From Bacteroidota bacterium (lineage in GTDB: Bacteria; Bacteroidota; Bacteroidia; Flavobacteriales_C; GCA-002722245): DNA of 54,478 bases. Below the pieces are notes generated by a model, which was not told the origin of the DNA, made no database searches, and saw only the letters and a list, made by a program, of their open reading frames with translations. Every line of letters begins with the position of its first letter. Position 1 is the first letter of the stretch. The position numbers and the translations under genes are program-made. The DNA lies in the NCBI GenBank assembly GCA_026390935.1, contig JAPLEZ010000150.1, forward strand, positions 1 to 54,478. The letters run 5' to 3'. Below are positions 1 through 54,478 of this stretch, in pieces.

Positions 1-146
1 CGCGTTTTAAACTTCGAGGCATCAAAACGAGTGATTGGAGCAGCTCCGCTCACGCCGTTTTTTAGTCCTTCCCAGTAGGAAGAAACATTGTTGCCAAGAG
101 GTGTCAACGCGCCAAGGCCCGTAACAACAACTCTTTTAAGCTCCAT
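1..146 (-). CDS. fabF: 3-oxoacyl-ACP synthase II, N-terminal fragment (runs off window)
   Basis: The first 48 codons are present on the minus strand and the rest lies outside the window. The N-terminus reads [20 protein letters not shown], followed by a YWEGL/G-type segment, which is the typical start of condensing enzymes of the FabF (KAS II) family. FabF elongates acyl-ACP with malonyl-ACP in cytosolic fatty acid synthesis. The catalytic Cys-His-His residues are beyond the edge and cannot be checked. It starts 15 bases after the acpP stop on the same strand, so the two genes are almost certainly co-transcribed, which is the usual arrangement in this phylum. Confidence 0.93.
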
Positions 147-161
147 TATAGCAGGTGTGAA

Positions 162-398
162 TTACTTCGCGTTACTTTCAATGTATGAAATCGCCTCACC
201 AACGGTGCTGATTTTTTCAGCTTGATCGTCAGGAATAGCGATGTTGAATTCTTTTTCAAATTCCATGATCAATTCTACGGTATCCAATGAATCCGCTCCT
301 AAATCATTTGTGAAGCTAGCTTCAGTTGTTACTTCGCTTTCGTCAACTCCTAATTTATCAACGATGATGGCTTTTACTCTAGATGCGATATCAGACAT
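162..398 (-). CDS. acpP: Acyl carrier protein
   Basis: This 78-residue acidic protein has the carrier motif [12 protein letters not shown] with the phosphopantetheine-accepting serine at residue 37. It carries growing acyl chains as thioesters during cytosolic fatty acid synthesis. Length and motif match the standard single-domain ACP exactly. It lies directly upstream of fabF on the minus strand and diverges from purN, a common Bacteroidota arrangement. The ATG start gives the canonical MSDIASRVK-type beginning. Confidence 0.97.
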
Positions 399-426
399 TT
401 TCTCAGTTTTAAGTTTAACAAGGCTA

Positions 427-458
427 CAAAGAAAACAATTTCTCTGAAAACAATCAAA
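427..458 (-). promoter_or_regulatory. Candidate acpP-fabF promoter
   Basis: On the minus strand there is TTTG (complement of 455-458), a 20-base spacer, then TTTCTTTG (complement of 427-434). This differs at one position from the Bacteroidota -7 consensus TANNTTTG and has the usual spacing from a -33 TTTG. It lies about 30 bases upstream of the acpP start. Assigned by pattern only. Confidence 0.4.
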
Positions 459-518
459 GGTTTGTCTTTTTTATTGATTAAAAATTAATTGCACCTTTGT
501 ATAAAAGTTAGGAAACCT

Positions 519-1079
519 ATGAATATCGCAGTTTTCGCGTCGGGATCAGGCAGTAATGCACAAAAAATATTTGAACGTTTTGAACAGCATTCCCACATAA
601 AAGTGGCATTATTAGTATGCAACAAACCAGAAGCATACGTAATTGATCGCGCAAAAAATTTCGGCATTCCTGTTTTACTTGTCGACAAGTCTTCATTTTC
701 AGATGAAAACTTTTTGCTCCCTGCTTTAAAAAAACACAACATTGAATTTATAGTATTGGCCGGATTTTTATGGCTAATTCCTGCATATCTGATAAAAGCT
801 TATCCAAATAAAATGGTGAATATTCATCCCGCTTTGTTGCCTAAGTATGGAGGTAAGGGGATGCATGGCGCGCATGTGCACAATGCAGTGTATGAAAATA
901 AGGAAAAGGAATCAGGCATTAGCATTCATTTTGTGAATGAAATTTATGATTCCGGTGAAGTAATTTTTCAGGCCACTTGTTTGGTTGAAGGCCTGCAACC
1001 CGAAGAAATTGCTAATGAAGTTTTGAAACTGGAGCACCACCATTTTCCTGAAGTGATTGAAAAATTATTGTCGAAATGA
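519..1079 (+). CDS. purN: Phosphoribosylglycinamide formyltransferase
   Basis: This 186-residue enzyme transfers a formyl group from 10-formyl-tetrahydrofolate to GAR in purine biosynthesis. It shows the N-terminal glycine-rich segment (FASGSGSNAQ), the signature NIHPALLPKYGGKGMHG and a downstream Asp. The catalytic triad equivalents fall at Asn101, His103 and Asp144, close to the numbering of the Escherichia coli enzyme. The ATG at 519 is preferred over an upstream in-frame TTG at 489 because family members start MxIAVFASGxGSN. It overlaps rnhA by 4 bases (ATGA), implying translational coupling. Confidence 0.96.
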   Translation: MNIAVFASGSGSNAQKIFERFEQHSHIKVALLVCNKPEAYVIDRAKNFGIPVLLVDKSSFSDENFLLPALKKHNIEFIVLAGFLWLIPAYLIKAYPNKMVNIHPALLPKYGGKGMHGAHVHNAVYENKEKESGISIHFVNEIYDSGEVIFQATCLVEGLQPEEIANEVLKLEHHHFPEVIEKLLSK

Positions 1080-1534
1080 GTCAAGTCAAAATTTACACCG
1101 ATGGTGCTGCTAAAGGAAATCCTGGAAGGGGAGGTTATGGAGTTGTTCTCTTGTCGGGGCCGCATCGGAAGGAGATTTCAGAGGGTTTCGCTCACACCAC
1201 TAACAACAGAATGGAGTTGATGAGTGTGATCGTTGCTCTTGAAGCATTGACCAAGCCGGGCTGTGATGTAACGATTTATTCCGACTCCAAATATGTGGTG
1301 GATTCGGTTGAAAAAAAATGGGTCTTCGGCTGGCAGAAAAAAGGTTTTTCAGGTAAAAAGAATGTGGATTTGTGGAAGCGTTTCTTATTGATATTCCCCA
1401 AACACAATGTGAAATTTGTTTGGGTGAAGGGTCACGCCGGAAACGTATTGAATGAACGATGCGACCAGCTCGCTGTTGCTGCGTCAGAAGGAAAAAACTT
1501 AAAGGAAGATATTGGGTATGTTCCTGAAGATTAG
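1076..1534 (+). CDS. rnhA: Ribonuclease HI
   Basis: A 152-residue RNase H that cleaves the RNA strand of RNA-DNA hybrids. The metal-binding acidic residues are at Asp9 (IYTDGAAKGNPG), Glu47 (TNNRMELM), Asp70 (YSDSKYVV) and Asp130 (NERCDQLA), with the catalytic-loop His at 120 (KGHAG). Length is normal for the bacterial type. Its ATG overlaps the purN stop by 4 bases, so both are read from one transcript. Confidence 0.96.
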   Translation: MSQVKIYTDGAAKGNPGRGGYGVVLLSGPHRKEISEGFAHTTNNRMELMSVIVALEALTKPGCDVTIYSDSKYVVDSVEKKWVFGWQKKGFSGKKNVDLWKRFLLIFPKHNVKFVWVKGHAGNVLNERCDQLAVAASEGKNLKEDIGYVPED

Positions 1535-2030
1535 GAGCAATGAAGGCAATATTAATTGTAAATCAATTTTTAATTTTAATATTTTAGCATTTTAAAAAAT
1601 ATTGTTTTTGAAGAGAAGACATAAAATAGTAGGTTGTATAATTTTGGTGGCGCCAGCACTAATTGTATCTCTCAACTTATTTTTTTGTGCTCTTTTACAA
1701 AATATAAATTCTGAGAAAAGGGAGGGTCCTAAAAAAGTTGTTTGTGTAGTAAAATATTTCCCGGGAAAAGGAAGTAAATCGTCATGCAAGACTTCGCAAA
1801 GCGCTGGAAATCCTAGCTGTATTTCTTATTTAACGCTGCATTCACCTGAACGTACTTCTGGTAGTTACCTTTTGCAAATGAGCATTATTGGTAATTTAAT
1901 TTCCTGTGAATCTTATATAAAGTTTCGTTGTCTGTTGATTTAAATATTCAGGTTTCCAAATGCTATTGAATCCTACTTGGTACGATAGTGGTGTAATTTT
2001 TAGAAATCAAATATGAAGTAGCAGTAGAAA
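1535..2030. other. Gene-poor interval with a possible decayed coding relic
   Basis: No convincing intact gene fills these 496 bases. On the minus strand, complement of 1816-1884 reads as CSFAKGNYQKYVQVNAALN plus KKYS before a TAG stop at 1813-1815; this looks protein-like, but it is cut by a TAA immediately upstream. The preceding protein-like piece (QEIKLPIMLICK) lies in another frame, which suggests a frameshifted gene end. A plus-strand TTG-initiated reading frame of 113 codons (1602-1943) covers the same DNA; its second half lies opposite the relic and looks out of frame. I do not recognise the parent gene. Confidence 0.35.
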
Positions 2031-2768
2031 ATGAAAGTGGTCCTTATTACTCAAGCCAGGATGGGTTCTTCAAGATTTCCAGGCAAAATATTAAAAACGG
2101 TAGAGGGGAAGACTTTACTAGAGATTCACTTGAACAGGTTGCATAAATGTAAAACGATTCATCGGTTTTTGGTTGCTACAACAATCAATGAAACTGATCA
2201 AGAGATTTGTGACATTGCGCTGCAGTGCAGCTGGGAATTATATAGAGGAGATGAAAAAGATGTATTGTCTCGATTTTATCATTCAATTCCAGAAAATGAG
2301 TTTGATTATGTAGTTAGAATGACCTCTGACTGCACTCTTGCTGACCCAACGGTGGTGGACGAAATCGTGGAATATGCCAAACAACATCAATTGGATTACT
2401 GCACGAATTCAATTGATCGAAAATTCCCAAAGGGACTCGACGTGGAAGTGTTTAGTTACAAAGCTTTAAAGAATTCTTATGAAGACGCGCGTGCACTTTG
2501 GGATCGTGAACATGTAACGCCATATATGACTCGACACTCCAGTATTAAAGGAGGTTTATTATTTACTGGTGCGCATTATCCATCTGATTTTAATTTTAGC
2601 AATATCAGAGTAACGGTGGATGTTCCTTTGGATTATGCCTTTATTAAGCAATTAATAGAGCAAATTGGCAGCGAGAAGAATTGGCGAGAATACATCGACT
2701 TAATAGAAAGTGATGAGCTTTTGTCTGAGATGAACAGAAAAGTAGTGCAATTGTCGGGAACTGAGTAA
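2031..2768 (+). CDS. SpsF-like cytidylyltransferase / glycosyltransferase-family protein
   Basis: A 245-residue protein starting MKVVLITQARMGSSRFPGK, the nucleotide-binding loop of the CMP-sugar synthetase-like family typified by SpsF (spore coat polysaccharide protein F). Such proteins belong to the CTP_transf_3 nucleotidyltransferase fold and probably activate a sugar with CTP for surface glycan synthesis. Further support comes from LADPTVVDEIV and the RVTVDVPLDY segment. It stands alone, without other glycan genes, next to a possible gene relic and ends 5 bases from the convergent aminopeptidase gene. The exact sugar cannot be stated. Confidence 0.8.
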   Translation: MKVVLITQARMGSSRFPGKILKTVEGKTLLEIHLNRLHKCKTIHRFLVATTINETDQEICDIALQCSWELYRGDEKDVLSRFYHSIPENEFDYVVRMTSDCTLADPTVVDEIVEYAKQHQLDYCTNSIDRKFPKGLDVEVFSYKALKNSYEDARALWDREHVTPYMTRHSSIKGGLLFTGAHYPSDFNFSNIRVTVDVPLDYAFIKQLIEQIGSEKNWREYIDLIESDELLSEMNRKVVQLSGTE

Positions 2769-2773
2769 AGCGC

Positions 2774-5452
2774 TTATTTCGCCTCTTCCGATTTGTAAAA
2801 GTCTTGTAATTCTTTGTTTTTTTCCGATGCAATGGCTTTGGCAACTTTCTCTTCAATTTTTACAATTTGTTTTTTCAGTAGATCAATTTTTTCCTGCATC
2901 TGTTTGGCATCGTAGGAAGTAGCTGTAATTTTCTTATTGTCAGCCAAATCTTTTTCTAAGTCTTTAATTCTTTTGTCGTAACGGGTTTTAAGTTTTTTCA
3001 TTCCTATTACAGCAGCTTTCCTAACTTCAGTATCCTCATCTGAAGTGGCGATATTGTAAAGTGAATCAAGTCCGGAGAAAAATATTTTTTCAGATTGTTT
3101 TTCAAGATAGTCGGCAAAAAGATTAACCAATTCCGCTTGTTCATAGGCTTCAAAGTAAGGAAGAGTATTGGTGTAGTAGGAATAGTAGTCGTCATTTTTT
3201 TGTTCGGAATAGATATCGGCAATGGTTAAGGTGATGTATTCTTGAATAGGAAATTCTTTGGTTTTGATGATGGCTAGTGCTTCATCTCTGTTTTTTTCAC
3301 CTTTCAAAATGTAGTAAGCACGCAAGGTGGATGCCACAACGAGGTTAGAAGAATCATTGAGCGTTTTTTTCAAAACAGTTTCGGCTTCTTCAAAAGTGAA
3401 GTTGGCACGAATTTGTTTGATGGCCATGGATCGCACCAACGATTTGGAATCTTTAACTGCCATTTTAAAAACAACATCCATAAGCTCTCCTTTCAGTGTG
3501 TCGTTGCTTAAATCCAATTCAGCCAATGCGTAGTATCGATTGGCCCAGAAAGGATCTTTCAGCGCCTGAATCAACACATCATTTTTAACTGCAGGCGGGG
3601 TGTTTTTTTCCTGTATGATATAAGCCAAGGCATCATATCTGTCAATTAAATTTTTTCCTTTAGCAAATTGAAAAGCCCATTCTTCGGAATTTTTTGTCTC
3701 TGTTTTTTCACACAACAAAATTTTATCTGCATCAATGCTTACCCATTCAGGTTTTCCATCTGCAGGCAAGTTGAAAACCTGACTCTTGTTCTCCAGCCAT
3801 ACTTTGTGGCGCATAGGTTTTGCACCGGAATAGATGTCGATATCGACTGGAAGGCGGAAAACGGGAGAAAGTGTGAAATCCTGTTTTTGGGAGATTGAAA
3901 CTGCAATAGAATCCGAAGCAGAGTTGTAGGTGTACGAAATATCCAGCACAGGATGACCTTTGGATAAAAACCACTGATTGAAAAACCAATTGAGATCTTC
4001 TCCGGTCACTTTTTCAAAAGACATTCGGAGATTGGCAATTTCAGCTGATTTATATTTATTGCTTTCGAGGTAATCTTTCAAAGCTGCAAAAAAAGCATCG
4101 TCACCAACATAGTTTCTGAGCATATGCAATACACATCCGCCTTTGTTGTAGCTGTGTGCATCAAACATGTCATCAATAGATTTGTAATCGTATCGAATAA
4201 GATCTTCTTTCTTTTCTCGAGATTCCATCAAATAACCTTCAAGGTCTTTTACAAAATGGTAATCAGCTGCTTCGCGACCGTATTTGTAATCAATCCACAA
4301 ATACTCGCTGTAATTGGCAAACGATTCATTAAGCGGAAGATTGGCCCACGATTCACAAGTCACCAGATCACCAAACCAGTGGTGAAACAATTCATGTGAA
4401 ATGTGGTCTTCATGATCAGAATCCAATAATTCATTTTTCGATCGCATTACGTATTCAGCGTGCAAAACAGCACTAGTGTTTTCCATGGCTCCTGCCACAA
4501 AATCACGCACAATCATTTGAGAGTATTTTGGCCATGGATAAGGCACTCCTAATTTTTTGGAGAAGAACTGTATCATCTCAGGTGTATTTCCAAACACGGC
4601 CATCACATCTGCTGAATCTTTGTGTTCCACATAGTACGACATCGGAATTTCTCCCGAACGATCCTTTTGAACGTAAAAGTCGCCAGCAGCAATCATTACC
4701 AGGTATGGAGCATGAGGCAAATCGTGTTTCCAGTAATCGGTGCGGGTACCGTCACCATTTGATTTGGATGAAAGGAGGAGTCCGTTGGACAGAGTAACAT
4801 ATTGCTCATCAACGGTGAAATAAATTTCCTGAGTCATTTTTTCGCTGGTGTTTTCAATGGTTGGAAACCAGCAGGAATTGGATTCGGGCTCACCTTGTGT
4901 CCACATTTCCTTTGCTTTGATTTTATTTTTTTGATCGGCGTTTATAAAAAACAAACCTTTTTGATCTTCTTTTTCAATGATCTTTTTTTCCAGCAAATTT
5001 TCCGGCTGAGCGATGTATTCAATGTAAATTTTGTACGCTTGGTTTCTCTTGTATTCTTTGTCGAGTTGAATGTTTAAAGTTTTGTCGTCGTATTTGTAAA
5101 CCAATTTCTTTTTTGTGCCGGCCGAATCCAGCAGGGATACTTCCTTGATCATCATTCCTTTAGCATCAAGCTCCACTTGCTTTGTAGGATAGAAATATGG
5201 TTGTAGGGTAAGTGTAGCTTTGCCTTGTAATTCCCGTTTTGCCCAATCCAAACTCACTTCCAGCCTGGTGTGTATCAAATCATTTTTTCTGGTTTTGGTA
5301 GCGTGATAAACTTTGCGGATTTCCTCAACAGAAGTAGATACTTGAGGAAGATTATTTTTCTTGTCTTTTTTGAATAAACTGCAAGAAGAAAGGGCTAACA
5401 GTACAGCAAAAAAAAGTAGTTGCAGAGCTTTGGTGTGTTTCACGCTTATCAT
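2774..5452 (-). CDS. M1-family aminopeptidase, lipoprotein
   Basis: An 892-residue metallopeptidase anchored as a lipoprotein. The start at 5452 gives MISVKHTKALQLLFFAVLLA and a lipobox LSSC with Cys24; an upstream ATG at 5497 would spoil the signal peptide. The gluzincin motif HELFH is at 353-357 with the third zinc ligand Glu376, the exact HEXXH-X18-E spacing of family M1, and the substrate-binding GAMEN is at 321-325. The C-terminal third is alpha-helical with HEAT-like repeats and ends in a charged coiled coil. It probably trims N-terminal residues from peptides in the periplasm or at the surface. It converges with the SpsF-like gene and diverges from the biotin carrier gene. Confidence 0.93.
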   Translation of the reverse strand: MISVKHTKALQLLFFAVLLALSSCSLFKKDKKNNLPQVSTSVEEIRKVYHATKTRKNDLIHTRLEVSLDWAKRELQGKATLTLQPYFYPTKQVELDAKGMMIKEVSLLDSAGTKKKLVYKYDDKTLNIQLDKEYKRNQAYKIYIEYIAQPENLLEKKIIEKEDQKGLFFINADQKNKIKAKEMWTQGEPESNSCWFPTIENTSEKMTQEIYFTVDEQYVTLSNGLLLSSKSNGDGTRTDYWKHDLPHAPYLVMIAAGDFYVQKDRSGEIPMSYYVEHKDSADVMAVFGNTPEMIQFFSKKLGVPYPWPKYSQMIVRDFVAGAMENTSAVLHAEYVMRSKNELLDSDHEDHISHELFHHWFGDLVTCESWANLPLNESFANYSEYLWIDYKYGREAADYHFVKDLEGYLMESREKKEDLIRYDYKSIDDMFDAHSYNKGGCVLHMLRNYVGDDAFFAALKDYLESNKYKSAEIANLRMSFEKVTGEDLNWFFNQWFLSKGHPVLDISYTYNSASDSIAVSISQKQDFTLSPVFRLPVDIDIYSGAKPMRHKVWLENKSQVFNLPADGKPEWVSIDADKILLCEKTETKNSEEWAFQFAKGKNLIDRYDALAYIIQEKNTPPAVKNDVLIQALKDPFWANRYYALAELDLSNDTLKGELMDVVFKMAVKDSKSLVRSMAIKQIRANFTFEEAETVLKKTLNDSSNLVVASTLRAYYILKGEKNRDEALAIIKTKEFPIQEYITLTIADIYSEQKNDDYYSYYTNTLPYFEAYEQAELVNLFADYLEKQSEKIFFSGLDSLYNIATSDEDTEVRKAAVIGMKKLKTRYDKRIKDLEKDLADNKKITATSYDAKQMQEKIDLLKKQIVKIEEKVAKAIASEKNKELQDFYKSEEAK

Positions 5453-5475
5453 TTGATACAAACATAAAGAATAGC

Positions 5476-5506
5476 TTTCTGAAATAAAATAAATCATGTA
5501 GGTTTG
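5476..5506 (+). promoter_or_regulatory. Candidate promoter of the biotin carrier gene
   Basis: TAGGTTTG at 5499-5506 matches TANNTTTG perfectly, preceded 20 bases upstream by TTT (5476-5478) as a weak -33. The box ends only 4 bases before the ATG at 5511, so transcription from it would start at or next to the start codon. Confidence 0.4.
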
Positions 5507-5510
5507 TCAT

Positions 5511-6017
5511 ATGCTGCAAATAAAGGTAAATACAACAATTTTTTCTGTAGCGTTGAACACTGTTTCTGAGTTCAAGGCGGAGCTCAACGGAAAGCTTGTC
5601 GACTATGAGATGGAGGAACTTGGCGAGGGTAGGTTTTTACTGAGAAGAGGCAATGAAGTAGTTGAGCTATTCGTACTTTCTGCAAGTGAAGAAGGAAAGG
5701 AAATTGAAATTCAAGTTGGACAAAATTACTACAAAACAGAGGTTCAAACTGAGTTTGACCAATTGCTTGGAACAATGGGTTTTAAAAGTGGTGATGCTAA
5801 AAAGTTGAAGGAATTGAAATCTCCAATGCCAGGTAAAATAATTTCTGTTTTGGTAGATGAAGGAGCAGAAGTAAAAGCGGGAGATCCTTTGTTGGTGTTG
5901 GAAGCAATGAAAATGGAAAATGTTTTGCAATGTCTTGTAGATGGGAAAGTTGATAAAATAATGGCCACCAAAGGAGCGTCGGTAAATAAGAACGACATAT
6001 TAATTAAGTTTGTGTAA
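5511..6017 (+). CDS. Biotin/lipoyl-attachment domain carrier protein (carboxylase BCCP-like)
   Basis: A 168-residue protein whose C-terminal ~70 residues are a biotinyl domain: KSPMPGKI, then the attachment motif EAMKMEN with the biotinylated Lys134. The N-terminal ~95 residues resemble the beta-rich extension seen in separate carrier subunits of acyl-CoA or decarboxylase-type carboxylases. It carries carboxybiotin between the carboxylase and carboxyltransferase partners. No partner subunit is encoded in this window, so acetyl-CoA, propionyl-CoA or oxaloacetate specificity cannot be chosen. The downstream lipoprotein gene begins 10 bases after the stop. Confidence 0.88.
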   Translation: MLQIKVNTTIFSVALNTVSEFKAELNGKLVDYEMEELGEGRFLLRRGNEVVELFVLSASEEGKEIEIQVGQNYYKTEVQTEFDQLLGTMGFKSGDAKKLKELKSPMPGKIISVLVDEGAEVKAGDPLLVLEAMKMENVLQCLVDGKVDKIMATKGASVNKNDILIKFV

Positions 6018-6027
6018 AAATAGAGCT

Positions 6028-6870
6028 ATGTACAAGTACTTCATTTTATCAGTATTGTTTGCATTTATTGGTTGTGGAACTTCGGAAGAAGTTGACCCCG
6101 AAATCTCAGTTGAAAACGAAACTAGCGAGTCGCAGTTTGAAGCCAAGAAACTAATTGTGTTTTCTAAAAATGGTATAATATTGACTGAATTCAACGATTT
6201 TCCATTGTTTAGTGATGTTGAGTTGAAACTGGTTAGTCCGAAAGACAATAAGGCTCGTGTGGGAAAAAATGATTTTGAATATGAAGTGAAGAGATTCCCT
6301 ATGGGTGACGCTACTTCTGAAGCTGATAAAACAGGATTCAAGTTAGAGGAGGAAGGGCAGCACATTAAATTTATTTATAGTGGTCATTTGCCAAAAATTG
6401 CCAATAGCACTACAATTGAAGAAAATTTATCAGCAGGCGAAAATTATGTTTTTGCTGTTTTGTCTCGATCGTACGATTTAACTGTACATCATTCCAAGAA
6501 AGGATATGTAATGTCAAAAATTTCCATTTACGATAATAAATCGAAAATTGACACAGCAACCGGAAGCCACATGATTCCAATTAGTCCAGCCGGGCAATAT
6601 GAATTTGAAAAAAGCAAAAAGATTTTACTTGATTTCTATTTGGTAAACACACAGTTGAGTGAAAAAGGAAATTATGTTTTAGTCACAATTGACAACACAG
6701 AATTTATGATAAAAAAATGGACTCCATTTATCATTGAAGGACTTTTGCCTGGTATGCATTCGGTTTCTTTTAAATTGATGGATGCTAGTGGGCACCTTAT
6801 TTCTGGGCCCTTCAACGACGTAGGTAAAATGGAATTTACCATCAAAGAAAAGCAAGGTTTGCTGAATTAG
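6028..6870 (+). CDS. Lipoprotein of unknown function
   Basis: A 280-residue protein starting MYKYFILSVLFAFIGCGTSE, with a lipobox FIGC; a GTG upstream at 6010 is rejected because it would sit before the signal peptide. After the lipid anchor comes an acidic spacer and then beta-rich sequence, possibly two Ig-like folds (for example the HSVSFKLMDASGH segment near the C-terminus). No catalytic motif is visible. It follows the biotin carrier gene by 10 bases and so is probably in its transcript, but no functional link is obvious. Its stop codon overlaps the stop of the convergent beta-helix gene. Confidence 0.8.
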   Translation: MYKYFILSVLFAFIGCGTSEEVDPEISVENETSESQFEAKKLIVFSKNGIILTEFNDFPLFSDVELKLVSPKDNKARVGKNDFEYEVKRFPMGDATSEADKTGFKLEEEGQHIKFIYSGHLPKIANSTTIEENLSAGENYVFAVLSRSYDLTVHHSKKGYVMSKISIYDNKSKIDTATGSHMIPISPAGQYEFEKSKKILLDFYLVNTQLSEKGNYVLVTIDNTEFMIKKWTPFIIEGLLPGMHSVSFKLMDASGHLISGPFNDVGKMEFTIKEKQGLLN

Positions 6871-8714
6871 TATTTTACAAATTTTGTGGTGAAGAAACTA
6901 TTAAGACTAGTAATAGTTAGGTAGTAGTTGCCTGCAGCAAGATCAGCAAGATTTATATCAAAATTATTTTCTCCTTTTTTTACAAATAGTTTGGCTGCGC
7001 AAACACTTTTTCCGGTGCAATCATAGATCACTAAACTAAAGCTGTCATTTTCTTCTGCATTAAAGAATAATTTTGTTCGACCTTCAGTTGGATTAGGATA
7101 AATGAGCGCTTGAGATTTATTGTTGGTGGCACAAACTGCTATTCCTGAATACGTGCAAGTGCCATCGTAATCGCTTTGTTTTAATCGGTAATAGGTGGTT
7201 TTGTTGGTGAGCAAGGGATCCGTGGAAATGTACATGATCGGCGAAAAGGAATTTCCAGCTCCTTTCACATCTTCAAATGCGAAAAAAGTAACTCCATCAA
7301 ACGATCGTTCCAATGTAAAGTAATCGTTGTTGATTTCCGATGCAGTGACCCAGTTCAGCTTATTGCCCATGTCGCTTTGGCTTGCAGTGAAGGAGATTAA
7401 TTCTACGGGTAAGGTTGCAATGTATTCAAAAGCACCTATGTCTTGAGCGCTGCTCGGACGGGTAAACGATGGAAATCTTCGAACATCATCGGTGACGGTT
7501 GCGTCAGTGCTCGCTCTATCTAATGCACTTGATCCAGCAGTAATATCCAAAAGAGTTGAGCTACTGAAATTGGGATTTCCATTGTAGCCGTTTGCCTCAT
7601 TGCTGTTGAAGAGGTAGTCCCAGTTGGCAAAGGTCGCATAATCAGTTCCTCTGTATCCAGCTTGTCCACCCGTCGCAGGAAAATAGTAAACATTGTAATC
7701 CAAAATACTAGGATCATAAGAAGCATCATTCATTTTAACACAATAATATCCTGTGCCGCCTACGAGGTAAAAAATATTGTTTTTGATGGTCCACGCCGAA
7801 AAATCACCTTTGATACAATCTTTATCCGATCGAATAGAATTGAATTTAAAAGTATTGGAAGAGTGCGTTTCTCCACCGTTATCGGCCCATAGTCCATAAT
7901 CACAATCCCACACATAATTGTTTTGCCAGGTGTTTCCTGTGCCTTGCTGTTGGATATCTAAACCGTAGTTTCCTCCACTTATTTTATTGCTTTTGATAAC
8001 GCAGTTATTGGCTGTTCCTAGTGCAGTTGTCCCTTCAATAAAAATACCGCATCTATTGCCGGCCGCCTTCGAAGTCATGGTAATAGTATTTCCAGCGAAG
8101 AGGTGATTGCCGCAGTAATTGGAGCGTATGCCATCGCCACTTGTATTTAGAGTGCAATTTTGAACAGTGATGTAATTCGCTTGGTAGGGGTGAATGCAGG
8201 TGGCCGAGACGGTTTTAATTGAACAAAGGATAATGCTAATATTACTTACGTTTGTTCCAATGTACACAGTATTTGTACCACTGTTTTGCGTTTCCAAATA
8301 CATGTTTTTAATGCTAATGTAGCTGTTGCCAGATGCACCAAGATAAATGGCTTCTGTGGCTCCGGTCACAATGTTTTTACTTAACGAAATTCCTGCCCCG
8401 ATAAAGCTTAGAGGATGTCCCGTAGTCCCGCCATCAGCATTTGTATTGAGCATCCATCTTTCATTGTAGGTTCCCGCATCTACATACACAATATCGTCGG
8501 CACCCAGTACTTGATTGCTAATGACATATGAAACAGTTAGGTAGGGGGCTGCTGCTGATCCGTTGCCCGTAGCGTTGCTTCCTGCTGCCGAGCAGAAAAC
8601 GTCGCCTGTGGTAAATCCGTCGTTGACGTACCATGTTGCCGAATATGCATGGAAATAACCCAAACACATTAAGAACCAAATTAATTTGTAGGAAGGGCGA
8701 ATTCTGATTTTCAT
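6867..8714 (-). CDS. Secreted right-handed beta-helix protein with type A T9SS sorting domain
   Basis: A 615-residue exported protein with a signal peptide (residues 1 to about 26, cleavage near YSA). Residues ~30-440 are a parallel beta-helix of the pectate-lyase/NosD kind, with repeated N-rich turns such as NKISGGNYGLDI and NNYVWDCDYG, ending RRFPSFTRP and DIGAFEY. The C-terminus (~540-615) is a type A T9SS sorting domain: YPNPTEGRTKLFF, then AAGNYYLTI and a basic FVKY end. The passenger is closely related to the first ~450 residues of the giant protein at 38222-42883, which ends in a type B domain instead. It probably binds or cleaves polysaccharide at the cell surface; no catalytic residues could be assigned. 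Confidence 0.87.
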   Translation of the reverse strand: MKIRIRPSYKLIWFLMCLGYFHAYSATWYVNDGFTTGDVFCSAAGSNATGNGSAAAPYLTVSYVISNQVLGADDIVYVDAGTYNERWMLNTNADGGTTGHPLSFIGAGISLSKNIVTGATEAIYLGASGNSYISIKNMYLETQNSGTNTVYIGTNVSNISIILCSIKTVSATCIHPYQANYITVQNCTLNTSGDGIRSNYCGNHLFAGNTITMTSKAAGNRCGIFIEGTTALGTANNCVIKSNKISGGNYGLDIQQQGTGNTWQNNYVWDCDYGLWADNGGETHSSNTFKFNSIRSDKDCIKGDFSAWTIKNNIFYLVGGTGYYCVKMNDASYDPSILDYNVYYFPATGGQAGYRGTDYATFANWDYLFNSNEANGYNGNPNFSSSTLLDITAGSSALDRASTDATVTDDVRRFPSFTRPSSAQDIGAFEYIATLPVELISFTASQSDMGNKLNWVTASEINNDYFTLERSFDGVTFFAFEDVKGAGNSFSPIMYISTDPLLTNKTTYYRLKQSDYDGTCTYSGIAVCATNNKSQALIYPNPTEGRTKLFFNAEENDSFSLVIYDCTGKSVCAAKLFVKKGENNFDINLADLAAGNYYLTITSLNSFFTTKFVKY

Positions 8715-8734
8715 AAAAATCTTTCAAAAATTAG

Positions 8735-8755
8735 ATAGTGTAAATATAACACTAT
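8735..8755 (-). promoter_or_regulatory. Inverted repeat upstream of the beta-helix gene
   Basis: ATAGTGT (8735-8741) and ACACTAT (8749-8755) form a perfect 7-base inverted repeat with a 7-base spacer, 21-41 bases upstream of the start codon at 8714. The size and position fit an operator for a dimeric regulator, or a short 5' UTR hairpin. Function is inferred. Confidence 0.35.
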
Positions 8756-8837
8756 AAAGAATGTCGCGCCAGTTTTTTATCTGTTAAATTTTAAAATGTT
8801 TGAAATTTCTGGTACATCAGGAAGGAATAAAACAAAG

Positions 8838-8863
8838 AAAGCCGCTATTTCTAGCGGCTTTTT
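8838..8863 (-). terminator. Terminator after tRNA-Asn
   Basis: A 10-base stem AAAGCCGCTA / TAGCGGCTTT with loop TTTC. It lies 8 bases downstream of the tRNA 3' end on the minus strand and is followed by T-rich sequence (TTTGTTTT). The symmetrical stem could also work on the plus strand. Confidence 0.7.
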
Positions 8864-8870
8864 ACCTCTG

Positions 8871-8944
8871 CTCTCCCTCTTGGACTTGAACCAAGGACCC
8901 TCTGATTAACAGTCAGATGCTCTAACCAGCTGAGCTAAGGAAGA
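8871..8944 (-). tRNA. tRNA-Asn (anticodon GTT)
   Basis: A 74-nucleotide cloverleaf on the minus strand. The acceptor stem TCTTCCT pairs with AGGGAGA (one T-G pair), the D arm is GCTCAGCTGGTTAGAGC, the anticodon stem-loop is TCTGA-CTGTTAA-TCAGA with anticodon GTT, and the T arm is CTTGG-TTCAAGT-CCAAG. The discriminator is G, and CCA is not encoded, as is usual in many Bacteroidota. A strong hairpin terminator follows. Confidence 0.96.
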
Positions 8945-8998
8945 ATTTAATTCCCAAAAAGGGAGTGCAATTATAGCGCAAAGTTTGGAATTATGCAA

Positions 8999-9006
8999 TA
9001 TATTTG
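8999..9006 (+). promoter_or_regulatory. Candidate -7 box for the PfkB kinase gene
   Basis: TATATTTG is a perfect match to TANNTTTG, 26 bases before the ATG at 9033. No clear -33 TTG is found 19-21 bases upstream. Confidence 0.35.
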
Positions 9007-9032
9007 ACGCTCACATAAAAAAAAGTTAATTC

Positions 9033-9962
9033 ATGAGCTTAGTAATCGTTGGAACAGTTGCATTTGATGCTATTGAAACACCATTTGGAAAAACAGATAA
9101 AATTGTTGGCGGATCGGCCACTTACGTAGGGCTATCGGCGTCCAAACTCGGACAAAAACCAAAATTAATTGCAGTAGTTGGAGATGATTTTCCACAATCG
9201 GCAATTGACATGCTGAAAAAAAATAATTTTAATTTGGAGGGTCTCGAAATCAAAAAAGGTGAGAAAACTTTCTTCTGGTCGGGAAAATATCACTTCGATA
9301 TGAACTCCAGAGATACTTTGGTGACCGAATTGAATGTTTTGGCAGGATTTGACCCTGAAATGCCTGAATCTTATCAGGATTGTGAATACTTGATGTTAGG
9401 AAATCTGGCTCCTGTTATTCAACAAAAAGTAATTAAGAGTTTAAAAAGACGTCCGAAATTAATAGTGATGGATACCATGAATTTCTGGATGGACATTGCT
9501 ATGGACGAATTAAAGAAAACCATTGCACTAGTTGATGTAGTAACGGTTAACGACGAAGAAGCTCGTCAGTTGACAGGTGAATATTCTTTAGTTAACGCCG
9601 CTCAAAAAATATTAACAATGGGACCAAAATTCCTTATCATTAAAAAAGGAGAACACGGCGCATTGTTATTTGATAAAGACAAAATGTTCTTTGCTCCGGC
9701 ACTTCCATTGGCAGATGTAGTTGATCCTACAGGTGCTGGCGATACGTTCGCAGGTGGTTTTATCGGATATATTGCAAAAACTGGAGATATTTCCTTCGAC
9801 AATTTCAAAAGAGCTGTCATTCAGGGATCGGCATTGGCTTCTTTCTGTGTTCAGGATTTTGGAACAAAAAGAATGGAGACTTTGACTTCATCTGAAGTGC
9901 GTGATAGAGTTGACCAATTTGTTGGCTTGACTCGTTTTGAGCTGGAAGCAGTGGAATATTAA
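9033..9962 (+). CDS. PfkB-family carbohydrate/nucleoside kinase
   Basis: A 309-residue ribokinase-fold enzyme. The N-terminal substrate region contains GGSATYVGLSASKLG, and the C-terminal ATP/anion-hole motif DPTGAGDTFAGGF places the catalytic base at Asp237. TVNDEEARQL is a second family motif. It phosphorylates a sugar or nucleoside with ATP in the cytosol; the substrate cannot be read from sequence. The next gene begins 17 bases downstream and both probably share the terminator near 10510. Confidence 0.88.
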   Translation: MSLVIVGTVAFDAIETPFGKTDKIVGGSATYVGLSASKLGQKPKLIAVVGDDFPQSAIDMLKKNNFNLEGLEIKKGEKTFFWSGKYHFDMNSRDTLVTELNVLAGFDPEMPESYQDCEYLMLGNLAPVIQQKVIKSLKRRPKLIVMDTMNFWMDIAMDELKKTIALVDVVTVNDEEARQLTGEYSLVNAAQKILTMGPKFLIIKKGEHGALLFDKDKMFFAPALPLADVVDPTGAGDTFAGGFIGYIAKTGDISFDNFKRAVIQGSALASFCVQDFGTKRMETLTSSEVRDRVDQFVGLTRFELEAVEY

Positions 9963-9979
9963 TATTTAAAAGAACCAAG

Positions 9980-10492
9980 ATGCTTCGATCAATTTTTGTA
10001 TTCACTTTATTATTGTTCAGTTTCCAATTGGTATCTGCTCAGGATTTTGAAGTTCCAAAGGGTTATAAGTTCAAGAAGAAAGAGGATTATATCCGCTACG
10101 AAAAGGAAATCATCAGCTGTATCAACTGGCTGGAGACTACTCCTTTTGATTTGGATGACAAGAAGAGAAAGAAAGCATCTCAATTTTTATTGGATTGGTT
10201 GAACGACAATCCGAAAATTAAAAAGTTTGAGCCTAGTGCGGAGATGCAGGTTTTTAACAATAAAAATCCGGAGTTGCTCATTATTTTTATGGGAGGATGG
10301 GCCAAATTTTGTTTGGAGCACCCAGAACAGGCCGATGATAAACTACAAACCAATATGGCGGGAATGATCAGTGTGATTAAGGTATATAAGTTAAGCAAAG
10401 GCAACGGATTGAAAAAGGACAAGGATGTGGAGACTTTGGTGAAAATGTGGGAAAAGGGAGATCTGGAAGATTGGGTGAAAAAAAATAAATAG
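9980..10492 (+). CDS. Small exported protein of unknown function
   Basis: A 170-residue protein with a clear signal peptide (MLRSIFVFTLLLFSFQLVSA, cleavage before QDFEV). The mature part is charged and helical, without cysteines suited to lipidation. GGWAKFCLEHPEQAD and a C-terminal WEKGDLEDWVKKNK are the most distinctive stretches. I do not recognise the family. It follows the PfkB kinase by 17 bases and precedes a terminator, so it ends that operon. Confidence 0.75.
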   Translation: MLRSIFVFTLLLFSFQLVSAQDFEVPKGYKFKKKEDYIRYEKEIISCINWLETTPFDLDDKKRKKASQFLLDWLNDNPKIKKFEPSAEMQVFNNKNPELLIIFMGGWAKFCLEHPEQADDKLQTNMAGMISVIKVYKLSKGNGLKKDKDVETLVKMWEKGDLEDWVKKNK

Positions 10493-10508
10493 TATCGCTA
10501 ATGATTTT

Positions 10509-10537
10509 AAAAACCGGAAAGTGCTTCCGGTTTTTTT
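10509..10537 (+). terminator. Rho-independent terminator
   Basis: AAAACCGGAA / TTCCGGTTTT with a short loop, followed by a run of seven T residues. It lies 17 bases after the stop of the small exported protein gene and 27 bases before the dipeptide epimerase start, closing the PfkB operon. Confidence 0.8.
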
Positions 10538-10563
10538 GTTTTCTCAATTACATTAATTGAATT

Positions 10564-11547
10564 ATGATCCAAATTAGCCTGACAGAACAAAAACTCGAAC
10601 TTCGCTTTACCTGGAAAATTGCGAGGGGAGCAGCCGATTTTAAAAGAAATTTTTTCGTGAAAATTTCCGATGGCCAGTTCGATGCTATTGGGGAAACTGC
10701 GCCAAATGTGAGGTATGGTGAAAGCGCTGAAATGATTGTGGAGCAGTTTGAGTCTTTACAGCGCAATGGCCTGCAAGAAATTACCAATCATAATGAACTC
10801 ATGGTTTTGTTCAACAAAGTAGCAACGTGCAATTCCTTGCGCTTTGGTATAGAATCGGCGTTCATCAATTATTGGTGCAAGCGAGATGGGATTTCCGTAG
10901 AAAAATATTTAGGTATAGCGCCAGCAAAGGAAATTTATACCGCTTTCACTATGCCCATAATGCATATTGGAGAAATGTGTAGTTTTTATGAAGAGCACGA
11001 GTTGCAACGCTTTAAGTATTTAAAGTTGAAAATTAATGCTGAAAATGGCCAGGAGGCGCTCAAAGAAATTTCACAGGTTGCCCATCAACAAATTATGATC
11101 GATGGCAATGAGGCTTTTACCAATGCGGATGAGGTTTTAAAATACATCGAGTTTCTTAAAAATTATCCGATACTTTTTTTAGAACAACCCATGCCTTCCA
11201 AAAATGTAGAGGATTACAAGTACCTTAAACCAAAAAGCAAAATGCTCATCATGGGCGATGAATCTATCACAGATGCTCCTGATATGGATGCGATAGCGCA
11301 GCAATTTCATGGAGTGAACATGAAATTGCAAAAGGCAGGTGGCTATGTGAATGGTTTGCGCATTTTAAACGAAGCCCGAAAAAGAAATTTAAAAACCATG
11401 ATTGGTTGTATGGTGGAAACTTCTGTGGGCATTGGTTCAGCTATGAAATTGTGTGCAGGAGTAGATTTCATTGATTTGGATGGTTTTATGATTTTGAAAG
11501 AAGATCCTTTCCAACTGATTCAGGAAAAAAATGGCGAACTAAAATAA
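10564..11547 (+). CDS. Dipeptide epimerase (L-Ala-D/L-Glu epimerase type), enolase superfamily
   Basis: A 327-residue muconate-lactonizing-subgroup enzyme. The KxK base motif is at Lys154/Lys156 (YLKLKINAE). Metal ligands are Asp180 (MIDGNEAF), Glu207 (LFLEQPM) and Asp232 (GDESI), and the second base lies in KLQKAGG (around Lys257). These are the marks of dipeptide epimerases, which invert the second residue of Ala-Glu and related dipeptides, often during murein peptide recycling. Its own transcript starts just after the terminator at 10537. No other recycling gene adjoins it. Specificity for Ala-Glu is inferred from the family. Confidence 0.87.
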   Translation: MIQISLTEQKLELRFTWKIARGAADFKRNFFVKISDGQFDAIGETAPNVRYGESAEMIVEQFESLQRNGLQEITNHNELMVLFNKVATCNSLRFGIESAFINYWCKRDGISVEKYLGIAPAKEIYTAFTMPIMHIGEMCSFYEEHELQRFKYLKLKINAENGQEALKEISQVAHQQIMIDGNEAFTNADEVLKYIEFLKNYPILFLEQPMPSKNVEDYKYLKPKSKMLIMGDESITDAPDMDAIAQQFHGVNMKLQKAGGYVNGLRILNEARKRNLKTMIGCMVETSVGIGSAMKLCAGVDFIDLDGFMILKEDPFQLIQEKNGELK

Positions 11548-11736
11548 TTTCTTACCTCCAGTAACTTTTCCTGATTTATTAGATCTTACTTTTAAACCGA
11601 CAGGAAAATTTGATTATTTTTTCTTCTTTCAAGAATTGATAATGTTATAAATCTATCGGTTTTTGGCGTACAAAAATCGTTTTTCATTTGTACCTTTTCA
11701 ATTCCTTTTGAAAGGATCAAAATATTAAGCGAGACT

Positions 11737-12225
11737 TTGAATAACGAACGATATAACCAATTGGTAAAGGAGCATACAGGGGCACTGTATAAGTTTCTAT
11801 ATAAGTCAGTTCGTGACAAGGACGCGGTGAATGATATGTTGCAGGATACTTTTTTGAAGTTGTGGGAACACAAAGAAAATATTCAGGCTGGAAAAGAGAA
11901 ATCGTGGCTTTTCACTACCGGATATCACTTTATGCTCAAGTATATTGAAAAGGAGAAAAAACATTTTCATTCTGATGAACCCATTCATGTTCCGGTAAAA
12001 CCGAACAATGAATTTGAAACAAAGGAACTGATAGATTTGCTTTTGATGAAATTACCGCCGTTGCAAAAGTCGATATTGCTTTTGCGCGACATGGAAGGTT
12101 ATGATTACAAGGAGATTGGTGAAATACTTAGTTTAAACGAGTCGCAGGTAAAGGTGTACATTTTTCGAGCACGTCAAAAAGTGCGCGATGAATTGAAGGC
12201 ATTGAACATTGATTTGAATTTATGA
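11737..12225 (+). CDS. ECF-type RNA polymerase sigma factor
   Basis: A 162-residue sigma-70 family protein containing region 2 (LQDTFLKLWEHKENI) and region 4 (LPPLQKSILLLRDMEGYDYK, then EIGEILSLNESQVKVYIFRA), without regions 1 or 3, so of the ECF class. The best start is TTG at 11737; no ATG is found nearby in frame, and the reading frame stays open upstream without good sequence. It overlaps the next gene, a one-pass anti-sigma candidate, by 4 bases. It probably directs transcription of this envelope cluster and other targets once released. Confidence 0.88.
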   Translation: MNNERYNQLVKEHTGALYKFLYKSVRDKDAVNDMLQDTFLKLWEHKENIQAGKEKSWLFTTGYHFMLKYIEKEKKHFHSDEPIHVPVKPNNEFETKELIDLLLMKLPPLQKSILLLRDMEGYDYKEIGEILSLNESQVKVYIFRARQKVRDELKALNIDLNL

Positions 12226-12887
12226 TGAAGGAACTCAACCATATAAATTTTGACGAGTGGCTTTTGGCTTACTTCGAAGGCACATTAAGTGCTGAGGAAA
12301 AGCAGCAATTGATGACTTTTGTCAATGAAAATCCTTCCCTAAAAGAAGGCTTTGATTTAATGGAAGTTCCTCTTGTGTCGGCCACCAATATTGAAGTGCC
12401 TAGTGGGTTGGAAAAACAATTCATTAGGAAGAAATGGTATGCTAAACCTTCCTCTAAATTGTTGATGATTACAGCTGGTGCAGCGATAGTTGCTGCCGGA
12501 ATTTTACTGCTCAAAAACCAAAACAGTGAAGAATTAGTTCCTGCAACGCAATTGAACAATTCTCAATTACAGGAAACCTTGCAGGATAGTTCGTCCATAT
12601 TGATCATCAATAAGAACGAAGCTACACAAAATGAAAATACCAATAGAAATCAAGCGCAGCACCAGCTCAAAAAGCAACAAGTACCAAATGTGATTGAAGA
12701 AAGTAGCACCACAAAATTAGCACCAGAAGCCTTGGTTCCTCAACAGAATATTCCTGAAATTAAAACGGAAGACCTTAAACCACAGGAGGTACTTTCTCCG
12801 GTTGAAACAAAGAAGGTGGATAAACCAAGTACAACAAAACCCATAAAGAAAGATCAGCAGGACATACTTGATCCTCAGTTACAGTAG
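12222..12887 (+). CDS. Putative transmembrane anti-sigma factor
   Basis: A 221-residue protein with an N-terminal cytosolic segment (~1-75) including FDEWLLAYFEGTLSAEEKQQL, which resembles the short helical start of Bacteroidota anti-sigma factors. One membrane helix lies at ~80-97, followed by a long polar Q/N/K/P-rich periplasmic tail (~98-221). Its ATG overlaps the sigma factor stop by 4 bases, the classical coupling of sigma and anti-sigma genes. Binding to the upstream sigma factor is inferred. The tail has no recognised domain and may sense envelope stress or a partner. Confidence 0.75.
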   Translation: MMKELNHINFDEWLLAYFEGTLSAEEKQQLMTFVNENPSLKEGFDLMEVPLVSATNIEVPSGLEKQFIRKKWYAKPSSKLLMITAGAAIVAAGILLLKNQNSEELVPATQLNNSQLQETLQDSSSILIINKNEATQNENTNRNQAQHQLKKQQVPNVIEESSTTKLAPEALVPQQNIPEIKTEDLKPQEVLSPVETKKVDKPSTTKPIKKDQQDILDPQLQ

Positions 12888-12891
12888 GTTT

Positions 12892-13803
12892 ATGAATAGA
12901 TATTTGGTGTTTGTATTACTTCTTTTGTCGCTGACTGTTCAAGCCCAGTTTTATACTCCCTTCGCTCAAGGTCAGTCACTGCCGCTATACCAAAACCCTT
13001 CTTTTGCAGGCACTGTGGTTTATCCCCGATTTACGTTGGGCACCGTGATGGATGGTTTTAAGAGACCATCAATACTTAATATTTCAAGAACTTATTTTTC
13101 CTATGATCAATATGTTCCTGATATTAGAAGCGGTGTAGGGATCATGTGTACATCCAATCCCGTGCTTAGCTCTCCGGTTGAAGTAAAGCGCTTTCAAAGT
13201 GAATTATTTTTTTCGCCAAAAATAAAGCTCAAAAATAAAATGACCCTTTCAACGGGTGTGTCGGCAGGGCTTTCGTCGAATGTGCTTTATGCATCAGATC
13301 TTTATTCAAACGATCCTCAAAATCCTTTACGATTCTCTTATTCGTTGGGAGCAATTGTGCATTCCCCAACTTTTTATGTTGGCTATTCCTTTCGGCAGTA
13401 TCCTGGTGCCAAATTGCTTTCCTCGTCTGATTCTTCGCATTTTTCAATTGAGCAAAACAGCAAATTTGTTTCTACAGTGCAAACAGCTTATGTTTTTAGA
13501 AAGAAAAAAAGTGATAGGATTACTTTCTCTCCTGCGCTGTTATTGCAATTCTACAGATTGGACAACGGATTTTTAGAAACCCGTTATCAAGTAAATTTTT
13601 CTCTGAAAAGAAATTTCTTTTTTTGGGGAGCTGGCTTCAGCACAAACTCAATTTTCATGACCATTGGTTTTCAAGGAGAAAGAGTGCGCCTCGTATATTC
13701 AGCCTCGCAAATCACTGAACCAAGCACTCCTTATTCAAGTAGTAAGGTCCTTTTCGCTCAGGAAATGGTTTTGTCGTATACCTTTATCCACAAAGACAAA
13801 TGA
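12892..13803 (+). CDS. PorP/SprF-family type IX secretion-associated outer membrane protein
   Basis: A 303-residue beta-barrel-like protein with a signal peptide ending VQAQ and then a mature start FYTPFAQGQSLPLYQNPSFAG; the NPSFAG-type motif is a mark of the PorP/SprF family. Alternating beta strands run to the end. Members sit in the outer membrane and deliver or anchor T9SS cargo, in particular type B C-terminal-domain proteins such as SprB. The start at 12892 fits the signal peptide better than an upstream ATG at 12868. It follows the anti-sigma gene by 4 bases and its stop overlaps the next gene's ATG. The cargo is not adjacent; three type B proteins are elsewhere in the window. Confidence 0.82.
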   Translation: MNRYLVFVLLLLSLTVQAQFYTPFAQGQSLPLYQNPSFAGTVVYPRFTLGTVMDGFKRPSILNISRTYFSYDQYVPDIRSGVGIMCTSNPVLSSPVEVKRFQSELFFSPKIKLKNKMTLSTGVSAGLSSNVLYASDLYSNDPQNPLRFSYSLGAIVHSPTFYVGYSFRQYPGAKLLSSSDSSHFSIEQNSKFVSTVQTAYVFRKKKSDRITFSPALLLQFYRLDNGFLETRYQVNFSLKRNFFFWGAGFSTNSIFMTIGFQGERVRLVYSASQITEPSTPYSSSKVLFAQEMVLSYTFIHKDK

Positions 13804-14375
13804 GTAAAGGCAAGCAGCACATATTTGGTTTTTTTCTCCTTGCCTGTATGCTTTTCATGAGTGCCTGTGGCCCTTTTCATATTTCAAGAAAAAGGTATAG
13901 TGATGGATTTTATGTGGATTATTAAAAAAGTGAAAAAAAAAAAAAAAACAGTAAAATTGAAAAAAAGGAGAAAGCTGTAGTAAGCGAAGATTCAACTAAA
14001 TCGGATCAATTTGAAGCTGACAGCACCGTTGATACAGTTGTTGTTAATGTAAAGGATAGCAGCGTTATTCAAATTTTTGCGCTTAGAGATTCCAGCAAAG
14101 TAGATTCGATTAGTACTTCGGACTCCCTTGACAAAAGCAATGAGCAAATGGTGGTCGTTAAGGGTGAAGATTATTTTCAGTTGCTGGATGATGATGTGTC
14201 GTTGGAAATGGAAAATTTTATTCTGTTTATTTTGTGTATTGTAGCGCCTCCCGTTGCAGTATATATTAAGTTCGGTGGCAAAGGAAAAAAAATTCGAACA
14301 GTTATTTTTCTGACTATATTGGGTTGGATACCCGGAGTGTTTTATGCCTTCTTTCAGATTTCGGGAGACGATTGA
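13800..14375 (+). pseudogene. Lipoprotein with C-terminal YqaE/Pmp3-like domain, interrupted by one in-frame TAA
   Basis: One frame runs from the ATG at 13800 (overlapping the PorP-like stop as ATGA) to the TGA/TAA-type end at 14375, 191 codons, broken only by TAA at codon 42 (13923-13925). The first part is a lipoprotein signal peptide with lipobox SAC and the basic segment HISRKRYSDGFYVDY. The rest is a Lys/Asp/Ser-rich linker, then two hydrophobic helices: FILFILCIVAPPVAVYIKF and TVIFLTILGWIPGVFYAFF, the pattern of the YqaE/Pmp3 (UPF0057) membrane family. A 16-A run (13933-13948) follows the stop. Either it is a recent nonsense mutation, two compensating sequence errors, or the stop is bypassed. 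An in-frame ATG at 14148 could make a separate 75-residue Pmp3 protein. Confidence 0.75.
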
Positions 14376-14410
14376 TTTAATTTTTATCCATCTGTAACTA
14401 AATCAAAAAT

Positions 14411-14422
14411 GTAAGATCTTAC
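14411..14422. promoter_or_regulatory. 12-base palindrome before the TonB receptor gene
   Basis: GTAAGATCTTAC is a perfect palindrome that ends 4 bases before the ATG at 14427, where a regulator or RNA structure could affect initiation. No other copy was noticed in the window. Confidence 0.25.
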
Positions 14423-14426
14423 TTGC

Positions 14427-16694
14427 ATGAGAATCTTATTAGTCAATTTCTTTTTACTGTCGACGCTCTGTTTGTATAGTCAAAACTTTACTGTGTCGGG
14501 AACCATTACTGATGAGCAAAGTGGTGAGGTGTTGCCCTATGTATCCGTATTTATTCCCGAAACTCAATTTGGCACCACAAGTAATACTTATGGCTATTTT
14601 TCACTTTCTCTGCCTCTTGATACTTACAAGCTCAACATCAATTGCATGGGCTATGTTCCACTAGTTTTAAATGTGAATTCTGGTACTCCCGCCAACCTAA
14701 AAATATTTTTGAAAAAGGAAATACAAAAAACTGAGGTAATCAGAATTGCAAGAAAGAAATCGCAGTTGGAAGAAATTCACAACTCAACACAAATGAGCAC
14801 CATAAAAATTCCTGTAAAGGACATTAAAAATATTCCTACAATAGGTGGCGAATCTGATTTGATAAAGGTGGTTCAGCTGTTACCAGGAGTGCAAAGGGGA
14901 GGAGAAGGTCAAACCGGAATGTTTGTGCGTGGTGGAGACGCCGATCAGAATTTGGTGATTTTGGATGAAGCGGTAGTATACAATATTGGTCACCTTTTTG
15001 GATTTTTCTCTGTTTTTAATTCCGATGCTATCAAAGAATTAACCTTGATCAAAGGTGCTTTTCCTGGAAATTATGGTGGCAGATTATCATCGGTTCTCGA
15101 CATTAAAATGAACGATGGAAACATGACCAAATTTTCGGGTGCAGGAGGTGTTGGTTTGCTGTCATCTCGACTCACCTTGGCCGGACCAATTGTGAAAAAT
15201 AAAGTGTCTTTCATGCTTTCCGGAAGAAGAACATATATTGATCAGGTGTTTAAAGCAGTAAAGCTTCCTTTGCCCTACTATTTTTATGATTTAAATGGAA
15301 AGCTCAATTTTGTGCTTGGTCAAAAAGATCGTTTGTATTTAAGTTCCTACCTTGGCAACGATATCCTTGCGGTGTCGGATAAATCTGATAATAGTTTTGG
15401 TTTCGGATTTAAATTGGGAAACATTACTAATACCTTACGGTGGAACCATGTTTTTGGAAACAGATTGTTTGCAAATACCTCTTTAATTAATACTCTTTTT
15501 GATTACGACATCACCGGAAAATTTGAACAAAATTCCTTGTTCATTTCTTCTAAAGTAAACGACTACGGATTAAAAACAGATTTCAATTATTATCATTCTA
15601 ATGCTTTTGAATATAAGTTCGGGGCACAAATCATTGAACATGTTTTTCGTCCCAATATTATAAGTACGAGTGGAGAAATTTCGGATGTTTTAAAAAGCAA
15701 AACGCCCAACGATTTACACGCTCTGGAATATGCAATGTATGGCAATATGGACTGGTCGTTGATGCAAAAAAAATTGCAAATCACTTCCGCGTTAAGGATA
15801 TCGGGTTGTATGGTAAAAAATAAGACTTACATCGCTCCCGAACCTCGTTTCTCAATGAAATATTCCATTACAAAAAACGATATTGTAAAAGCTAGTTATG
15901 CACGCATGAATCAGTACATGCATTTGGTTTCCAGCTCTACTGTTGCTTTACCTACCGATTTGTGGTATCCTGTTACTGCAGGAATGAAGCCGCAATCTTC
16001 CGATCAAGTGGCAGTGGGTTATTCTCGCATGTTGCCGAAAATAGGTACCAATATTTCGGTGGAAGGATATTACAAATGGATGGACAACCTTGTGGAATAT
16101 AAGGAAGGAGCCAACTTGGTGCTCAACGATCACTTTGAAAAGGAATTGTTGCAGGGAAAGGGAAATGCTTATGGCGTTGAATTTTTAGTAAAGCGAGATG
16201 AAGGTAGAATAAGCGGGTGGGTCGGTTATACCTTGTCGTGGGCCAATCGTTATTTTCCTGAGTTGAACAATGGAACTCCTTATCCAGCAAGGTACGACAG
16301 ACGGCATAATTTAAATATTGTGGCCAATGTAAAACTCACCGAGAGATGGATTTTTTCGGCCGTGTTTGTGTATTCCTCTGGCGCAAGATTTACACCGCAG
16401 ATTGGTGCTTACACCGTTCCAAACGCTTCATTTACTGGAGTTGAAATAATTCCTGTGTTCACCAGTAAGAATGCAATTTCCATGGCAGCTACCAATCGTC
16501 TCGATATTAATTTTGTGCGCAAATGTAAACCAGTAAAAGGCTGGAAAGGGGAATGGCATTTTGGTGCTTACAACGTTTACAACAGCAACACACCTTACAG
16601 AATTTATTTGCAAATGGATGAAGCTGGAAGAAGATATATGCAAAAAGGTTTGTTCGGATTCATTCCTTCAGTGGCCTATAATTTTGAATTTTAG
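14427..16694 (+). CDS. TonB-dependent outer membrane receptor with carboxypeptidase-regulatory-like N-terminal domain
   Basis: A 755-residue protein. The signal peptide (MRILLVNFFLLSTLCLYSQ) is followed by a CarboxypepD_reg-like domain at ~20-95 (FTVSGTITDEQSGEVLPYVS). The plug domain at ~115-225 includes LPGVQRGGEGQTGMFVRGGD and GNYGGRLSSVLDI, and a beta-barrel runs to the terminal aromatic residue (YNFEF). It imports a ligand across the outer membrane using TonB energy. The partner lipoprotein of the DUF4249 family starts 4 bases downstream, a recurring Bacteroidota pair. It lies in line with the sigma/anti-sigma genes and may be under their control. The ligand is unknown. Confidence 0.92.
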   Translation: MRILLVNFFLLSTLCLYSQNFTVSGTITDEQSGEVLPYVSVFIPETQFGTTSNTYGYFSLSLPLDTYKLNINCMGYVPLVLNVNSGTPANLKIFLKKEIQKTEVIRIARKKSQLEEIHNSTQMSTIKIPVKDIKNIPTIGGESDLIKVVQLLPGVQRGGEGQTGMFVRGGDADQNLVILDEAVVYNIGHLFGFFSVFNSDAIKELTLIKGAFPGNYGGRLSSVLDIKMNDGNMTKFSGAGGVGLLSSRLTLAGPIVKNKVSFMLSGRRTYIDQVFKAVKLPLPYYFYDLNGKLNFVLGQKDRLYLSSYLGNDILAVSDKSDNSFGFGFKLGNITNTLRWNHVFGNRLFANTSLINTLFDYDITGKFEQNSLFISSKVNDYGLKTDFNYYHSNAFEYKFGAQIIEHVFRPNIISTSGEISDVLKSKTPNDLHALEYAMYGNMDWSLMQKKLQITSALRISGCMVKNKTYIAPEPRFSMKYSITKNDIVKASYARMNQYMHLVSSSTVALPTDLWYPVTAGMKPQSSDQVAVGYSRMLPKIGTNISVEGYYKWMDNLVEYKEGANLVLNDHFEKELLQGKGNAYGVEFLVKRDEGRISGWVGYTLSWANRYFPELNNGTPYPARYDRRHNLNIVANVKLTERWIFSAVFVYSSGARFTPQIGAYTVPNASFTGVEIIPVFTSKNAISMAATNRLDINFVRKCKPVKGWKGEWHFGAYNVYNSNTPYRIYLQMDEAGRRYMQKGLFGFIPSVAYNFEF

Positions 16695-16698
16695 ATAT

Positions 16699-17574
16699 AT
16701 GAAAAAACTTGCCTTTTTTATTTTTTCCTTAGCGCTATTGCAAGGTTGTTTGCCTAAGGATAAACAAATTGTGATTCCTGCGCACGAGCCGAAATTAGTG
16801 GTATTCAGTCAGGTAATTCCCAATTCAGTAATGATAGTTGCCTTGGCCAAAAGCTTTTCAATTTTAGATTCGGGCTATACTAATGATGATAGTGGTAGTG
16901 CTAATGCAGATAGTGCTTTACTCACTAATTTGTTGGTAACTGATGCCACAGTTGTCATTTCTTATCAGGGAAAAACCGACACATTGGTGAATATGGGCAA
17001 AGGAGTATATGTAAGTCTTACTATCCCCCAGATTGTGGATGAAACCTATGAAATCTCTGTACTGGATCATAAATCAAAACTGCAAATTTCTGCCTCGGAA
17101 AGAATGTTGTCGCTGGTAGAATTGAAAACAACTTCACTGAGTCAGGACAAGAACGGAAAATTTAAATTGAATTACAGCTTTGATGATCCGGCCGGAAGCA
17201 ACTGGTATATGATCAATGTTTATCAAGTGGATTCTACCAAGATGGATAGCACTCAATTGCAGGTGCAAAACCTTTTTGGTAGTGGCGAAAACCAACTTGC
17301 TCAGACTTTATTTTTTTCCGACCAAGGATTTTCTGATAGTAACGCTGCAGGGTCGTTGGAGGTGAACATTGATACCACTATTACAAAGGATTTCATCATC
17401 GCGTTGTCGAATATCAGTCCGCAATATTATAGTTATCTCGACAAGCGCAAAAAGAGTCAGAATCTCTTCACTGAAATTTTTAAAGAAGCCATTAATTATC
17501 CAACCAACGTGAAAGGTGGTTATGGTTTTTTTCTCACACATCACCCCTCTATAAAATACATTCATTTGCCCTAA
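16699..17574 (+). CDS. DUF4249-family lipoprotein, partner of the TonB receptor
   Basis: A 291-residue lipoprotein. The start at 16699 gives MKKLAFFIFSLALLQGCLPK with lipobox LQGC; an upstream in-frame ATG at 16561 lies inside the receptor gene and is rejected. The segment EPKLVVFSQVIPNSVMIVAL and the later YEISVLDHKSKLQISASE are typical of DUF4249 proteins, which are regularly encoded after TonB receptors in this phylum and are thought to work with them at the outer membrane. It follows the receptor by 4 bases. Confidence 0.82.
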   Translation: MKKLAFFIFSLALLQGCLPKDKQIVIPAHEPKLVVFSQVIPNSVMIVALAKSFSILDSGYTNDDSGSANADSALLTNLLVTDATVVISYQGKTDTLVNMGKGVYVSLTIPQIVDETYEISVLDHKSKLQISASERMLSLVELKTTSLSQDKNGKFKLNYSFDDPAGSNWYMINVYQVDSTKMDSTQLQVQNLFGSGENQLAQTLFFSDQGFSDSNAAGSLEVNIDTTITKDFIIALSNISPQYYSYLDKRKKSQNLFTEIFKEAINYPTNVKGGYGFFLTHHPSIKYIHLP

Positions 17575-17626
17575 TTATCGGAGTATCGTGAAAATGTAGT
17601 AATTTTCTTTTTTGAAATTTTTCCAC

Positions 17627-18355
17627 ATGCAAACGAAATCCGATTTTAAAACATCATACGACAATCAATATCAGGATTCTATTATTGAATGGCGCCAGGC
17701 AGGAGCCAACTACAAGGCAAAAAACGTGGTTGAATTGACGGGGCATTTGAAGGCAAAAAAAGTATTAGAAGTGGGTTGTGGTGAAGGAAGTATTTTGAAA
17801 TTACTAGACGAATGGAATTTTTGCGATGAATTGTATGCGGTTGATATTTCGGAAAGCGGCGTAGCACAAACTCAAAAGAAAAACATAAAAAAATTGGTTG
17901 AGGTTAAGATCTATGATGGATATAAAATACCTTATCCCGACAATCATTTTGATTTAGCGTATTGTTCGCATGTAATTGAACACGTGGAGTTTCCTCGACA
18001 GGTGATAAGAGAAATACAACGGGTTTCCAAAAATCAGTTTTATGAAGTTCCTATTGATTTTTCGTTTTATGTAGACAAAAAAATAAAGCATTTTTTGTCC
18101 TATGGGCACATCAATATTTTTACACCGGCCTTGTTTCGTTATTTGATTTTGTCGGAAGGCCAAAAGGTGCTCAAAGACAAGTGTGGATTATACCCCGATG
18201 AGGTGAACAAGCATTTGTTTCAAAACAACAAAGCTGGGTACATTAAATATAAATTGAAAACGGCCGTATTGCGCGCTTTTCCATATTTGATGGGGATAAA
18301 ACCAAGTTATTATGCTGTGCTGGCAGATAAATCGGGAGACGCTAAAATATTTTAG
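17627..18355 (+). CDS. Class I SAM-dependent methyltransferase
   Basis: A 242-residue methyltransferase of the Methyltransf_11 type. Motif I is KVLEVGCGEGSILKLL at ~45-60, with YAVDISESG as the acidic loop and DLAYCSHVIEHVEFP as motif IV. The ATG at 17627 is preferred to a TTG at 17612. The C-terminal third is basic and aromatic. The substrate is not evident. It is separated from the DUF4249 gene by 52 bases and converges with the large regulator gene, with a palindromic repeat between them. Confidence 0.85.
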   Translation: MQTKSDFKTSYDNQYQDSIIEWRQAGANYKAKNVVELTGHLKAKKVLEVGCGEGSILKLLDEWNFCDELYAVDISESGVAQTQKKNIKKLVEVKIYDGYKIPYPDNHFDLAYCSHVIEHVEFPRQVIREIQRVSKNQFYEVPIDFSFYVDKKIKHFLSYGHINIFTPALFRYLILSEGQKVLKDKCGLYPDEVNKHLFQNNKAGYIKYKLKTAVLRAFPYLMGIKPSYYAVLADKSGDAKIF

Positions 18356-18360
18356 ATTTG

Positions 18361-18431
18361 TTATCTGTGTTGATCTGTGAAATCTGTGGGAGGTAATTTT
18401 TCCCGCAGATTCCACAGATCAACACAGATAA
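18361..18431. repeat. 31-base inverted repeat between convergent genes
   Basis: Arms 18361-18391 and 18401-18431 pair over 31 bases with two mismatches around a 9-base loop; the arm begins TTATCTGTGTTGATCTGTG. The sequence style (repeated ATCTGTG units) resembles dispersed repeats that I recall from many bacterial genomes. It begins 6 bases after the methyltransferase stop and ends 6 bases before the regulator gene's stop, so it can serve as a bidirectional terminator. Confidence 0.85.
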
Positions 18432-18436
18432 TTTAC

Positions 18437-21250
18437 TTAAAGTTTCGAAATAAACTCTGTTATCGAATTTTCATCTTTAATTCCCAACTTATCTTTCAAA
18501 CGATATTTCCTTTTCTCTACACCGCTGATAGAGATATTCAGTAAATCAGCAATTTCCTTATTCGATTTCCCCATGCGAATGTGTGAGCACATGAGCATAG
18601 TTGATTCATTCATTTTGGGATCTAGCTGCTTTAATTTTTGAAAGAAATTGTCGTTCGTTTTATCAAAATGCATTTGGAATTTCTCCCAGTTTTCGGTTTC
18701 CTTGTCTTCAACTCCAATAGATCGGATAAGGGTTTTAAGCTCATTGGCATTTTTATCGTCGACAATGTTTTTTGATAGCTGACTCAAATTGCTTTTCAGG
18801 AAAGTAAGGAATTGCTTTTTCTGCGTGTAGTTCAAGGCCAGAAAAGCCATTTCATCATTTTTACGTTGTAATTCAATTTCCAAAAGTTCGGTTTTATGCA
18901 CCGCTTCTTTGTTTTGAAGTTCGCGGATTTTTTCCAGTTCAAGTTTTTTTCTTTGTGTATTAAAACGGTAGCGCACTACCCGCGTCAGAATGAATATTAT
19001 GATGATCACCATCAACAAATAAATGACGTAGGCGATCTTTGAACGGAACCAAGGTGGTGAAATGGTGAAGTTCATGGTGCCTGCCGGACTCAATGTTCCA
19101 TTCATTTCCGCCCATACTTTAAATGTGTAATCGCCTTCTGGCAAGTTGGTGAATTCTTTGAAGGGATTTTGCGACAAATCTTTCCACACCAACTTATTGT
19201 TTTTGGTGCTTAGTTCCGTGTGGTAAAAAACATTGCTGTAGGTTCCATAAATTGGAATGGAGAAGTAAAAAGCGAGATTGTTATAAGCGTAGCTTAAGGG
19301 TTCGCCAATGTTCTGACCCATAGATAACACTGAATCCGCCTCTAAATTCAAAAGTTTTACACTCCTCACCAAGCATTTTGGAAGGGGTTTGTTGCTTTCG
19401 GGATGATAAATGGCAAAGCCCTGCTGCGTGGCTATAATGTATTCATAAGCACTTAATTTCCCTACATATTCGGCACTTCCCACCAATTTATCTTTGATGT
19501 TGTTCGGTGATTTTGCGCTTACTATGTATTTCCCTCCTCGCAATTCAATGAAAACTGGTCGTTCGTTTTGAATTAAGTAAAGTGTTTGCTGCTCGCCATC
19601 TACAGAACGAATTCTGGTAGTGGATACTTTGATGTCGGAAAAGGACGGATCTTTAATCAATGCGTCTTTGTCATCAATGTAATATATACCTCCTTCGGAA
19701 GATACTTTTAGGTCGTTGCCTACTTTAACTATGTCGTTGAAATAATCTGGAGTGAATTTGTATTTGCTGCAATAGTTTTGAACCGTAATAGCGCGTTCCA
19801 TATTGTTATCCAGTTCAATGCGGAACAAGCCCGAAATACCCTGAACAAGCCAAAGAATTCCTTTGCTGTCGAATTCAAACATCCTCGCCGATTCTTTAAA
19901 TCCTTCTATCGTGTTTTTGAAAACCCAATGGCCCTTTCGGTAGGCGTATATTCTTAAGTCTTCATAGGTCCCCATGATCAGCAAGGTATCAGTGCCGAGT
20001 ACTTTTTTGATGGTCCAAGCACTTAATCCTGATCCATCTGAAATTCTCTTGCTTTTACCATTAATGATTTCGTAAGCTTCATGCTCATCAGAGCACAGCA
20101 CAACTCCCTTCATGACTTTAATGTCATAGACCAGTCCTACGTCTGCAATTTTTGTAAACAATTTATTTTGGTTGGTCGACCATTGCGGACTATAATATAA
20201 GCCTTGAGAGCTCCCTAAAAACATGGTGTCGTGATGAAGCACATTGGCATATCCCATTCCTTCCAGGTTTTGAAGTTCATTTACAAATTCAAAGGAAGAA
20301 CTCAGCTTAACTACCGCAATACCATTGTTGAGTGGTGCCCATAAATCGCCTTTTGAGTCGAGGTATAGGTCTGTGACATGGTTGCTATTAAGTCCGCTTT
20401 TTTTATTGAACGTCCTTAAAACATTCCCTTTTTCGTCGCAAATCAAAATTCCCGATTCTTCAGTTCCCACCGCAAATTGGTTGTTGTCTATTGCTACTGC
20501 CGAGGTGATGATGGTTTTTTCGGGAACACCATTTTGGTACAAAGGAGTTTTAGTGACTACGCTATTTTGAATTTTGACAATTCCTCCTTTTTCAAATAGA
20601 GTATAGGTGTCGTTGTTTTTAAAAAATGCAACAAAGGATTGATTATCAAGGTTTTTGTCGGTGTTTATTTTTACAAATGCTCCTTCGGATATTTTCCCAA
20701 GTCCTCGCATACTCTCGTAAACCAGCAAATCATTTCCAGTTACTGCCATATAGGTGAACTGTGCAGGATTGGATTTTTCATCCGTGGCAGGGTGAATTAC
20801 AGTGACCGTTTTGCCGTTGAAGACATAAATGGCTTCATAGGTGCAAAAATAGATCTCATCTTGGAAGCATGCCACTTGATATACTACACCAATTTTCTTA
20901 TTCGACTCTGTGATTTTGTTTTTTAAGGAAATAAATCGCGTTGCGCCAACTCCGTCTTTTTCAAGGTAACCTATGTCCCCAAAGGATCCCAGGAATATTT
21001 TGCCCTCTTTATTTTTTACAAAACAACTAGGACTTTGACCATTACTTACGGGTATGCGTCGCCAGTTGATGCCATCAAATTCCAGCACCGAGTAAGCATT
21101 TGCAATGTACATGATGCCTAACGAATCCTCTGTTACTGAGTAATTTATGGAGTGTCCTACATAGTCGTCGGTGGTGTAATTGAATATTTCGGGCTGAGTA
21201 GCCTTTAATCCTATAGACGCAAATACAAAAAGTAATAGTAGTTTTTTCAT
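18437..21250 (-). CDS. Membrane-bound propeller sensor with cytosolic LuxR-type HTH
   Basis: A 937-residue one-component regulator. A signal peptide (1-17) precedes a periplasmic region of two-component-regulator-propeller repeats (~20-640), with units such as LYLDSKGDLWAPLNNGIAVV. A Y_Y_Y-like Ig domain follows (~650-725, ending EGDYTFKVWAEMNG). One membrane helix lies at ~736-756, then a coiled coil (~757-800) and a C-terminal LuxR/GerE-like helix-turn-helix (~878-937, GKSNKEIADLLNISISGVEK). There is no histidine kinase or receiver domain, so ligand binding outside is presumably passed directly to the DNA-binding domain. It diverges from the AraC-type membrane regulator across a 398-base region. 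Confidence 0.88.
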   Translation of the reverse strand: MKKLLLLFVFASIGLKATQPEIFNYTTDDYVGHSINYSVTEDSLGIMYIANAYSVLEFDGINWRRIPVSNGQSPSCFVKNKEGKIFLGSFGDIGYLEKDGVGATRFISLKNKITESNKKIGVVYQVACFQDEIYFCTYEAIYVFNGKTVTVIHPATDEKSNPAQFTYMAVTGNDLLVYESMRGLGKISEGAFVKINTDKNLDNQSFVAFFKNNDTYTLFEKGGIVKIQNSVVTKTPLYQNGVPEKTIITSAVAIDNNQFAVGTEESGILICDEKGNVLRTFNKKSGLNSNHVTDLYLDSKGDLWAPLNNGIAVVKLSSSFEFVNELQNLEGMGYANVLHHDTMFLGSSQGLYYSPQWSTNQNKLFTKIADVGLVYDIKVMKGVVLCSDEHEAYEIINGKSKRISDGSGLSAWTIKKVLGTDTLLIMGTYEDLRIYAYRKGHWVFKNTIEGFKESARMFEFDSKGILWLVQGISGLFRIELDNNMERAITVQNYCSKYKFTPDYFNDIVKVGNDLKVSSEGGIYYIDDKDALIKDPSFSDIKVSTTRIRSVDGEQQTLYLIQNERPVFIELRGGKYIVSAKSPNNIKDKLVGSAEYVGKLSAYEYIIATQQGFAIYHPESNKPLPKCLVRSVKLLNLEADSVLSMGQNIGEPLSYAYNNLAFYFSIPIYGTYSNVFYHTELSTKNNKLVWKDLSQNPFKEFTNLPEGDYTFKVWAEMNGTLSPAGTMNFTISPPWFRSKIAYVIYLLMVIIIIFILTRVVRYRFNTQRKKLELEKIRELQNKEAVHKTELLEIELQRKNDEMAFLALNYTQKKQFLTFLKSNLSQLSKNIVDDKNANELKTLIRSIGVEDKETENWEKFQMHFDKTNDNFFQKLKQLDPKMNESTMLMCSHIRMGKSNKEIADLLNISISGVEKRKYRLKDKLGIKDENSITEFISKL

Positions 21251-21293
21251 GAAAGCGATTCAATTGTCAACTAAAATATATAAAAATTATTTA

Positions 21294-21301
21294 CAAAAAT
21301 A
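21294..21301 (-). promoter_or_regulatory. Candidate -7 box of the propeller regulator gene
   Basis: On the minus strand the sequence reads TATTTTTG, a perfect TANNTTTG, 43 bases upstream of the start at 21250. A convincing -33 TTG is not seen. Confidence 0.35.
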
Positions 21302-21360
21302 ATATTGTCTTTAATTAAACTACTGAAAATCAATATTATGTATTAAACTGTCTTGTTATT

Positions 21361-21389
21361 GTCCGGTATCAATTTTGAAATCGTCCGGT
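21361..21389. promoter_or_regulatory. Direct repeats GTCCGGT spaced by two helical turns
   Basis: GTCCGGT occurs at 21361-21367 and 21383-21389, a 22-base period, in the shared upstream region of two divergent membrane regulators. GC-rich words stand out in this AT-rich region. Direct half-sites about 21 bases apart are typical of AraC-family binding. They lie about 45-70 bases upstream of the -7 box at 21432. Function is inferred. Confidence 0.4.
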
Positions 21390-21431
21390 CTATGTCAAGC
21401 CTGTTTTCGTGCATCACCTTCCCTTATAATA

Positions 21432-21439
21432 TATCTTTG
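21432..21439 (+). promoter_or_regulatory. Candidate -7 box of the AraC regulator transcript
   Basis: TATCTTTG is a perfect TANNTTTG. Transcription would begin near 21446, giving a leader of about 200 bases before the ATG at 21649 that contains two hairpins. Confidence 0.45.
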
Positions 21440-21468
21440 GTGTAAGAAAAGTAGATTGAATCCCCAAT

Positions 21469-21508
21469 AAAAACAGATGGCGGCACCCCAATGCTCCATC
21501 TGTTTTTA
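21469..21508 (+). ncRNA. First leader hairpin, terminator-like (possible attenuator or small RNA end)
   Basis: AAAAACAGATGG (21469-21480) pairs with CCATCTGTTTTT (21497-21508) across a 16-base loop, ending in a T run. It lies about 25 bases after the predicted transcription start, so it could end a very short transcript or act as an attenuator for the AraC gene. An ATG inside it (21477) opens a 10-codon frame (MAAPQCSICF); no evidence says it is translated. Confidence 0.5.
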
Positions 21509-21596
21509 ACAGAGAAGAAAGATAGAAGTTGAAGCGAGAGAGGGAGATTCAAAATTAGGTTTGTTATATTATAGGGGTATAGTATATGTTAGGTTT

Positions 21597-21634
21597 AGAA
21601 AAGAGGTTGTACGCACAACCTCTTTTCTTATTTT
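21597..21634 (+). terminator. Second leader hairpin, terminator-like
   Basis: AGAAAAGAGGTTGT (21597-21610) pairs perfectly with ACAACCTCTTTTCT (21615-21628) around loop ACGC, followed by TATTTT. This strong 14-base stem is 15 bases before the AraC gene's start codon, so it should either terminate the leader transcript or hide the initiation region. Confidence 0.6.
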
Positions 21635-21648
21635 AGTACAAATCTTAT

Positions 21649-22731
21649 ATGAAATATCCTTTAAAGAAAATATCCATTATAGTAATAATCGCCTCAGTCC
21701 TTGTTGGCATAGCGTTGTTTTTCTTTAGAACTACTGAATTGAGTTTGTTTCCTGGCAATCCTGAATTTAAGGTGCAGACTTACAATGATTCTCTTGGTGG
21801 GGGAAATACTAAAGTGGATTTTACCATTGATACTTTAAAATACGCCCGCTTTAAATACGAGCTGGGTGATAAGATTGAATATCCTTATGCCGGATTGGAT
21901 GTTCAGCCAAAAATGGATACTGCCTATTTCGACATCAGTGAATATGAGTTCGTAGTGGTTAAGTTAAAAGCAAAAGAATCAAAAATTATCCCTGTCAATA
22001 TTCGCGTTTATTGTGAGGGGTTTTCAAAACCTGGTATTCCAAATACTTACATGAGTTTTATTCGAAATATCGAAGATTCGGTCATTGACAATACCTATGA
22101 AATACCGCTTAATGAGTTCATGGTGCCGGAGTGGTGGTATAAAGACAATGGTTTGGAAAACGGCAATAAATTGCACCCTTCTTTTGCTAAGGTGCAGTCT
22201 ATTAATATTGAGCAAGGCGCTATTATGAAACCTCATATGAAAGATGAAATTACGGTGTATGATATTTCGTTGAAAAAATCCAATTTTTGGTATTTGTATG
22301 TATTGATTGTTGGATTATTTGTTGGGCTGTCCGTATTGATTTATGATTATTCCAATCGCAAAAAAACAATCTTTGTGCCTTACCAGTCGATGCCAGGAGT
22401 GTCGAATTCTACTGAGTTTTCCGACAATATAGTTTTGGATTACATTGCATCTAATTATTCAAATCCCGAATTAGGACTAGGGATTATCAGTCAGGCGACA
22501 GGCACTCCCGACACTCGTATTTCGGCCATCATCAAAGGGAAGTACAATCAGTCTTTTAAGCAATATTTGAACAACATAAGAATGACAGAAGCTAAGCGCT
22601 TGCTCAAGGAAAGTACGTTAAGTATTTCTGAAATCGCTTATTCAGTGGGCTATAGCAATGTATCTCATTTTAACCGCGTGTTCAAAACAGAAAGTGGAAT
22701 ATCACCTGGCGATTTCAGAAAATCTGTTTAA
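21649..22731 (+). CDS. Membrane-anchored AraC-family transcriptional regulator
   Basis: A 360-residue protein with membrane helices at ~8-27 and ~213-233, flanking a ~185-residue periplasmic beta-rich domain that resembles a carbohydrate-binding jelly roll (DISEYEFVVVKLKAKES, NIRVYCEGF). The cytosolic AraC helix-turn-helix pair is at ~255-357: SQATGTPDTRISAIIKGKY and then ISEIAYSVGYSNVSHFNRVF. It probably detects an envelope or extracellular ligand and acts directly on DNA. It has a long structured leader, diverges from the propeller regulator, and its stop overlaps by 4 bases the stop of a convergent lectin-like T9SS gene. Confidence 0.88.
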   Translation: MKYPLKKISIIVIIASVLVGIALFFFRTTELSLFPGNPEFKVQTYNDSLGGGNTKVDFTIDTLKYARFKYELGDKIEYPYAGLDVQPKMDTAYFDISEYEFVVVKLKAKESKIIPVNIRVYCEGFSKPGIPNTYMSFIRNIEDSVIDNTYEIPLNEFMVPEWWYKDNGLENGNKLHPSFAKVQSINIEQGAIMKPHMKDEITVYDISLKKSNFWYLYVLIVGLFVGLSVLIYDYSNRKKTIFVPYQSMPGVSNSTEFSDNIVLDYIASNYSNPELGLGIISQATGTPDTRISAIIKGKYNQSFKQYLNNIRMTEAKRLLKESTLSISEIAYSVGYSNVSHFNRVFKTESGISPGDFRKSV

Positions 22732-24554
22732 TTGAGCACAGTTACATGTCCGAAGTTGTGCATTTTATCGCCTTGTTCTTTCCACTCTAGTTTCCAAACG
22801 TACACGTCTACCTGCACAGGAAGTCCTTTGTAAAAGCCATTCCAACCCTCGGTGATATTGTAGCTTTCATGAAGTAATTCTCCCCAGCGATTGAAGATCA
22901 TTAAATGAAAATCTTCAATGTTTATTCCTTGCACATAAAAAATGTCGTTGTCTCCATTATTATCTAAGGGAGTAAAGGCGTTGGGAATAAACAGTGATGC
23001 TGAACAAAGGTTATTCACTTCAATACTGTCTAGAATGCTACAATTACCATTACTTAGCTCTACTTTATAGGTCCCGCTATTGAACACCATGAGCTCCTGT
23101 GTTGTACTCCCATCTTCCCATAGAAATTTTTGTGCGTTATTTCCAGGATCTAGTTTTAATGAACGGACTTCGTAGAAGCAAACTGTAGTGTCGGTGACCA
23201 AAGTTGAAATAGGCATAGGGAGTAAGCTGATTTCAACTGTGTCGTAAACCGGACAATTGGAATCGTAGTATGCCTTAAGCCAGATGGTGGAGCTGGTGTC
23301 ACAAGTAATGGATGCAGTCGATTCACCTGTTGACCAAAGTAATTTCGCCCCGTTAATTGCAGTAGAAATGGTAGCGGATTTCCCTTCGCAAATATCAATG
23401 TCAGCACCAAGGTCCAATAAAGGTTTGGCAATCAAGGTTAAAAGGACTGTGTCTTTTGTTGTACAACTTCCGTTACTTACTTCAACGCTGTATGATCCCG
23501 ATGTGGATTGTGATATGGTTTGCGTAGTATCGCCTGTAGACCATAGATGACTGTATCCGCTATTTCCAGCGTCAAACACATGAGCGGGATTGCCTTCGCA
23601 TATGGAAACATCGAGACCTAAATTAACTACTGGTTTTGCCTTTACATTAATCATTACAGTGTCGTTCCAACTTTGCAAACAGTTGTTGCCAATAGTGACA
23701 ATGTATTGAGTGGAAATTGATGGATAAATCAAAGGATTTGGCGAAAAAATTGAGCTTATGTTGGTTGCTGGTTGCCAGAGGTAAGTATTGTAGCCCGAGA
23801 AATCTTCTTGTATAGTATCACCAGCACAAATTGTTGTGTCCATTTTTATGGTTTTTGGTGCGAAGTTAAATCCACGGATACTTTGCTCGTTGGTAGCCCC
23901 GCCGGTGGCAGCAGTGAAACCATAGTACACTAAGGAATTTCCACCAAAGATAGTGGTGATGATGTCGCCAGTGTAGGTCAACCTTAAACTGCAATCAAAA
24001 TAAACTTCCAATTTTTGGTTCACAGCGTCCCATATGACTCTCGAGGTATGCCAAGAGCCATCTTCTATATTAATATTCGTACTGCTGGCCTGCACCGGAC
24101 CAGCCAAATTATTTGCCGAACCGTGATCAATAACACCATTTTTATCAATGGCGATGTGATCAAAAATAGGGTCGCTGTAAGGGGTGTTTTCATAGGTGTC
24201 GTATTCCACGATCAAAGAAGGTGTAACGCCAAACACTCCCAACCCGCCACCCGATGAACCGGCGTTGGTGCCCTGCTGCTGAAGGGTAAATGAAATGCCA
24301 TCAGCACCATTGATGTCGTGAATGCCGAAGTTCAGTTCAAAAGATAAATCGAAGGATTTTTTCAAATCAATTTTAGTAGTGTTCCAAACACTACCATTTT
24401 GCCACATTACATCAGGCGTGAGTCGGTATTCGGTGGTGTTGGTTTTCAAAGCATTGCCCACCAAAGCATATTGCCCCTGCACAGAAAAGAAGGATACTAT
24501 AAGCACAATCGATAACAGTAGATTGCAGCCATTGTTTTTTTTTGATTTTTGCAT
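22728..24554 (-). CDS. L-type-lectin-domain surface protein with type B (gliding-associated) T9SS C-terminal domain
   Basis: A 608-residue exported protein. The start at 24554 gives MQKSKKNNGCNLLLSIVLIV and a signal peptide ending VQGQ. Residues ~30-235 are a legume-lectin-like domain (GADGISFTLQQQGTNAGSSG; VYFDCSLRLTYTGD; VYYGFTAATGGATNEQS). Several short Ig/PKD-like modules follow, with CEGNPAHVFDAGNSGYSHLW-type sequence. The end (~520-608, FIPNAFTPLDNNGDNDIFYV; FNRWGELL) is a type B gliding-motility-associated C-terminal domain. It is probably a secreted adhesin. The same passenger layout occurs at 35588-37921, and the two share upstream sequence blocks. Confidence 0.88.
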   Translation of the reverse strand: MQKSKKNNGCNLLLSIVLIVSFFSVQGQYALVGNALKTNTTEYRLTPDVMWQNGSVWNTTKIDLKKSFDLSFELNFGIHDINGADGISFTLQQQGTNAGSSGGGLGVFGVTPSLIVEYDTYENTPYSDPIFDHIAIDKNGVIDHGSANNLAGPVQASSTNINIEDGSWHTSRVIWDAVNQKLEVYFDCSLRLTYTGDIITTIFGGNSLVYYGFTAATGGATNEQSIRGFNFAPKTIKMDTTICAGDTIQEDFSGYNTYLWQPATNISSIFSPNPLIYPSISTQYIVTIGNNCLQSWNDTVMINVKAKPVVNLGLDVSICEGNPAHVFDAGNSGYSHLWSTGDTTQTISQSTSGSYSVEVSNGSCTTKDTVLLTLIAKPLLDLGADIDICEGKSATISTAINGAKLLWSTGESTASITCDTSSTIWLKAYYDSNCPVYDTVEISLLPMPISTLVTDTTVCFYEVRSLKLDPGNNAQKFLWEDGSTTQELMVFNSGTYKVELSNGNCSILDSIEVNNLCSASLFIPNAFTPLDNNGDNDIFYVQGINIEDFHLMIFNRWGELLHESYNITEGWNGFYKGLPVQVDVYVWKLEWKEQGDKMHNFGHVTVLN

Positions 24555-24793
24555 AAACACAAAAGTTTTACTCCCCAGTAAAGTGATTTGAATACAAATT
24601 AGTGAGGAATTTTATGGTTTACAAGCGAAAAGCAAAATAAATAATTTGTAAGTATGTGATATATAAGTAGTTATGCTTCCTTTTATTTGCATTTACATAG
24701 CAAAATCAACTTTTCGTAAATGTTTGATATAAAGCTACTTGCGATTTTTAGTGCGATGTATATTTCGCGCTTAAGAAACAATGAAGTGCCAAA
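24555..24793 (-). promoter_or_regulatory. Upstream region with blocks shared among three type B surface-protein genes (copy 1)
   Basis: This gene-free 239 bases holds three blocks also found before the genes starting at 37921 and 42883. On the plus strand as given they are: CAAAAGTTTTACTCCCC from 24560 (just before the ATG), GTGATATATAAGTAGTTAT at 24656-24674, and CGCGCTTAAGAAACAATG at 24766-24783. GCGAAAAGCAAAATAAAT near 24625 is also similar to copy 2. Order and spacing are conserved, so this looks like a common control region. Confidence 0.6.
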
Positions 24794-25558
24794 CTATTTT
24801 CCGCTATTTCTTTGCAGTAGAAGTATTTTGTAATACTTGCGGTAAGTAGCGTAAGCTGATATTCTTGAAATATGAAAGCCAGTGAGGCCATCCAAGATGC
24901 CCAGCTTGATGATGTAATCTCTAAAGAATTTGAAAGCTGCTTTGGCAAAGATGATTGCCCAGTTTGATTTTTTTCCTTTTAAAAAAGCTTCGTTTGCTCC
25001 AATGGTAGTGAAGTATTCTACCTGTTTGTAGTGCTCTTCTCGCGAATGTATGGTGTAATGCAACAAGTCGCCTTTTAAATGAATGGTTTTAGAGGGTTCA
25101 GCTGCTTGTAACTCATCATGCGGATTCACACCACCCCATTTTGCTGTGCCTTTTTTGATGAGTCGAACCTTAGTATCGGGATACCATCCGCAATGTTTTA
25201 CCCAATGTCCGCAGTACGAACTTAAGCGGTTGAATTTGTAAGAGTGTGATTGAAATCCTTCTCTTTGCAATTTTTTGATCGATGACTTTAGTTCTTCAGA
25301 CAATGCTTCGTCGGCATCGAGAGACAGCACATAATCGCCCGAACACTGGCTGATAGCATAATTTTTTTGTTGAATATGCCCTTCAAAAGCATGCGGAATA
25401 AATTTCGCCGGAAAGGCTTTACAAATCTCTTCTGTTTTGTCTTTTGAAAACGAATCTACTACCACAATTTCATCTGCTATTTCTTGCACCGAGCGAAGGC
25501 AACGCTCAATGTTTTTTTCTTCGTTGAAGGTAATAATAGCAACAGAAATTTTTGTCAT
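24794..25558 (-). CDS. Family 2 glycosyltransferase, LPS-core type (WaaE/KdtX-like)
   Basis: A 254-residue GT2 enzyme beginning MTKISVAIITFNEEKNIERC. It has the nucleotide-binding IVVVDSFSKDKTEEI and the metal-binding D81-A-D83 (LSLDADEAL). RLIKKGTAKWGGVNPHDEL resembles the conserved motif of WaaE/KdtX-like inner-core glucosyltransferases. It would act at the cytosolic face of the inner membrane. Its ATG overlaps the M28 peptidase stop by 4 bases, so the two are translated together, without an evident functional link. Confidence 0.88.
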   Translation of the reverse strand: MTKISVAIITFNEEKNIERCLRSVQEIADEIVVVDSFSKDKTEEICKAFPAKFIPHAFEGHIQQKNYAISQCSGDYVLSLDADEALSEELKSSIKKLQREGFQSHSYKFNRLSSYCGHWVKHCGWYPDTKVRLIKKGTAKWGGVNPHDELQAAEPSKTIHLKGDLLHYTIHSREEHYKQVEYFTTIGANEAFLKGKKSNWAIIFAKAAFKFFRDYIIKLGILDGLTGFHISRISAYATYRKYYKILLLQRNSGK

Positions 25559-26817
25559 TGCTCCAATAAAATAAAATCACGAATCAGGTGAAAACAGCCT
25601 TTGTAATTTACTAAAGGTAGATTTTTAAAGTTGTCGTTCACGTCGTGGTAAGCGGTGCTTTTGCCTCTGCTGTAAATAAAAATGGCTTTGACTCCTTTGT
25701 TGTAAAAAGGGTAGTGATCGCTATTGGCAGCCTCTCCGCGCTTTTGAATATTAGGCAGGAATTTTTTTTCATCGTTGATTTTTACCAGCAAATTGAATTC
25801 TTTTTCAAATGGTTTTCCGTTGACAACGGTAATGCCATCGCCAGCGTCGCCAATGATGTCCACGTTGATTTGAATTTTAATTTGTTTCAAGGGAAATAGC
25901 GGGTGTATCACATAATATGATGAGCCTAACAGTCCAATTTCCTCGCCTGAAAAAGCAATAAAAGCAATGGAGCATTTGGGACGATTTTCAGAAAAATATT
26001 TTACAAAATTCAGCAGCATTGACGTACCGCTGGCGTTGTCGTTCGCACCTGGAAAATACGTGTTGGCGCCCATTTTGCCTAAGTGATCATAATGAGCGCT
26101 GATGACGATAAACGAATCGGGTTGTTCCAGACCTCTGATGAACCCAACTACGTTTTGTGATTCCATTTTCAGCAATCTTTCGGCTTTAATATTGAGCGTG
26201 ATTTTTTTTGCCTTCGCCTGTATTTTATCCTGAGAAATTTCCAGTGCAGCGTACTCAAATTGTTTTTGTGAAATCGTCCAGGTGAGCTTGCTGTCTTTAA
26301 TTACAACAATCCCTTTAGCTTTAAAGGGATTGAAGATCATTTGTTGCATGAACTCTTTTTGTTCTTTATCATCAATGCCTTGTGCATCAACAACAATAAA
26401 GCATTTGGAGTAATTTCCCGAAGCAAATTTTGCGAGTGCTGATTTGTCGCCCACAATTTTTTTTGTGAGCCACACCAATTTATATGATCCTACTATGGAA
26501 GCCGAGTTGGCATCCACGATATAATCGACGCCGGGTTGCAAAGTTTTTTTATCAATGCGTACTTCCATTTCCGACGGAAAAACAGTAGGCGATAATTTGA
26601 ATTTCTGGAACCATGATTCATTAAATTTTTCAAGATTCGCTTTTTCAAATTCACCGGCAATAAAATTTGCCGCTTTTACATGTCCACTATCTACATAGCC
26701 TCTTCCGGCAAATTCTTTGGAAGTTAATTTTTCAAGTACATTGCTGGTGTATGCACTGTCTTGAGCCGACGCAGAAAGGAAAATGACAGAAGAAAAAAAG
26801 AAAAATATTTTATACAT
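25555..26817 (-). CDS. M28-family zinc peptidase, exported
   Basis: A 420-residue aminopeptidase-type enzyme with a signal peptide (MYKIFFFFSSVIFLSASAQ). The zinc site is complete: His242 (ISAHYDHLG), Asp260 (GANDNASG), Glu292/Glu293 (AFSGEEIGLLG), Asp320 (INVDIIGD) and His368 (NSDHYPF). A protease-associated-like region (~100-210) precedes the catalytic domain. It probably trims peptides in the periplasm. It overlaps its upstream gene by 8 bases and the downstream glycosyltransferase gene by 4, forming a three-gene operon. Confidence 0.9.
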   Translation of the reverse strand: MYKIFFFFSSVIFLSASAQDSAYTSNVLEKLTSKEFAGRGYVDSGHVKAANFIAGEFEKANLEKFNESWFQKFKLSPTVFPSEMEVRIDKKTLQPGVDYIVDANSASIVGSYKLVWLTKKIVGDKSALAKFASGNYSKCFIVVDAQGIDDKEQKEFMQQMIFNPFKAKGIVVIKDSKLTWTISQKQFEYAALEISQDKIQAKAKKITLNIKAERLLKMESQNVVGFIRGLEQPDSFIVISAHYDHLGKMGANTYFPGANDNASGTSMLLNFVKYFSENRPKCSIAFIAFSGEEIGLLGSSYYVIHPLFPLKQIKIQINVDIIGDAGDGITVVNGKPFEKEFNLLVKINDEKKFLPNIQKRGEAANSDHYPFYNKGVKAIFIYSRGKSTAYHDVNDNFKNLPLVNYKGCFHLIRDFILLEQ

Positions 26818-27436
26818 ATCTTCTTTCTAATAATTCCACTAATTCTGTAAGAGCGGTTGATCCTTCTTTCCAGCTGTTTTTACTTTGTAAATCTGATTTG
26901 AGGAAGTTGAATGCTTCTTCTTTGTTGGGGAAAGAATTCAATTTGGTCAATGCTTCATTAAAAGCAAAACTATCGCCTTTGAATAGCTCTTTAGTAAACA
27001 GTATTTTTTGATTGATGTTAACCGCTTTTACCAAATCGCTGATGGGTGATTTCCTGAATTTTCCTGCCAAAGTTTTGTCGGTGGGCGATTCCAGTTTTTC
27101 AGAAATGGTGGTAGCTCTTTGTATGGGTTTTTCAAATGTTTTTTGAGTCACTACTTCTGGTGTAATAGTAGGCTCTTCCTCTTTTTTCATTTCAAAAACA
27201 GATGCTTTTGCCGCTTCTATTTTCTGCTCAGGAAGCTGCTTCAATTTTTCTTCAAAACGAGCTTCTGCTTGCTGTAGTTGCAGGTCGAACTCTTTTTGAA
27301 GTGTTTCTCCTGTTTTTATTTCAGTAGCTAGCACAATCATGTTTTGTGCTAAAACAATTACGTCATCATAACTTGCTGCTTTGCTTAGTTTTCCAAGCAA
27401 ATCAGATAGTTCCTGTTTCTTATTTTTTATCTCCAT
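26810..27436 (-). CDS. Coiled-coil-rich cytosolic protein of unknown function
   Basis: A 208-residue charged protein. The ATG at 27436 (MEIKNKKQELSDLLGKLSKA) is chosen over a frame-open upstream start at 27475, which would crowd the divergent tdk promoter. Residues ~40-85 are Gln/Glu-rich helix (QLQQAEARFEEKLKQLPEQK). The C-terminal ~80 residues (KSPISDLVKAVNINQKILFT, KELFKGDSFAFNEALTKLN) look like a conserved globular domain that I have seen described only as hypothetical in Bacteroidota. No export signal. First gene of the operon with the M28 peptidase. Confidence 0.75.
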   Translation of the reverse strand: MEIKNKKQELSDLLGKLSKAASYDDVIVLAQNMIVLATEIKTGETLQKEFDLQLQQAEARFEEKLKQLPEQKIEAAKASVFEMKKEEEPTITPEVVTQKTFEKPIQRATTISEKLESPTDKTLAGKFRKSPISDLVKAVNINQKILFTKELFKGDSFAFNEALTKLNSFPNKEEAFNFLKSDLQSKNSWKEGSTALTELVELLERRYV

Positions 27437-27490
27437 AACTTTAATTAGCTTCGTAAAAGAGGTCGACAAAGACAAATTTTTTCTTTACAA

Positions 27491-28063
27491 ATGTCCGAAA
27501 ATCATTTCAATAACGCGCCATCTCACAACGGTATTGTAGAAGTAATATGCGGTTCAATGTTTTCGGGTAAAACAGAGGAGCTGATTCGACGTGCGGTGCG
27601 TGAAATCATGAGTAGAAAAAATGTAAAAATTTTCAAACCCGAAATTGATTCTCGCTATTCATCCACGTCAGTGGTGTCGCACAATAGCACTTCTGTCCCT
27701 GCGATAGTAGTAAAGAATGCAAATGATATTTTGTTGCAGGTTGACGGAGCAGAGGTAGTAGCCATTGATGAAGCACAGTTTTTTGATGAGCAATTGGTGG
27801 AAGTTTGTAGAGACCTTGCGAACAAAAAGATTCGAGTGATTGTGGCCGGATTGGATATGGATTATGCAGGGAAGCCTTTCGGACCAATGCCGCAAATGCT
27901 TGCCATTGCTGACGAAATCACAAAGCTTCATGCCATTTGCGTGCAATGCGGGAATCTCGCTAACTTTACCCACCGCAGCAATGGTGAAAAGGAATTGATA
28001 GTGTTAGGCGAAAAAGATAAATATTCCGCATTGTGCAGGGTTTGTTACAACAACCACAAATAG
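27491..28063 (+). CDS. tdk: Thymidine kinase
   Basis: A 190-residue type II thymidine kinase. The P-loop GSMFSGKT is at 21-28, the DEAQFF motif at 93-98 carries the catalytic Glu94, and a four-cysteine zinc ribbon is formed by CVQC and CRVC in the C-terminal third. It phosphorylates thymidine with ATP in nucleoside salvage. The murF-alr gene starts 1 base after its stop. Confidence 0.96.
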   Translation: MSENHFNNAPSHNGIVEVICGSMFSGKTEELIRRAVREIMSRKNVKIFKPEIDSRYSSTSVVSHNSTSVPAIVVKNANDILLQVDGAEVVAIDEAQFFDEQLVEVCRDLANKKIRVIVAGLDMDYAGKPFGPMPQMLAIADEITKLHAICVQCGNLANFTHRSNGEKELIVLGEKDKYSALCRVCYNNHK

Positions 28064-28064
28064 A

Positions 28065-30554
28065 ATGGCGCATCGTAAATACAACATCAGAGATATTCAG
28101 AAAATTGTAGGTGGTAGCGTTATTGCGTTTCACGATGATTTGCCCATTGAAAACCTTTTGATTGATAGTCGTAAAATCACACAAGCTGATAACTCTGTTT
28201 TCTTTGCCATTCAGGGCGATAGGCATGATGGTCACTTGTTTTTGAACGAAGTTTATTTAAGTGGTGTGCGTAATTTTATTGTGTCGAAGGACATTGAAAT
28301 TGCGTCGTTTTCAAATTCAAATATTTTAAAGGTGACGGATGCTGTGGAGGCTTTGCAAACGCTCACAGCATATCACCGCAAGCAATACAAATTTCCTGTT
28401 ATTGGAATTACCGGAAGTAACGGTAAAACCATTGTGAAGGAGTGGTTGTATCAATTGTTACGCAAATCAAAACGCATTGTCCGTAGCCCTAAAAGTTACA
28501 ACTCGCAAATAGGTGTTCCGCTTTCAGTGTGGCTCTGCGAAGACGACTATGATCTTGGAATTTTTGAAGCCGGAATTTCACATGCGGGGGAGATGTCGGC
28601 GCTCAAAAGAATGATAGAGCCAAGTATAGGCGTTTTCACGAATATTGGTCAGGCACACGATGAAAATTTCGACCATTGGGAAGACAAGGTGGAAGAAAAA
28701 ATTAAACTGTTTTACAATTGTGAGGTGCTAATTTACTGCAAGGATTACAAGGCAGTTCATAAAGTTGTGCAGGAGCATGAAATTGTAAAAACCATTCCCA
28801 CTTTCACTTGGTCGCGAACCTCTCGTGCTAATCTGCAAATTGGTAAAATTCAAAAACAAGAAGGCTTTAGCACAATACAAGCAGTGTACAACAATAATTT
28901 TGTGTCGTTGCAAATTCCTTTTTCCGATGAAGCTTCGGTGGAAAATGCAATTCATTGTTGGACGGTCATGCTTTATATGGGTTATGAGCAAGAGGTGATT
29001 GCCGAAAGAATGCTGCTGCTGGCGCCTGTTGCCATGCGTTTGGAACTCAACGCAGGAATTAATAATTGCACCATCATCAACGATACTTATAATTCCGATT
29101 TAGGATCTCTGTCCATTGCTCTCGATTTTATTCATCAGCAAAAACACCACGATAAAAAAACAGTGATTTTGTCGGATATTTTACAAAGCGGACAAGAAGG
29201 AAAGGAGCTGTATGACCATGTTGCCTCACTTTTGAAGGAAAAAAATATTTCGCGCGTGATTGGTGTTGGAGAAGCAATTTCTGCGCAGAGAGGTTCTTTT
29301 GCGCCCATTCAAGCAGAATTTTTTGCAGACACAGCAGCTTTTTTGAAAAGCTTTGATTCCTCGCATTTTCAAAATGAAACAATATTGCTAAAAGGGGCGA
29401 GGGCTTTCGGTTTTGAACAGATCAGCAAAATTTTTCAGCAAAAAATTCACGAAACCATCGTTGAGGTGAATTTGAATGCGCTCATTCATAATCTTAATTT
29501 TTTTCGTTCCAAGCTGGCCCCCACTACTAAGGTGATGGCTATGGTGAAAGCGCTTTCCTACGGGAGTGGAAGTTATGAAATAGCGCAAATTTTGGAGTTT
29601 CACCGCATTGGTTATTTAGGTGTTGCATATATTGATGAAGGTGTTGAGCTCCGCAAAGCCGGAATTAACGTGCCTATCATGATCATGAATCCGCAGTTGC
29701 AAGGTTATGATACCATGATTCATTATCATTTGGAACCTGAGATTTATAGTTTTCGCACCTTCGAGGCATTTGAAACTGCAGTCAATCGCAATTTAAAAGA
29801 CAATGACGCACCTTATCCCATTCACATTAAATTGGATACGGGAATGCATCGTTTAGGCTTTGAGGACAAGGATTTGAATGAATTGATCATCAAGATCAAG
29901 AACAATAAAAAAATAAAAGTACAATCGATTTTTTCACATTTGTCGTCAAGTGATGATTTGAAAGAAAGTGCTTTCACTCGTGGCCAAATCGACTCTTTTC
30001 AAAAGATGAGTGATAAGATCATGGCGCGATTTAATTATTCCATCCTTCGCCATATTTTAAATTCTTCTGGAATTTTCAATTATCCGTACGGGCAATTTGA
30101 GATGGTTCGCTTAGGTATCGGATTGTATGGTGTTGCCTCTGATCCTGGTTATCAGGATAAATTGATGCCGGTGAGCACAGTGAAAACTACCATTTCTCAA
30201 ATTAAAAAGATTCCCGCTGGCGACAGTATTGGATACAACCGCAAAGAAATTGCGAAACAGGAAATGATCATCGCTACAGTGCCCATTGGTTATGCCGATG
30301 GTCTCAGTCGCAAACTCAGCAACCGCAAAGGAAAGATGGTGGTGCATGGCAAACTCGCACCTATCGTAGGGAATGTTTGCATGGATATGACCATGATTGA
30401 TATCACTGAAATTCCTGCAGAAGAAGGGGATGAGGTGATCGTTTTTGGAGAAGGTTATCCTGTAACGGAATACGCGAAAGATATGGGGACTATTCCTTAT
30501 GAAGCATTGACTAGTATTGCAGGAAGAGTGAAGCGGGTATACTATCAAGAATAA
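28065..30554 (+). CDS. MurF-alanine racemase bifunctional protein
   Basis: An 829-residue fusion. The N-terminal MurF part (~1-450) has the ATP loop GITGSNGKT at ~114-122 and NDTYNSDLGSL; it adds D-Ala-D-Ala to the UDP-MurNAc-tripeptide. The C-terminal alanine racemase (~455-829) has the PLP lysine at Lys495 in VKALSYGSG, KLDTGMHRLG, and the catalytic Tyr region in SIGYNRKE. The fusion of the enzyme making D-Ala with the one using D-Ala-D-Ala is common in Bacteroidota. The PLP motif differs from the usual VKANAYGHG. Both halves look intact. Confidence 0.95.
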   Translation: MAHRKYNIRDIQKIVGGSVIAFHDDLPIENLLIDSRKITQADNSVFFAIQGDRHDGHLFLNEVYLSGVRNFIVSKDIEIASFSNSNILKVTDAVEALQTLTAYHRKQYKFPVIGITGSNGKTIVKEWLYQLLRKSKRIVRSPKSYNSQIGVPLSVWLCEDDYDLGIFEAGISHAGEMSALKRMIEPSIGVFTNIGQAHDENFDHWEDKVEEKIKLFYNCEVLIYCKDYKAVHKVVQEHEIVKTIPTFTWSRTSRANLQIGKIQKQEGFSTIQAVYNNNFVSLQIPFSDEASVENAIHCWTVMLYMGYEQEVIAERMLLLAPVAMRLELNAGINNCTIINDTYNSDLGSLSIALDFIHQQKHHDKKTVILSDILQSGQEGKELYDHVASLLKEKNISRVIGVGEAISAQRGSFAPIQAEFFADTAAFLKSFDSSHFQNETILLKGARAFGFEQISKIFQQKIHETIVEVNLNALIHNLNFFRSKLAPTTKVMAMVKALSYGSGSYEIAQILEFHRIGYLGVAYIDEGVELRKAGINVPIMIMNPQLQGYDTMIHYHLEPEIYSFRTFEAFETAVNRNLKDNDAPYPIHIKLDTGMHRLGFEDKDLNELIIKIKNNKKIKVQSIFSHLSSSDDLKESAFTRGQIDSFQKMSDKIMARFNYSILRHILNSSGIFNYPYGQFEMVRLGIGLYGVASDPGYQDKLMPVSTVKTTISQIKKIPAGDSIGYNRKEIAKQEMIIATVPIGYADGLSRKLSNRKGKMVVHGKLAPIVGNVCMDMTMIDITEIPAEEGDEVIVFGEGYPVTEYAKDMGTIPYEALTSIAGRVKRVYYQE

Positions 30555-30655
30555 ATTCCCTATGATCTTTATCAGGTCTCCGTTTGACACTTATATGACA
30601 GACCCCAACATCCTGTTGTGGATATTTGCTACTGAAAAGTTAGCTTTTATCAGCA

Positions 30656-31876
30656 TTGAAAGAATTAAAAATCATAGCGTTCACGCACAAAACCACTGAT
30701 ATTCAGAATATCGGATATCTGCATTTGGACGATGCTCAGCGCGAGGAGCGATTGACGCAACTCAAGGCCAATAGCGGTGTTGAGGAGTTGATGTATCTTT
30801 CTACCTGCAATCGTGTGGAGTTTATTTTTGTTAGTGACGAAGATTTTACTCCTGCTTTCCGATCAAAATTTTTCCTGGCTTTCAATCCTTCTGTTGATGT
30901 GCAATGGATGGAAAAAAATGCTGAGTTCAATGAGGGAGAAGATGCCGTTCACCATTTGATGCGTTTGGCTTCGTCGCTGGATTCTCTCGTAATTGGCGAA
31001 AGGGAAATCATTACCCAGGTGAGGAATGCCTATGAGGAATCTTTAAAATTTGGGTTAACAGGAGATTTGCTTCGTATCGCAATTAAGCACACCATTGAAT
31101 CAGCAAAAGAAATTTATACGCATACCGATATCGCTAAAAATCCTGTTTCTATTGTTTCATTAGCGTATCGTACTTTGCGAGAATTCAACCTGAAAAATGA
31201 CGCCCGCTTCATCTTAATTGGTGCCGGCGAAACCAATACAACGATGGCCAAGTTTTTAAGGAAACATGGCTTTCAAAATTTTTCTGTATACAATCGAACA
31301 TTATCTAAAGCAGAAATACTGGCTAAGCATTTGCAAGGCACAGCATTTTCTTTAGATCAACTGGGCCAAAGAACAGGGGGCTTTGACGTGCTAATTACCT
31401 GCACTGGATCTGAAGATCCTATCGTTAATCAGGAGTTGTACACAACGCTTTTGGCAGGCGAAAAAAGCAAGAAGATCATTATCGATTTAGCCTTACCAAA
31501 CGATATAGAAAAGTCGATTCCAAATAATTTTGCGGTGCATTACATCAACATCGAAGGATTGAAAGAGAAGGCGAAAGAGAACATGCAAAAGCGCGAAAAG
31601 GAATTGACTGTTTGCCATGAAATTTTGGATAAACAATGGGCGGCTTTTCAGGAAGTATATCATGAGCGACAAGTGATCAAGGCCATGCAAAGTGTGCCGC
31701 AAAAGGTGAAGGAAATTCGTCAGCACGCTATCGACAATGTTTTTGCAAAAGAACTTGAAGGTTTGGATGACAATGCAAAAGAAGTGTTGGATAAAGTGCT
31801 GGCCTACATGGAAAAAAAATACATCAGCGGTCCGATGATAATGGCCAAAGAAATTCTGTTGAACAAACCCAATTAA
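30656..31876 (+). CDS. hemA: Glutamyl-tRNA reductase
   Basis: A 406-residue enzyme that reduces glutamyl-tRNA(Glu) to glutamate-1-semialdehyde, the first step of C5 tetrapyrrole synthesis. The catalytic Cys51 is in LSTCNRVE; SLDSLVIGEREI is the tRNA-binding signature; ILIGAGETNTTMAKFL is the NADPH site. The best start is TTG at 30656 (family N-terminus KELKIIAFTHKTT); no ATG is available upstream in frame. It is followed 6 bases later by hemCD, so early heme genes form an operon. Confidence 0.95.
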   Translation: MKELKIIAFTHKTTDIQNIGYLHLDDAQREERLTQLKANSGVEELMYLSTCNRVEFIFVSDEDFTPAFRSKFFLAFNPSVDVQWMEKNAEFNEGEDAVHHLMRLASSLDSLVIGEREIITQVRNAYEESLKFGLTGDLLRIAIKHTIESAKEIYTHTDIAKNPVSIVSLAYRTLREFNLKNDARFILIGAGETNTTMAKFLRKHGFQNFSVYNRTLSKAEILAKHLQGTAFSLDQLGQRTGGFDVLITCTGSEDPIVNQELYTTLLAGEKSKKIIIDLALPNDIEKSIPNNFAVHYINIEGLKEKAKENMQKREKELTVCHEILDKQWAAFQEVYHERQVIKAMQSVPQKVKEIRQHAIDNVFAKELEGLDDNAKEVLDKVLAYMEKKYISGPMIMAKEILLNKPN

Positions 31877-31882
31877 TTTTAC

Positions 31883-33430
31883 GTGCAAAAAGAAATTATA
31901 ATAGGAACCAGAGGCAGTGAACTGGCCTTATGGCAAGCTTATCATGTTAAAGCTGAGCTTGAAAAATTAGGACAAAAAGTTCAACTTAAAATAATTAAAA
32001 CCAGTGGCGACCAAATTCAAAACCTCAGTTTTGATAAAATGGAAGGCAAAGGTTTTTTTACCAAAGAAATTGAAGCAGAACTTTTGGCCAAAACCATTGA
32101 TTTAGCTGTGCATTCGCATAAAGATTTGGAGACTGATCAGCCAGCAGGACTCAAAGTAGCCTGTGTTTCTGAGCGCGAAGATCCTGCAGATATTTTGTTG
32201 ATTTTACCTCAATTTTTTGATCCTTCAAAAAATTTATCTCTCAAAGAAGGAGCTATAGTAGGTACTTCATCGGCGCGCCGAAAGGCCCAATTGACTGCTT
32301 TTCGCAATGATATTGAAATAAGAGATTTGCGTGGAAATGTTCCTACCCGAATTCAAAAATTACGCGATGGCCATTATAGCGCTATTGTTTTAGCAGCAGC
32401 TGGAGTAAAGCGATTGCAAATTGATTTATCAGAATTTAAAGTTGTACGTCCTGATCCTCGCGAGTTTGTTGCAGCGCCTGCTCAAGGAGTTTTAGGTTTG
32501 CAGATTCGTGAAGATGATTTGGAATTGGAAAAAGTATTGCAAGCAATGAATAGTGTGAATGCGGCCAAGGAAATTGCTGTAGAACGTAAAGTGTTGAATC
32601 AATTGGATGGTGGTTGTCAGTTGCCATTGGGAGTGCATTGTATCAAAGAAGGTGGGATGTATAAAGTGTGGGCTGCTTTGGGTAATGGAAAAGGAGTGAA
32701 GAGAGCCTATGCGGAAAACATTAATCACGAAATTTTAGCAGAAAAAATCTTGAAAAAGTTCAAAGTTGAAAGTTCAAAGTTGAAGGTTTTCATTTCAAAA
32801 AAGATCAATGCCGACAGCTTGTTCAATCAACGTTTTTTAGGCGATAATGTAGAGGTGATTGGTGAATCGTTAATTGAGTTTAAAGGCAAAGAATTTTCGG
32901 AAATTCCGAAAAGCAATTGGATATTTTTCACCAGCAGAAATTCTGCTAAATATTTCTTCAAACAAAAATTGGATATAAGCGGAAGAAAAATTGCTTGCGT
33001 TGGAAGTGGCACTTATCAAGAGGTTGCGAAGCACACCAAGCAAATTGATTTCGTGGGTAATGATGTAGACATTAATAAAGTTGGAGTAGAATTTGCGAAA
33101 ATAGTGGGAGGTGAAAAAGTATTATTTCCGGTTTCAGATATCACCAGAGGAACAGTGCAGAAAAATTTTAATGCTGCTCAAGTGATTGATTTCACTACTT
33201 ATGAAACTGTGGAACGCAGCGACTTTTCAATTCCTTTGTGCGATGTTTTGGTGTTTACCAGTCCGTCAAGCGTGAGATCTTTTTTTAAAAAGCATAGCAT
33301 TCAATCAACGCAAAAAGTTGTGGCAATGGGGCCAAGCACCGGGCGAGAGCTGGAGGTGTTTGGCGTAGTAAAATATTCATTGCCAAAAATTACCGGAGAG
33401 TTGGGATTGGTGGATGAGGTGTTGGGGTAG
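31883..33430 (+). CDS. hemCD: Porphobilinogen deaminase-uroporphyrinogen-III synthase fusion
   Basis: A 515-residue fusion with a GTG start. HemC (~1-290) begins IIIGTRGSELALWQAY and has DLAVHSHKDLE, GTSSARRKAQL and the dipyrromethane-cofactor Cys245 in LDGGCQLPLG. HemD (~300-515) shows IFFTSRNSAKYFF, CVGSGTYQEV and VFTSPSSVRSFF. Together they make hydroxymethylbilane and cyclise it to uroporphyrinogen III. The short linker is encoded by a perfect 14-base tandem duplication (32757-32784). Many bacteria keep hemC and hemD separate; fusions occur in Bacteroidota. Confidence 0.94.
   Translation: MQKEIIIGTRGSELALWQAYHVKAELEKLGQKVQLKIIKTSGDQIQNLSFDKMEGKGFFTKEIEAELLAKTIDLAVHSHKDLETDQPAGLKVACVSEREDPADILLILPQFFDPSKNLSLKEGAIVGTSSARRKAQLTAFRNDIEIRDLRGNVPTRIQKLRDGHYSAIVLAAAGVKRLQIDLSEFKVVRPDPREFVAAPAQGVLGLQIREDDLELEKVLQAMNSVNAAKEIAVERKVLNQLDGGCQLPLGVHCIKEGGMYKVWAALGNGKGVKRAYAENINHEILAEKILKKFKVESSKLKVFISKKINADSLFNQRFLGDNVEVIGESLIEFKGKEFSEIPKSNWIFFTSRNSAKYFFKQKLDISGRKIACVGSGTYQEVAKHTKQIDFVGNDVDINKVGVEFAKIVGGEKVLFPVSDITRGTVQKNFNAAQVIDFTTYETVERSDFSIPLCDVLVFTSPSSVRSFFKKHSIQSTQKVVAMGPSTGRELEVFGVVKYSLPKITGELGLVDEVLG
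32757..32784 (+). repeat. 14-base tandem duplication in the HemC-HemD linker
   Basis: AGTTCAAAGTTGAA occurs twice head-to-tail at 32757-32770 and 32771-32784, encoding the FKVESSKLKVF linker. The period is not a multiple of three, so the copies are read in different frames. Confidence 0.9.
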
Positions 33431-33486
33431 AATCTCGCGTGGACGAAATGCTTTTCGACTGCAGTATAGTTGTTAATGCATTGTGT

Positions 33487-33506
33487 GGGCGAAATATTTT
33501 TCGCCC
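33487..33506. repeat. Small palindrome GGGCGAAA/TTTCGCCC
   Basis: An 8-base perfect stem with a 4-base loop, followed by CCTAC. This resembles a short dispersed palindrome that I recall from Bacteroidota intergenic DNA. It lies between the hemCD stop and the bidirectional terminator. Confidence 0.7.
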
Positions 33507-33528
33507 CTACGAGTGTGATAATCACAAT

Positions 33529-33564
33529 AAAAAATCCCGAACAATTTCTCGTCCGGGATTTTTA
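33529..33564. terminator. Bidirectional terminator between hemCD and the DAHP synthase gene
   Basis: AAAAATCCCG (33530-33539) pairs with CGGGATTTTT (33554-33563). The T-run on each strand allows it to end the hemA-hemCD transcript and the convergent DAHP synthase transcript, whose stop codon is 20 bases away. Confidence 0.8.
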
Positions 33565-33583
33565 ATCAACCTTATTTTAAACC

Positions 33584-34687
33584 TTATTTAGCGCTAACTT
33601 CTGGTTTGTCGTTCATCACCAAGTTTTGTCTTCTGATAGACTCCTTGTGCAACAGCTCCAATGATTTTTTCAGAAACTCTTCGCTCAAGCCCATTGCTTT
33701 TCCTAAAGCTACACGTTTGTTAACGATTTCTTCCCAGCGACCAACTTGCAAAATCGTTACTCCGTTTTGTTTTTTGTACTCACCAATTTGTTGAGTCACA
33801 TTCATACGAGTAGCGATGGAGTGGAAAATTTCGTCATCCAATCTGTCGATTTCTCCTCTTAAAGCTTCCAGTTTGTTGCCGAACTCTGCATTGTCAGAAT
33901 TTGGTTTACGGAAAGTCAATGCGCTATACAATTCATTCAAACGATCAGGAGTCACTTGTTGCTTAGCATCACTCCATGCAACAGAAGGAGTAACGTGAGA
34001 TTCAATCATCAATCCCGCCATGTCCAAATCCAATGCTTTTTGAGCAACATATGGAATCAATTCGCGTGTTCCTGCAATGTGTGAAGGATCACAAATAATA
34101 TCAAGGTTAGGATATTGAGTTTTCAATTCAATGGCCATTTCCCAAAGTGGAGCATTTCTGAACGGTGTTTTTTCATAAGATGAAAATCCGCGGTGGATAG
34201 CAGCAATACGATCGATTCCTGCACCAGCCAATCTTTCCATTGCACCAACCCATAAAGCTAAATCGGGGTTGATTGGATTTTTTACCATTACAGGAATGTT
34301 AACGCCTTTTAAAGCATCAGCAATTTCTTGCACAGAGAATGGATTCACGGTAGTACGCGCTCCAACCCATAAAATGTCAACACCATGTTTTAATGCTAAT
34401 TCAACGTGCTCAGCGGTTGCAACTTCAGTGGTTAATAGTAAACCAGTTTCCTGTTTCACTTTTGCCATCCATTCCAAACCAACTTCACCTATTCCTTCAA
34501 ATAAACCCGGACGGGTTCTTGGTTTCCAGATACCAGCTCTAAAGACTTGTGCTTTTCCTGCTTTTGCAATTTCTCTACCTGTAGTCAGCACTTGCTCTTC
34601 TGTTTCAGCACTGCAAGGACCTGCAATGAGCAAAGGTGTTTTTAAACCTAAACCCCAGTCCTTAATTTGTTTCATGTTCTTAATCAT
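33584..34687 (-). CDS. DAHP synthase-chorismate mutase (type II) fusion
   Basis: A 367-residue bifunctional enzyme. Residues ~1-260 form a KDO8P-synthase-like DAHP synthase with LLIAGPCSAETEEQV, FRAGIWKPRTRPG, WVGARTTVNPF and DPSHIAGTRELIPYV. Residues ~275-367 are an AroQ-type chorismate mutase (ALRGEIDRLDDEIF; KESIRRQNLVM). It joins the first shikimate step with the committed step to Phe/Tyr, and the mutase often gives feedback control. An ATG at 34675 (MKQIKDWG) is an equally possible start. A good promoter lies immediately upstream. Confidence 0.94.
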   Translation of the reverse strand: MIKNMKQIKDWGLGLKTPLLIAGPCSAETEEQVLTTGREIAKAGKAQVFRAGIWKPRTRPGLFEGIGEVGLEWMAKVKQETGLLLTTEVATAEHVELALKHGVDILWVGARTTVNPFSVQEIADALKGVNIPVMVKNPINPDLALWVGAMERLAGAGIDRIAAIHRGFSSYEKTPFRNAPLWEMAIELKTQYPNLDIICDPSHIAGTRELIPYVAQKALDLDMAGLMIESHVTPSVAWSDAKQQVTPDRLNELYSALTFRKPNSDNAEFGNKLEALRGEIDRLDDEIFHSIATRMNVTQQIGEYKKQNGVTILQVGRWEEIVNKRVALGKAMGLSEEFLKKSLELLHKESIRRQNLVMNDKPEVSAK

Positions 34688-34707
34688 GGTATAAATATAT
34701 TAGAAGA

Positions 34708-34739
34708 CAAATATCAGTAGAATATTTATCCAAACCAAA
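34708..34739 (-). promoter_or_regulatory. Candidate promoter of the DAHP synthase gene
   Basis: On the minus strand TTTG (complement of 34736-34739) is followed by exactly 20 bases and then GATATTTG (complement of 34708-34715), one mismatch from TANNTTTG. It ends 21 bases before the start codon. Confidence 0.5.
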
Positions 34740-34764
34740 TAAAATTTTAAAAAATCTTTATTGG

Positions 34765-35478
34765 CTACTCTATTTCAGAATTATATTTCGACTTTTTCAC
34801 AACTTCTTTGCCGGCGATAACCACTACCATTTCGCCTCTGAAACTGTTTTCTGTCAATGAATTCAATACTTCTGCAACGGTTCCGCGTTTGATTTCCTCG
34901 AATTTTTTAGATAGCTCACGACAAAATGATATTTGGCGATTCTCGCCAAAAAACTCTTTTATTTCGTTGAGGCACTTTTCAATTCGGTGTGGAGACTCAT
35001 ATAATACTATGGTTTCAGGCAATTCTGCCAAATATTTGAGTCGGGTTTGTCTTCCTTTTTTATGTGGCAAAAATCCTTCAAAGAAAAATTTGTCGCAAGG
35101 CAAGCCTGAGGTTACGAGTGCAGGTACAAAGGCCGTAGCGCCTGGTAAGCACTCTACTTCAATGCCATTGGCAATGCATTCTCTAACCAATAAAAAGCCT
35201 GGATCGGAAATTCCTGGAGTACCCGCATCTGATACCAATGCTGCTGTTTTGCCACTTTGTAATTCACTCACTACTTTTTGTAAAACAACATGTTCGTTGT
35301 TTAAATGAAAAGGATACATCTTCTTTTCAATTTCAAAATGATGGAGTAGATTTCCAGTGGTGCGGGTGTCTTCGGCCATGATGAAATCCACTTCTTTCAG
35401 TACTTCCAAAGCACGAAGTGTGATGTCTTTTAAATTGCCAATTGGGGTTGGGACGATGATGAGTTTGCCGGAGTTCAA
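34765..35478 (-). CDS. rsmI: 16S rRNA (cytidine(1402)-2'-O)-methyltransferase
   Basis: A 237-residue tetrapyrrole-methylase-fold enzyme. Family signatures are KLIIVPTPIGNLKDITLRAL, FIMAEDTRTTGNLL, SDAGTPGISDPGFLL and LYESPHRIEKCL. It methylates the 2'-OH of C1402 in 16S rRNA. The start is TTG at 35478, which gives the normal N-terminal distance to VPTPIGNL; no in-frame ATG lies close upstream. It lies between the DAHP synthase gene and a T9SS surface-protein gene, all on the minus strand. Confidence 0.95.
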   Translation of the reverse strand: MNSGKLIIVPTPIGNLKDITLRALEVLKEVDFIMAEDTRTTGNLLHHFEIEKKMYPFHLNNEHVVLQKVVSELQSGKTAALVSDAGTPGISDPGFLLVRECIANGIEVECLPGATAFVPALVTSGLPCDKFFFEGFLPHKKGRQTRLKYLAELPETIVLYESPHRIEKCLNEIKEFFGENRQISFCRELSKKFEEIKRGTVAEVLNSLTENSFRGEMVVVIAGKEVVKKSKYNSEIE

Positions 35479-35528
35479 GTGTATTGAATTAGGCGGTAAA
35501 TATATAGACTTTTGTTTTAACCCCGACT

Positions 35529-35572
35529 CACTCGATTAAAGGCTTCATGTGCAGACATCCTTTAATCAAGTG
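35529..35572 (-). terminator. Hairpin downstream of the second lectin-like surface-protein gene
   Basis: CACTcGATTAAAGG (35529-35542) pairs with CCTTTAATCaAGTG (35559-35572), 14 bases with one mismatch, starting 16 bases after the stop at 35588. There is no clean T run on the minus strand, so it may be a processing or stabilising hairpin rather than an intrinsic terminator. Confidence 0.45.
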
Positions 35573-35587
35573 AATAGAAGTTGGTGT

Positions 35588-37921
35588 TTAAAGCACGGTA
35601 ATGTATCCTGTTGCTTCTAAATTTTTTCCGCTCGAAACACTGTATTTCACAATGTAGTAGTATGTTCCAGGAGCAACAGTTGAGCCTTTGCTAGTGCCGT
35701 CCCAGCGAGGCAAAATGTCCTCATAGGAGTTAAACATTAGTAAGCCCCATCGGTCGTACACCAAAAAGCTTTTAACGTTAACGTTGGCAGAAACATAGTC
35801 GTAATTAGATTCGTCAACGAATTTCGGTCTGAATTCATCGTTTACTCCATCACCATTTGCAGTGATTACATTCGGCCAATCGAGTTTAAAATCGTTACAA
35901 AGAGAAGCAACTGCAATAGTATCTGAACTCTCACAACTTTTTGCATCGGTAATGCTCACCCAATAATTTCCTGCTTTAGAAATTTGTATGGTCTTTACGT
36001 TGGTTTCAAAAGTGCTCCATTGTATTTGACCTACTACAGACGTGGTACCAACAAGATTTATTTTATCGAAATTGTTATCACAAATTGTAGTGTCTTTCCC
36101 CAAGGTGATTGTTGGAAGTGCATTAACTGTAAGCACAGCTGTTGCTGAATTTTTACAACCTGCTGCATTGCTTACTGTGCAGGTGTAGTTTCCTGCATTT
36201 TTTGCTGAAGTGGTTCTTGTGTTCCCTGTTCCATTGCCACTCCATAAATACGAGGTATAACCTGCGCCTGCATCAAATGAAGTGCTTGTTTCAGCGCAAA
36301 TTTCCTGATTGGCTATTGTTGGTTTTGCAGGTAGCGCATTAACGGTTAGAACTCCTGTTTTAGAAGCAATACATCCATTGATATCTGTAACTGTACAAGT
36401 GTAGTTTCCGGCAACACTTCCCGAAGTTGTTTGGCTATTACCAGCTCCTAGTCCGCTCCAGCTGTAGTTTGAAAAACCTGCTCCAGCATCAAATGTGGCA
36501 GCAGCGCCACCAACGCAAATCGACTTGTCGCTAATAGTGGGAACTGGTAAAGGATTGACAGTTAAAACTGCTGTTGTAGATGCCTTGCATCCATTGATAT
36601 CACTTACGGTACAAGTGTATGAACCTGCTGTAGATCCGCTTGTAGTGTTTGAGTTTCCTGTTCCATTTACGCTCCATAAATAAGAATTGTAGCCAACACC
36701 CGCATCAAAAGTTACGGCAGCATCGCCCAAACAAATTTTTTGGTTTGGAATAATTGGCGCTACAGGCAACGCATTGACTGTTAAAACTCCCGTTGCTGAT
36801 GCTTTGCAACCATTGGCATCGGTTACCTGTACCGTATAATTTCCAGGTGTTGTTCCGCTAGTGGTTCTGTTGGTCCCTGTTCCATTGGCACTCCATTGAT
36901 ATGAAGTGTAAAGTCCGGCATCAAAAGTTGCCGCTGGATCACCCAAACAAATTGCTTGGTCGACTAAATTTGGAGTTGGTAAATTGTTAACGGTCACATT
37001 CACTGTGTCGTTCCAGCTTAAGTAGCAATTTGAAACCGTAGCAATGTACTGCGTGCTTGTTGTTGGAAACAGGAAGGGCTTGGGAGAAATAGGGTCGCTG
37101 ATGTTGGTGTTGGGCAACCAACTGTAGTTTTGATCACCTGAAATATCTACTTGGACGCTATCTCCTATACATATTGCTTTATTAATGGTTTGCGTTGATC
37201 CGAAATGAAAACCACGCATACTTTGTTCGTTGGTTGCGCCGCCTGTGGCAGCGGTGAATCCATAATACACTAAAGGGTTTCCGGCAAAAACATTCGACAA
37301 TAGATCTCCTGTATAGGAAGTTCTCAAAACGCAGTCAAAGTAAACTTCCAATGTTTTGCTTGCGGCGTTCCATTTTACACGCGTGCTGTGCCATTGTCCA
37401 TCTTCAATATTTCCATTACCAACCATGGCGGCAACTGGCGAAGTAAGTTGATTGGCAGCTTTGCTGTGATCTGCAGCGAAGCTATCAATTCCAACAGTGA
37501 TATGGTCGTATGCAGGATCTTTGTAGTCGGTGGCATCCCAAGGGTTAATCGTATTTTGATAAGTATCATATTCAATAATCACTGAAGGTGAAATATTGGT
37601 TGCGCCCATCCCTCCGCCGGGTTCTCCAGCGTTAATGCCTTGTCTTTGCAAGGTAAAAGTGATGCCGTCTGCGCCATCATCATGATTTCCGAAGTAAAGT
37701 TCGAACATCAAGTCGAAGGAGTTATTTAAATCCAATTGTTTGATATACCACAAACTTCCTGTTTGCCATTGAACATCGCTGGTGAGTCGATAACTGTCAG
37801 GACTGGTTTGCACAGCAGTTCCATTTAATTGATATTGAGCATTGGAAGTGAATGCGCTCAGCACCAATATTAAGGTTAGTCCGCCGCAAATAAATCGGTT
37901 AATTTTTTTTTGATTTTTCAT
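35588..37921 (-). CDS. L-type-lectin surface protein with four Ig-like repeats and type B T9SS domain
   Basis: A 777-residue exported protein with a signal peptide ending FTSNAQ. A lectin-like domain (~30-240) closely parallels the protein at 22728-24554 (GADGITFTLQRQGINAGEPG; VYYGFTAATGGATNEQS). Four tandem modules of ~73 residues follow (~310-600; CLGDAAVTFDAG, then GSYTCTVSDINGCKAS and VLTVNPLP), then a KDTTICDNN module. The C-terminal ~95 residues are a type B gliding-associated domain (WPNVITANGDGVNDEF; VYDRWGLLMF; APGTYYYIVKY). It is likely a secreted sugar-binding adhesin. It shares upstream blocks with two other type B genes here. Confidence 0.9.
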   Translation of the reverse strand: MKNQKKINRFICGGLTLILVLSAFTSNAQYQLNGTAVQTSPDSYRLTSDVQWQTGSLWYIKQLDLNNSFDLMFELYFGNHDDGADGITFTLQRQGINAGEPGGGMGATNISPSVIIEYDTYQNTINPWDATDYKDPAYDHITVGIDSFAADHSKAANQLTSPVAAMVGNGNIEDGQWHSTRVKWNAASKTLEVYFDCVLRTSYTGDLLSNVFAGNPLVYYGFTAATGGATNEQSMRGFHFGSTQTINKAICIGDSVQVDISGDQNYSWLPNTNISDPISPKPFLFPTTSTQYIATVSNCYLSWNDTVNVTVNNLPTPNLVDQAICLGDPAATFDAGLYTSYQWSANGTGTNRTTSGTTPGNYTVQVTDANGCKASATGVLTVNALPVAPIIPNQKICLGDAAVTFDAGVGYNSYLWSVNGTGNSNTTSGSTAGSYTCTVSDINGCKASTTAVLTVNPLPVPTISDKSICVGGAAATFDAGAGFSNYSWSGLGAGNSQTTSGSVAGNYTCTVTDINGCIASKTGVLTVNALPAKPTIANQEICAETSTSFDAGAGYTSYLWSGNGTGNTRTTSAKNAGNYTCTVSNAAGCKNSATAVLTVNALPTITLGKDTTICDNNFDKINLVGTTSVVGQIQWSTFETNVKTIQISKAGNYWVSITDAKSCESSDTIAVASLCNDFKLDWPNVITANGDGVNDEFRPKFVDESNYDYVSANVNVKSFLVYDRWGLLMFNSYEDILPRWDGTSKGSTVAPGTYYYIVKYSVSSGKNLEATGYITVL
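36113..36990 (-). repeat. Four ~219-base coding repeats in the lectin-like protein gene
   Basis: Four adjacent modules encode ~73-residue Ig-like domains with the shared words TFDAG, LW/SW, TTSG and NGCKAS..VLTVN. Repetition is visible in the DNA (for example repeated GTGTAGTTTCC and CATTAACTGT-like words). Confidence 0.8.
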
Positions 37922-38221
37922 ACGTCTACAAAAGTTTTACCCCTAGTAAAAATTGTTGTTAAAACGAAGGTAGTGTCTGCTTCCACGAAAAGCAAGTAAA
38001 ATTGCAAATAAATATTCTGTAACTAACTGATATATAATTAGTTATAAAAATTGTAATTTACATTTAGTGCGCAAAATGATATTTTATTAAGTTGTTGATT
38101 AATAATGATTTGGTGTTTTTGTTGCGCTCAATATTTCAATTTATTTCACGCTTAAAAAGCAATCTTCTTAAGGTAAAAGACCTATGCGATTATTTTTACA
38201 AAAGGAAGAATGTGGAGAGGC
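37922..38221 (-). promoter_or_regulatory. Upstream region with shared blocks (copy 2)
   Basis: A gene-free 300-base AT-rich region. On the plus strand it holds CAAAAGTTTTACCCCTAGTA from 37929 (8 bases before the ATG), CTGATATATAATTAGTTAT at 38027-38045 and CACGCTTAAAAAGCAATC at 38147-38164. These match copy 1 (24555-24793) and copy 3 (42884-43140) in order. On the minus strand TTG, 20 bases, TACCTTCG (around 37963-37995) also resembles a promoter. The same interval holds the 3' flank of the giant gene, without an obvious terminator. Confidence 0.6.
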
Positions 38222-41200
38222 TTAATCCAGTAAAGTCATGAAGCTGGCAATTTCATATGCCTTACCTGCTGAGTTCTGATACTTAATAACGAAGTAGTAA
38301 GTGCCTGGAGCGGCTGGAGATCCATTTAACTTACCATCCCAATTGGGTAAAACATTTTCTTCTGAATAGAACATGAATCGTCCCCACCTATCATAAACAC
38401 CAAAACTAATGATGCGCACATTGGCCACTACTTTAGGGAAATTAGAGTCGTCGACGCCTTTGGGTTTAAAGATATCATTGATGCCATCACCATTTGGTGT
38501 AATCACGTCGGGCCAAGTGAGCACAAAATCTTCGCAGTGAACTGTTAGTGCTATTTCATCGGTGGCAGAACATTTGTTTGAATCGGTTATTTGAACCCAG
38601 TATGATCCCGCCTGTGTAATTATTATTGAATCCACGTTGGTTTCCGATGTGCTCCAAAGCAATTGTTTACTGCCAGAATAATTTGCGGTTAATGTTACTT
38701 TATCATAATTGTTATCGCAAATCGTCTTGTCTAGTCCTAAATCAACAGTTGGTAATGTGTGCACCTGAACAAAAATAGTATCCTTTCGGGAACAGCCTAT
38801 ATTGTCGCTAACGGTGACAATGTATTGTCCAGTAGTATTCACTGAAATAGTAGGGGTTTGTGCAGCATTCGACCATAAGTAATTCAATGAATTTGCCGTT
38901 TGTGGATTCAAAGTGATGCTTTGTCCCTGGCACATGGCGGTGTCTCCTCCCAGTTTTGGAGAAGGAAAAGCATTTACGGTTAAGTAAGCACTATCAACAG
39001 CTGTGCAGCCCAAGCCATCGGTTACGGTAACTATGTATGTTCCTTGAACTGCAGCATTGGTAGTTTGCAAAATCCCTGCACCCAATCCGCTCCAGGCATG
39101 AGAAGAATAACCTGAACCCGCATCAAAAGTGGTGGTGCTTCCTTCGCAAATGGATTTATCGTTGATAGTTACTGAAATTGGATCAATGGTGATGGTAGCT
39201 GAAGCAGAAGTATCGGCCGGACAAACTCCTGATTTTACAATCGCTCTGTATTTGGTAGTTACGGTAATGTCTTTGTAGGAGTACGAACTAGTAGCGTTGG
39301 AGATAGGTGCTGAAGTGCTGAAATCGTTGGTGGAGCTTTCCCAGCCTTGAACAATTCCAAAGTGACCTCCAAGTGTTAAATTGCCTGAGTTATTTCCTGC
39401 GCAAACCATCGCATCAGAAGTCACAGATCCGCCAAGCGACAGTGGATCTACAGTAATGGTAGCAGCTGCAGAGCTGTCGGCCGGGCAAACCCCTGATTTT
39501 ACTATTGCTCTGAATTTAGTGGTAGAGGTGAGGTTGTTATAGTTTAAAGAACTTGTAAGATTTCCAATAGGAGTTGAACTAATAAAGTTATTCGAAGAAC
39601 TTTGCCACCCAGTGATGTTACCTACTTTACCTGAAAGTGTTAAGATTCCCGAATTAGTTCCCGAACAAATGGTTGAATCGTTGCTCACTATTCCTCCCAC
39701 CGATACAGCATCAACATTGATGGTTGCTTGGTTGGAATTGGCCGATGAACATACGCCTGAAACTACAATAGCTCTGAATTTTGTTGTTGCAGTAAGGTTG
39801 CTGTATATCAAAGAATCGGTGGTATTGGCTAAAGGCATTGAAGTACCAAAGTTGTTGATAGAGCTTTCCCAGCCAGTTATAGTTCCGATAAATCCTGTCA
39901 ACAATAATTTTCCAGAGTTGATGCCCGAGCATACGGTGTCATTTGAACTGACAATTCCACCTACCGACATTGGATCTATTGTTATAGTTGCGCTTGCTGA
40001 AGTGCCGGGGCCGCAGGATCCTGATTTAACGATCGCTCGGTATTGCGTGGTGACTGCTAGATTGTTGTAGGATTGTGAACTAGTCAAATTGATGATTGGA
40101 ATGCTGCTTAAAAAATTATCTGTTGAACTTTCCCAGCCTATTACAGATCCTGTGTTTCCTGAAAGAGTTAAAGTTCCAGCATTTGCTCCCGAACACACGG
40201 TAACACTTGTGTTTACAGTTCCTCCAACCGAAACTGGATCAACCGCGATTGTAGCAGCGCTTGAATTGCTGGCAGCACAAACACCAGATGCAACAACAGC
40301 CCTATATTTTGTAGTGTTCGTGATGTTGTTGTAGTTAAGTGTAGAAGTAACATTGGCGATGGGGGTAGTGCTCACAAAATTGTTTTCTGAACTTTCCCAT
40401 CCTGTAATTGTCCCAGTATATCCCGCCAACGTTAGTGTTCCTGAGTTTGACCCCGAACATACCGAAGTATCTGAAGTAACGGTTCCACCAACAGAAACCG
40501 GATCAACGGTGATGGTTGCTTCTACAGCAATGGTAGAAGCGCAGGCACCCGATTTTACAATTGCTCTGTATTTTGTTGTAGTAGTAATGTTGTTGTATGC
40601 CTGATTGATAGTAGTGTTTGCGATAGGATTTGATGTTGAAAAATTATTGGTTGAACTTTCCCAAGCAACAATACTACCGGTATGTCCTGCAAGAGTTAAT
40701 GTTCCGCTATTTAATCCCGAACACACTGTTGCATCGGCAGTAACCGTGCCTCCAACAGAAACAGGGTCTATAGTAATGCTTGCTTCCACTGAGTATGCTG
40801 CTGCACAGGTTCCAGAGGTAATCACAGCACGGAATTTTGTGTTTACGGCAAGGTTGGTGTATACTAAAGAATCTGTGGTGTTTACAATAGGATTAGGAGT
40901 TAAAAAATTATCCGTTGAGCTTTCCCAACCTGTGATACTGCCTGTATATCCTGCCAGATGTAAAGTGCCTGAGTTATTTCCTGAACACACTGCTGCATCA
41001 GATGTTACGGTACCGCCTACTGATAAAGAATCGACAGTAATTGTTGCTGCGGCAGAGTTTGCTGCAGCACAAGCGCCCGATTTTACAATTGCTCTGAATT
41101 TTGTGGTGGCAGTGAGATTTAAATAAGCTTGCGTATTGGTGCCATTTACTATTGGTGTAGAGGTTACAAAGTTATCTGTTGAGCTTTCCCAACCAATGAT

Positions 41201-42883
41201 GCTGCCTGTGTTCCCTGCTAAAGTTAAATTAGCTCCGTTTGTTCCCGAACAAACTGTAGCGTCGGCCGTTACTGTTCCGCCTGCAGAAACAGGATCAACA
41301 GTGATGGTAACACTAGACGAATTGGCTGAGGGACAAGCGCCGTCCTGAACCACAGCTCTGTATTTGGTGCTTACTAAAATATTGGTGTAAGTGAGCGAAG
41401 TAGTAACATTGGCAATGTCAACAGGTGTTACAAAATTGTCAACGGAGCTTTGCCATTTAACTACACTTCCGGTATGACCGCTTAGATTGATGGTTCCGCC
41501 ATTAGAAGCAGAACAAACCGTGGCATCGGAAGTCACTGTTCCGCCTACTGAATTGCAGTCGATTTCAAAAGCGCCTATTTCCTGATTCACGGCAGTTCTT
41601 ACTATTGCGGGATTTCTTCGCACGTCATCGGTCACAGTAACATCCGAAAGCGCTGCACTTATGGCCGAAGAACCAGCCAACAAATCCAAATTGACCATGC
41701 TTGTAAATTTTGGGTCCCAGCCTCTGCTATTGGCATCGCTGCCCGCATACAGCACATTTTTCCAAGCAGCAGTATCATATGTAGTAGCAAATCTTCTGGC
41801 GGCCTGCCCTCCGGCAGTTGGGGTATAATAAATGTTGTAATCTAAGGTAGATGGATCATTGGCGACATCCAATAAATTGATACAATAGGATCCAGCACCT
41901 CCTTTGGTGTAGAAAATATTATTTTGAATGGTCCAGTTCAAACACGCTCCATATAAGCAATCTTTGTCGGTTAAAATGGAATTAAACTTAAAGGTATTGG
42001 TGTTGTGATTTCCAACACCACCCAAGGAGCAAAACATACCAATTTCACAATCCCAAACGTAGTTGTTCATCCAGGTATTTCCACTGCCTTGTTCTTGCAT
42101 GTCAAAGGCGTAATTGAATCCGCTAATTTTATTGCTTCTAATGATGTTGTTATCTGATATTGGTGCTCCACCGAAGGAAGCGGTTCCTGTTACGATCATG
42201 CCTAAATGATTTCCTCCGCCAACATAAGGTATTCTGTGCGTAAGCGTATTTCCGTCATAAATGTTATTAGAGCAGCTGTATGCATCAATGGCGTCATAAA
42301 TAGTACTGATGGTAGTGTTTAAAATTTTTGAATTGTTGCAACCCTTCAAAACAACTGCACCGCCTGAAACTGCTGATTTAATGGAGCAATTATTTACGAT
42401 GATGTTTGAGTTGCTGCCTTGCTCAACGTAAAAAGTGCTGACGTTGGCAGTGGTTTCAATGTATAGATCCAGAAAAGTAATATAGCTATTGCCAGCACCA
42501 CCAGCGCCAAAATATACAGCATTTGCTCCACCAGTATATACAAATTTTGAAAGTGAAGTTCCTGCTCCTTTGAATACCAGCTGATTGACCGCGCTTCCAC
42601 CATCGGCGTTGGTGTTCAACATGAAATTGTCGGTATAATCACCGGCATCAATAAAAACAGTGTCGCCTGCTGCCAGTACTTTGTTGCTGATCACGTGAGT
42701 TACGGTAAGGAAGGGCGCTGCAGCTGTGCCTGGATTGCCGTTGTTACCTATAGCCGAGCAGTAGATATCTCCAGCTGTGAATGCGTCGTTCACGTACCAT
42801 TTTGCTGCAAATGCGTTTTGACTCATCAAAAAGATAAGCGCAAGCACAGCAACGCAATATTGTTTTTTTATTGAATTACTCAT
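38222..42883 (-). CDS. Giant beta-helix/Ig-repeat surface protein with type B T9SS domain
   Basis: A 1553-residue exported protein. The start at 42883 gives MSNSIKKQYCVAVLALIFLM and a signal peptide ending AFAA; the frame is open further upstream but that sequence is not protein-like. Residues ~25-440 are a right-handed beta-helix very similar to the protein at 6867-8714 (KWYVNDAFTAGDIYCSA; NNYVWDCEIGM; EIGAFEIDC). Nine tandem ~88-residue repeats follow (~443-1234; SVGGTVTSDATVCSG, GWESSTDNF, TKFRAIVKSGAC), then two or three other Ig/PKD-like modules. A type B C-terminal domain ends it (WPDVITPNGDGINDIF; VYDRWGRFMFY). It is probably a cell-surface adhesin or polysaccharide-binding protein carried by the T9SS. 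Confidence 0.9.
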   Translation of the reverse strand: MSNSIKKQYCVAVLALIFLMSQNAFAAKWYVNDAFTAGDIYCSAIGNNGNPGTAAAPFLTVTHVISNKVLAAGDTVFIDAGDYTDNFMLNTNADGGSAVNQLVFKGAGTSLSKFVYTGGANAVYFGAGGAGNSYITFLDLYIETTANVSTFYVEQGSNSNIIVNNCSIKSAVSGGAVVLKGCNNSKILNTTISTIYDAIDAYSCSNNIYDGNTLTHRIPYVGGGNHLGMIVTGTASFGGAPISDNNIIRSNKISGFNYAFDMQEQGSGNTWMNNYVWDCEIGMFCSLGGVGNHNTNTFKFNSILTDKDCLYGACLNWTIQNNIFYTKGGAGSYCINLLDVANDPSTLDYNIYYTPTAGGQAARRFATTYDTAAWKNVLYAGSDANSRGWDPKFTSMVNLDLLAGSSAISAALSDVTVTDDVRRNPAIVRTAVNQEIGAFEIDCNSVGGTVTSDATVCSASNGGTINLSGHTGSVVKWQSSVDNFVTPVDIANVTTSLTYTNILVSTKYRAVVQDGACPSANSSSVTITVDPVSAGGTVTADATVCSGTNGANLTLAGNTGSIIGWESSTDNFVTSTPIVNGTNTQAYLNLTATTKFRAIVKSGACAAANSAAATITVDSLSVGGTVTSDAAVCSGNNSGTLHLAGYTGSITGWESSTDNFLTPNPIVNTTDSLVYTNLAVNTKFRAVITSGTCAAAYSVEASITIDPVSVGGTVTADATVCSGLNSGTLTLAGHTGSIVAWESSTNNFSTSNPIANTTINQAYNNITTTTKYRAIVKSGACASTIAVEATITVDPVSVGGTVTSDTSVCSGSNSGTLTLAGYTGTITGWESSENNFVSTTPIANVTSTLNYNNITNTTKYRAVVASGVCAASNSSAATIAVDPVSVGGTVNTSVTVCSGANAGTLTLSGNTGSVIGWESSTDNFLSSIPIINLTSSQSYNNLAVTTQYRAIVKSGSCGPGTSASATITIDPMSVGGIVSSNDTVCSGINSGKLLLTGFIGTITGWESSINNFGTSMPLANTTDSLIYSNLTATTKFRAIVVSGVCSSANSNQATINVDAVSVGGIVSNDSTICSGTNSGILTLSGKVGNITGWQSSSNNFISSTPIGNLTSSLNYNNLTSTTKFRAIVKSGVCPADSSAAATITVDPLSLGGSVTSDAMVCAGNNSGNLTLGGHFGIVQGWESSTNDFSTSAPISNATSSYSYKDITVTTKYRAIVKSGVCPADTSASATITIDPISVTINDKSICEGSTTTFDAGSGYSSHAWSGLGAGILQTTNAAVQGTYIVTVTDGLGCTAVDSAYLTVNAFPSPKLGGDTAMCQGQSITLNPQTANSLNYLWSNAAQTPTISVNTTGQYIVTVSDNIGCSRKDTIFVQVHTLPTVDLGLDKTICDNNYDKVTLTANYSGSKQLLWSTSETNVDSIIITQAGSYWVQITDSNKCSATDEIALTVHCEDFVLTWPDVITPNGDGINDIFKPKGVDDSNFPKVVANVRIISFGVYDRWGRFMFYSEENVLPNWDGKLNGSPAAPGTYYFVIKYQNSAGKAYEIASFMTLLD
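39180..41554 (-). repeat. Nine tandem ~264-base coding repeats in the giant surface-protein gene
   Basis: Nine consecutive copies encode ~88-residue modules. DNA words such as GAGCTTTCCCAACC and CCGAACAAACTG/CCTGAACACACTG recur with the period. Copies differ at many positions but keep length, so this is an old array still able to recombine. Confidence 0.9.
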
Positions 42884-43140
42884 TTTATTTCCTGTACAAA
42901 AGTTCACGTTGAAACTGCCCCTTGCAGAATTCAACGCAGTAGATTGAGCATGCAATTTATATTTTATATGGAATGCGCGCAAATAAAAATTGATTAAAAT
43001 GTTTTGTAAAAAACTGATATACAAATGATTAAAATGATATGTTTTACACTTAAAGAACAATGTTGAAATATTGAAATGCTTGTTACCATTGTGTCTACAG
43101 ATAAAATGACTGAGGAGCTTGTGGCGCTTCAGCAACAACT
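42884..43140 (-). promoter_or_regulatory. Upstream region with shared blocks (copy 3)
   Basis: On the plus strand: CAAAAGTT at 42897-42904, CTGATATACAAATGATTA at 43014-43031 and TACACTTAAAGAACAATG at 43045-43062. These are weaker matches to the blocks of copies 1 and 2, in the same order relative to the start at 42883. Confidence 0.5.
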
Positions 43141-43201
43141 TATAGTTTAAAAAAAGAATTTGGTTTCAACTAAATGTTGATTTGTAGTGGAATGGATAGA
43201 T

Positions 43202-43282
43202 CGTGAAACAAGTGCAGGATGACATTAGCAGACATTGCCGCCTGAGAATGTTTCACAGTTGTCATCCTGAAATTGTTTCAGG
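43202..43282. repeat. Imperfect inverted repeat after the MscS gene
   Basis: Arms of 23 bases at 43202-43224 and 43260-43282 pair at 20 positions; the right arm contains a smaller hairpin CCTGAAA-TTG-TTTCAGG (43266-43282). The word TGTCATCCTGAA...TTTCAGGAT resembles a dispersed Bacteroidota repeat. It lies 12 bases downstream of the MscS stop and may act as its terminator. Confidence 0.75.
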
Positions 43283-43293
43283 ATATGAGATAA

Positions 43294-44373
43294 TTACTGA
43301 AGCGCTTTGTGAAAAATTGTTCGTGTTGGGAAGGCAAAATCAATTCCTTTCTCGTTGAATTTTTTCAAAATGGTCAAATTCATTTCGGTTAATGCAGTAG
43401 GAATATTTTTGTCCTTTTTTATAAAATACACAAACTCAATATTCAGTGCTGAATCCATGAATTTGTTGAAAGAAATGGAGTAATCTTTTTCTATATTCTG
43501 ACTGGTAGAAGCAATTTCTGTAAGTGTTGCTAAAGCCATTTCTACCTTAGCATAATCTGAAGCATAAGTAAGTGCCAGGTTGGTCACCACTTTTCTGTTC
43601 GGTTCTGATGAAACATTTTCAATGCTCGTATTCGAAAAAACGGAATTGGGAATGGTCACCCTTCTTCCTTCCATCGTGCGCAAACGGGTACTGCGCAAGC
43701 CAATTTCTTCAATCACACCATCGTGTCCAGAGGCAATCACGCGATCCTTGATTTTAAAAGGCTTGTCGGTAAAAATGGTAATCCCTCCAAAGAGATTTTT
43801 TACCGAATCTTGAGCTGCCAAAGCGAAAGCCAAACCACCAATTCCCAAACCGGCAATCAATGCACCCACGTCATAACCTGCATTACTTAATCCAATGATA
43901 AAGGCCAAAATCCAAACTGTGGCTTTCAATGCTTTACGAACGATAGGTAAAATTTGGTCGTCCAGGTCGCTTTCCGATTTTTCGGTCGGAACAATGTATT
44001 CATCAATAATGGCGTCAATCAAACGTGTACTCGTCCAAACAATATTGAGGACAGTAGCAATGTAAAAGACTACAGTGAAAAATTTCCCTATTCCGGCAGG
44101 TAAGGTCAATACGTCCATCGACATCCACACACCAATTAAACCAATGGCAAAGGCGACTGGACCTTCCAGTTTTTCAATCAGCAAATCATCAAGGTTGGTT
44201 TTTGTTTTAGCAGTAAATTTTTTAACAATAGTGGACAATAACCAAAACATCACTTTGGCAATTAGTATCGATAATAAGATTCCAGCTACTGCTACTATCC
44301 ATTTGGCAATGGAATTTCCAAAATATACTTCCTGCATAAAAGGAGGAAATAGGCTTGCGATTTTTTCTAACAT
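43294..44373 (-). CDS. MscS-family mechanosensitive channel
   Basis: A 359-residue inner-membrane protein with hydrophobic helices in the first ~200 residues. The pore-lining, Gly/Ala-rich segment is GALIAGLGIGGLAFALAAQD, followed by the beta domain signature FKIKDRVIASGHDGVIEEIG and RLRTMEGRRVTIPNS. It releases small solutes under hypo-osmotic shock. Its ATG begins one base after the stop of the upstream amidohydrolase gene, so the pair is co-translated. Confidence 0.92.
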   Translation of the reverse strand: MLEKIASLFPPFMQEVYFGNSIAKWIVAVAGILLSILIAKVMFWLLSTIVKKFTAKTKTNLDDLLIEKLEGPVAFAIGLIGVWMSMDVLTLPAGIGKFFTVVFYIATVLNIVWTSTRLIDAIIDEYIVPTEKSESDLDDQILPIVRKALKATVWILAFIIGLSNAGYDVGALIAGLGIGGLAFALAAQDSVKNLFGGITIFTDKPFKIKDRVIASGHDGVIEEIGLRSTRLRTMEGRRVTIPNSVFSNTSIENVSSEPNRKVVTNLALTYASDYAKVEMALATLTEIASTSQNIEKDYSISFNKFMDSALNIEFVYFIKKDKNIPTALTEMNLTILKKFNEKGIDFAFPTRTIFHKALQ

Positions 44374-44374
44374 A

Positions 44375-45256
44375 TTATTTATGATCTCTAAAACGTTTTA
44401 ATAAATCTCCAAAAGCATCAATGCGGCGATCGCGGAAGAAGGGCCATATGCGGCGCACTTTTTCTGATCTTGCCATATCGAGTTCGAGGACAATATTTTC
44501 TTCTTTATCGGGGGAAGCTTGCACCAACAATTCGGCTTGCGGACCAGCGACAAACGAGTTTCCCCAAAATTGAATTCCGTTGGTGACAGCAGAAGGATCG
44601 TTTTCGTGTCCTACGCGATTTACAGAAATTACATGCAAGCCATTCGCCACAGCATGTCCGCGTTGCACAGTGATCCACGCATTCAGTTGTCGTTGTTTTT
44701 CTTCGTCTTTGTCGGTAGATTCCCAACCAATAGCAGTTGGATAAATCAATACTTCTGCTCCTGCCAAGGCCATCAATCGCGCAGCTTCGGGGTACCATTG
44801 GTCCCAGCACACCAATACTCCTAATTTTCCAACAGAAGTTTTTATTGGTTCAAATCCGAGATCTCCTGGCGTAAAATAAAATTTCTCGTAGTACGCAGGA
44901 TCATCGGGAATGTGCATTTTGCGGTACTTTCCGGCGATGGTACCGTCTTTTTCAAAAACCACTGCGGTGTTGTGATACAAACCTGCTGCACGTTTTTCAA
45001 AGAGGGAAGTCACTAAAACAATTCCTAATTCTTTGGCGAGTTTTCCATATTTCTCTGTGGACGGACCGGGGATAGTCTCTGCCAAATCAAATTGATTGGT
45101 GTCTTCTGTCTGACAGAAGTACAAACCGTTGTGCAACTCCTGCAAAACCACCAATACAGCACCTTGCGCGGCACAGTCACGAATGTTTTTTTCCAGCTTC
45201 GCAATGTTGGACGCGATATCAGCTGAATTGGATTGTTGTATGATTCCTATTTTCAT
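44375..45256 (-). CDS. aguB: Carbon-nitrogen hydrolase, N-carbamoylputrescine amidase type
   Basis: A 293-residue nitrilase-superfamily enzyme with the catalytic triad Glu40 (LQELHNG), Lys113 (KYRKMHIPDDP) and Cys150 (VLVCWDQWYPEAARL). FYFTPGDLGF and the C-terminal RIWPFFRDRRIDAFGDL are characteristic of AguB, which converts N-carbamoylputrescine to putrescine. The expected partner agmatine deiminase is not in this window. It is followed immediately by the MscS gene. Confidence 0.9.
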   Translation of the reverse strand: MKIGIIQQSNSADIASNIAKLEKNIRDCAAQGAVLVVLQELHNGLYFCQTEDTNQFDLAETIPGPSTEKYGKLAKELGIVLVTSLFEKRAAGLYHNTAVVFEKDGTIAGKYRKMHIPDDPAYYEKFYFTPGDLGFEPIKTSVGKLGVLVCWDQWYPEAARLMALAGAEVLIYPTAIGWESTDKDEEKQRQLNAWITVQRGHAVANGLHVISVNRVGHENDPSAVTNGIQFWGNSFVAGPQAELLVQASPDKEENIVLELDMARSEKVRRIWPFFRDRRIDAFGDLLKRFRDHK

Positions 45257-45319
45257 TGTGGGGCGAAATTAATAAAAAGGAGTATTATATAATAATGAGT
45301 GAAGTAGGACTTTCGAGAA

Positions 45320-45449
45320 TGGGCTTCCCTCTCGGAGGAGAGGGGTGTGAAAGCCTTTTCGCGGGAAGGAGGGAGATGGAATAATAAATGATCCATCTCC
45401 CTGCCTTCGCACCTCCCGACACACCCCTCTCCTCCGAGAGGGAATCCCA
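45320..45449. repeat. Dispersed palindromic element, copy A (130 bases)
   Basis: The outer arms share a 24-base inverted repeat starting TTCCCTCTCGGAGGAGAGGG; the inner arms share GGGAGATGGA; the loop is ATAATAAATGA. Each outer arm contains its own hairpin CCCTCTC-GGAG-GAGAGGG. The middle parts of the two arms differ (a CGCGGGAAGGAGG part on the left, a GTGCGAAGGCAGG part on the right). Copy B at 53870-53995 has the same parts in reverse orientation. It lies between two minus-strand genes. Confidence 0.9.
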
Positions 45450-45530
45450 CGCCCATGCATTGCACAAAGAAAAATCCTGTAGTATCAAATTTTAAATTTG
45501 ACACAAAAGTAAAGCGATTTTCAATCGCAT

Positions 45531-46415
45531 TTATTTGTTGGTTGTGCAAGCGTTAGCAGCTTTTCCAGGAGCCCAGTCGGTGCAGAGAAATCGAAATTCA
45601 GCGTGGCGATTCATTTGATGTGCTACTTCTTGTTCATCTTTTGTTAAAGAAGAAATGAATTTTTTGTCTAAAACAGTTCCTATTGGGAAAGATCCCATGT
45701 ACTTATATGGAACATATTTGAAGTTTTCTTTAGTGATCTCTTTAGGGTTGTCTTTTCCATAACCTTTGGCAATGAGGCGATTTGGATCTATGCCCTTTTC
45801 AATAAGATATTGAACAATTGCATCTGCCCTTTTTTGCGATAAATCCTCATTTTCTCTTGAATCCGAATATGCCTTAAGTTCAATACTCATTGTTGGATTA
45901 GGAATCAAGGCCTCTTTGATGAAGATATTTAATATAATTTTTGTTTCGGCTGACAAATCCCATTTTTTGAATTCGAATTGAATTTCTGGGAATGCTCTGC
46001 AAATCATAATTGTCGGAAATGCAATATCTTGTTCAAATACTTTTGACTCTTTCACACCAATTGTAGAGATCAATGAAGTTGGAGAGGAAAGATATTTTTT
46101 TCTTCCTTTTTTCATTGGTTCTTCATCACCATATCGATCGTCGGAAACCGCATTTACTCCATAATCTATATTTGGCAATAAATTAAATTCATAGTTGCCG
46201 CTCGAATCAGATTTTGTTTCAGCTTGAGTGCCGTCGCTACCAACTAAATATACTGTGGCATTGGGAATTGTTTTTTTTTCTTCTTCTGAAATAACTTTTC
46301 CTTTTAGGAGGAATTTGTCAGTGCTTTCCAGCACTTGTGCAAATGCATTGGAGAATGCAGCCATCAAAATTACAGAAACAAATAAATACCGATTTGATAT
46401 AATCCTAAAAATCAT
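45531..46415 (-). CDS. OmpA-family protein with N-terminal carboxypeptidase-regulatory-like domain
   Basis: A 294-residue exported protein with signal peptide ending AFAQ. Residues ~35-110 form a CarboxypepD_reg-like/Cna-B fold (LKGKVISEEEKKTIPNATVY). The C-terminal ~130 residues are an OmpA peptidoglycan-binding domain (IELKAYSDSRENEDLSQKRA, then IDPNRLIAKGYGKDNP and NRHAEFRFL). It probably links the outer membrane or a partner to peptidoglycan. Its start overlaps the stop of the propeller-barrel gene by 11 bases, suggesting the two proteins function together. Confidence 0.88.
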   Translation of the reverse strand: MIFRIISNRYLFVSVILMAAFSNAFAQVLESTDKFLLKGKVISEEEKKTIPNATVYLVGSDGTQAETKSDSSGNYEFNLLPNIDYGVNAVSDDRYGDEEPMKKGRKKYLSSPTSLISTIGVKESKVFEQDIAFPTIMICRAFPEIQFEFKKWDLSAETKIILNIFIKEALIPNPTMSIELKAYSDSRENEDLSQKRADAIVQYLIEKGIDPNRLIAKGYGKDNPKEITKENFKYVPYKYMGSFPIGTVLDKKFISSLTKDEQEVAHQMNRHAEFRFLCTDWAPGKAANACTTNK

Positions 46416-49400
46416 AATTCACCGAAAAATAAAAGATCTTATCCTTTTTAAAAGTACCATCTTCAATGCCCCAGGCCCAGTCGGCGCGGATGAAGTAGCC
46501 CCACAATAAAGTTCTTAAGCCGAAACCATAGCCGCCAACAATTGGATCACGCTGACTTTTTAAAGAAATCACGCCGGTGTAATTGGTAGGAGAGCCAATG
46601 ATAATTGTTTGGTTGTTGAGTGAATTGCTTTCGGAAAATGGAGATGCTCCCGACCACGCTGTTCCTGCATCAAAAAATCCAATAACTTGAATGTTTTTAA
46701 TAAAATCGGAAGTAAGTGGTTTAGTATAAAAATGCTTTACAATGGGCCATCTTATTTCGGCATTGAGCACTGCAAAATTACTTCCGTTGCGCACGTTTTG
46801 TATGAAACCACGCATGTGACAAGCCAGTGTTTGAAAGGCATATTCTTGTCCGCTTCCTAATTTCGATACCGGCTCAGGATTGAATTTCGGCGACAACCAT
46901 CCGTCATTTCCGCCCAAATAGTACACCAAACGCTCACTTCCACCTGAAATGGATCCGGCCACTCTTCCCGCGAAAATCAAATTTTTGTAAATAGAAATGT
47001 AGCGGCGGTAGTCGGCACCCAGCACAAAAGTATTTTTATTGATGTTATTGATTTGTTGGAAATATTCTCCAAACACCTTGAATCTACTGCCATAACGAAT
47101 GTTGAGGTCGCGTTCACGGGTAGCATCAAAAACGTATTCTCCACGCAAAACTGTGCGATAGGTGCGGGTTGCAGGCGTTTTTAAAGATTGAAGTTCAGTG
47201 CTGAGTGCTTCTAAATCATCGTAACGAAGTGTTCCCGATCCAGCGAGTCTGTTTACCACACTAAAAGGCCAGCTTGCTTTGTAAGTCGCTTCGTATATGG
47301 AGTTTTGAAAGAGTCCGTTGTTGCTGTTGTTTGGAAATTCATTCACTCTTCGATAGAAAACATATTGTTGATCAAGCTGCTTTTTACGGTTTTCAAAACT
47401 TAGAAAAGCTTCGTTATTTCGCATTCCCGATAAACGGAAACCGCCTACAATAAAGTAATCTTCTAGCAAATCGGCAGTGCCAAATTTCATTAGCGGACTT
47501 ATACCGGGATTGTTGAATGTGGCGCCACCAGTATAAGTTTGATAAATAGGATTGATGTAATTGTTGTTGAGTTCCACCACTGCATAGTCGGCTTGAAATG
47601 CAGGTTCGTACATCCATTCTTTGGCCTTTAATGCAGCTGGCGACTGGTTGTATTTCACTGCAAATGGAGCTCGTTTTTTTTCTGGTTCAACAATTGTTTT
47701 TTCTTCTTTTTTTTGTGTGGATTTTTCATTCTTATCCGATTCAAAAACGTAGTTGTTAATGTTTATAAAATCGGAATCATTTTTAAATTTTTCAATGTCC
47801 CTGTCGTCGTATTTATAGCGATCAGTTTTTTGTGATAGTGCAGAAGTATCAATATTTTCCTGAACATCTTCTTTTTTAATATAGGTGCCTGTGAGCGTGA
47901 ATTTTTTTCCTGCGTGGATTTCATTTTTTGGAAGGACCATCAGATAGTCTTTGCCATTGTATCTTACAACTTCTGTGACGTTAGTAGATTTGGCGTTGCA
48001 ATAAATGAAATTCACGTTGCGAATGTAGTTGCTTGCCGGAGCGTTGTGTGCAAAATAGCGGTAATGCGTGCTGGTGTCAATGTGCGTGATGGCACTGTCG
48101 AAGTGGGCGATGTAACTATTATAGATACCGTTTTCATCGGATAGATAAATGATTTCATCTTTGTTCAGTTCAGAAGCATAGAGCTCATCTGCATCAGGAG
48201 TAGCGGTGATTCTTTTTAAAATTTGATTTTCAAAACGCTGTGTTTTTTTTGCTGCGTAGTCGTAAACAAATAAGTCGAAGTGCTCACCATACAATATGTT
48301 TTTAGCGCCGGCTGCCGAAAGCGTGTCGTTATCGCGGTTAGATGAAAATACTATTTGTGTGCTTCCTTTGATGAATTGCGGATGGATATCATCAAAAAAA
48401 TCATCGGTAATTCTTTCCTGAAAATTGCTTTGCACATCGTACACGTAAATATCTGTTTTGCCCATGTACGCTGCCGAAAAAACAATTTTCTTTCCGTCGG
48501 TTGAATATTCTGCATCCAGCAATTGTTCAAAATGAAAGATCTTATTTTTTACAAATTTCTTTTCTTTCAGGGAATACAGCCACCATTGAATTTGTCCTTT
48601 GCTTTCAAAAAACACCGACAAGATTTCACCCGATGGATGCCAGGCCAGTAGCGGGTAATTGTAATCTACAGGCAAGTCGAGCGCATGGCCTTTTTTGAAA
48701 ATGCGTTTGCTTTTTTTGAGTTCACTATTGTACAACCACACTTTAACTTTTCCAGATTCATTGGTGGTGTAGGCGATGTTCTTGCTATCAGGAGAAGCTT
48801 TTAGTTGAGAATAAACGCGTCGTTTTTTAATTTTTATTGGCAGCGCAAACTGATTTTCAGGAAGGTTTTTGCCCACGGCAATTTCTGCAAAGGCCTTTAT
48901 TTTCGCTTCCCGCCAGTCGTTAAGCAAATTTTCGGTGGTTTTCCCTAAAATGAAAATAAATGCATTGTCGGCGCTGTGCGCCACTTTAGTCATGTACAAC
49001 AAGCGAGTCACGTTGTCCCAGCCATAGGTGTCTACAATGTATTGCCAAATGGAATGTCCCGCCATTCGGGCTTCTTCACCTGTAAGGCGATTGAAGTTGG
49101 TTAGCTTTTTTTGATCTAGCGCATCCTTCAGCTTATTGGTCAAAATGGTGTTTTCGTTTTCGGTGAGAAAGGAAACCAATCCAAGGTAATACCAATTGGG
49201 CAGGGGACCAACGGTAGAGCTTTTTACCATTTCCGATAAATTTTCACCATACACCAATTTGTTGATGATGATACTTGTAATGCCGGCGCGCAAACTTTTC
49301 ATTAAATCGTTGTGCGAACCATTGAAATACACAAAGAGTTTATTGCCTTCAATTCTAGAAATTCCGCCCATATCCTGACGGTTTTCCGAAATATTACCGA

Positions 49401-49701
49401 GGTTACTTTGCATGTAACGTTGGAAGGAGTTGTAGATGACAATTTCAAATTTGTTTTGAATGGAATAATCGAAAAAATCTTCCATTTCATTTACTGCTGA
49501 ATTGGCGGCAATAGCTGTATAATCGGCCAGTTCCTTTCCTTCGGTATAAAAATAAAGATCAAATTTTGTGTAGCGGTAATACGACCAAAGGAAATCATTG
49601 TACTGCACACGATTTTTTCCAAATTCCATTTGCGTCCCGTTGTAAAACTGGGCCGAAGCAGTGAAGGAAAGTGAAATCAGTATGCCGAATAAAAATCTCA
49701 T
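46405..49701 (-). CDS. Outer membrane protein: degenerate peptidase-MA-like domain, TolB-type propeller and BamA/D15-like barrel
   Basis: A 1098-residue exported protein (signal peptide ending ASAQ). The first ~280 residues resemble the gluzincin-like peptidase-MA domain, but the expected HExxH site reads SLRAGITSIIIN, so it should be inactive. Residues ~290-560 are PD40/TolB-like propeller repeats (ASPDSKNIAYTTNESGK; STDGKKIVFSAAYMG; FSSNRDNDT). After a charged linker, the last ~380 residues look like an outer-membrane barrel of the surface-antigen D15 type (VLGADYRRYISIYKNLIFAG; GGYGFGLRTLLWGYFIRADW), ending in FSVNYDF. It forms an operon with the OmpA-like gene. Confidence 0.8.
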   Translation of the reverse strand: MRFLFGILISLSFTASAQFYNGTQMEFGKNRVQYNDFLWSYYRYTKFDLYFYTEGKELADYTAIAANSAVNEMEDFFDYSIQNKFEIVIYNSFQRYMQSNLGNISENRQDMGGISRIEGNKLFVYFNGSHNDLMKSLRAGITSIIINKLVYGENLSEMVKSSTVGPLPNWYYLGLVSFLTENENTILTNKLKDALDQKKLTNFNRLTGEEARMAGHSIWQYIVDTYGWDNVTRLLYMTKVAHSADNAFIFILGKTTENLLNDWREAKIKAFAEIAVGKNLPENQFALPIKIKKRRVYSQLKASPDSKNIAYTTNESGKVKVWLYNSELKKSKRIFKKGHALDLPVDYNYPLLAWHPSGEILSVFFESKGQIQWWLYSLKEKKFVKNKIFHFEQLLDAEYSTDGKKIVFSAAYMGKTDIYVYDVQSNFQERITDDFFDDIHPQFIKGSTQIVFSSNRDNDTLSAAGAKNILYGEHFDLFVYDYAAKKTQRFENQILKRITATPDADELYASELNKDEIIYLSDENGIYNSYIAHFDSAITHIDTSTHYRYFAHNAPASNYIRNVNFIYCNAKSTNVTEVVRYNGKDYLMVLPKNEIHAGKKFTLTGTYIKKEDVQENIDTSALSQKTDRYKYDDRDIEKFKNDSDFININNYVFESDKNEKSTQKKEEKTIVEPEKKRAPFAVKYNQSPAALKAKEWMYEPAFQADYAVVELNNNYINPIYQTYTGGATFNNPGISPLMKFGTADLLEDYFIVGGFRLSGMRNNEAFLSFENRKKQLDQQYVFYRRVNEFPNNSNNGLFQNSIYEATYKASWPFSVVNRLAGSGTLRYDDLEALSTELQSLKTPATRTYRTVLRGEYVFDATRERDLNIRYGSRFKVFGEYFQQINNINKNTFVLGADYRRYISIYKNLIFAGRVAGSISGGSERLVYYLGGNDGWLSPKFNPEPVSKLGSGQEYAFQTLACHMRGFIQNVRNGSNFAVLNAEIRWPIVKHFYTKPLTSDFIKNIQVIGFFDAGTAWSGASPFSESNSLNNQTIIIGSPTNYTGVISLKSQRDPIVGGYGFGLRTLLWGYFIRADWAWGIEDGTFKKDKIFYFSVNYDF

Positions 49702-49778
49702 TGTAACGAATATAGCAACTCTTTGTCTTTTTGTCGTCTTGTATTGCAGTACAGACTAATATTTTTTACATTAACGAA

Positions 49779-50660
49779 ATGTTTAGAGGGTTTCTTTTAG
49801 TGATAATTTCCGTTGTGCTTTTTTCTGCGTGCAAGAAGGATCCAATTGTGATTGATGGCAATGAAGCACCTCCTGATGCCACTGTAGAAACCGTGGTGAA
49901 AGAAAACTATGTCAACAAGTTGTACATTTCTCTGCTCGGTAGAAAAGCTACTTCTGCTGAATTTGATGCAGGAATGGTCATCATCAATCAAGGTAATTTT
50001 TCAAAAAGCAGTCGAACAGAACTAGTGCAAGTGATTCAAGGAAAATCTGAATTTTTCGATAATGAATTTAAAATTGCTTGCGCCAATTTGGTCAATGAAG
50101 CCGATACCAGTGAAGCTCGATCGTGGTTGAATATTTACAAACAAGCACAGCAATCTACCAACGATAAAGATGCTATTGCTTGGCAACAAATGGAAATCGA
50201 CAGGCTTTCGCCGTTTATTCCTTTGGTCAACAATTTACGTGGCGGTACAGTCAGTTTTGTAGAGATGCACAAAACCATGGTAAATAATTCCCTGTACGAT
50301 ATGGTGAATATGGGAACTCAAAATTTTGTAAACTCAATGTTCCTTAATTTTATGTTTCGGGAGCCTACTGATTCAGTTCTTGTGAATGGAATAAGAATGA
50401 TTGATTATGATCCGGGAAAAAAACCTGCGCCCTTTTTATTTTCTCAGGAAGGACATTCAAAAGCAGATTTCATTTCCATATTTTTTAGCAGTGATGAATA
50501 TTTTGAAGGTCAGGTAAGGGCGCAGTACAAACGCTTTTTGTTTCGCGAACCTAGCACCGAAGAAATGGTGGGACAAACCACTAAGTATAAAGCCACCAAT
50601 AGTTTTCAGGCCTTACAGATTTATGTTTTAGCAGGAAATGAGTATGCAGGAATTAAATAA
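49779..50660 (+). CDS. Lipoprotein with repeated (L/F)xRxPTxxE helical motifs (operon gene 1)
   Basis: A 293-residue lipoprotein; the start at 49779 gives MFRGFLLVIISVVLFSACKK (lipobox FSAC). The mature protein is helical and repeats a short pattern: YVNKLYISLLGRKATSAEFD near the start, LNFMFREPTDS in the middle and YKRFLFREPSTEEMV near the end. This YxxxLxRxPTxxE pattern recalls the helical repeats of DUF4214 and the C-terminal part of DUF1553 proteins, but the match is by eye. It overlaps gene 2 of the operon by 23 bases. Confidence 0.75.
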   Translation: MFRGFLLVIISVVLFSACKKDPIVIDGNEAPPDATVETVVKENYVNKLYISLLGRKATSAEFDAGMVIINQGNFSKSSRTELVQVIQGKSEFFDNEFKIACANLVNEADTSEARSWLNIYKQAQQSTNDKDAIAWQQMEIDRLSPFIPLVNNLRGGTVSFVEMHKTMVNNSLYDMVNMGTQNFVNSMFLNFMFREPTDSVLVNGIRMIDYDPGKKPAPFLFSQEGHSKADFISIFFSSDEYFEGQVRAQYKRFLFREPSTEEMVGQTTKYKATNSFQALQIYVLAGNEYAGIK

Positions 50661-51132
50661 GATAGCGCTTTTTGTGCTTTTTGCTTTTGCAATTTTCTCC
50701 TGCAAAAAGGAAGAAGAAAAATATGTGTATGCTGTAAATAGTAAAACCATTAGCGAAGCAGGCGTTCAAAAACCATCGGTTAAAACCAATACCGAATTTA
50801 TTTCCATCACCTATACTGATATTTTCGGCACTACTGTTCCTGCCACTCAGTTAACGAAACTGCAAACTGGTTATTTGGCCTTCGGCGACAAAGGTGTTTT
50901 GGAAGATTTACTCATCCGTAATTTTTTAAATAAAAGCGGAAAAAATTTACCCGCTGCAATTGGTAGTGATGTGAAATTATTCATCAGTGATGCCTACAAA
51001 AAAATATACAATCGCTTGCCCAATGAATACGAGATTTATTATTTGGAAAATCTGATTTCAAAAAATCCGAGTATCACCGCAGAGCTGTTTTATTATGCTT
51101 TGATGACGTCCAACGAATACCGACAATTTTAG
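50638..51132 (+). CDS. Small lipoprotein with one RxPNxxE helical motif (operon gene 2)
   Basis: A 164-residue lipoprotein starting MSMQELNKIALFVLFAFAIF with lipobox FSC. The C-terminal half has ISDAYKKIYNRLPNEYEIYY, the same kind of motif found three times in gene 1, then TSNEYRQF, which parallels the AGNEYAGIK end of gene 1. The two therefore look like diverged members of one family. The start lies inside gene 1 in another frame, and gene 3 starts 4 bases after its stop. Confidence 0.75.
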   Translation: MSMQELNKIALFVLFAFAIFSCKKEEEKYVYAVNSKTISEAGVQKPSVKTNTEFISITYTDIFGTTVPATQLTKLQTGYLAFGDKGVLEDLLIRNFLNKSGKNLPAAIGSDVKLFISDAYKKIYNRLPNEYEIYYLENLISKNPSITAELFYYALMTSNEYRQF

Positions 51133-51136
51133 CAAT

Positions 51137-52444
51137 ATGAAGAGGAGAGCATTTTTAAAAAAAGCAGGAATAGCAACAGCGGGGGCTTTTGTGTTGCCTT
51201 ACATTTTGCCATCGGGCCGCTTGTTTGCCGCTACTGGTAGCAGGAAGGTAAATCACGTGGTGCTGGTTTTATTTGCGGGCGGATTGCGAAATATTGAAAC
51301 AGTAAAACAAAATCAAAGTAACTTAATGTCAACGATGCTGAAAGACATCACTCCTTTCAGCACACAAGCTGGAATTGGCGATGTACTTCCTGCTTCTCCG
51401 CTTGGTTCAAAACGCTTGCAGGAATATGGAACATTGATGAAGGAATTCCGCTTTAAGGAAGGTCCTACCGGCCACTTCAATGGTCACATTACGGCGCTCA
51501 CAGGCAGATACAGCATGGCCGATATTAATTTGCGCACCAATCCTGATTATCCTACAATTTTTGAATATTACAGAAAACACAACGATGATACCTTAACCAC
51601 TGGTGGTTTAAATGCATGGTGGATTTCCGATTCCTTAGGGCCTTATCCTGCTTTAAATTACAGTGCCTATCCAGGTTATGGCGCAAGTTATGGTGCCAAT
51701 TATATTCAGCCAGGTTCCTTGCTCAGTTGGGAGGGATACAATGCCATTGGTAAACCTAAAAACTTTACAGCTGATGAGATGGTGCTGGTGAATAAAATTC
51801 GCGGATTTTGTGATGCCAACTTTGCCAATCAATATGCCGCGGAGTCAGTAGGAGTGGTGAATTCAGCTGATGAAAGAGAACAGCTCAATGCCTTTTTAAA
51901 AGAATTGTATCAGGGCATTTCATCACCTGGGTACAACAGTTGGGGCTTTGGAAATGGAATGACCAACGACCTCGTAAATTTATATTATTCGGAAAAAGTA
52001 ATTCAGAAATTCAAACCTGAATTAACGGTGCTCAACATGCAGGATGTAGATATCTGTCACACCGATTTTACTAAGTATTGCAACGGATTGAGAAAAGCCG
52101 ATTGGGGTGTTTCTCATCTTTGGAATACCATTGAAAACACACCGGGAATGGCAGGTGATACCGTGATGATTGTGGTGCCTGAACATGGAAGAAATTATTC
52201 GCCAAATACGGTGGTTGATTCATACGGTCGACCGGCATACGACCACAACAGTGATGCTACATCGCGTGAAATATTTTGTATGATCGTTGGTCCGAATAAC
52301 GTGGTATATCAAGATAAAGTGGTAACGCAGGAGTATGGCGAAAGTATTGATGTAGTGCCTACCATTGCTGATTTACTCGGATTTAAAGATCGTATTCCAA
52401 GTGGTTTATTATCAGGAAATGTATTGAGTCAGGCCATAAAATAA
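51137..52444 (+). CDS. Tat-exported DUF1501-like protein, alkaline phosphatase/sulfatase superfamily (operon gene 3)
   Basis: A 435-residue protein with a twin-arginine signal MKRRAFLKKAGIATAGAFVL. The core has features of DUF1501/alkaline-phosphatase-fold proteins: VVLVLFAGGLRNIET in place of the nucleophile loop, GPTGHFNGHITALTGRY, DVDICHTDFTKY (metal-type Asp/His cluster) and VVPEHGRNYSPN with a later YDHNSDAT. The usual DUF1501 words (FDTH, EFGRTP) are altered, so it is a divergent subgroup. It is presumably folded with metal in the cytosol and exported by Tat. It is the only non-lipoprotein in the operon. Confidence 0.75.
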   Translation: MKRRAFLKKAGIATAGAFVLPYILPSGRLFAATGSRKVNHVVLVLFAGGLRNIETVKQNQSNLMSTMLKDITPFSTQAGIGDVLPASPLGSKRLQEYGTLMKEFRFKEGPTGHFNGHITALTGRYSMADINLRTNPDYPTIFEYYRKHNDDTLTTGGLNAWWISDSLGPYPALNYSAYPGYGASYGANYIQPGSLLSWEGYNAIGKPKNFTADEMVLVNKIRGFCDANFANQYAAESVGVVNSADEREQLNAFLKELYQGISSPGYNSWGFGNGMTNDLVNLYYSEKVIQKFKPELTVLNMQDVDICHTDFTKYCNGLRKADWGVSHLWNTIENTPGMAGDTVMIVVPEHGRNYSPNTVVDSYGRPAYDHNSDATSREIFCMIVGPNNVVYQDKVVTQEYGESIDVVPTIADLLGFKDRIPSGLLSGNVLSQAIK

Positions 52445-52445
52445 A

Positions 52446-53396
52446 ATGAAAAGAAAAAACTACATAGCAATTTTTTTGATGGCTACTTTTGTCGCTGTGT
52501 TGTTTTTCAACGCATGCAAAAAAGATCCTGCACCAAAAAATCCTTATGACGATGTTGACTACGGAATTAGTGCTTCAACAGATACTTTAGATCCTTTATC
52601 TATCACTGCTATTCACCGTGATATTGTTTTCCCTAAATGCGCTAAGCCGGGTTGTCATGACGGGCATTTTGAACCCGATTTCCGAACAGTAGAATCCACT
52701 TACTCTACAATGGTTTATCAACCTATTACTAAAAATAATGTAGGCAAAACTTTTAAGTATCGTGTGTTGCCCGATTCATCTTCAAAAAGTGTTTTGTATG
52801 AACGACTCAACAATTGTTGCTTTGTAAATAATAACGATAGAATGCCTCAGGACAATATCGGGAAAGCATTGCCAGATGCAGATTTGAACAGAATTAAAAC
52901 CTGGATAGATAATGGCGCAAAAGATATTTTTGGTCAGGTGGCGTTGGTGCCGAACGCGCTTCCTCAATTTCCTTGGTGGAGCGCTTTTGATAATAAATTT
53001 CCTGCGCAGTGGAATTCAATAAGTGATGATACTAACCGTGTTGGAAAAAAAGGTGATCAACCAGTTCTTATGAAAGCCAATCAGATTTTTACTTTAATTC
53101 CTTGGATGAGCGACGACAAAACATCTGTGGCAAATTTCACCAATTGTAAGTTGTTGTTTTCGTACAATCAGTATGATTTTTCTTCTCCTGTAAAAACAGT
53201 TTATCCGGTTAAACAAACTTATGGAAAAGATGCTTTTTGGATAAGTACAGTGAATACCACCGGACTCTTAACCGACACCATTATTTACATGCGATTTTAC
53301 TGCAACGACGGGGATCATGCACAGGACACGGAATTCCCGAATTCTACCATTTGGAAGGGATACCGTACCTATTGGTCCTTGTACATAAAACCTTAA
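52446..53396 (+). CDS. Cytochrome c-like lipoprotein with CX4CH motif (operon gene 4)
   Basis: A 316-residue lipoprotein (lipobox FNAC, Cys24). Residues ~55-160 look like a planctomycete-type cytochrome (PSCyt1-like) domain: FPKCAKPGCHDGHFEPDF has Cys65-X4-Cys70-His71, and NNDRMPQDN supplies a possible distal ligand Met133, followed by LNRIKTWIDNGAKD, a typical C-terminal helix of such domains. The motif is CX4CH rather than CXXCH, so covalent heme is uncertain. The C-terminal ~150 residues are beta-rich without a known motif. The stop overlaps the next start (TAATG). Confidence 0.75.
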   Translation: MKRKNYIAIFLMATFVAVLFFNACKKDPAPKNPYDDVDYGISASTDTLDPLSITAIHRDIVFPKCAKPGCHDGHFEPDFRTVESTYSTMVYQPITKNNVGKTFKYRVLPDSSSKSVLYERLNNCCFVNNNDRMPQDNIGKALPDADLNRIKTWIDNGAKDIFGQVALVPNALPQFPWWSAFDNKFPAQWNSISDDTNRVGKKGDQPVLMKANQIFTLIPWMSDDKTSVANFTNCKLLFSYNQYDFSSPVKTVYPVKQTYGKDAFWISTVNTTGLLTDTIIYMRFYCNDGDHAQDTEFPNSTIWKGYRTYWSLYIKP

Positions 53397-53839
53397 TGAA
53401 CATGTATAAAATATATATCCTTCCATTTTTTCTTATTGTACTTTTTTCGGCTTGCAAAAAGGAAGTGGAAAGCACTGCTCCAAGCATCACTTTTAAAAGC
53501 ATTAGTCCTTCTTCTTTGCAAATTGGAAAAGACAATTTTACCATCACATTTTCTTATTTGGATAATGATGGCGATTTGGGAGAAAACAGCGCCGACGTGA
53601 AAAACATGTTTGTGAAGGACAACAGAAACGGGGTGGTATATCAATTCCGAATTCCGCAATTGGCGCCATCAGGATCAACTATTGCTATTCAAGGAGATTT
53701 AAATATCGACATGCCGAATGTGGGCATTAGCGATGGAGAAAGTACTGAATCGGTTACTTTTGACGTTCACGTGAAAGATAGAGCTGGCAATGAAAGTAAT
53801 ACCATTACTTCAAGTGCGGTGACGGTTAGTGCTCCTTAA
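53396..53839 (+). CDS. Small Ig-like lipoprotein (operon gene 5)
   Basis: A 147-residue lipoprotein starting MNMYKIYILPFFLIVLFSAC with lipobox FSAC. The mature part is one beta-sandwich-like domain with ITFSYLDNDGDLGEN (possible Ca2+-binding DNDGD loop) and VTFDVHVKDRAGNESNTI, typical of Ig-like or cadherin-like folds. Its ATG shares a base with the stop of gene 4. A palindromic repeat lies downstream and may terminate the operon. Confidence 0.78.
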   Translation: MNMYKIYILPFFLIVLFSACKKEVESTAPSITFKSISPSSLQIGKDNFTITFSYLDNDGDLGENSADVKNMFVKDNRNGVVYQFRIPQLAPSGSTIAIQGDLNIDMPNVGISDGESTESVTFDVHVKDRAGNESNTITSSAVTVSAP

Positions 53840-53869
53840 TTTTTTCTCAATGGTTTTTTCGAGTATGGT

Positions 53870-53995
53870 TTCCCTCTCGGAGGAGAGGGGTGCGTGAGAA
53901 AGTGCGAAGGCAGGGAGATGGAATAAAAACAATAATTAATCCATCTCCCTCCTTCCCGCGAAATGGCCATCACACCCCTCTCCTCCGAGAGGGAA
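53870..53995. repeat. Dispersed palindromic element, copy B (126 bases)
   Basis: It has the same outer 24-base-type arms and inner GGGAGATGGA as copy A (45320-45449), with loop ATAAAAACAATAATTAA. Its left arm carries GTGCGAAGGCAGG and its right arm (reverse complement) carries CGCGGGAAGGAGG, so it is inverted relative to copy A. It lies between the convergent end of the lipoprotein operon and the STAS-like gene. Confidence 0.9.
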
Positions 53996-54031
53996 GAGCA
54001 CATCCAAGGCATTCTCTAAAGATGATGTGAT

Positions 54032-54403
54032 TTACTCCTCCAACCAATTCAACGCTGCTTCCTCCGTGCTAAAAGTTTTGAATTTAAAATGAGCGATTTG
54101 TAAGGAGCTTTTTCCGAAAATGTAGGTGAGTGCTGTTTCTTTTGGTCGCGCAACAATGAACGCTTCTTTAACAGTGTTGAATTTTCTTTCGCCGGAAGCA
54201 ACATACTGTCCGAATTGTTTTAACTCTTCAGGAGTAAAAACAAAATCGGCTTTATCGGCATAGGCTAGTAATTTAGCATCTTTCGGGATGCGCTCATGCT
54301 GTTTTATTGTATCAGCATTTTCGTATAAATCCTTCGCCGTTATTTTTCCTAAAAAATGAAATTTGAGAATTTGTGTCTCCTCGTCGTATTCGTAAGTTAT
54401 CAT
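54032..54403 (-). CDS. SpoIIAA/STAS-like small protein
   Basis: A 123-residue cytosolic protein starting MITYEYDEETQILKFHFLGK, followed by ITAKDLYENADTI and a C-terminal FKTFSTEEAALNWLEE. The N-terminal strand pattern and the final helix (TEEAALNWL) are typical of the SpoIIAA-like/STAS superfamily found singly in many Bacteroidota. There is no obvious phosphorylatable Ser in a DSxG motif, so a regulatory partner-switch role is not supported. AGGGG-type purines lie 10 bases before the ATG. The 75 bases to the window end show no gene. Confidence 0.7.
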   Translation of the reverse strand: MITYEYDEETQILKFHFLGKITAKDLYENADTIKQHERIPKDAKLLAYADKADFVFTPEELKQFGQYVASGERKFNTVKEAFIVARPKETALTYIFGKSSLQIAHFKFKTFSTEEAALNWLEE

Positions 54404-54478
54404 AAATTAGCCCCTACTAATTGTGAAAATTTTGTCCTTCTGAAAAGAAATTTAGAAAAAAATTAGTGAATTGGCAAG

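Follow-up and report, generated by a model that had tools for sequence, protein, structure and literature searches.

The five-gene locus and its conservation

The window, the 54,478-nucleotide stretch of DNA that was analysed, contains at positions 49779-53839 five closely spaced genes, g1 to g5, all on the forward strand. The first, g1 (49779..50660), encodes an all-helical lipoprotein of 293 aa with RxPTxxE-type motifs, which Pfam and a structure model assigned to the DUF4214/phycobilisome (PBS) linker fold. A second lipoprotein, of 162-164 aa depending on whether translation starts at 50638 or 50644, is encoded by g2 (50638..51132) and was identified by profile comparison as a relative of g1. 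The model and profiles of g3 (51137..52444) indicated a Tat-exported, 435-aa protein of the alkaline phosphatase superfamily with a DUF1501-like active-site pattern. The product of g4 (52446..53396) is a 316-aa lipoprotein predicted to be a mono-haem c-type cytochrome, in which the N-terminal half is PSCyt1-like and the C-terminal half probably a beta-sandwich, and that of g5 (53396..53839) is a small lipoprotein of 147 aa with a Y-x-D-x-DGDLG motif identified by alignment.

The open reading frames listed in the initial annotation were confirmed, with a 23-base overlap between g1 and g2 (17 bases if g2 starts at 50644), gaps of 4 bases between g2 and g3 and 1 base between g3 and g4, and a TAATG overlap between g4 and g5. 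Its description of four lipoproteins and one Tat substrate likewise held. Lipoprotein signal peptides were found on g1, g2, g4 and g5, reading CKK[DE] from the lipobox Cys onward, and the RR signal of g3 scored 16.2 bits against the NCBIfam model TAT_signal_seq, just below the cut-off of 16.7. Predicted promoters and terminators at the operon showed no excess over chance. The operon lies on contig C24; the genome measures 3.76 Mb and has metagenome-assembled genomes of Flavobacteriales as its close relatives.

Gene order in related genomes had been named in the initial annotation as a check of its proposal. Indeed, in a scan of GTDB species genomes the order g1-g5 was complete in 71 of 80 loci, or in 69 when L153, in which Ns split g4, and L175, which has an extra g5-like match, are left aside. 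Six of the nine incomplete loci were at contig ends, and three (L156, L159 and L174) were true exceptions. For L159 and L174, both from Cytophagales, the g4 relative was located apart from g3 in the genome, and neither gene had g1, g2 or g5 nearby; the set is thus not always encoded together, an observation that counts against the complex model described below.

The 60 nearest genomes contributed another 17 loci of this type (type A; g3 identity 52-90%) and nine of a paralogous operon (type B; g3 identity 35-41%), and both types were present in several genomes. Type B loci had the gene order of type A, the sole exception being L056, where no g1 was found. The median spacing of adjacent operon genes was 1-9 bases, and mean pairwise identity across the 71 complete loci was 39-56%. 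Pairwise divergence of the five genes over these loci was correlated (r 0.64-0.84; shuffled maximum 0.19), a pattern that fits inheritance of the genes as a unit and may alternatively reflect plain vertical descent. Of 395 genomes sampled from the phylum, only two matched the g3 profile at E<=1e-30, its own genome being one of them, and the operon is therefore concentrated in near, mostly uncultured relatives. A carrier available in culture is Phaeocystidibacter luteus LMG 25704 (locus L188). The five-gene row is real and widely conserved in uncultured Bacteroidota; no description of it was found in the open-access papers searched.

Neighbouring genes were checked for function over the 80 loci, and none was universal. 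The commonest, an M20 peptidase directly upstream, was present at about one quarter of the loci, other neighbours being rarer. Recurrent neighbours encoded peptidases, tRNA modification, thioredoxin-like and T9SS proteins, and were not carbohydrate genes.

Linker-like, probable haem and proposed accessory lipoproteins

The g1 protein passed the Pfam threshold for DUF4214 (PF13946; 26.3 bits, cut-off 23.2), and a DUF4214 match was also obtained with 23 of 25 orthologues. The PBS linker was matched by 8 of the 25, PSD1/DUF1553 weakly by 8, and PSCyt2 and DUF1800 by one each. The predicted structure of g1 was helical (pLDDT 91), and its first 33 structural matches were all phycobilisome proteins, the best being a linker with a Z of 9.3. 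Although a Z of this size is only modest where helical proteins are compared, the uniform match list and the Pfam matches agree on the predicted fold. The repeated RxPTxxE motifs of g1 and g2, pointed out in the initial annotation, are therefore part of a known linker-like fold. Compared by profile, g1 matched the large DUF1549/DUF1553 proteins weakly (E 0.0027 over 53 columns), and its C-terminus gave a weak but slightly better match to DUF1800 (E 9.5e-5).

By profile, g2 is a shorter relative of g1 (E 2.7e-7, partly through the signal peptide). The g2 of the window had no Pfam DUF4214 match and its single-sequence Pfam/NCBIfam scan returned nothing useful; 18 of 25 relatives matched DUF4214 at E<=1 (best 7.6e-5). 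CxxCH was absent from g1 and g2, and full DUF1549/DUF1553 domains with the CARCHDHK motif were not encountered in either.

The haem motif of g4, CAKPGCH (CX4CH; 52638..52658, forward strand), had C65, C70 and H71 conserved in 103 of 104 aligned rows, and among the GTDB loci CX4CH was present in 76 of 77 and CXXCH never. Haem attachment through CX4CH is known from other c-type cytochromes. Met133-Pro134, within an RMP sequence (52842..52847, forward strand), is the likely distal haem ligand, with Pro in 104 of 104 and Met in 95 of 104 aligned rows (7 gapped). WIxxGA, MP and CX4CH were the invariant elements of the g4 alignment, and Met133-Pro134 and WIxxGA make up the rest of a typical cytochrome c ending. 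The first 165 residues matched the PSCyt1 domains of canonical Bacteroidota proteins at E 8.1e-11 over 123 columns, and g4 matched whole PSCyt1-DUF1549-DUF1553 proteins at E 2.6e-9; unrelated controls gave 0.3 and 0.78, and a signal-peptide-only match 0.009. The CX4CH-containing, PSCyt1-like domain of the initial annotation was thus recovered, and g4 is probably a haem protein with one haem, related by profile to PSCyt1. No Pfam match, including PF07635 (PSCyt1), was obtained for g4, its single-sequence Pfam/NCBIfam scan returned nothing useful, and the second half of the protein was assigned to no family. A PDB profile search returned FoxE at 0.009, a candidate that was rejected as it covered only the RMP...WIxxGA end. 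Both TatC and a cytochrome c assembly protein are encoded in the host genome, and the motif, the distal Met and the maturation gene are consistent with covalent haem on g4.

In g5, D56, G59, D60 and G62 were conserved in the alignment, and no Pfam match exceeded the cut-off; the protein appears Ig-like by inspection only. Surface location was considered for the lipoproteins by way of the LES motif, C-X-K-(D/E)2 (PMC5080379). The motif calls for K at +3 followed by a pair of acidic residues, which CKKEEE in the g2 of the window fits, and K occupied +3 in 79-88% of each lipoprotein family. In raw counts, however, the strict motif was found in a minority of each (11/94 for g1, 11/98 for g2, 17/102 for g4 and 34/101 for g5).

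Fold and active site of the Tat-exported protein

The model of g3 (pLDDT 80, pTM 0.82) superimposed on the PafA mutant 5too with a Z of 27.1 and an rmsd of 3.5 over 300 aligned residues; phosphatases, NPPs and sulfatases followed, and Foldseek returned a probability of 1.00 with carrageenan and other sulfatases among its top matches. The modelled fold is that of the alkaline phosphatase superfamily. At the sequence level, g3 scored 19 bits against Pfam Sulfatase (PF00884), below the cut-off of 25. A PDB sequence search gave chance matches only, and a PDB profile search gave only the S1_8A sulfatase, discarded at E 0.24.

The initial annotation had called g3 a divergent DUF1501-like protein. 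In profile comparison, g3 matched an NPP/phosphodiesterase (PDE)-like family of Bacteroidota (PF01663/PF01676) at E 7e-25 over 289 columns, DUF1800-linked DUF1501 at E 2e-7 and canonical DUF1501 at E 6e-4 over the full length, the two DUF1501 profiles matching each other at E 2e-10. By this measure the NPP/PDE-like family is much closer to g3 than DUF1501 is. Pfam DUF1501 (PF07394) was not matched by the g3 of the window, and was matched by 2 of 26 relatives (best E 0.0032).

The active site pointed the other way. The superfamily nucleophile, at position -10 relative to the G of TG, is Cys in the C-x-P-x-R...TG of sulfatases and Thr in NPPs. In the PDE-like family it is Thr or Ser, and alignment placed the family's Thr at His113 of g3 (codon 51473..51475, forward strand) and its first Asp (D37) at Gly48. 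Neither the Thr/Ser/Cys nucleophile nor the first Asp ligand of the superfamily is present in g3, and there is no FGly-type Cys or Ser at the sulfatase nucleophile position. His was found at this position in 26 of 26 members of the g3-family alignment, in 8 canonical and 9 DUF1800-linked DUF1501 proteins, and in 49 of the 49 DUF1501 proteins from which an active-site pattern was derived (His at the nucleophile position, D-x(1-2)-H, E-x-G-R and D-H). All 106 g3 relatives showed this pattern: H113, D305, H308, G351, R352, D369 and H370 were present in 106 of 106, and E349 in 105. The putative metal ligands D305-x2-H308 (52049..52060) align with D190/H194 of the PDE-like family, and E349-H-G-R-N353 (52181..52195) and D369-H370 (52241..52246), both likewise on the forward strand, are the counterparts of the EFGRT and (G/R)DH of DUF1501. 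His350, the usual second-site residue, was Cys or Ile in 17 of 106, and T111, two residues before His113, was lost in most type B members. From these alignments, g3 and DUF1501 share a derived active site in which the first Asp is lost, His stands for the nucleophile and Glu for Asp in E-x-G-R, and D...H and DH are kept; we tentatively place g3 on a branch near the point where DUF1501 arose. The earlier label thus stands for the active-site pattern and not for family membership by profile.

Proposed envelope complex, rival readings and known systems

Pfam scanning of the whole host genome found no canonical DUF1501. No DUF1800 and no separate sulfatase were found in that genome, the sole Sulfatase-family match being a PDE-like paralogue in C133. 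PSD1/DUF1553 was also not found, in a search in which control genomes gave no match either. The searches of the host genome thus yielded this operon and no other set of its kind.

Taken together, the lipid anchors on g1, g2, g4 and g5, the linker-like fold of g1 and g2, the catalytic-looking Tat protein g3 and the haem lipoprotein g4 suggest one envelope complex, in which g3 would be an enzyme scaffolded by g1 and g2 and g4 an electron carrier or redox sensor. We favour this model tentatively, at somewhat short of an even chance. Gene order, the predicted folds of g1 and g3, motif conservation and the presence of Tat and cytochrome-maturation genes form its observed part; association of the proteins, where they reside, attachment of the haem, and the catalytic activity and substrate of g3 are inferred. 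The g3 protein would fold in the cytoplasm, exit via Tat and carry the catalytic site, with one metal site kept (D305, H308 and H370). The remaining four proteins would be lipid-anchored to the outer membrane, where g1 and g2 would dock g3 and g4 to each other, g4 would bind one haem c through CX4CH and the distal Met, and g5 may serve as an accessory binding module. Because one metal site is kept and His113 occupies the Thr/Ser/Cys nucleophile position of its relatives, g3 would most likely act by hydrolysis or transfer of an ester group, with a lipid or polysaccharide of the envelope as substrate and perhaps with a covalent His intermediate. The occurrence of DUF1501 proteins beside PSCyt1-DUF1549-DUF1553 proteins in Bacteroidota was counted in favour of the complex. 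No oxidoreductase is encoded in the operon, which leaves the role of the g4 haem unexplained and counts against it.

The replacement of the nucleophile Thr by His and of the first Asp by Gly could mean that g3 is a dead enzyme, serving as a scaffold or receptor, with g4 the only active component in cell-surface electron transfer. Loss of T111 and the variation at H350 noted above agree with this reading, but a dead site usually drifts, whereas seven residues of this one are invariant and the same residue set recurs in the 49 DUF1501 proteins, bar DFAR for EFGR in two; we regard it as rather unlikely. The initial annotation had proposed a reduced Planctomycete cassette, so that a large PSCyt1-DUF1549-DUF1553 protein would have been split into g4 (PSCyt1) and g1 and g2 (DUF1549/DUF1553 remnants) beside a DUF1501. 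Relations to DUF1501, DUF1553/DUF4214 and PSCyt1 were indeed found by HMM or structure, in the profile match of g4, the weak PSD1 and single PSCyt2 matches of g1 relatives and the DUF1501 signature of g3. This descent is nevertheless unlikely: g3 is far closer to the NPP/PDE-like family than to canonical DUF1501, the g1 match to the large protein spans 53 columns only, g1 and g2 lack the CxxCH of DUF1549, and independent assembly or a more ancient shared ancestor would explain the operon no less well.

A system for uptake or degradation of sulfated or other polysaccharides is very unlikely. It would accord with the sulfatases among the Foldseek matches of g3, with the sulfatase genes near Verrucomicrobia PSCyt genes (PMC5615132) and with the chitin synthase genes beside DUF1501/DUF1800 genes (PMC5122149), but not with the recurrent neighbours of the operon or the PDE-like nature of the sole Sulfatase-family match in the host. 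With no separate sulfatase and no Cys or Ser at the nucleophile position, sulfate-ester processing, suggested in the initial annotation, is unsupported. An extension of the complex model, in which the DUF1501 class including g3 would be a new kind of alkaline-phosphatase-fold enzyme with a histidine nucleophile, its activity coupled to or gated by a haem c partner on phycobilisome-linker-like scaffolds, is improbable on present evidence. The invariant His where phosphatases and sulfatases carry their nucleophile nevertheless offers a testable idea for the whole class, of which g3, if the histidine-nucleophile reading is true, would be a small, tractable member, and the compact operon divides the parts among five small proteins, each easier to express and delete.

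In appearance, the operon is a compact, free-standing counterpart of a protein set that is known from Planctomycetes and is still unexplained. The cassette of PSCyt1-DUF1549-DUF1553 and DUF1501 proteins is known from Planctomycetes, Verrucomicrobia and some Bacteroidota (L099-L106); in the Bacteroidota genomes fetched it comprised a large protein with two CXXCH motifs (PSCyt1-DUF1549-DUF1553 by Pfam) and a DUF1501, at times with an added DUF2231-PSCyt1 membrane protein. A redox role has been suggested for PSCyt proteins (PMC2754498), and in Verrucomicrobia their genes adjoin families of unknown genes, nothing being known of their function (PMC5615132). Like the cassette, the operon sets a PSCyt1-type haem domain beside a Tat-exported alkaline-phosphatase-fold protein, and g3 shares with its DUF1501 the His at the nucleophile position, E-x-G-R and DH. 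Unlike the two large proteins of the cassette, the operon has five small ones, with CX4CH in g4 instead of CXXCH, no second CXXCH or DUF1549 core, an extra Ig-like lipoprotein and a g3 closer to NPP/PDE proteins.

DUF1800-DUF1501 pairs, which also occur in the Bacteroidota genomes fetched (L107-L118) and, with a Tat signal on DUF1501, beside bacterial chitin synthases (PMC5122149), similarly place a DUF1501-type protein beside a helical partner. They differ in having a single partner of ~460-660 aa and no identified cytochrome or Ig-like lipoprotein. The NPP/PDE-like proteins of Bacteroidota (L051-L054, L062-L068) have R-x-x-E and GR motifs in common with g3 but retain D37 as first Asp, a Thr/Ser nucleophile and the DHG motif, and have no haem or DUF4214 partners. 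Finally, although g1 is lipid-anchored and has no phycobiliproteins, its fold and motif placement are those of the phycobilisome linker domain (PF00427) and DUF4214.

Repeats and the gene flanking the operon

A near-palindromic repeat of approximately 130 bases was present as two inverted copies at window positions 45324-45447 and 53867-53996, and the 8.4 kb between these copies contained the operon together with two genes 5′ of it. Because about 40 copies of the repeat are scattered across the genome, the flanking of the operon by inverted copies may be a coincidence. A gene for a small SpoIIAA/STAS-like protein, scoring slightly below the Pfam cut-off, was located 3′ of the operon on the opposite strand (window 54032-54403, minus strand).

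Conserved segment and a broken relative of g3

Residues 21-31 of g3 (PYILPSGRLFA, window 51197-51229) directly follow the Tat signal and were among the best-conserved parts of the protein. Conservation of this strength so near a signal peptide is unusual and may indicate that the segment is retained in mature g3.

At a further locus, L060 (5627-6721), a relative of g3 was broken into two pieces and was not adjoined by g1, g2, g4 or g5. The upstream neighborhood was of the M20-peptidase type, as at intact operons, and this relative is possibly a decaying copy.

Neighboring genes at related and canonical loci

A gene of 1171-1186 codons was found 3′ of the paralogous type B operons on the same strand (L048, L049, L055, L057, L058 and L061). 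The products at L048 and L055 were scanned; each carried a CHU_C signal for type IX secretion in addition to PKD domains, and a CUB domain was present in one of the two.

In the genome of the window, the NPP/PDE-like relative of g3 belonged to a three-gene set (L051, contig C133) with a CHU_C type IX cargo protein and a GSCFA protein, the family of this third gene being determined at L051 only. The PDE-like gene and the next gene adjoined again in three genomes of the genus (L052-L054).

Canonical PSCyt1-DUF1549-DUF1553 and DUF1501 cassettes of Bacteroidota carried an additional CXXCH protein within or beside them (L099, L102, L103 and L106), which at L099 combined DUF2231, PSCyt1 and LRR domains.
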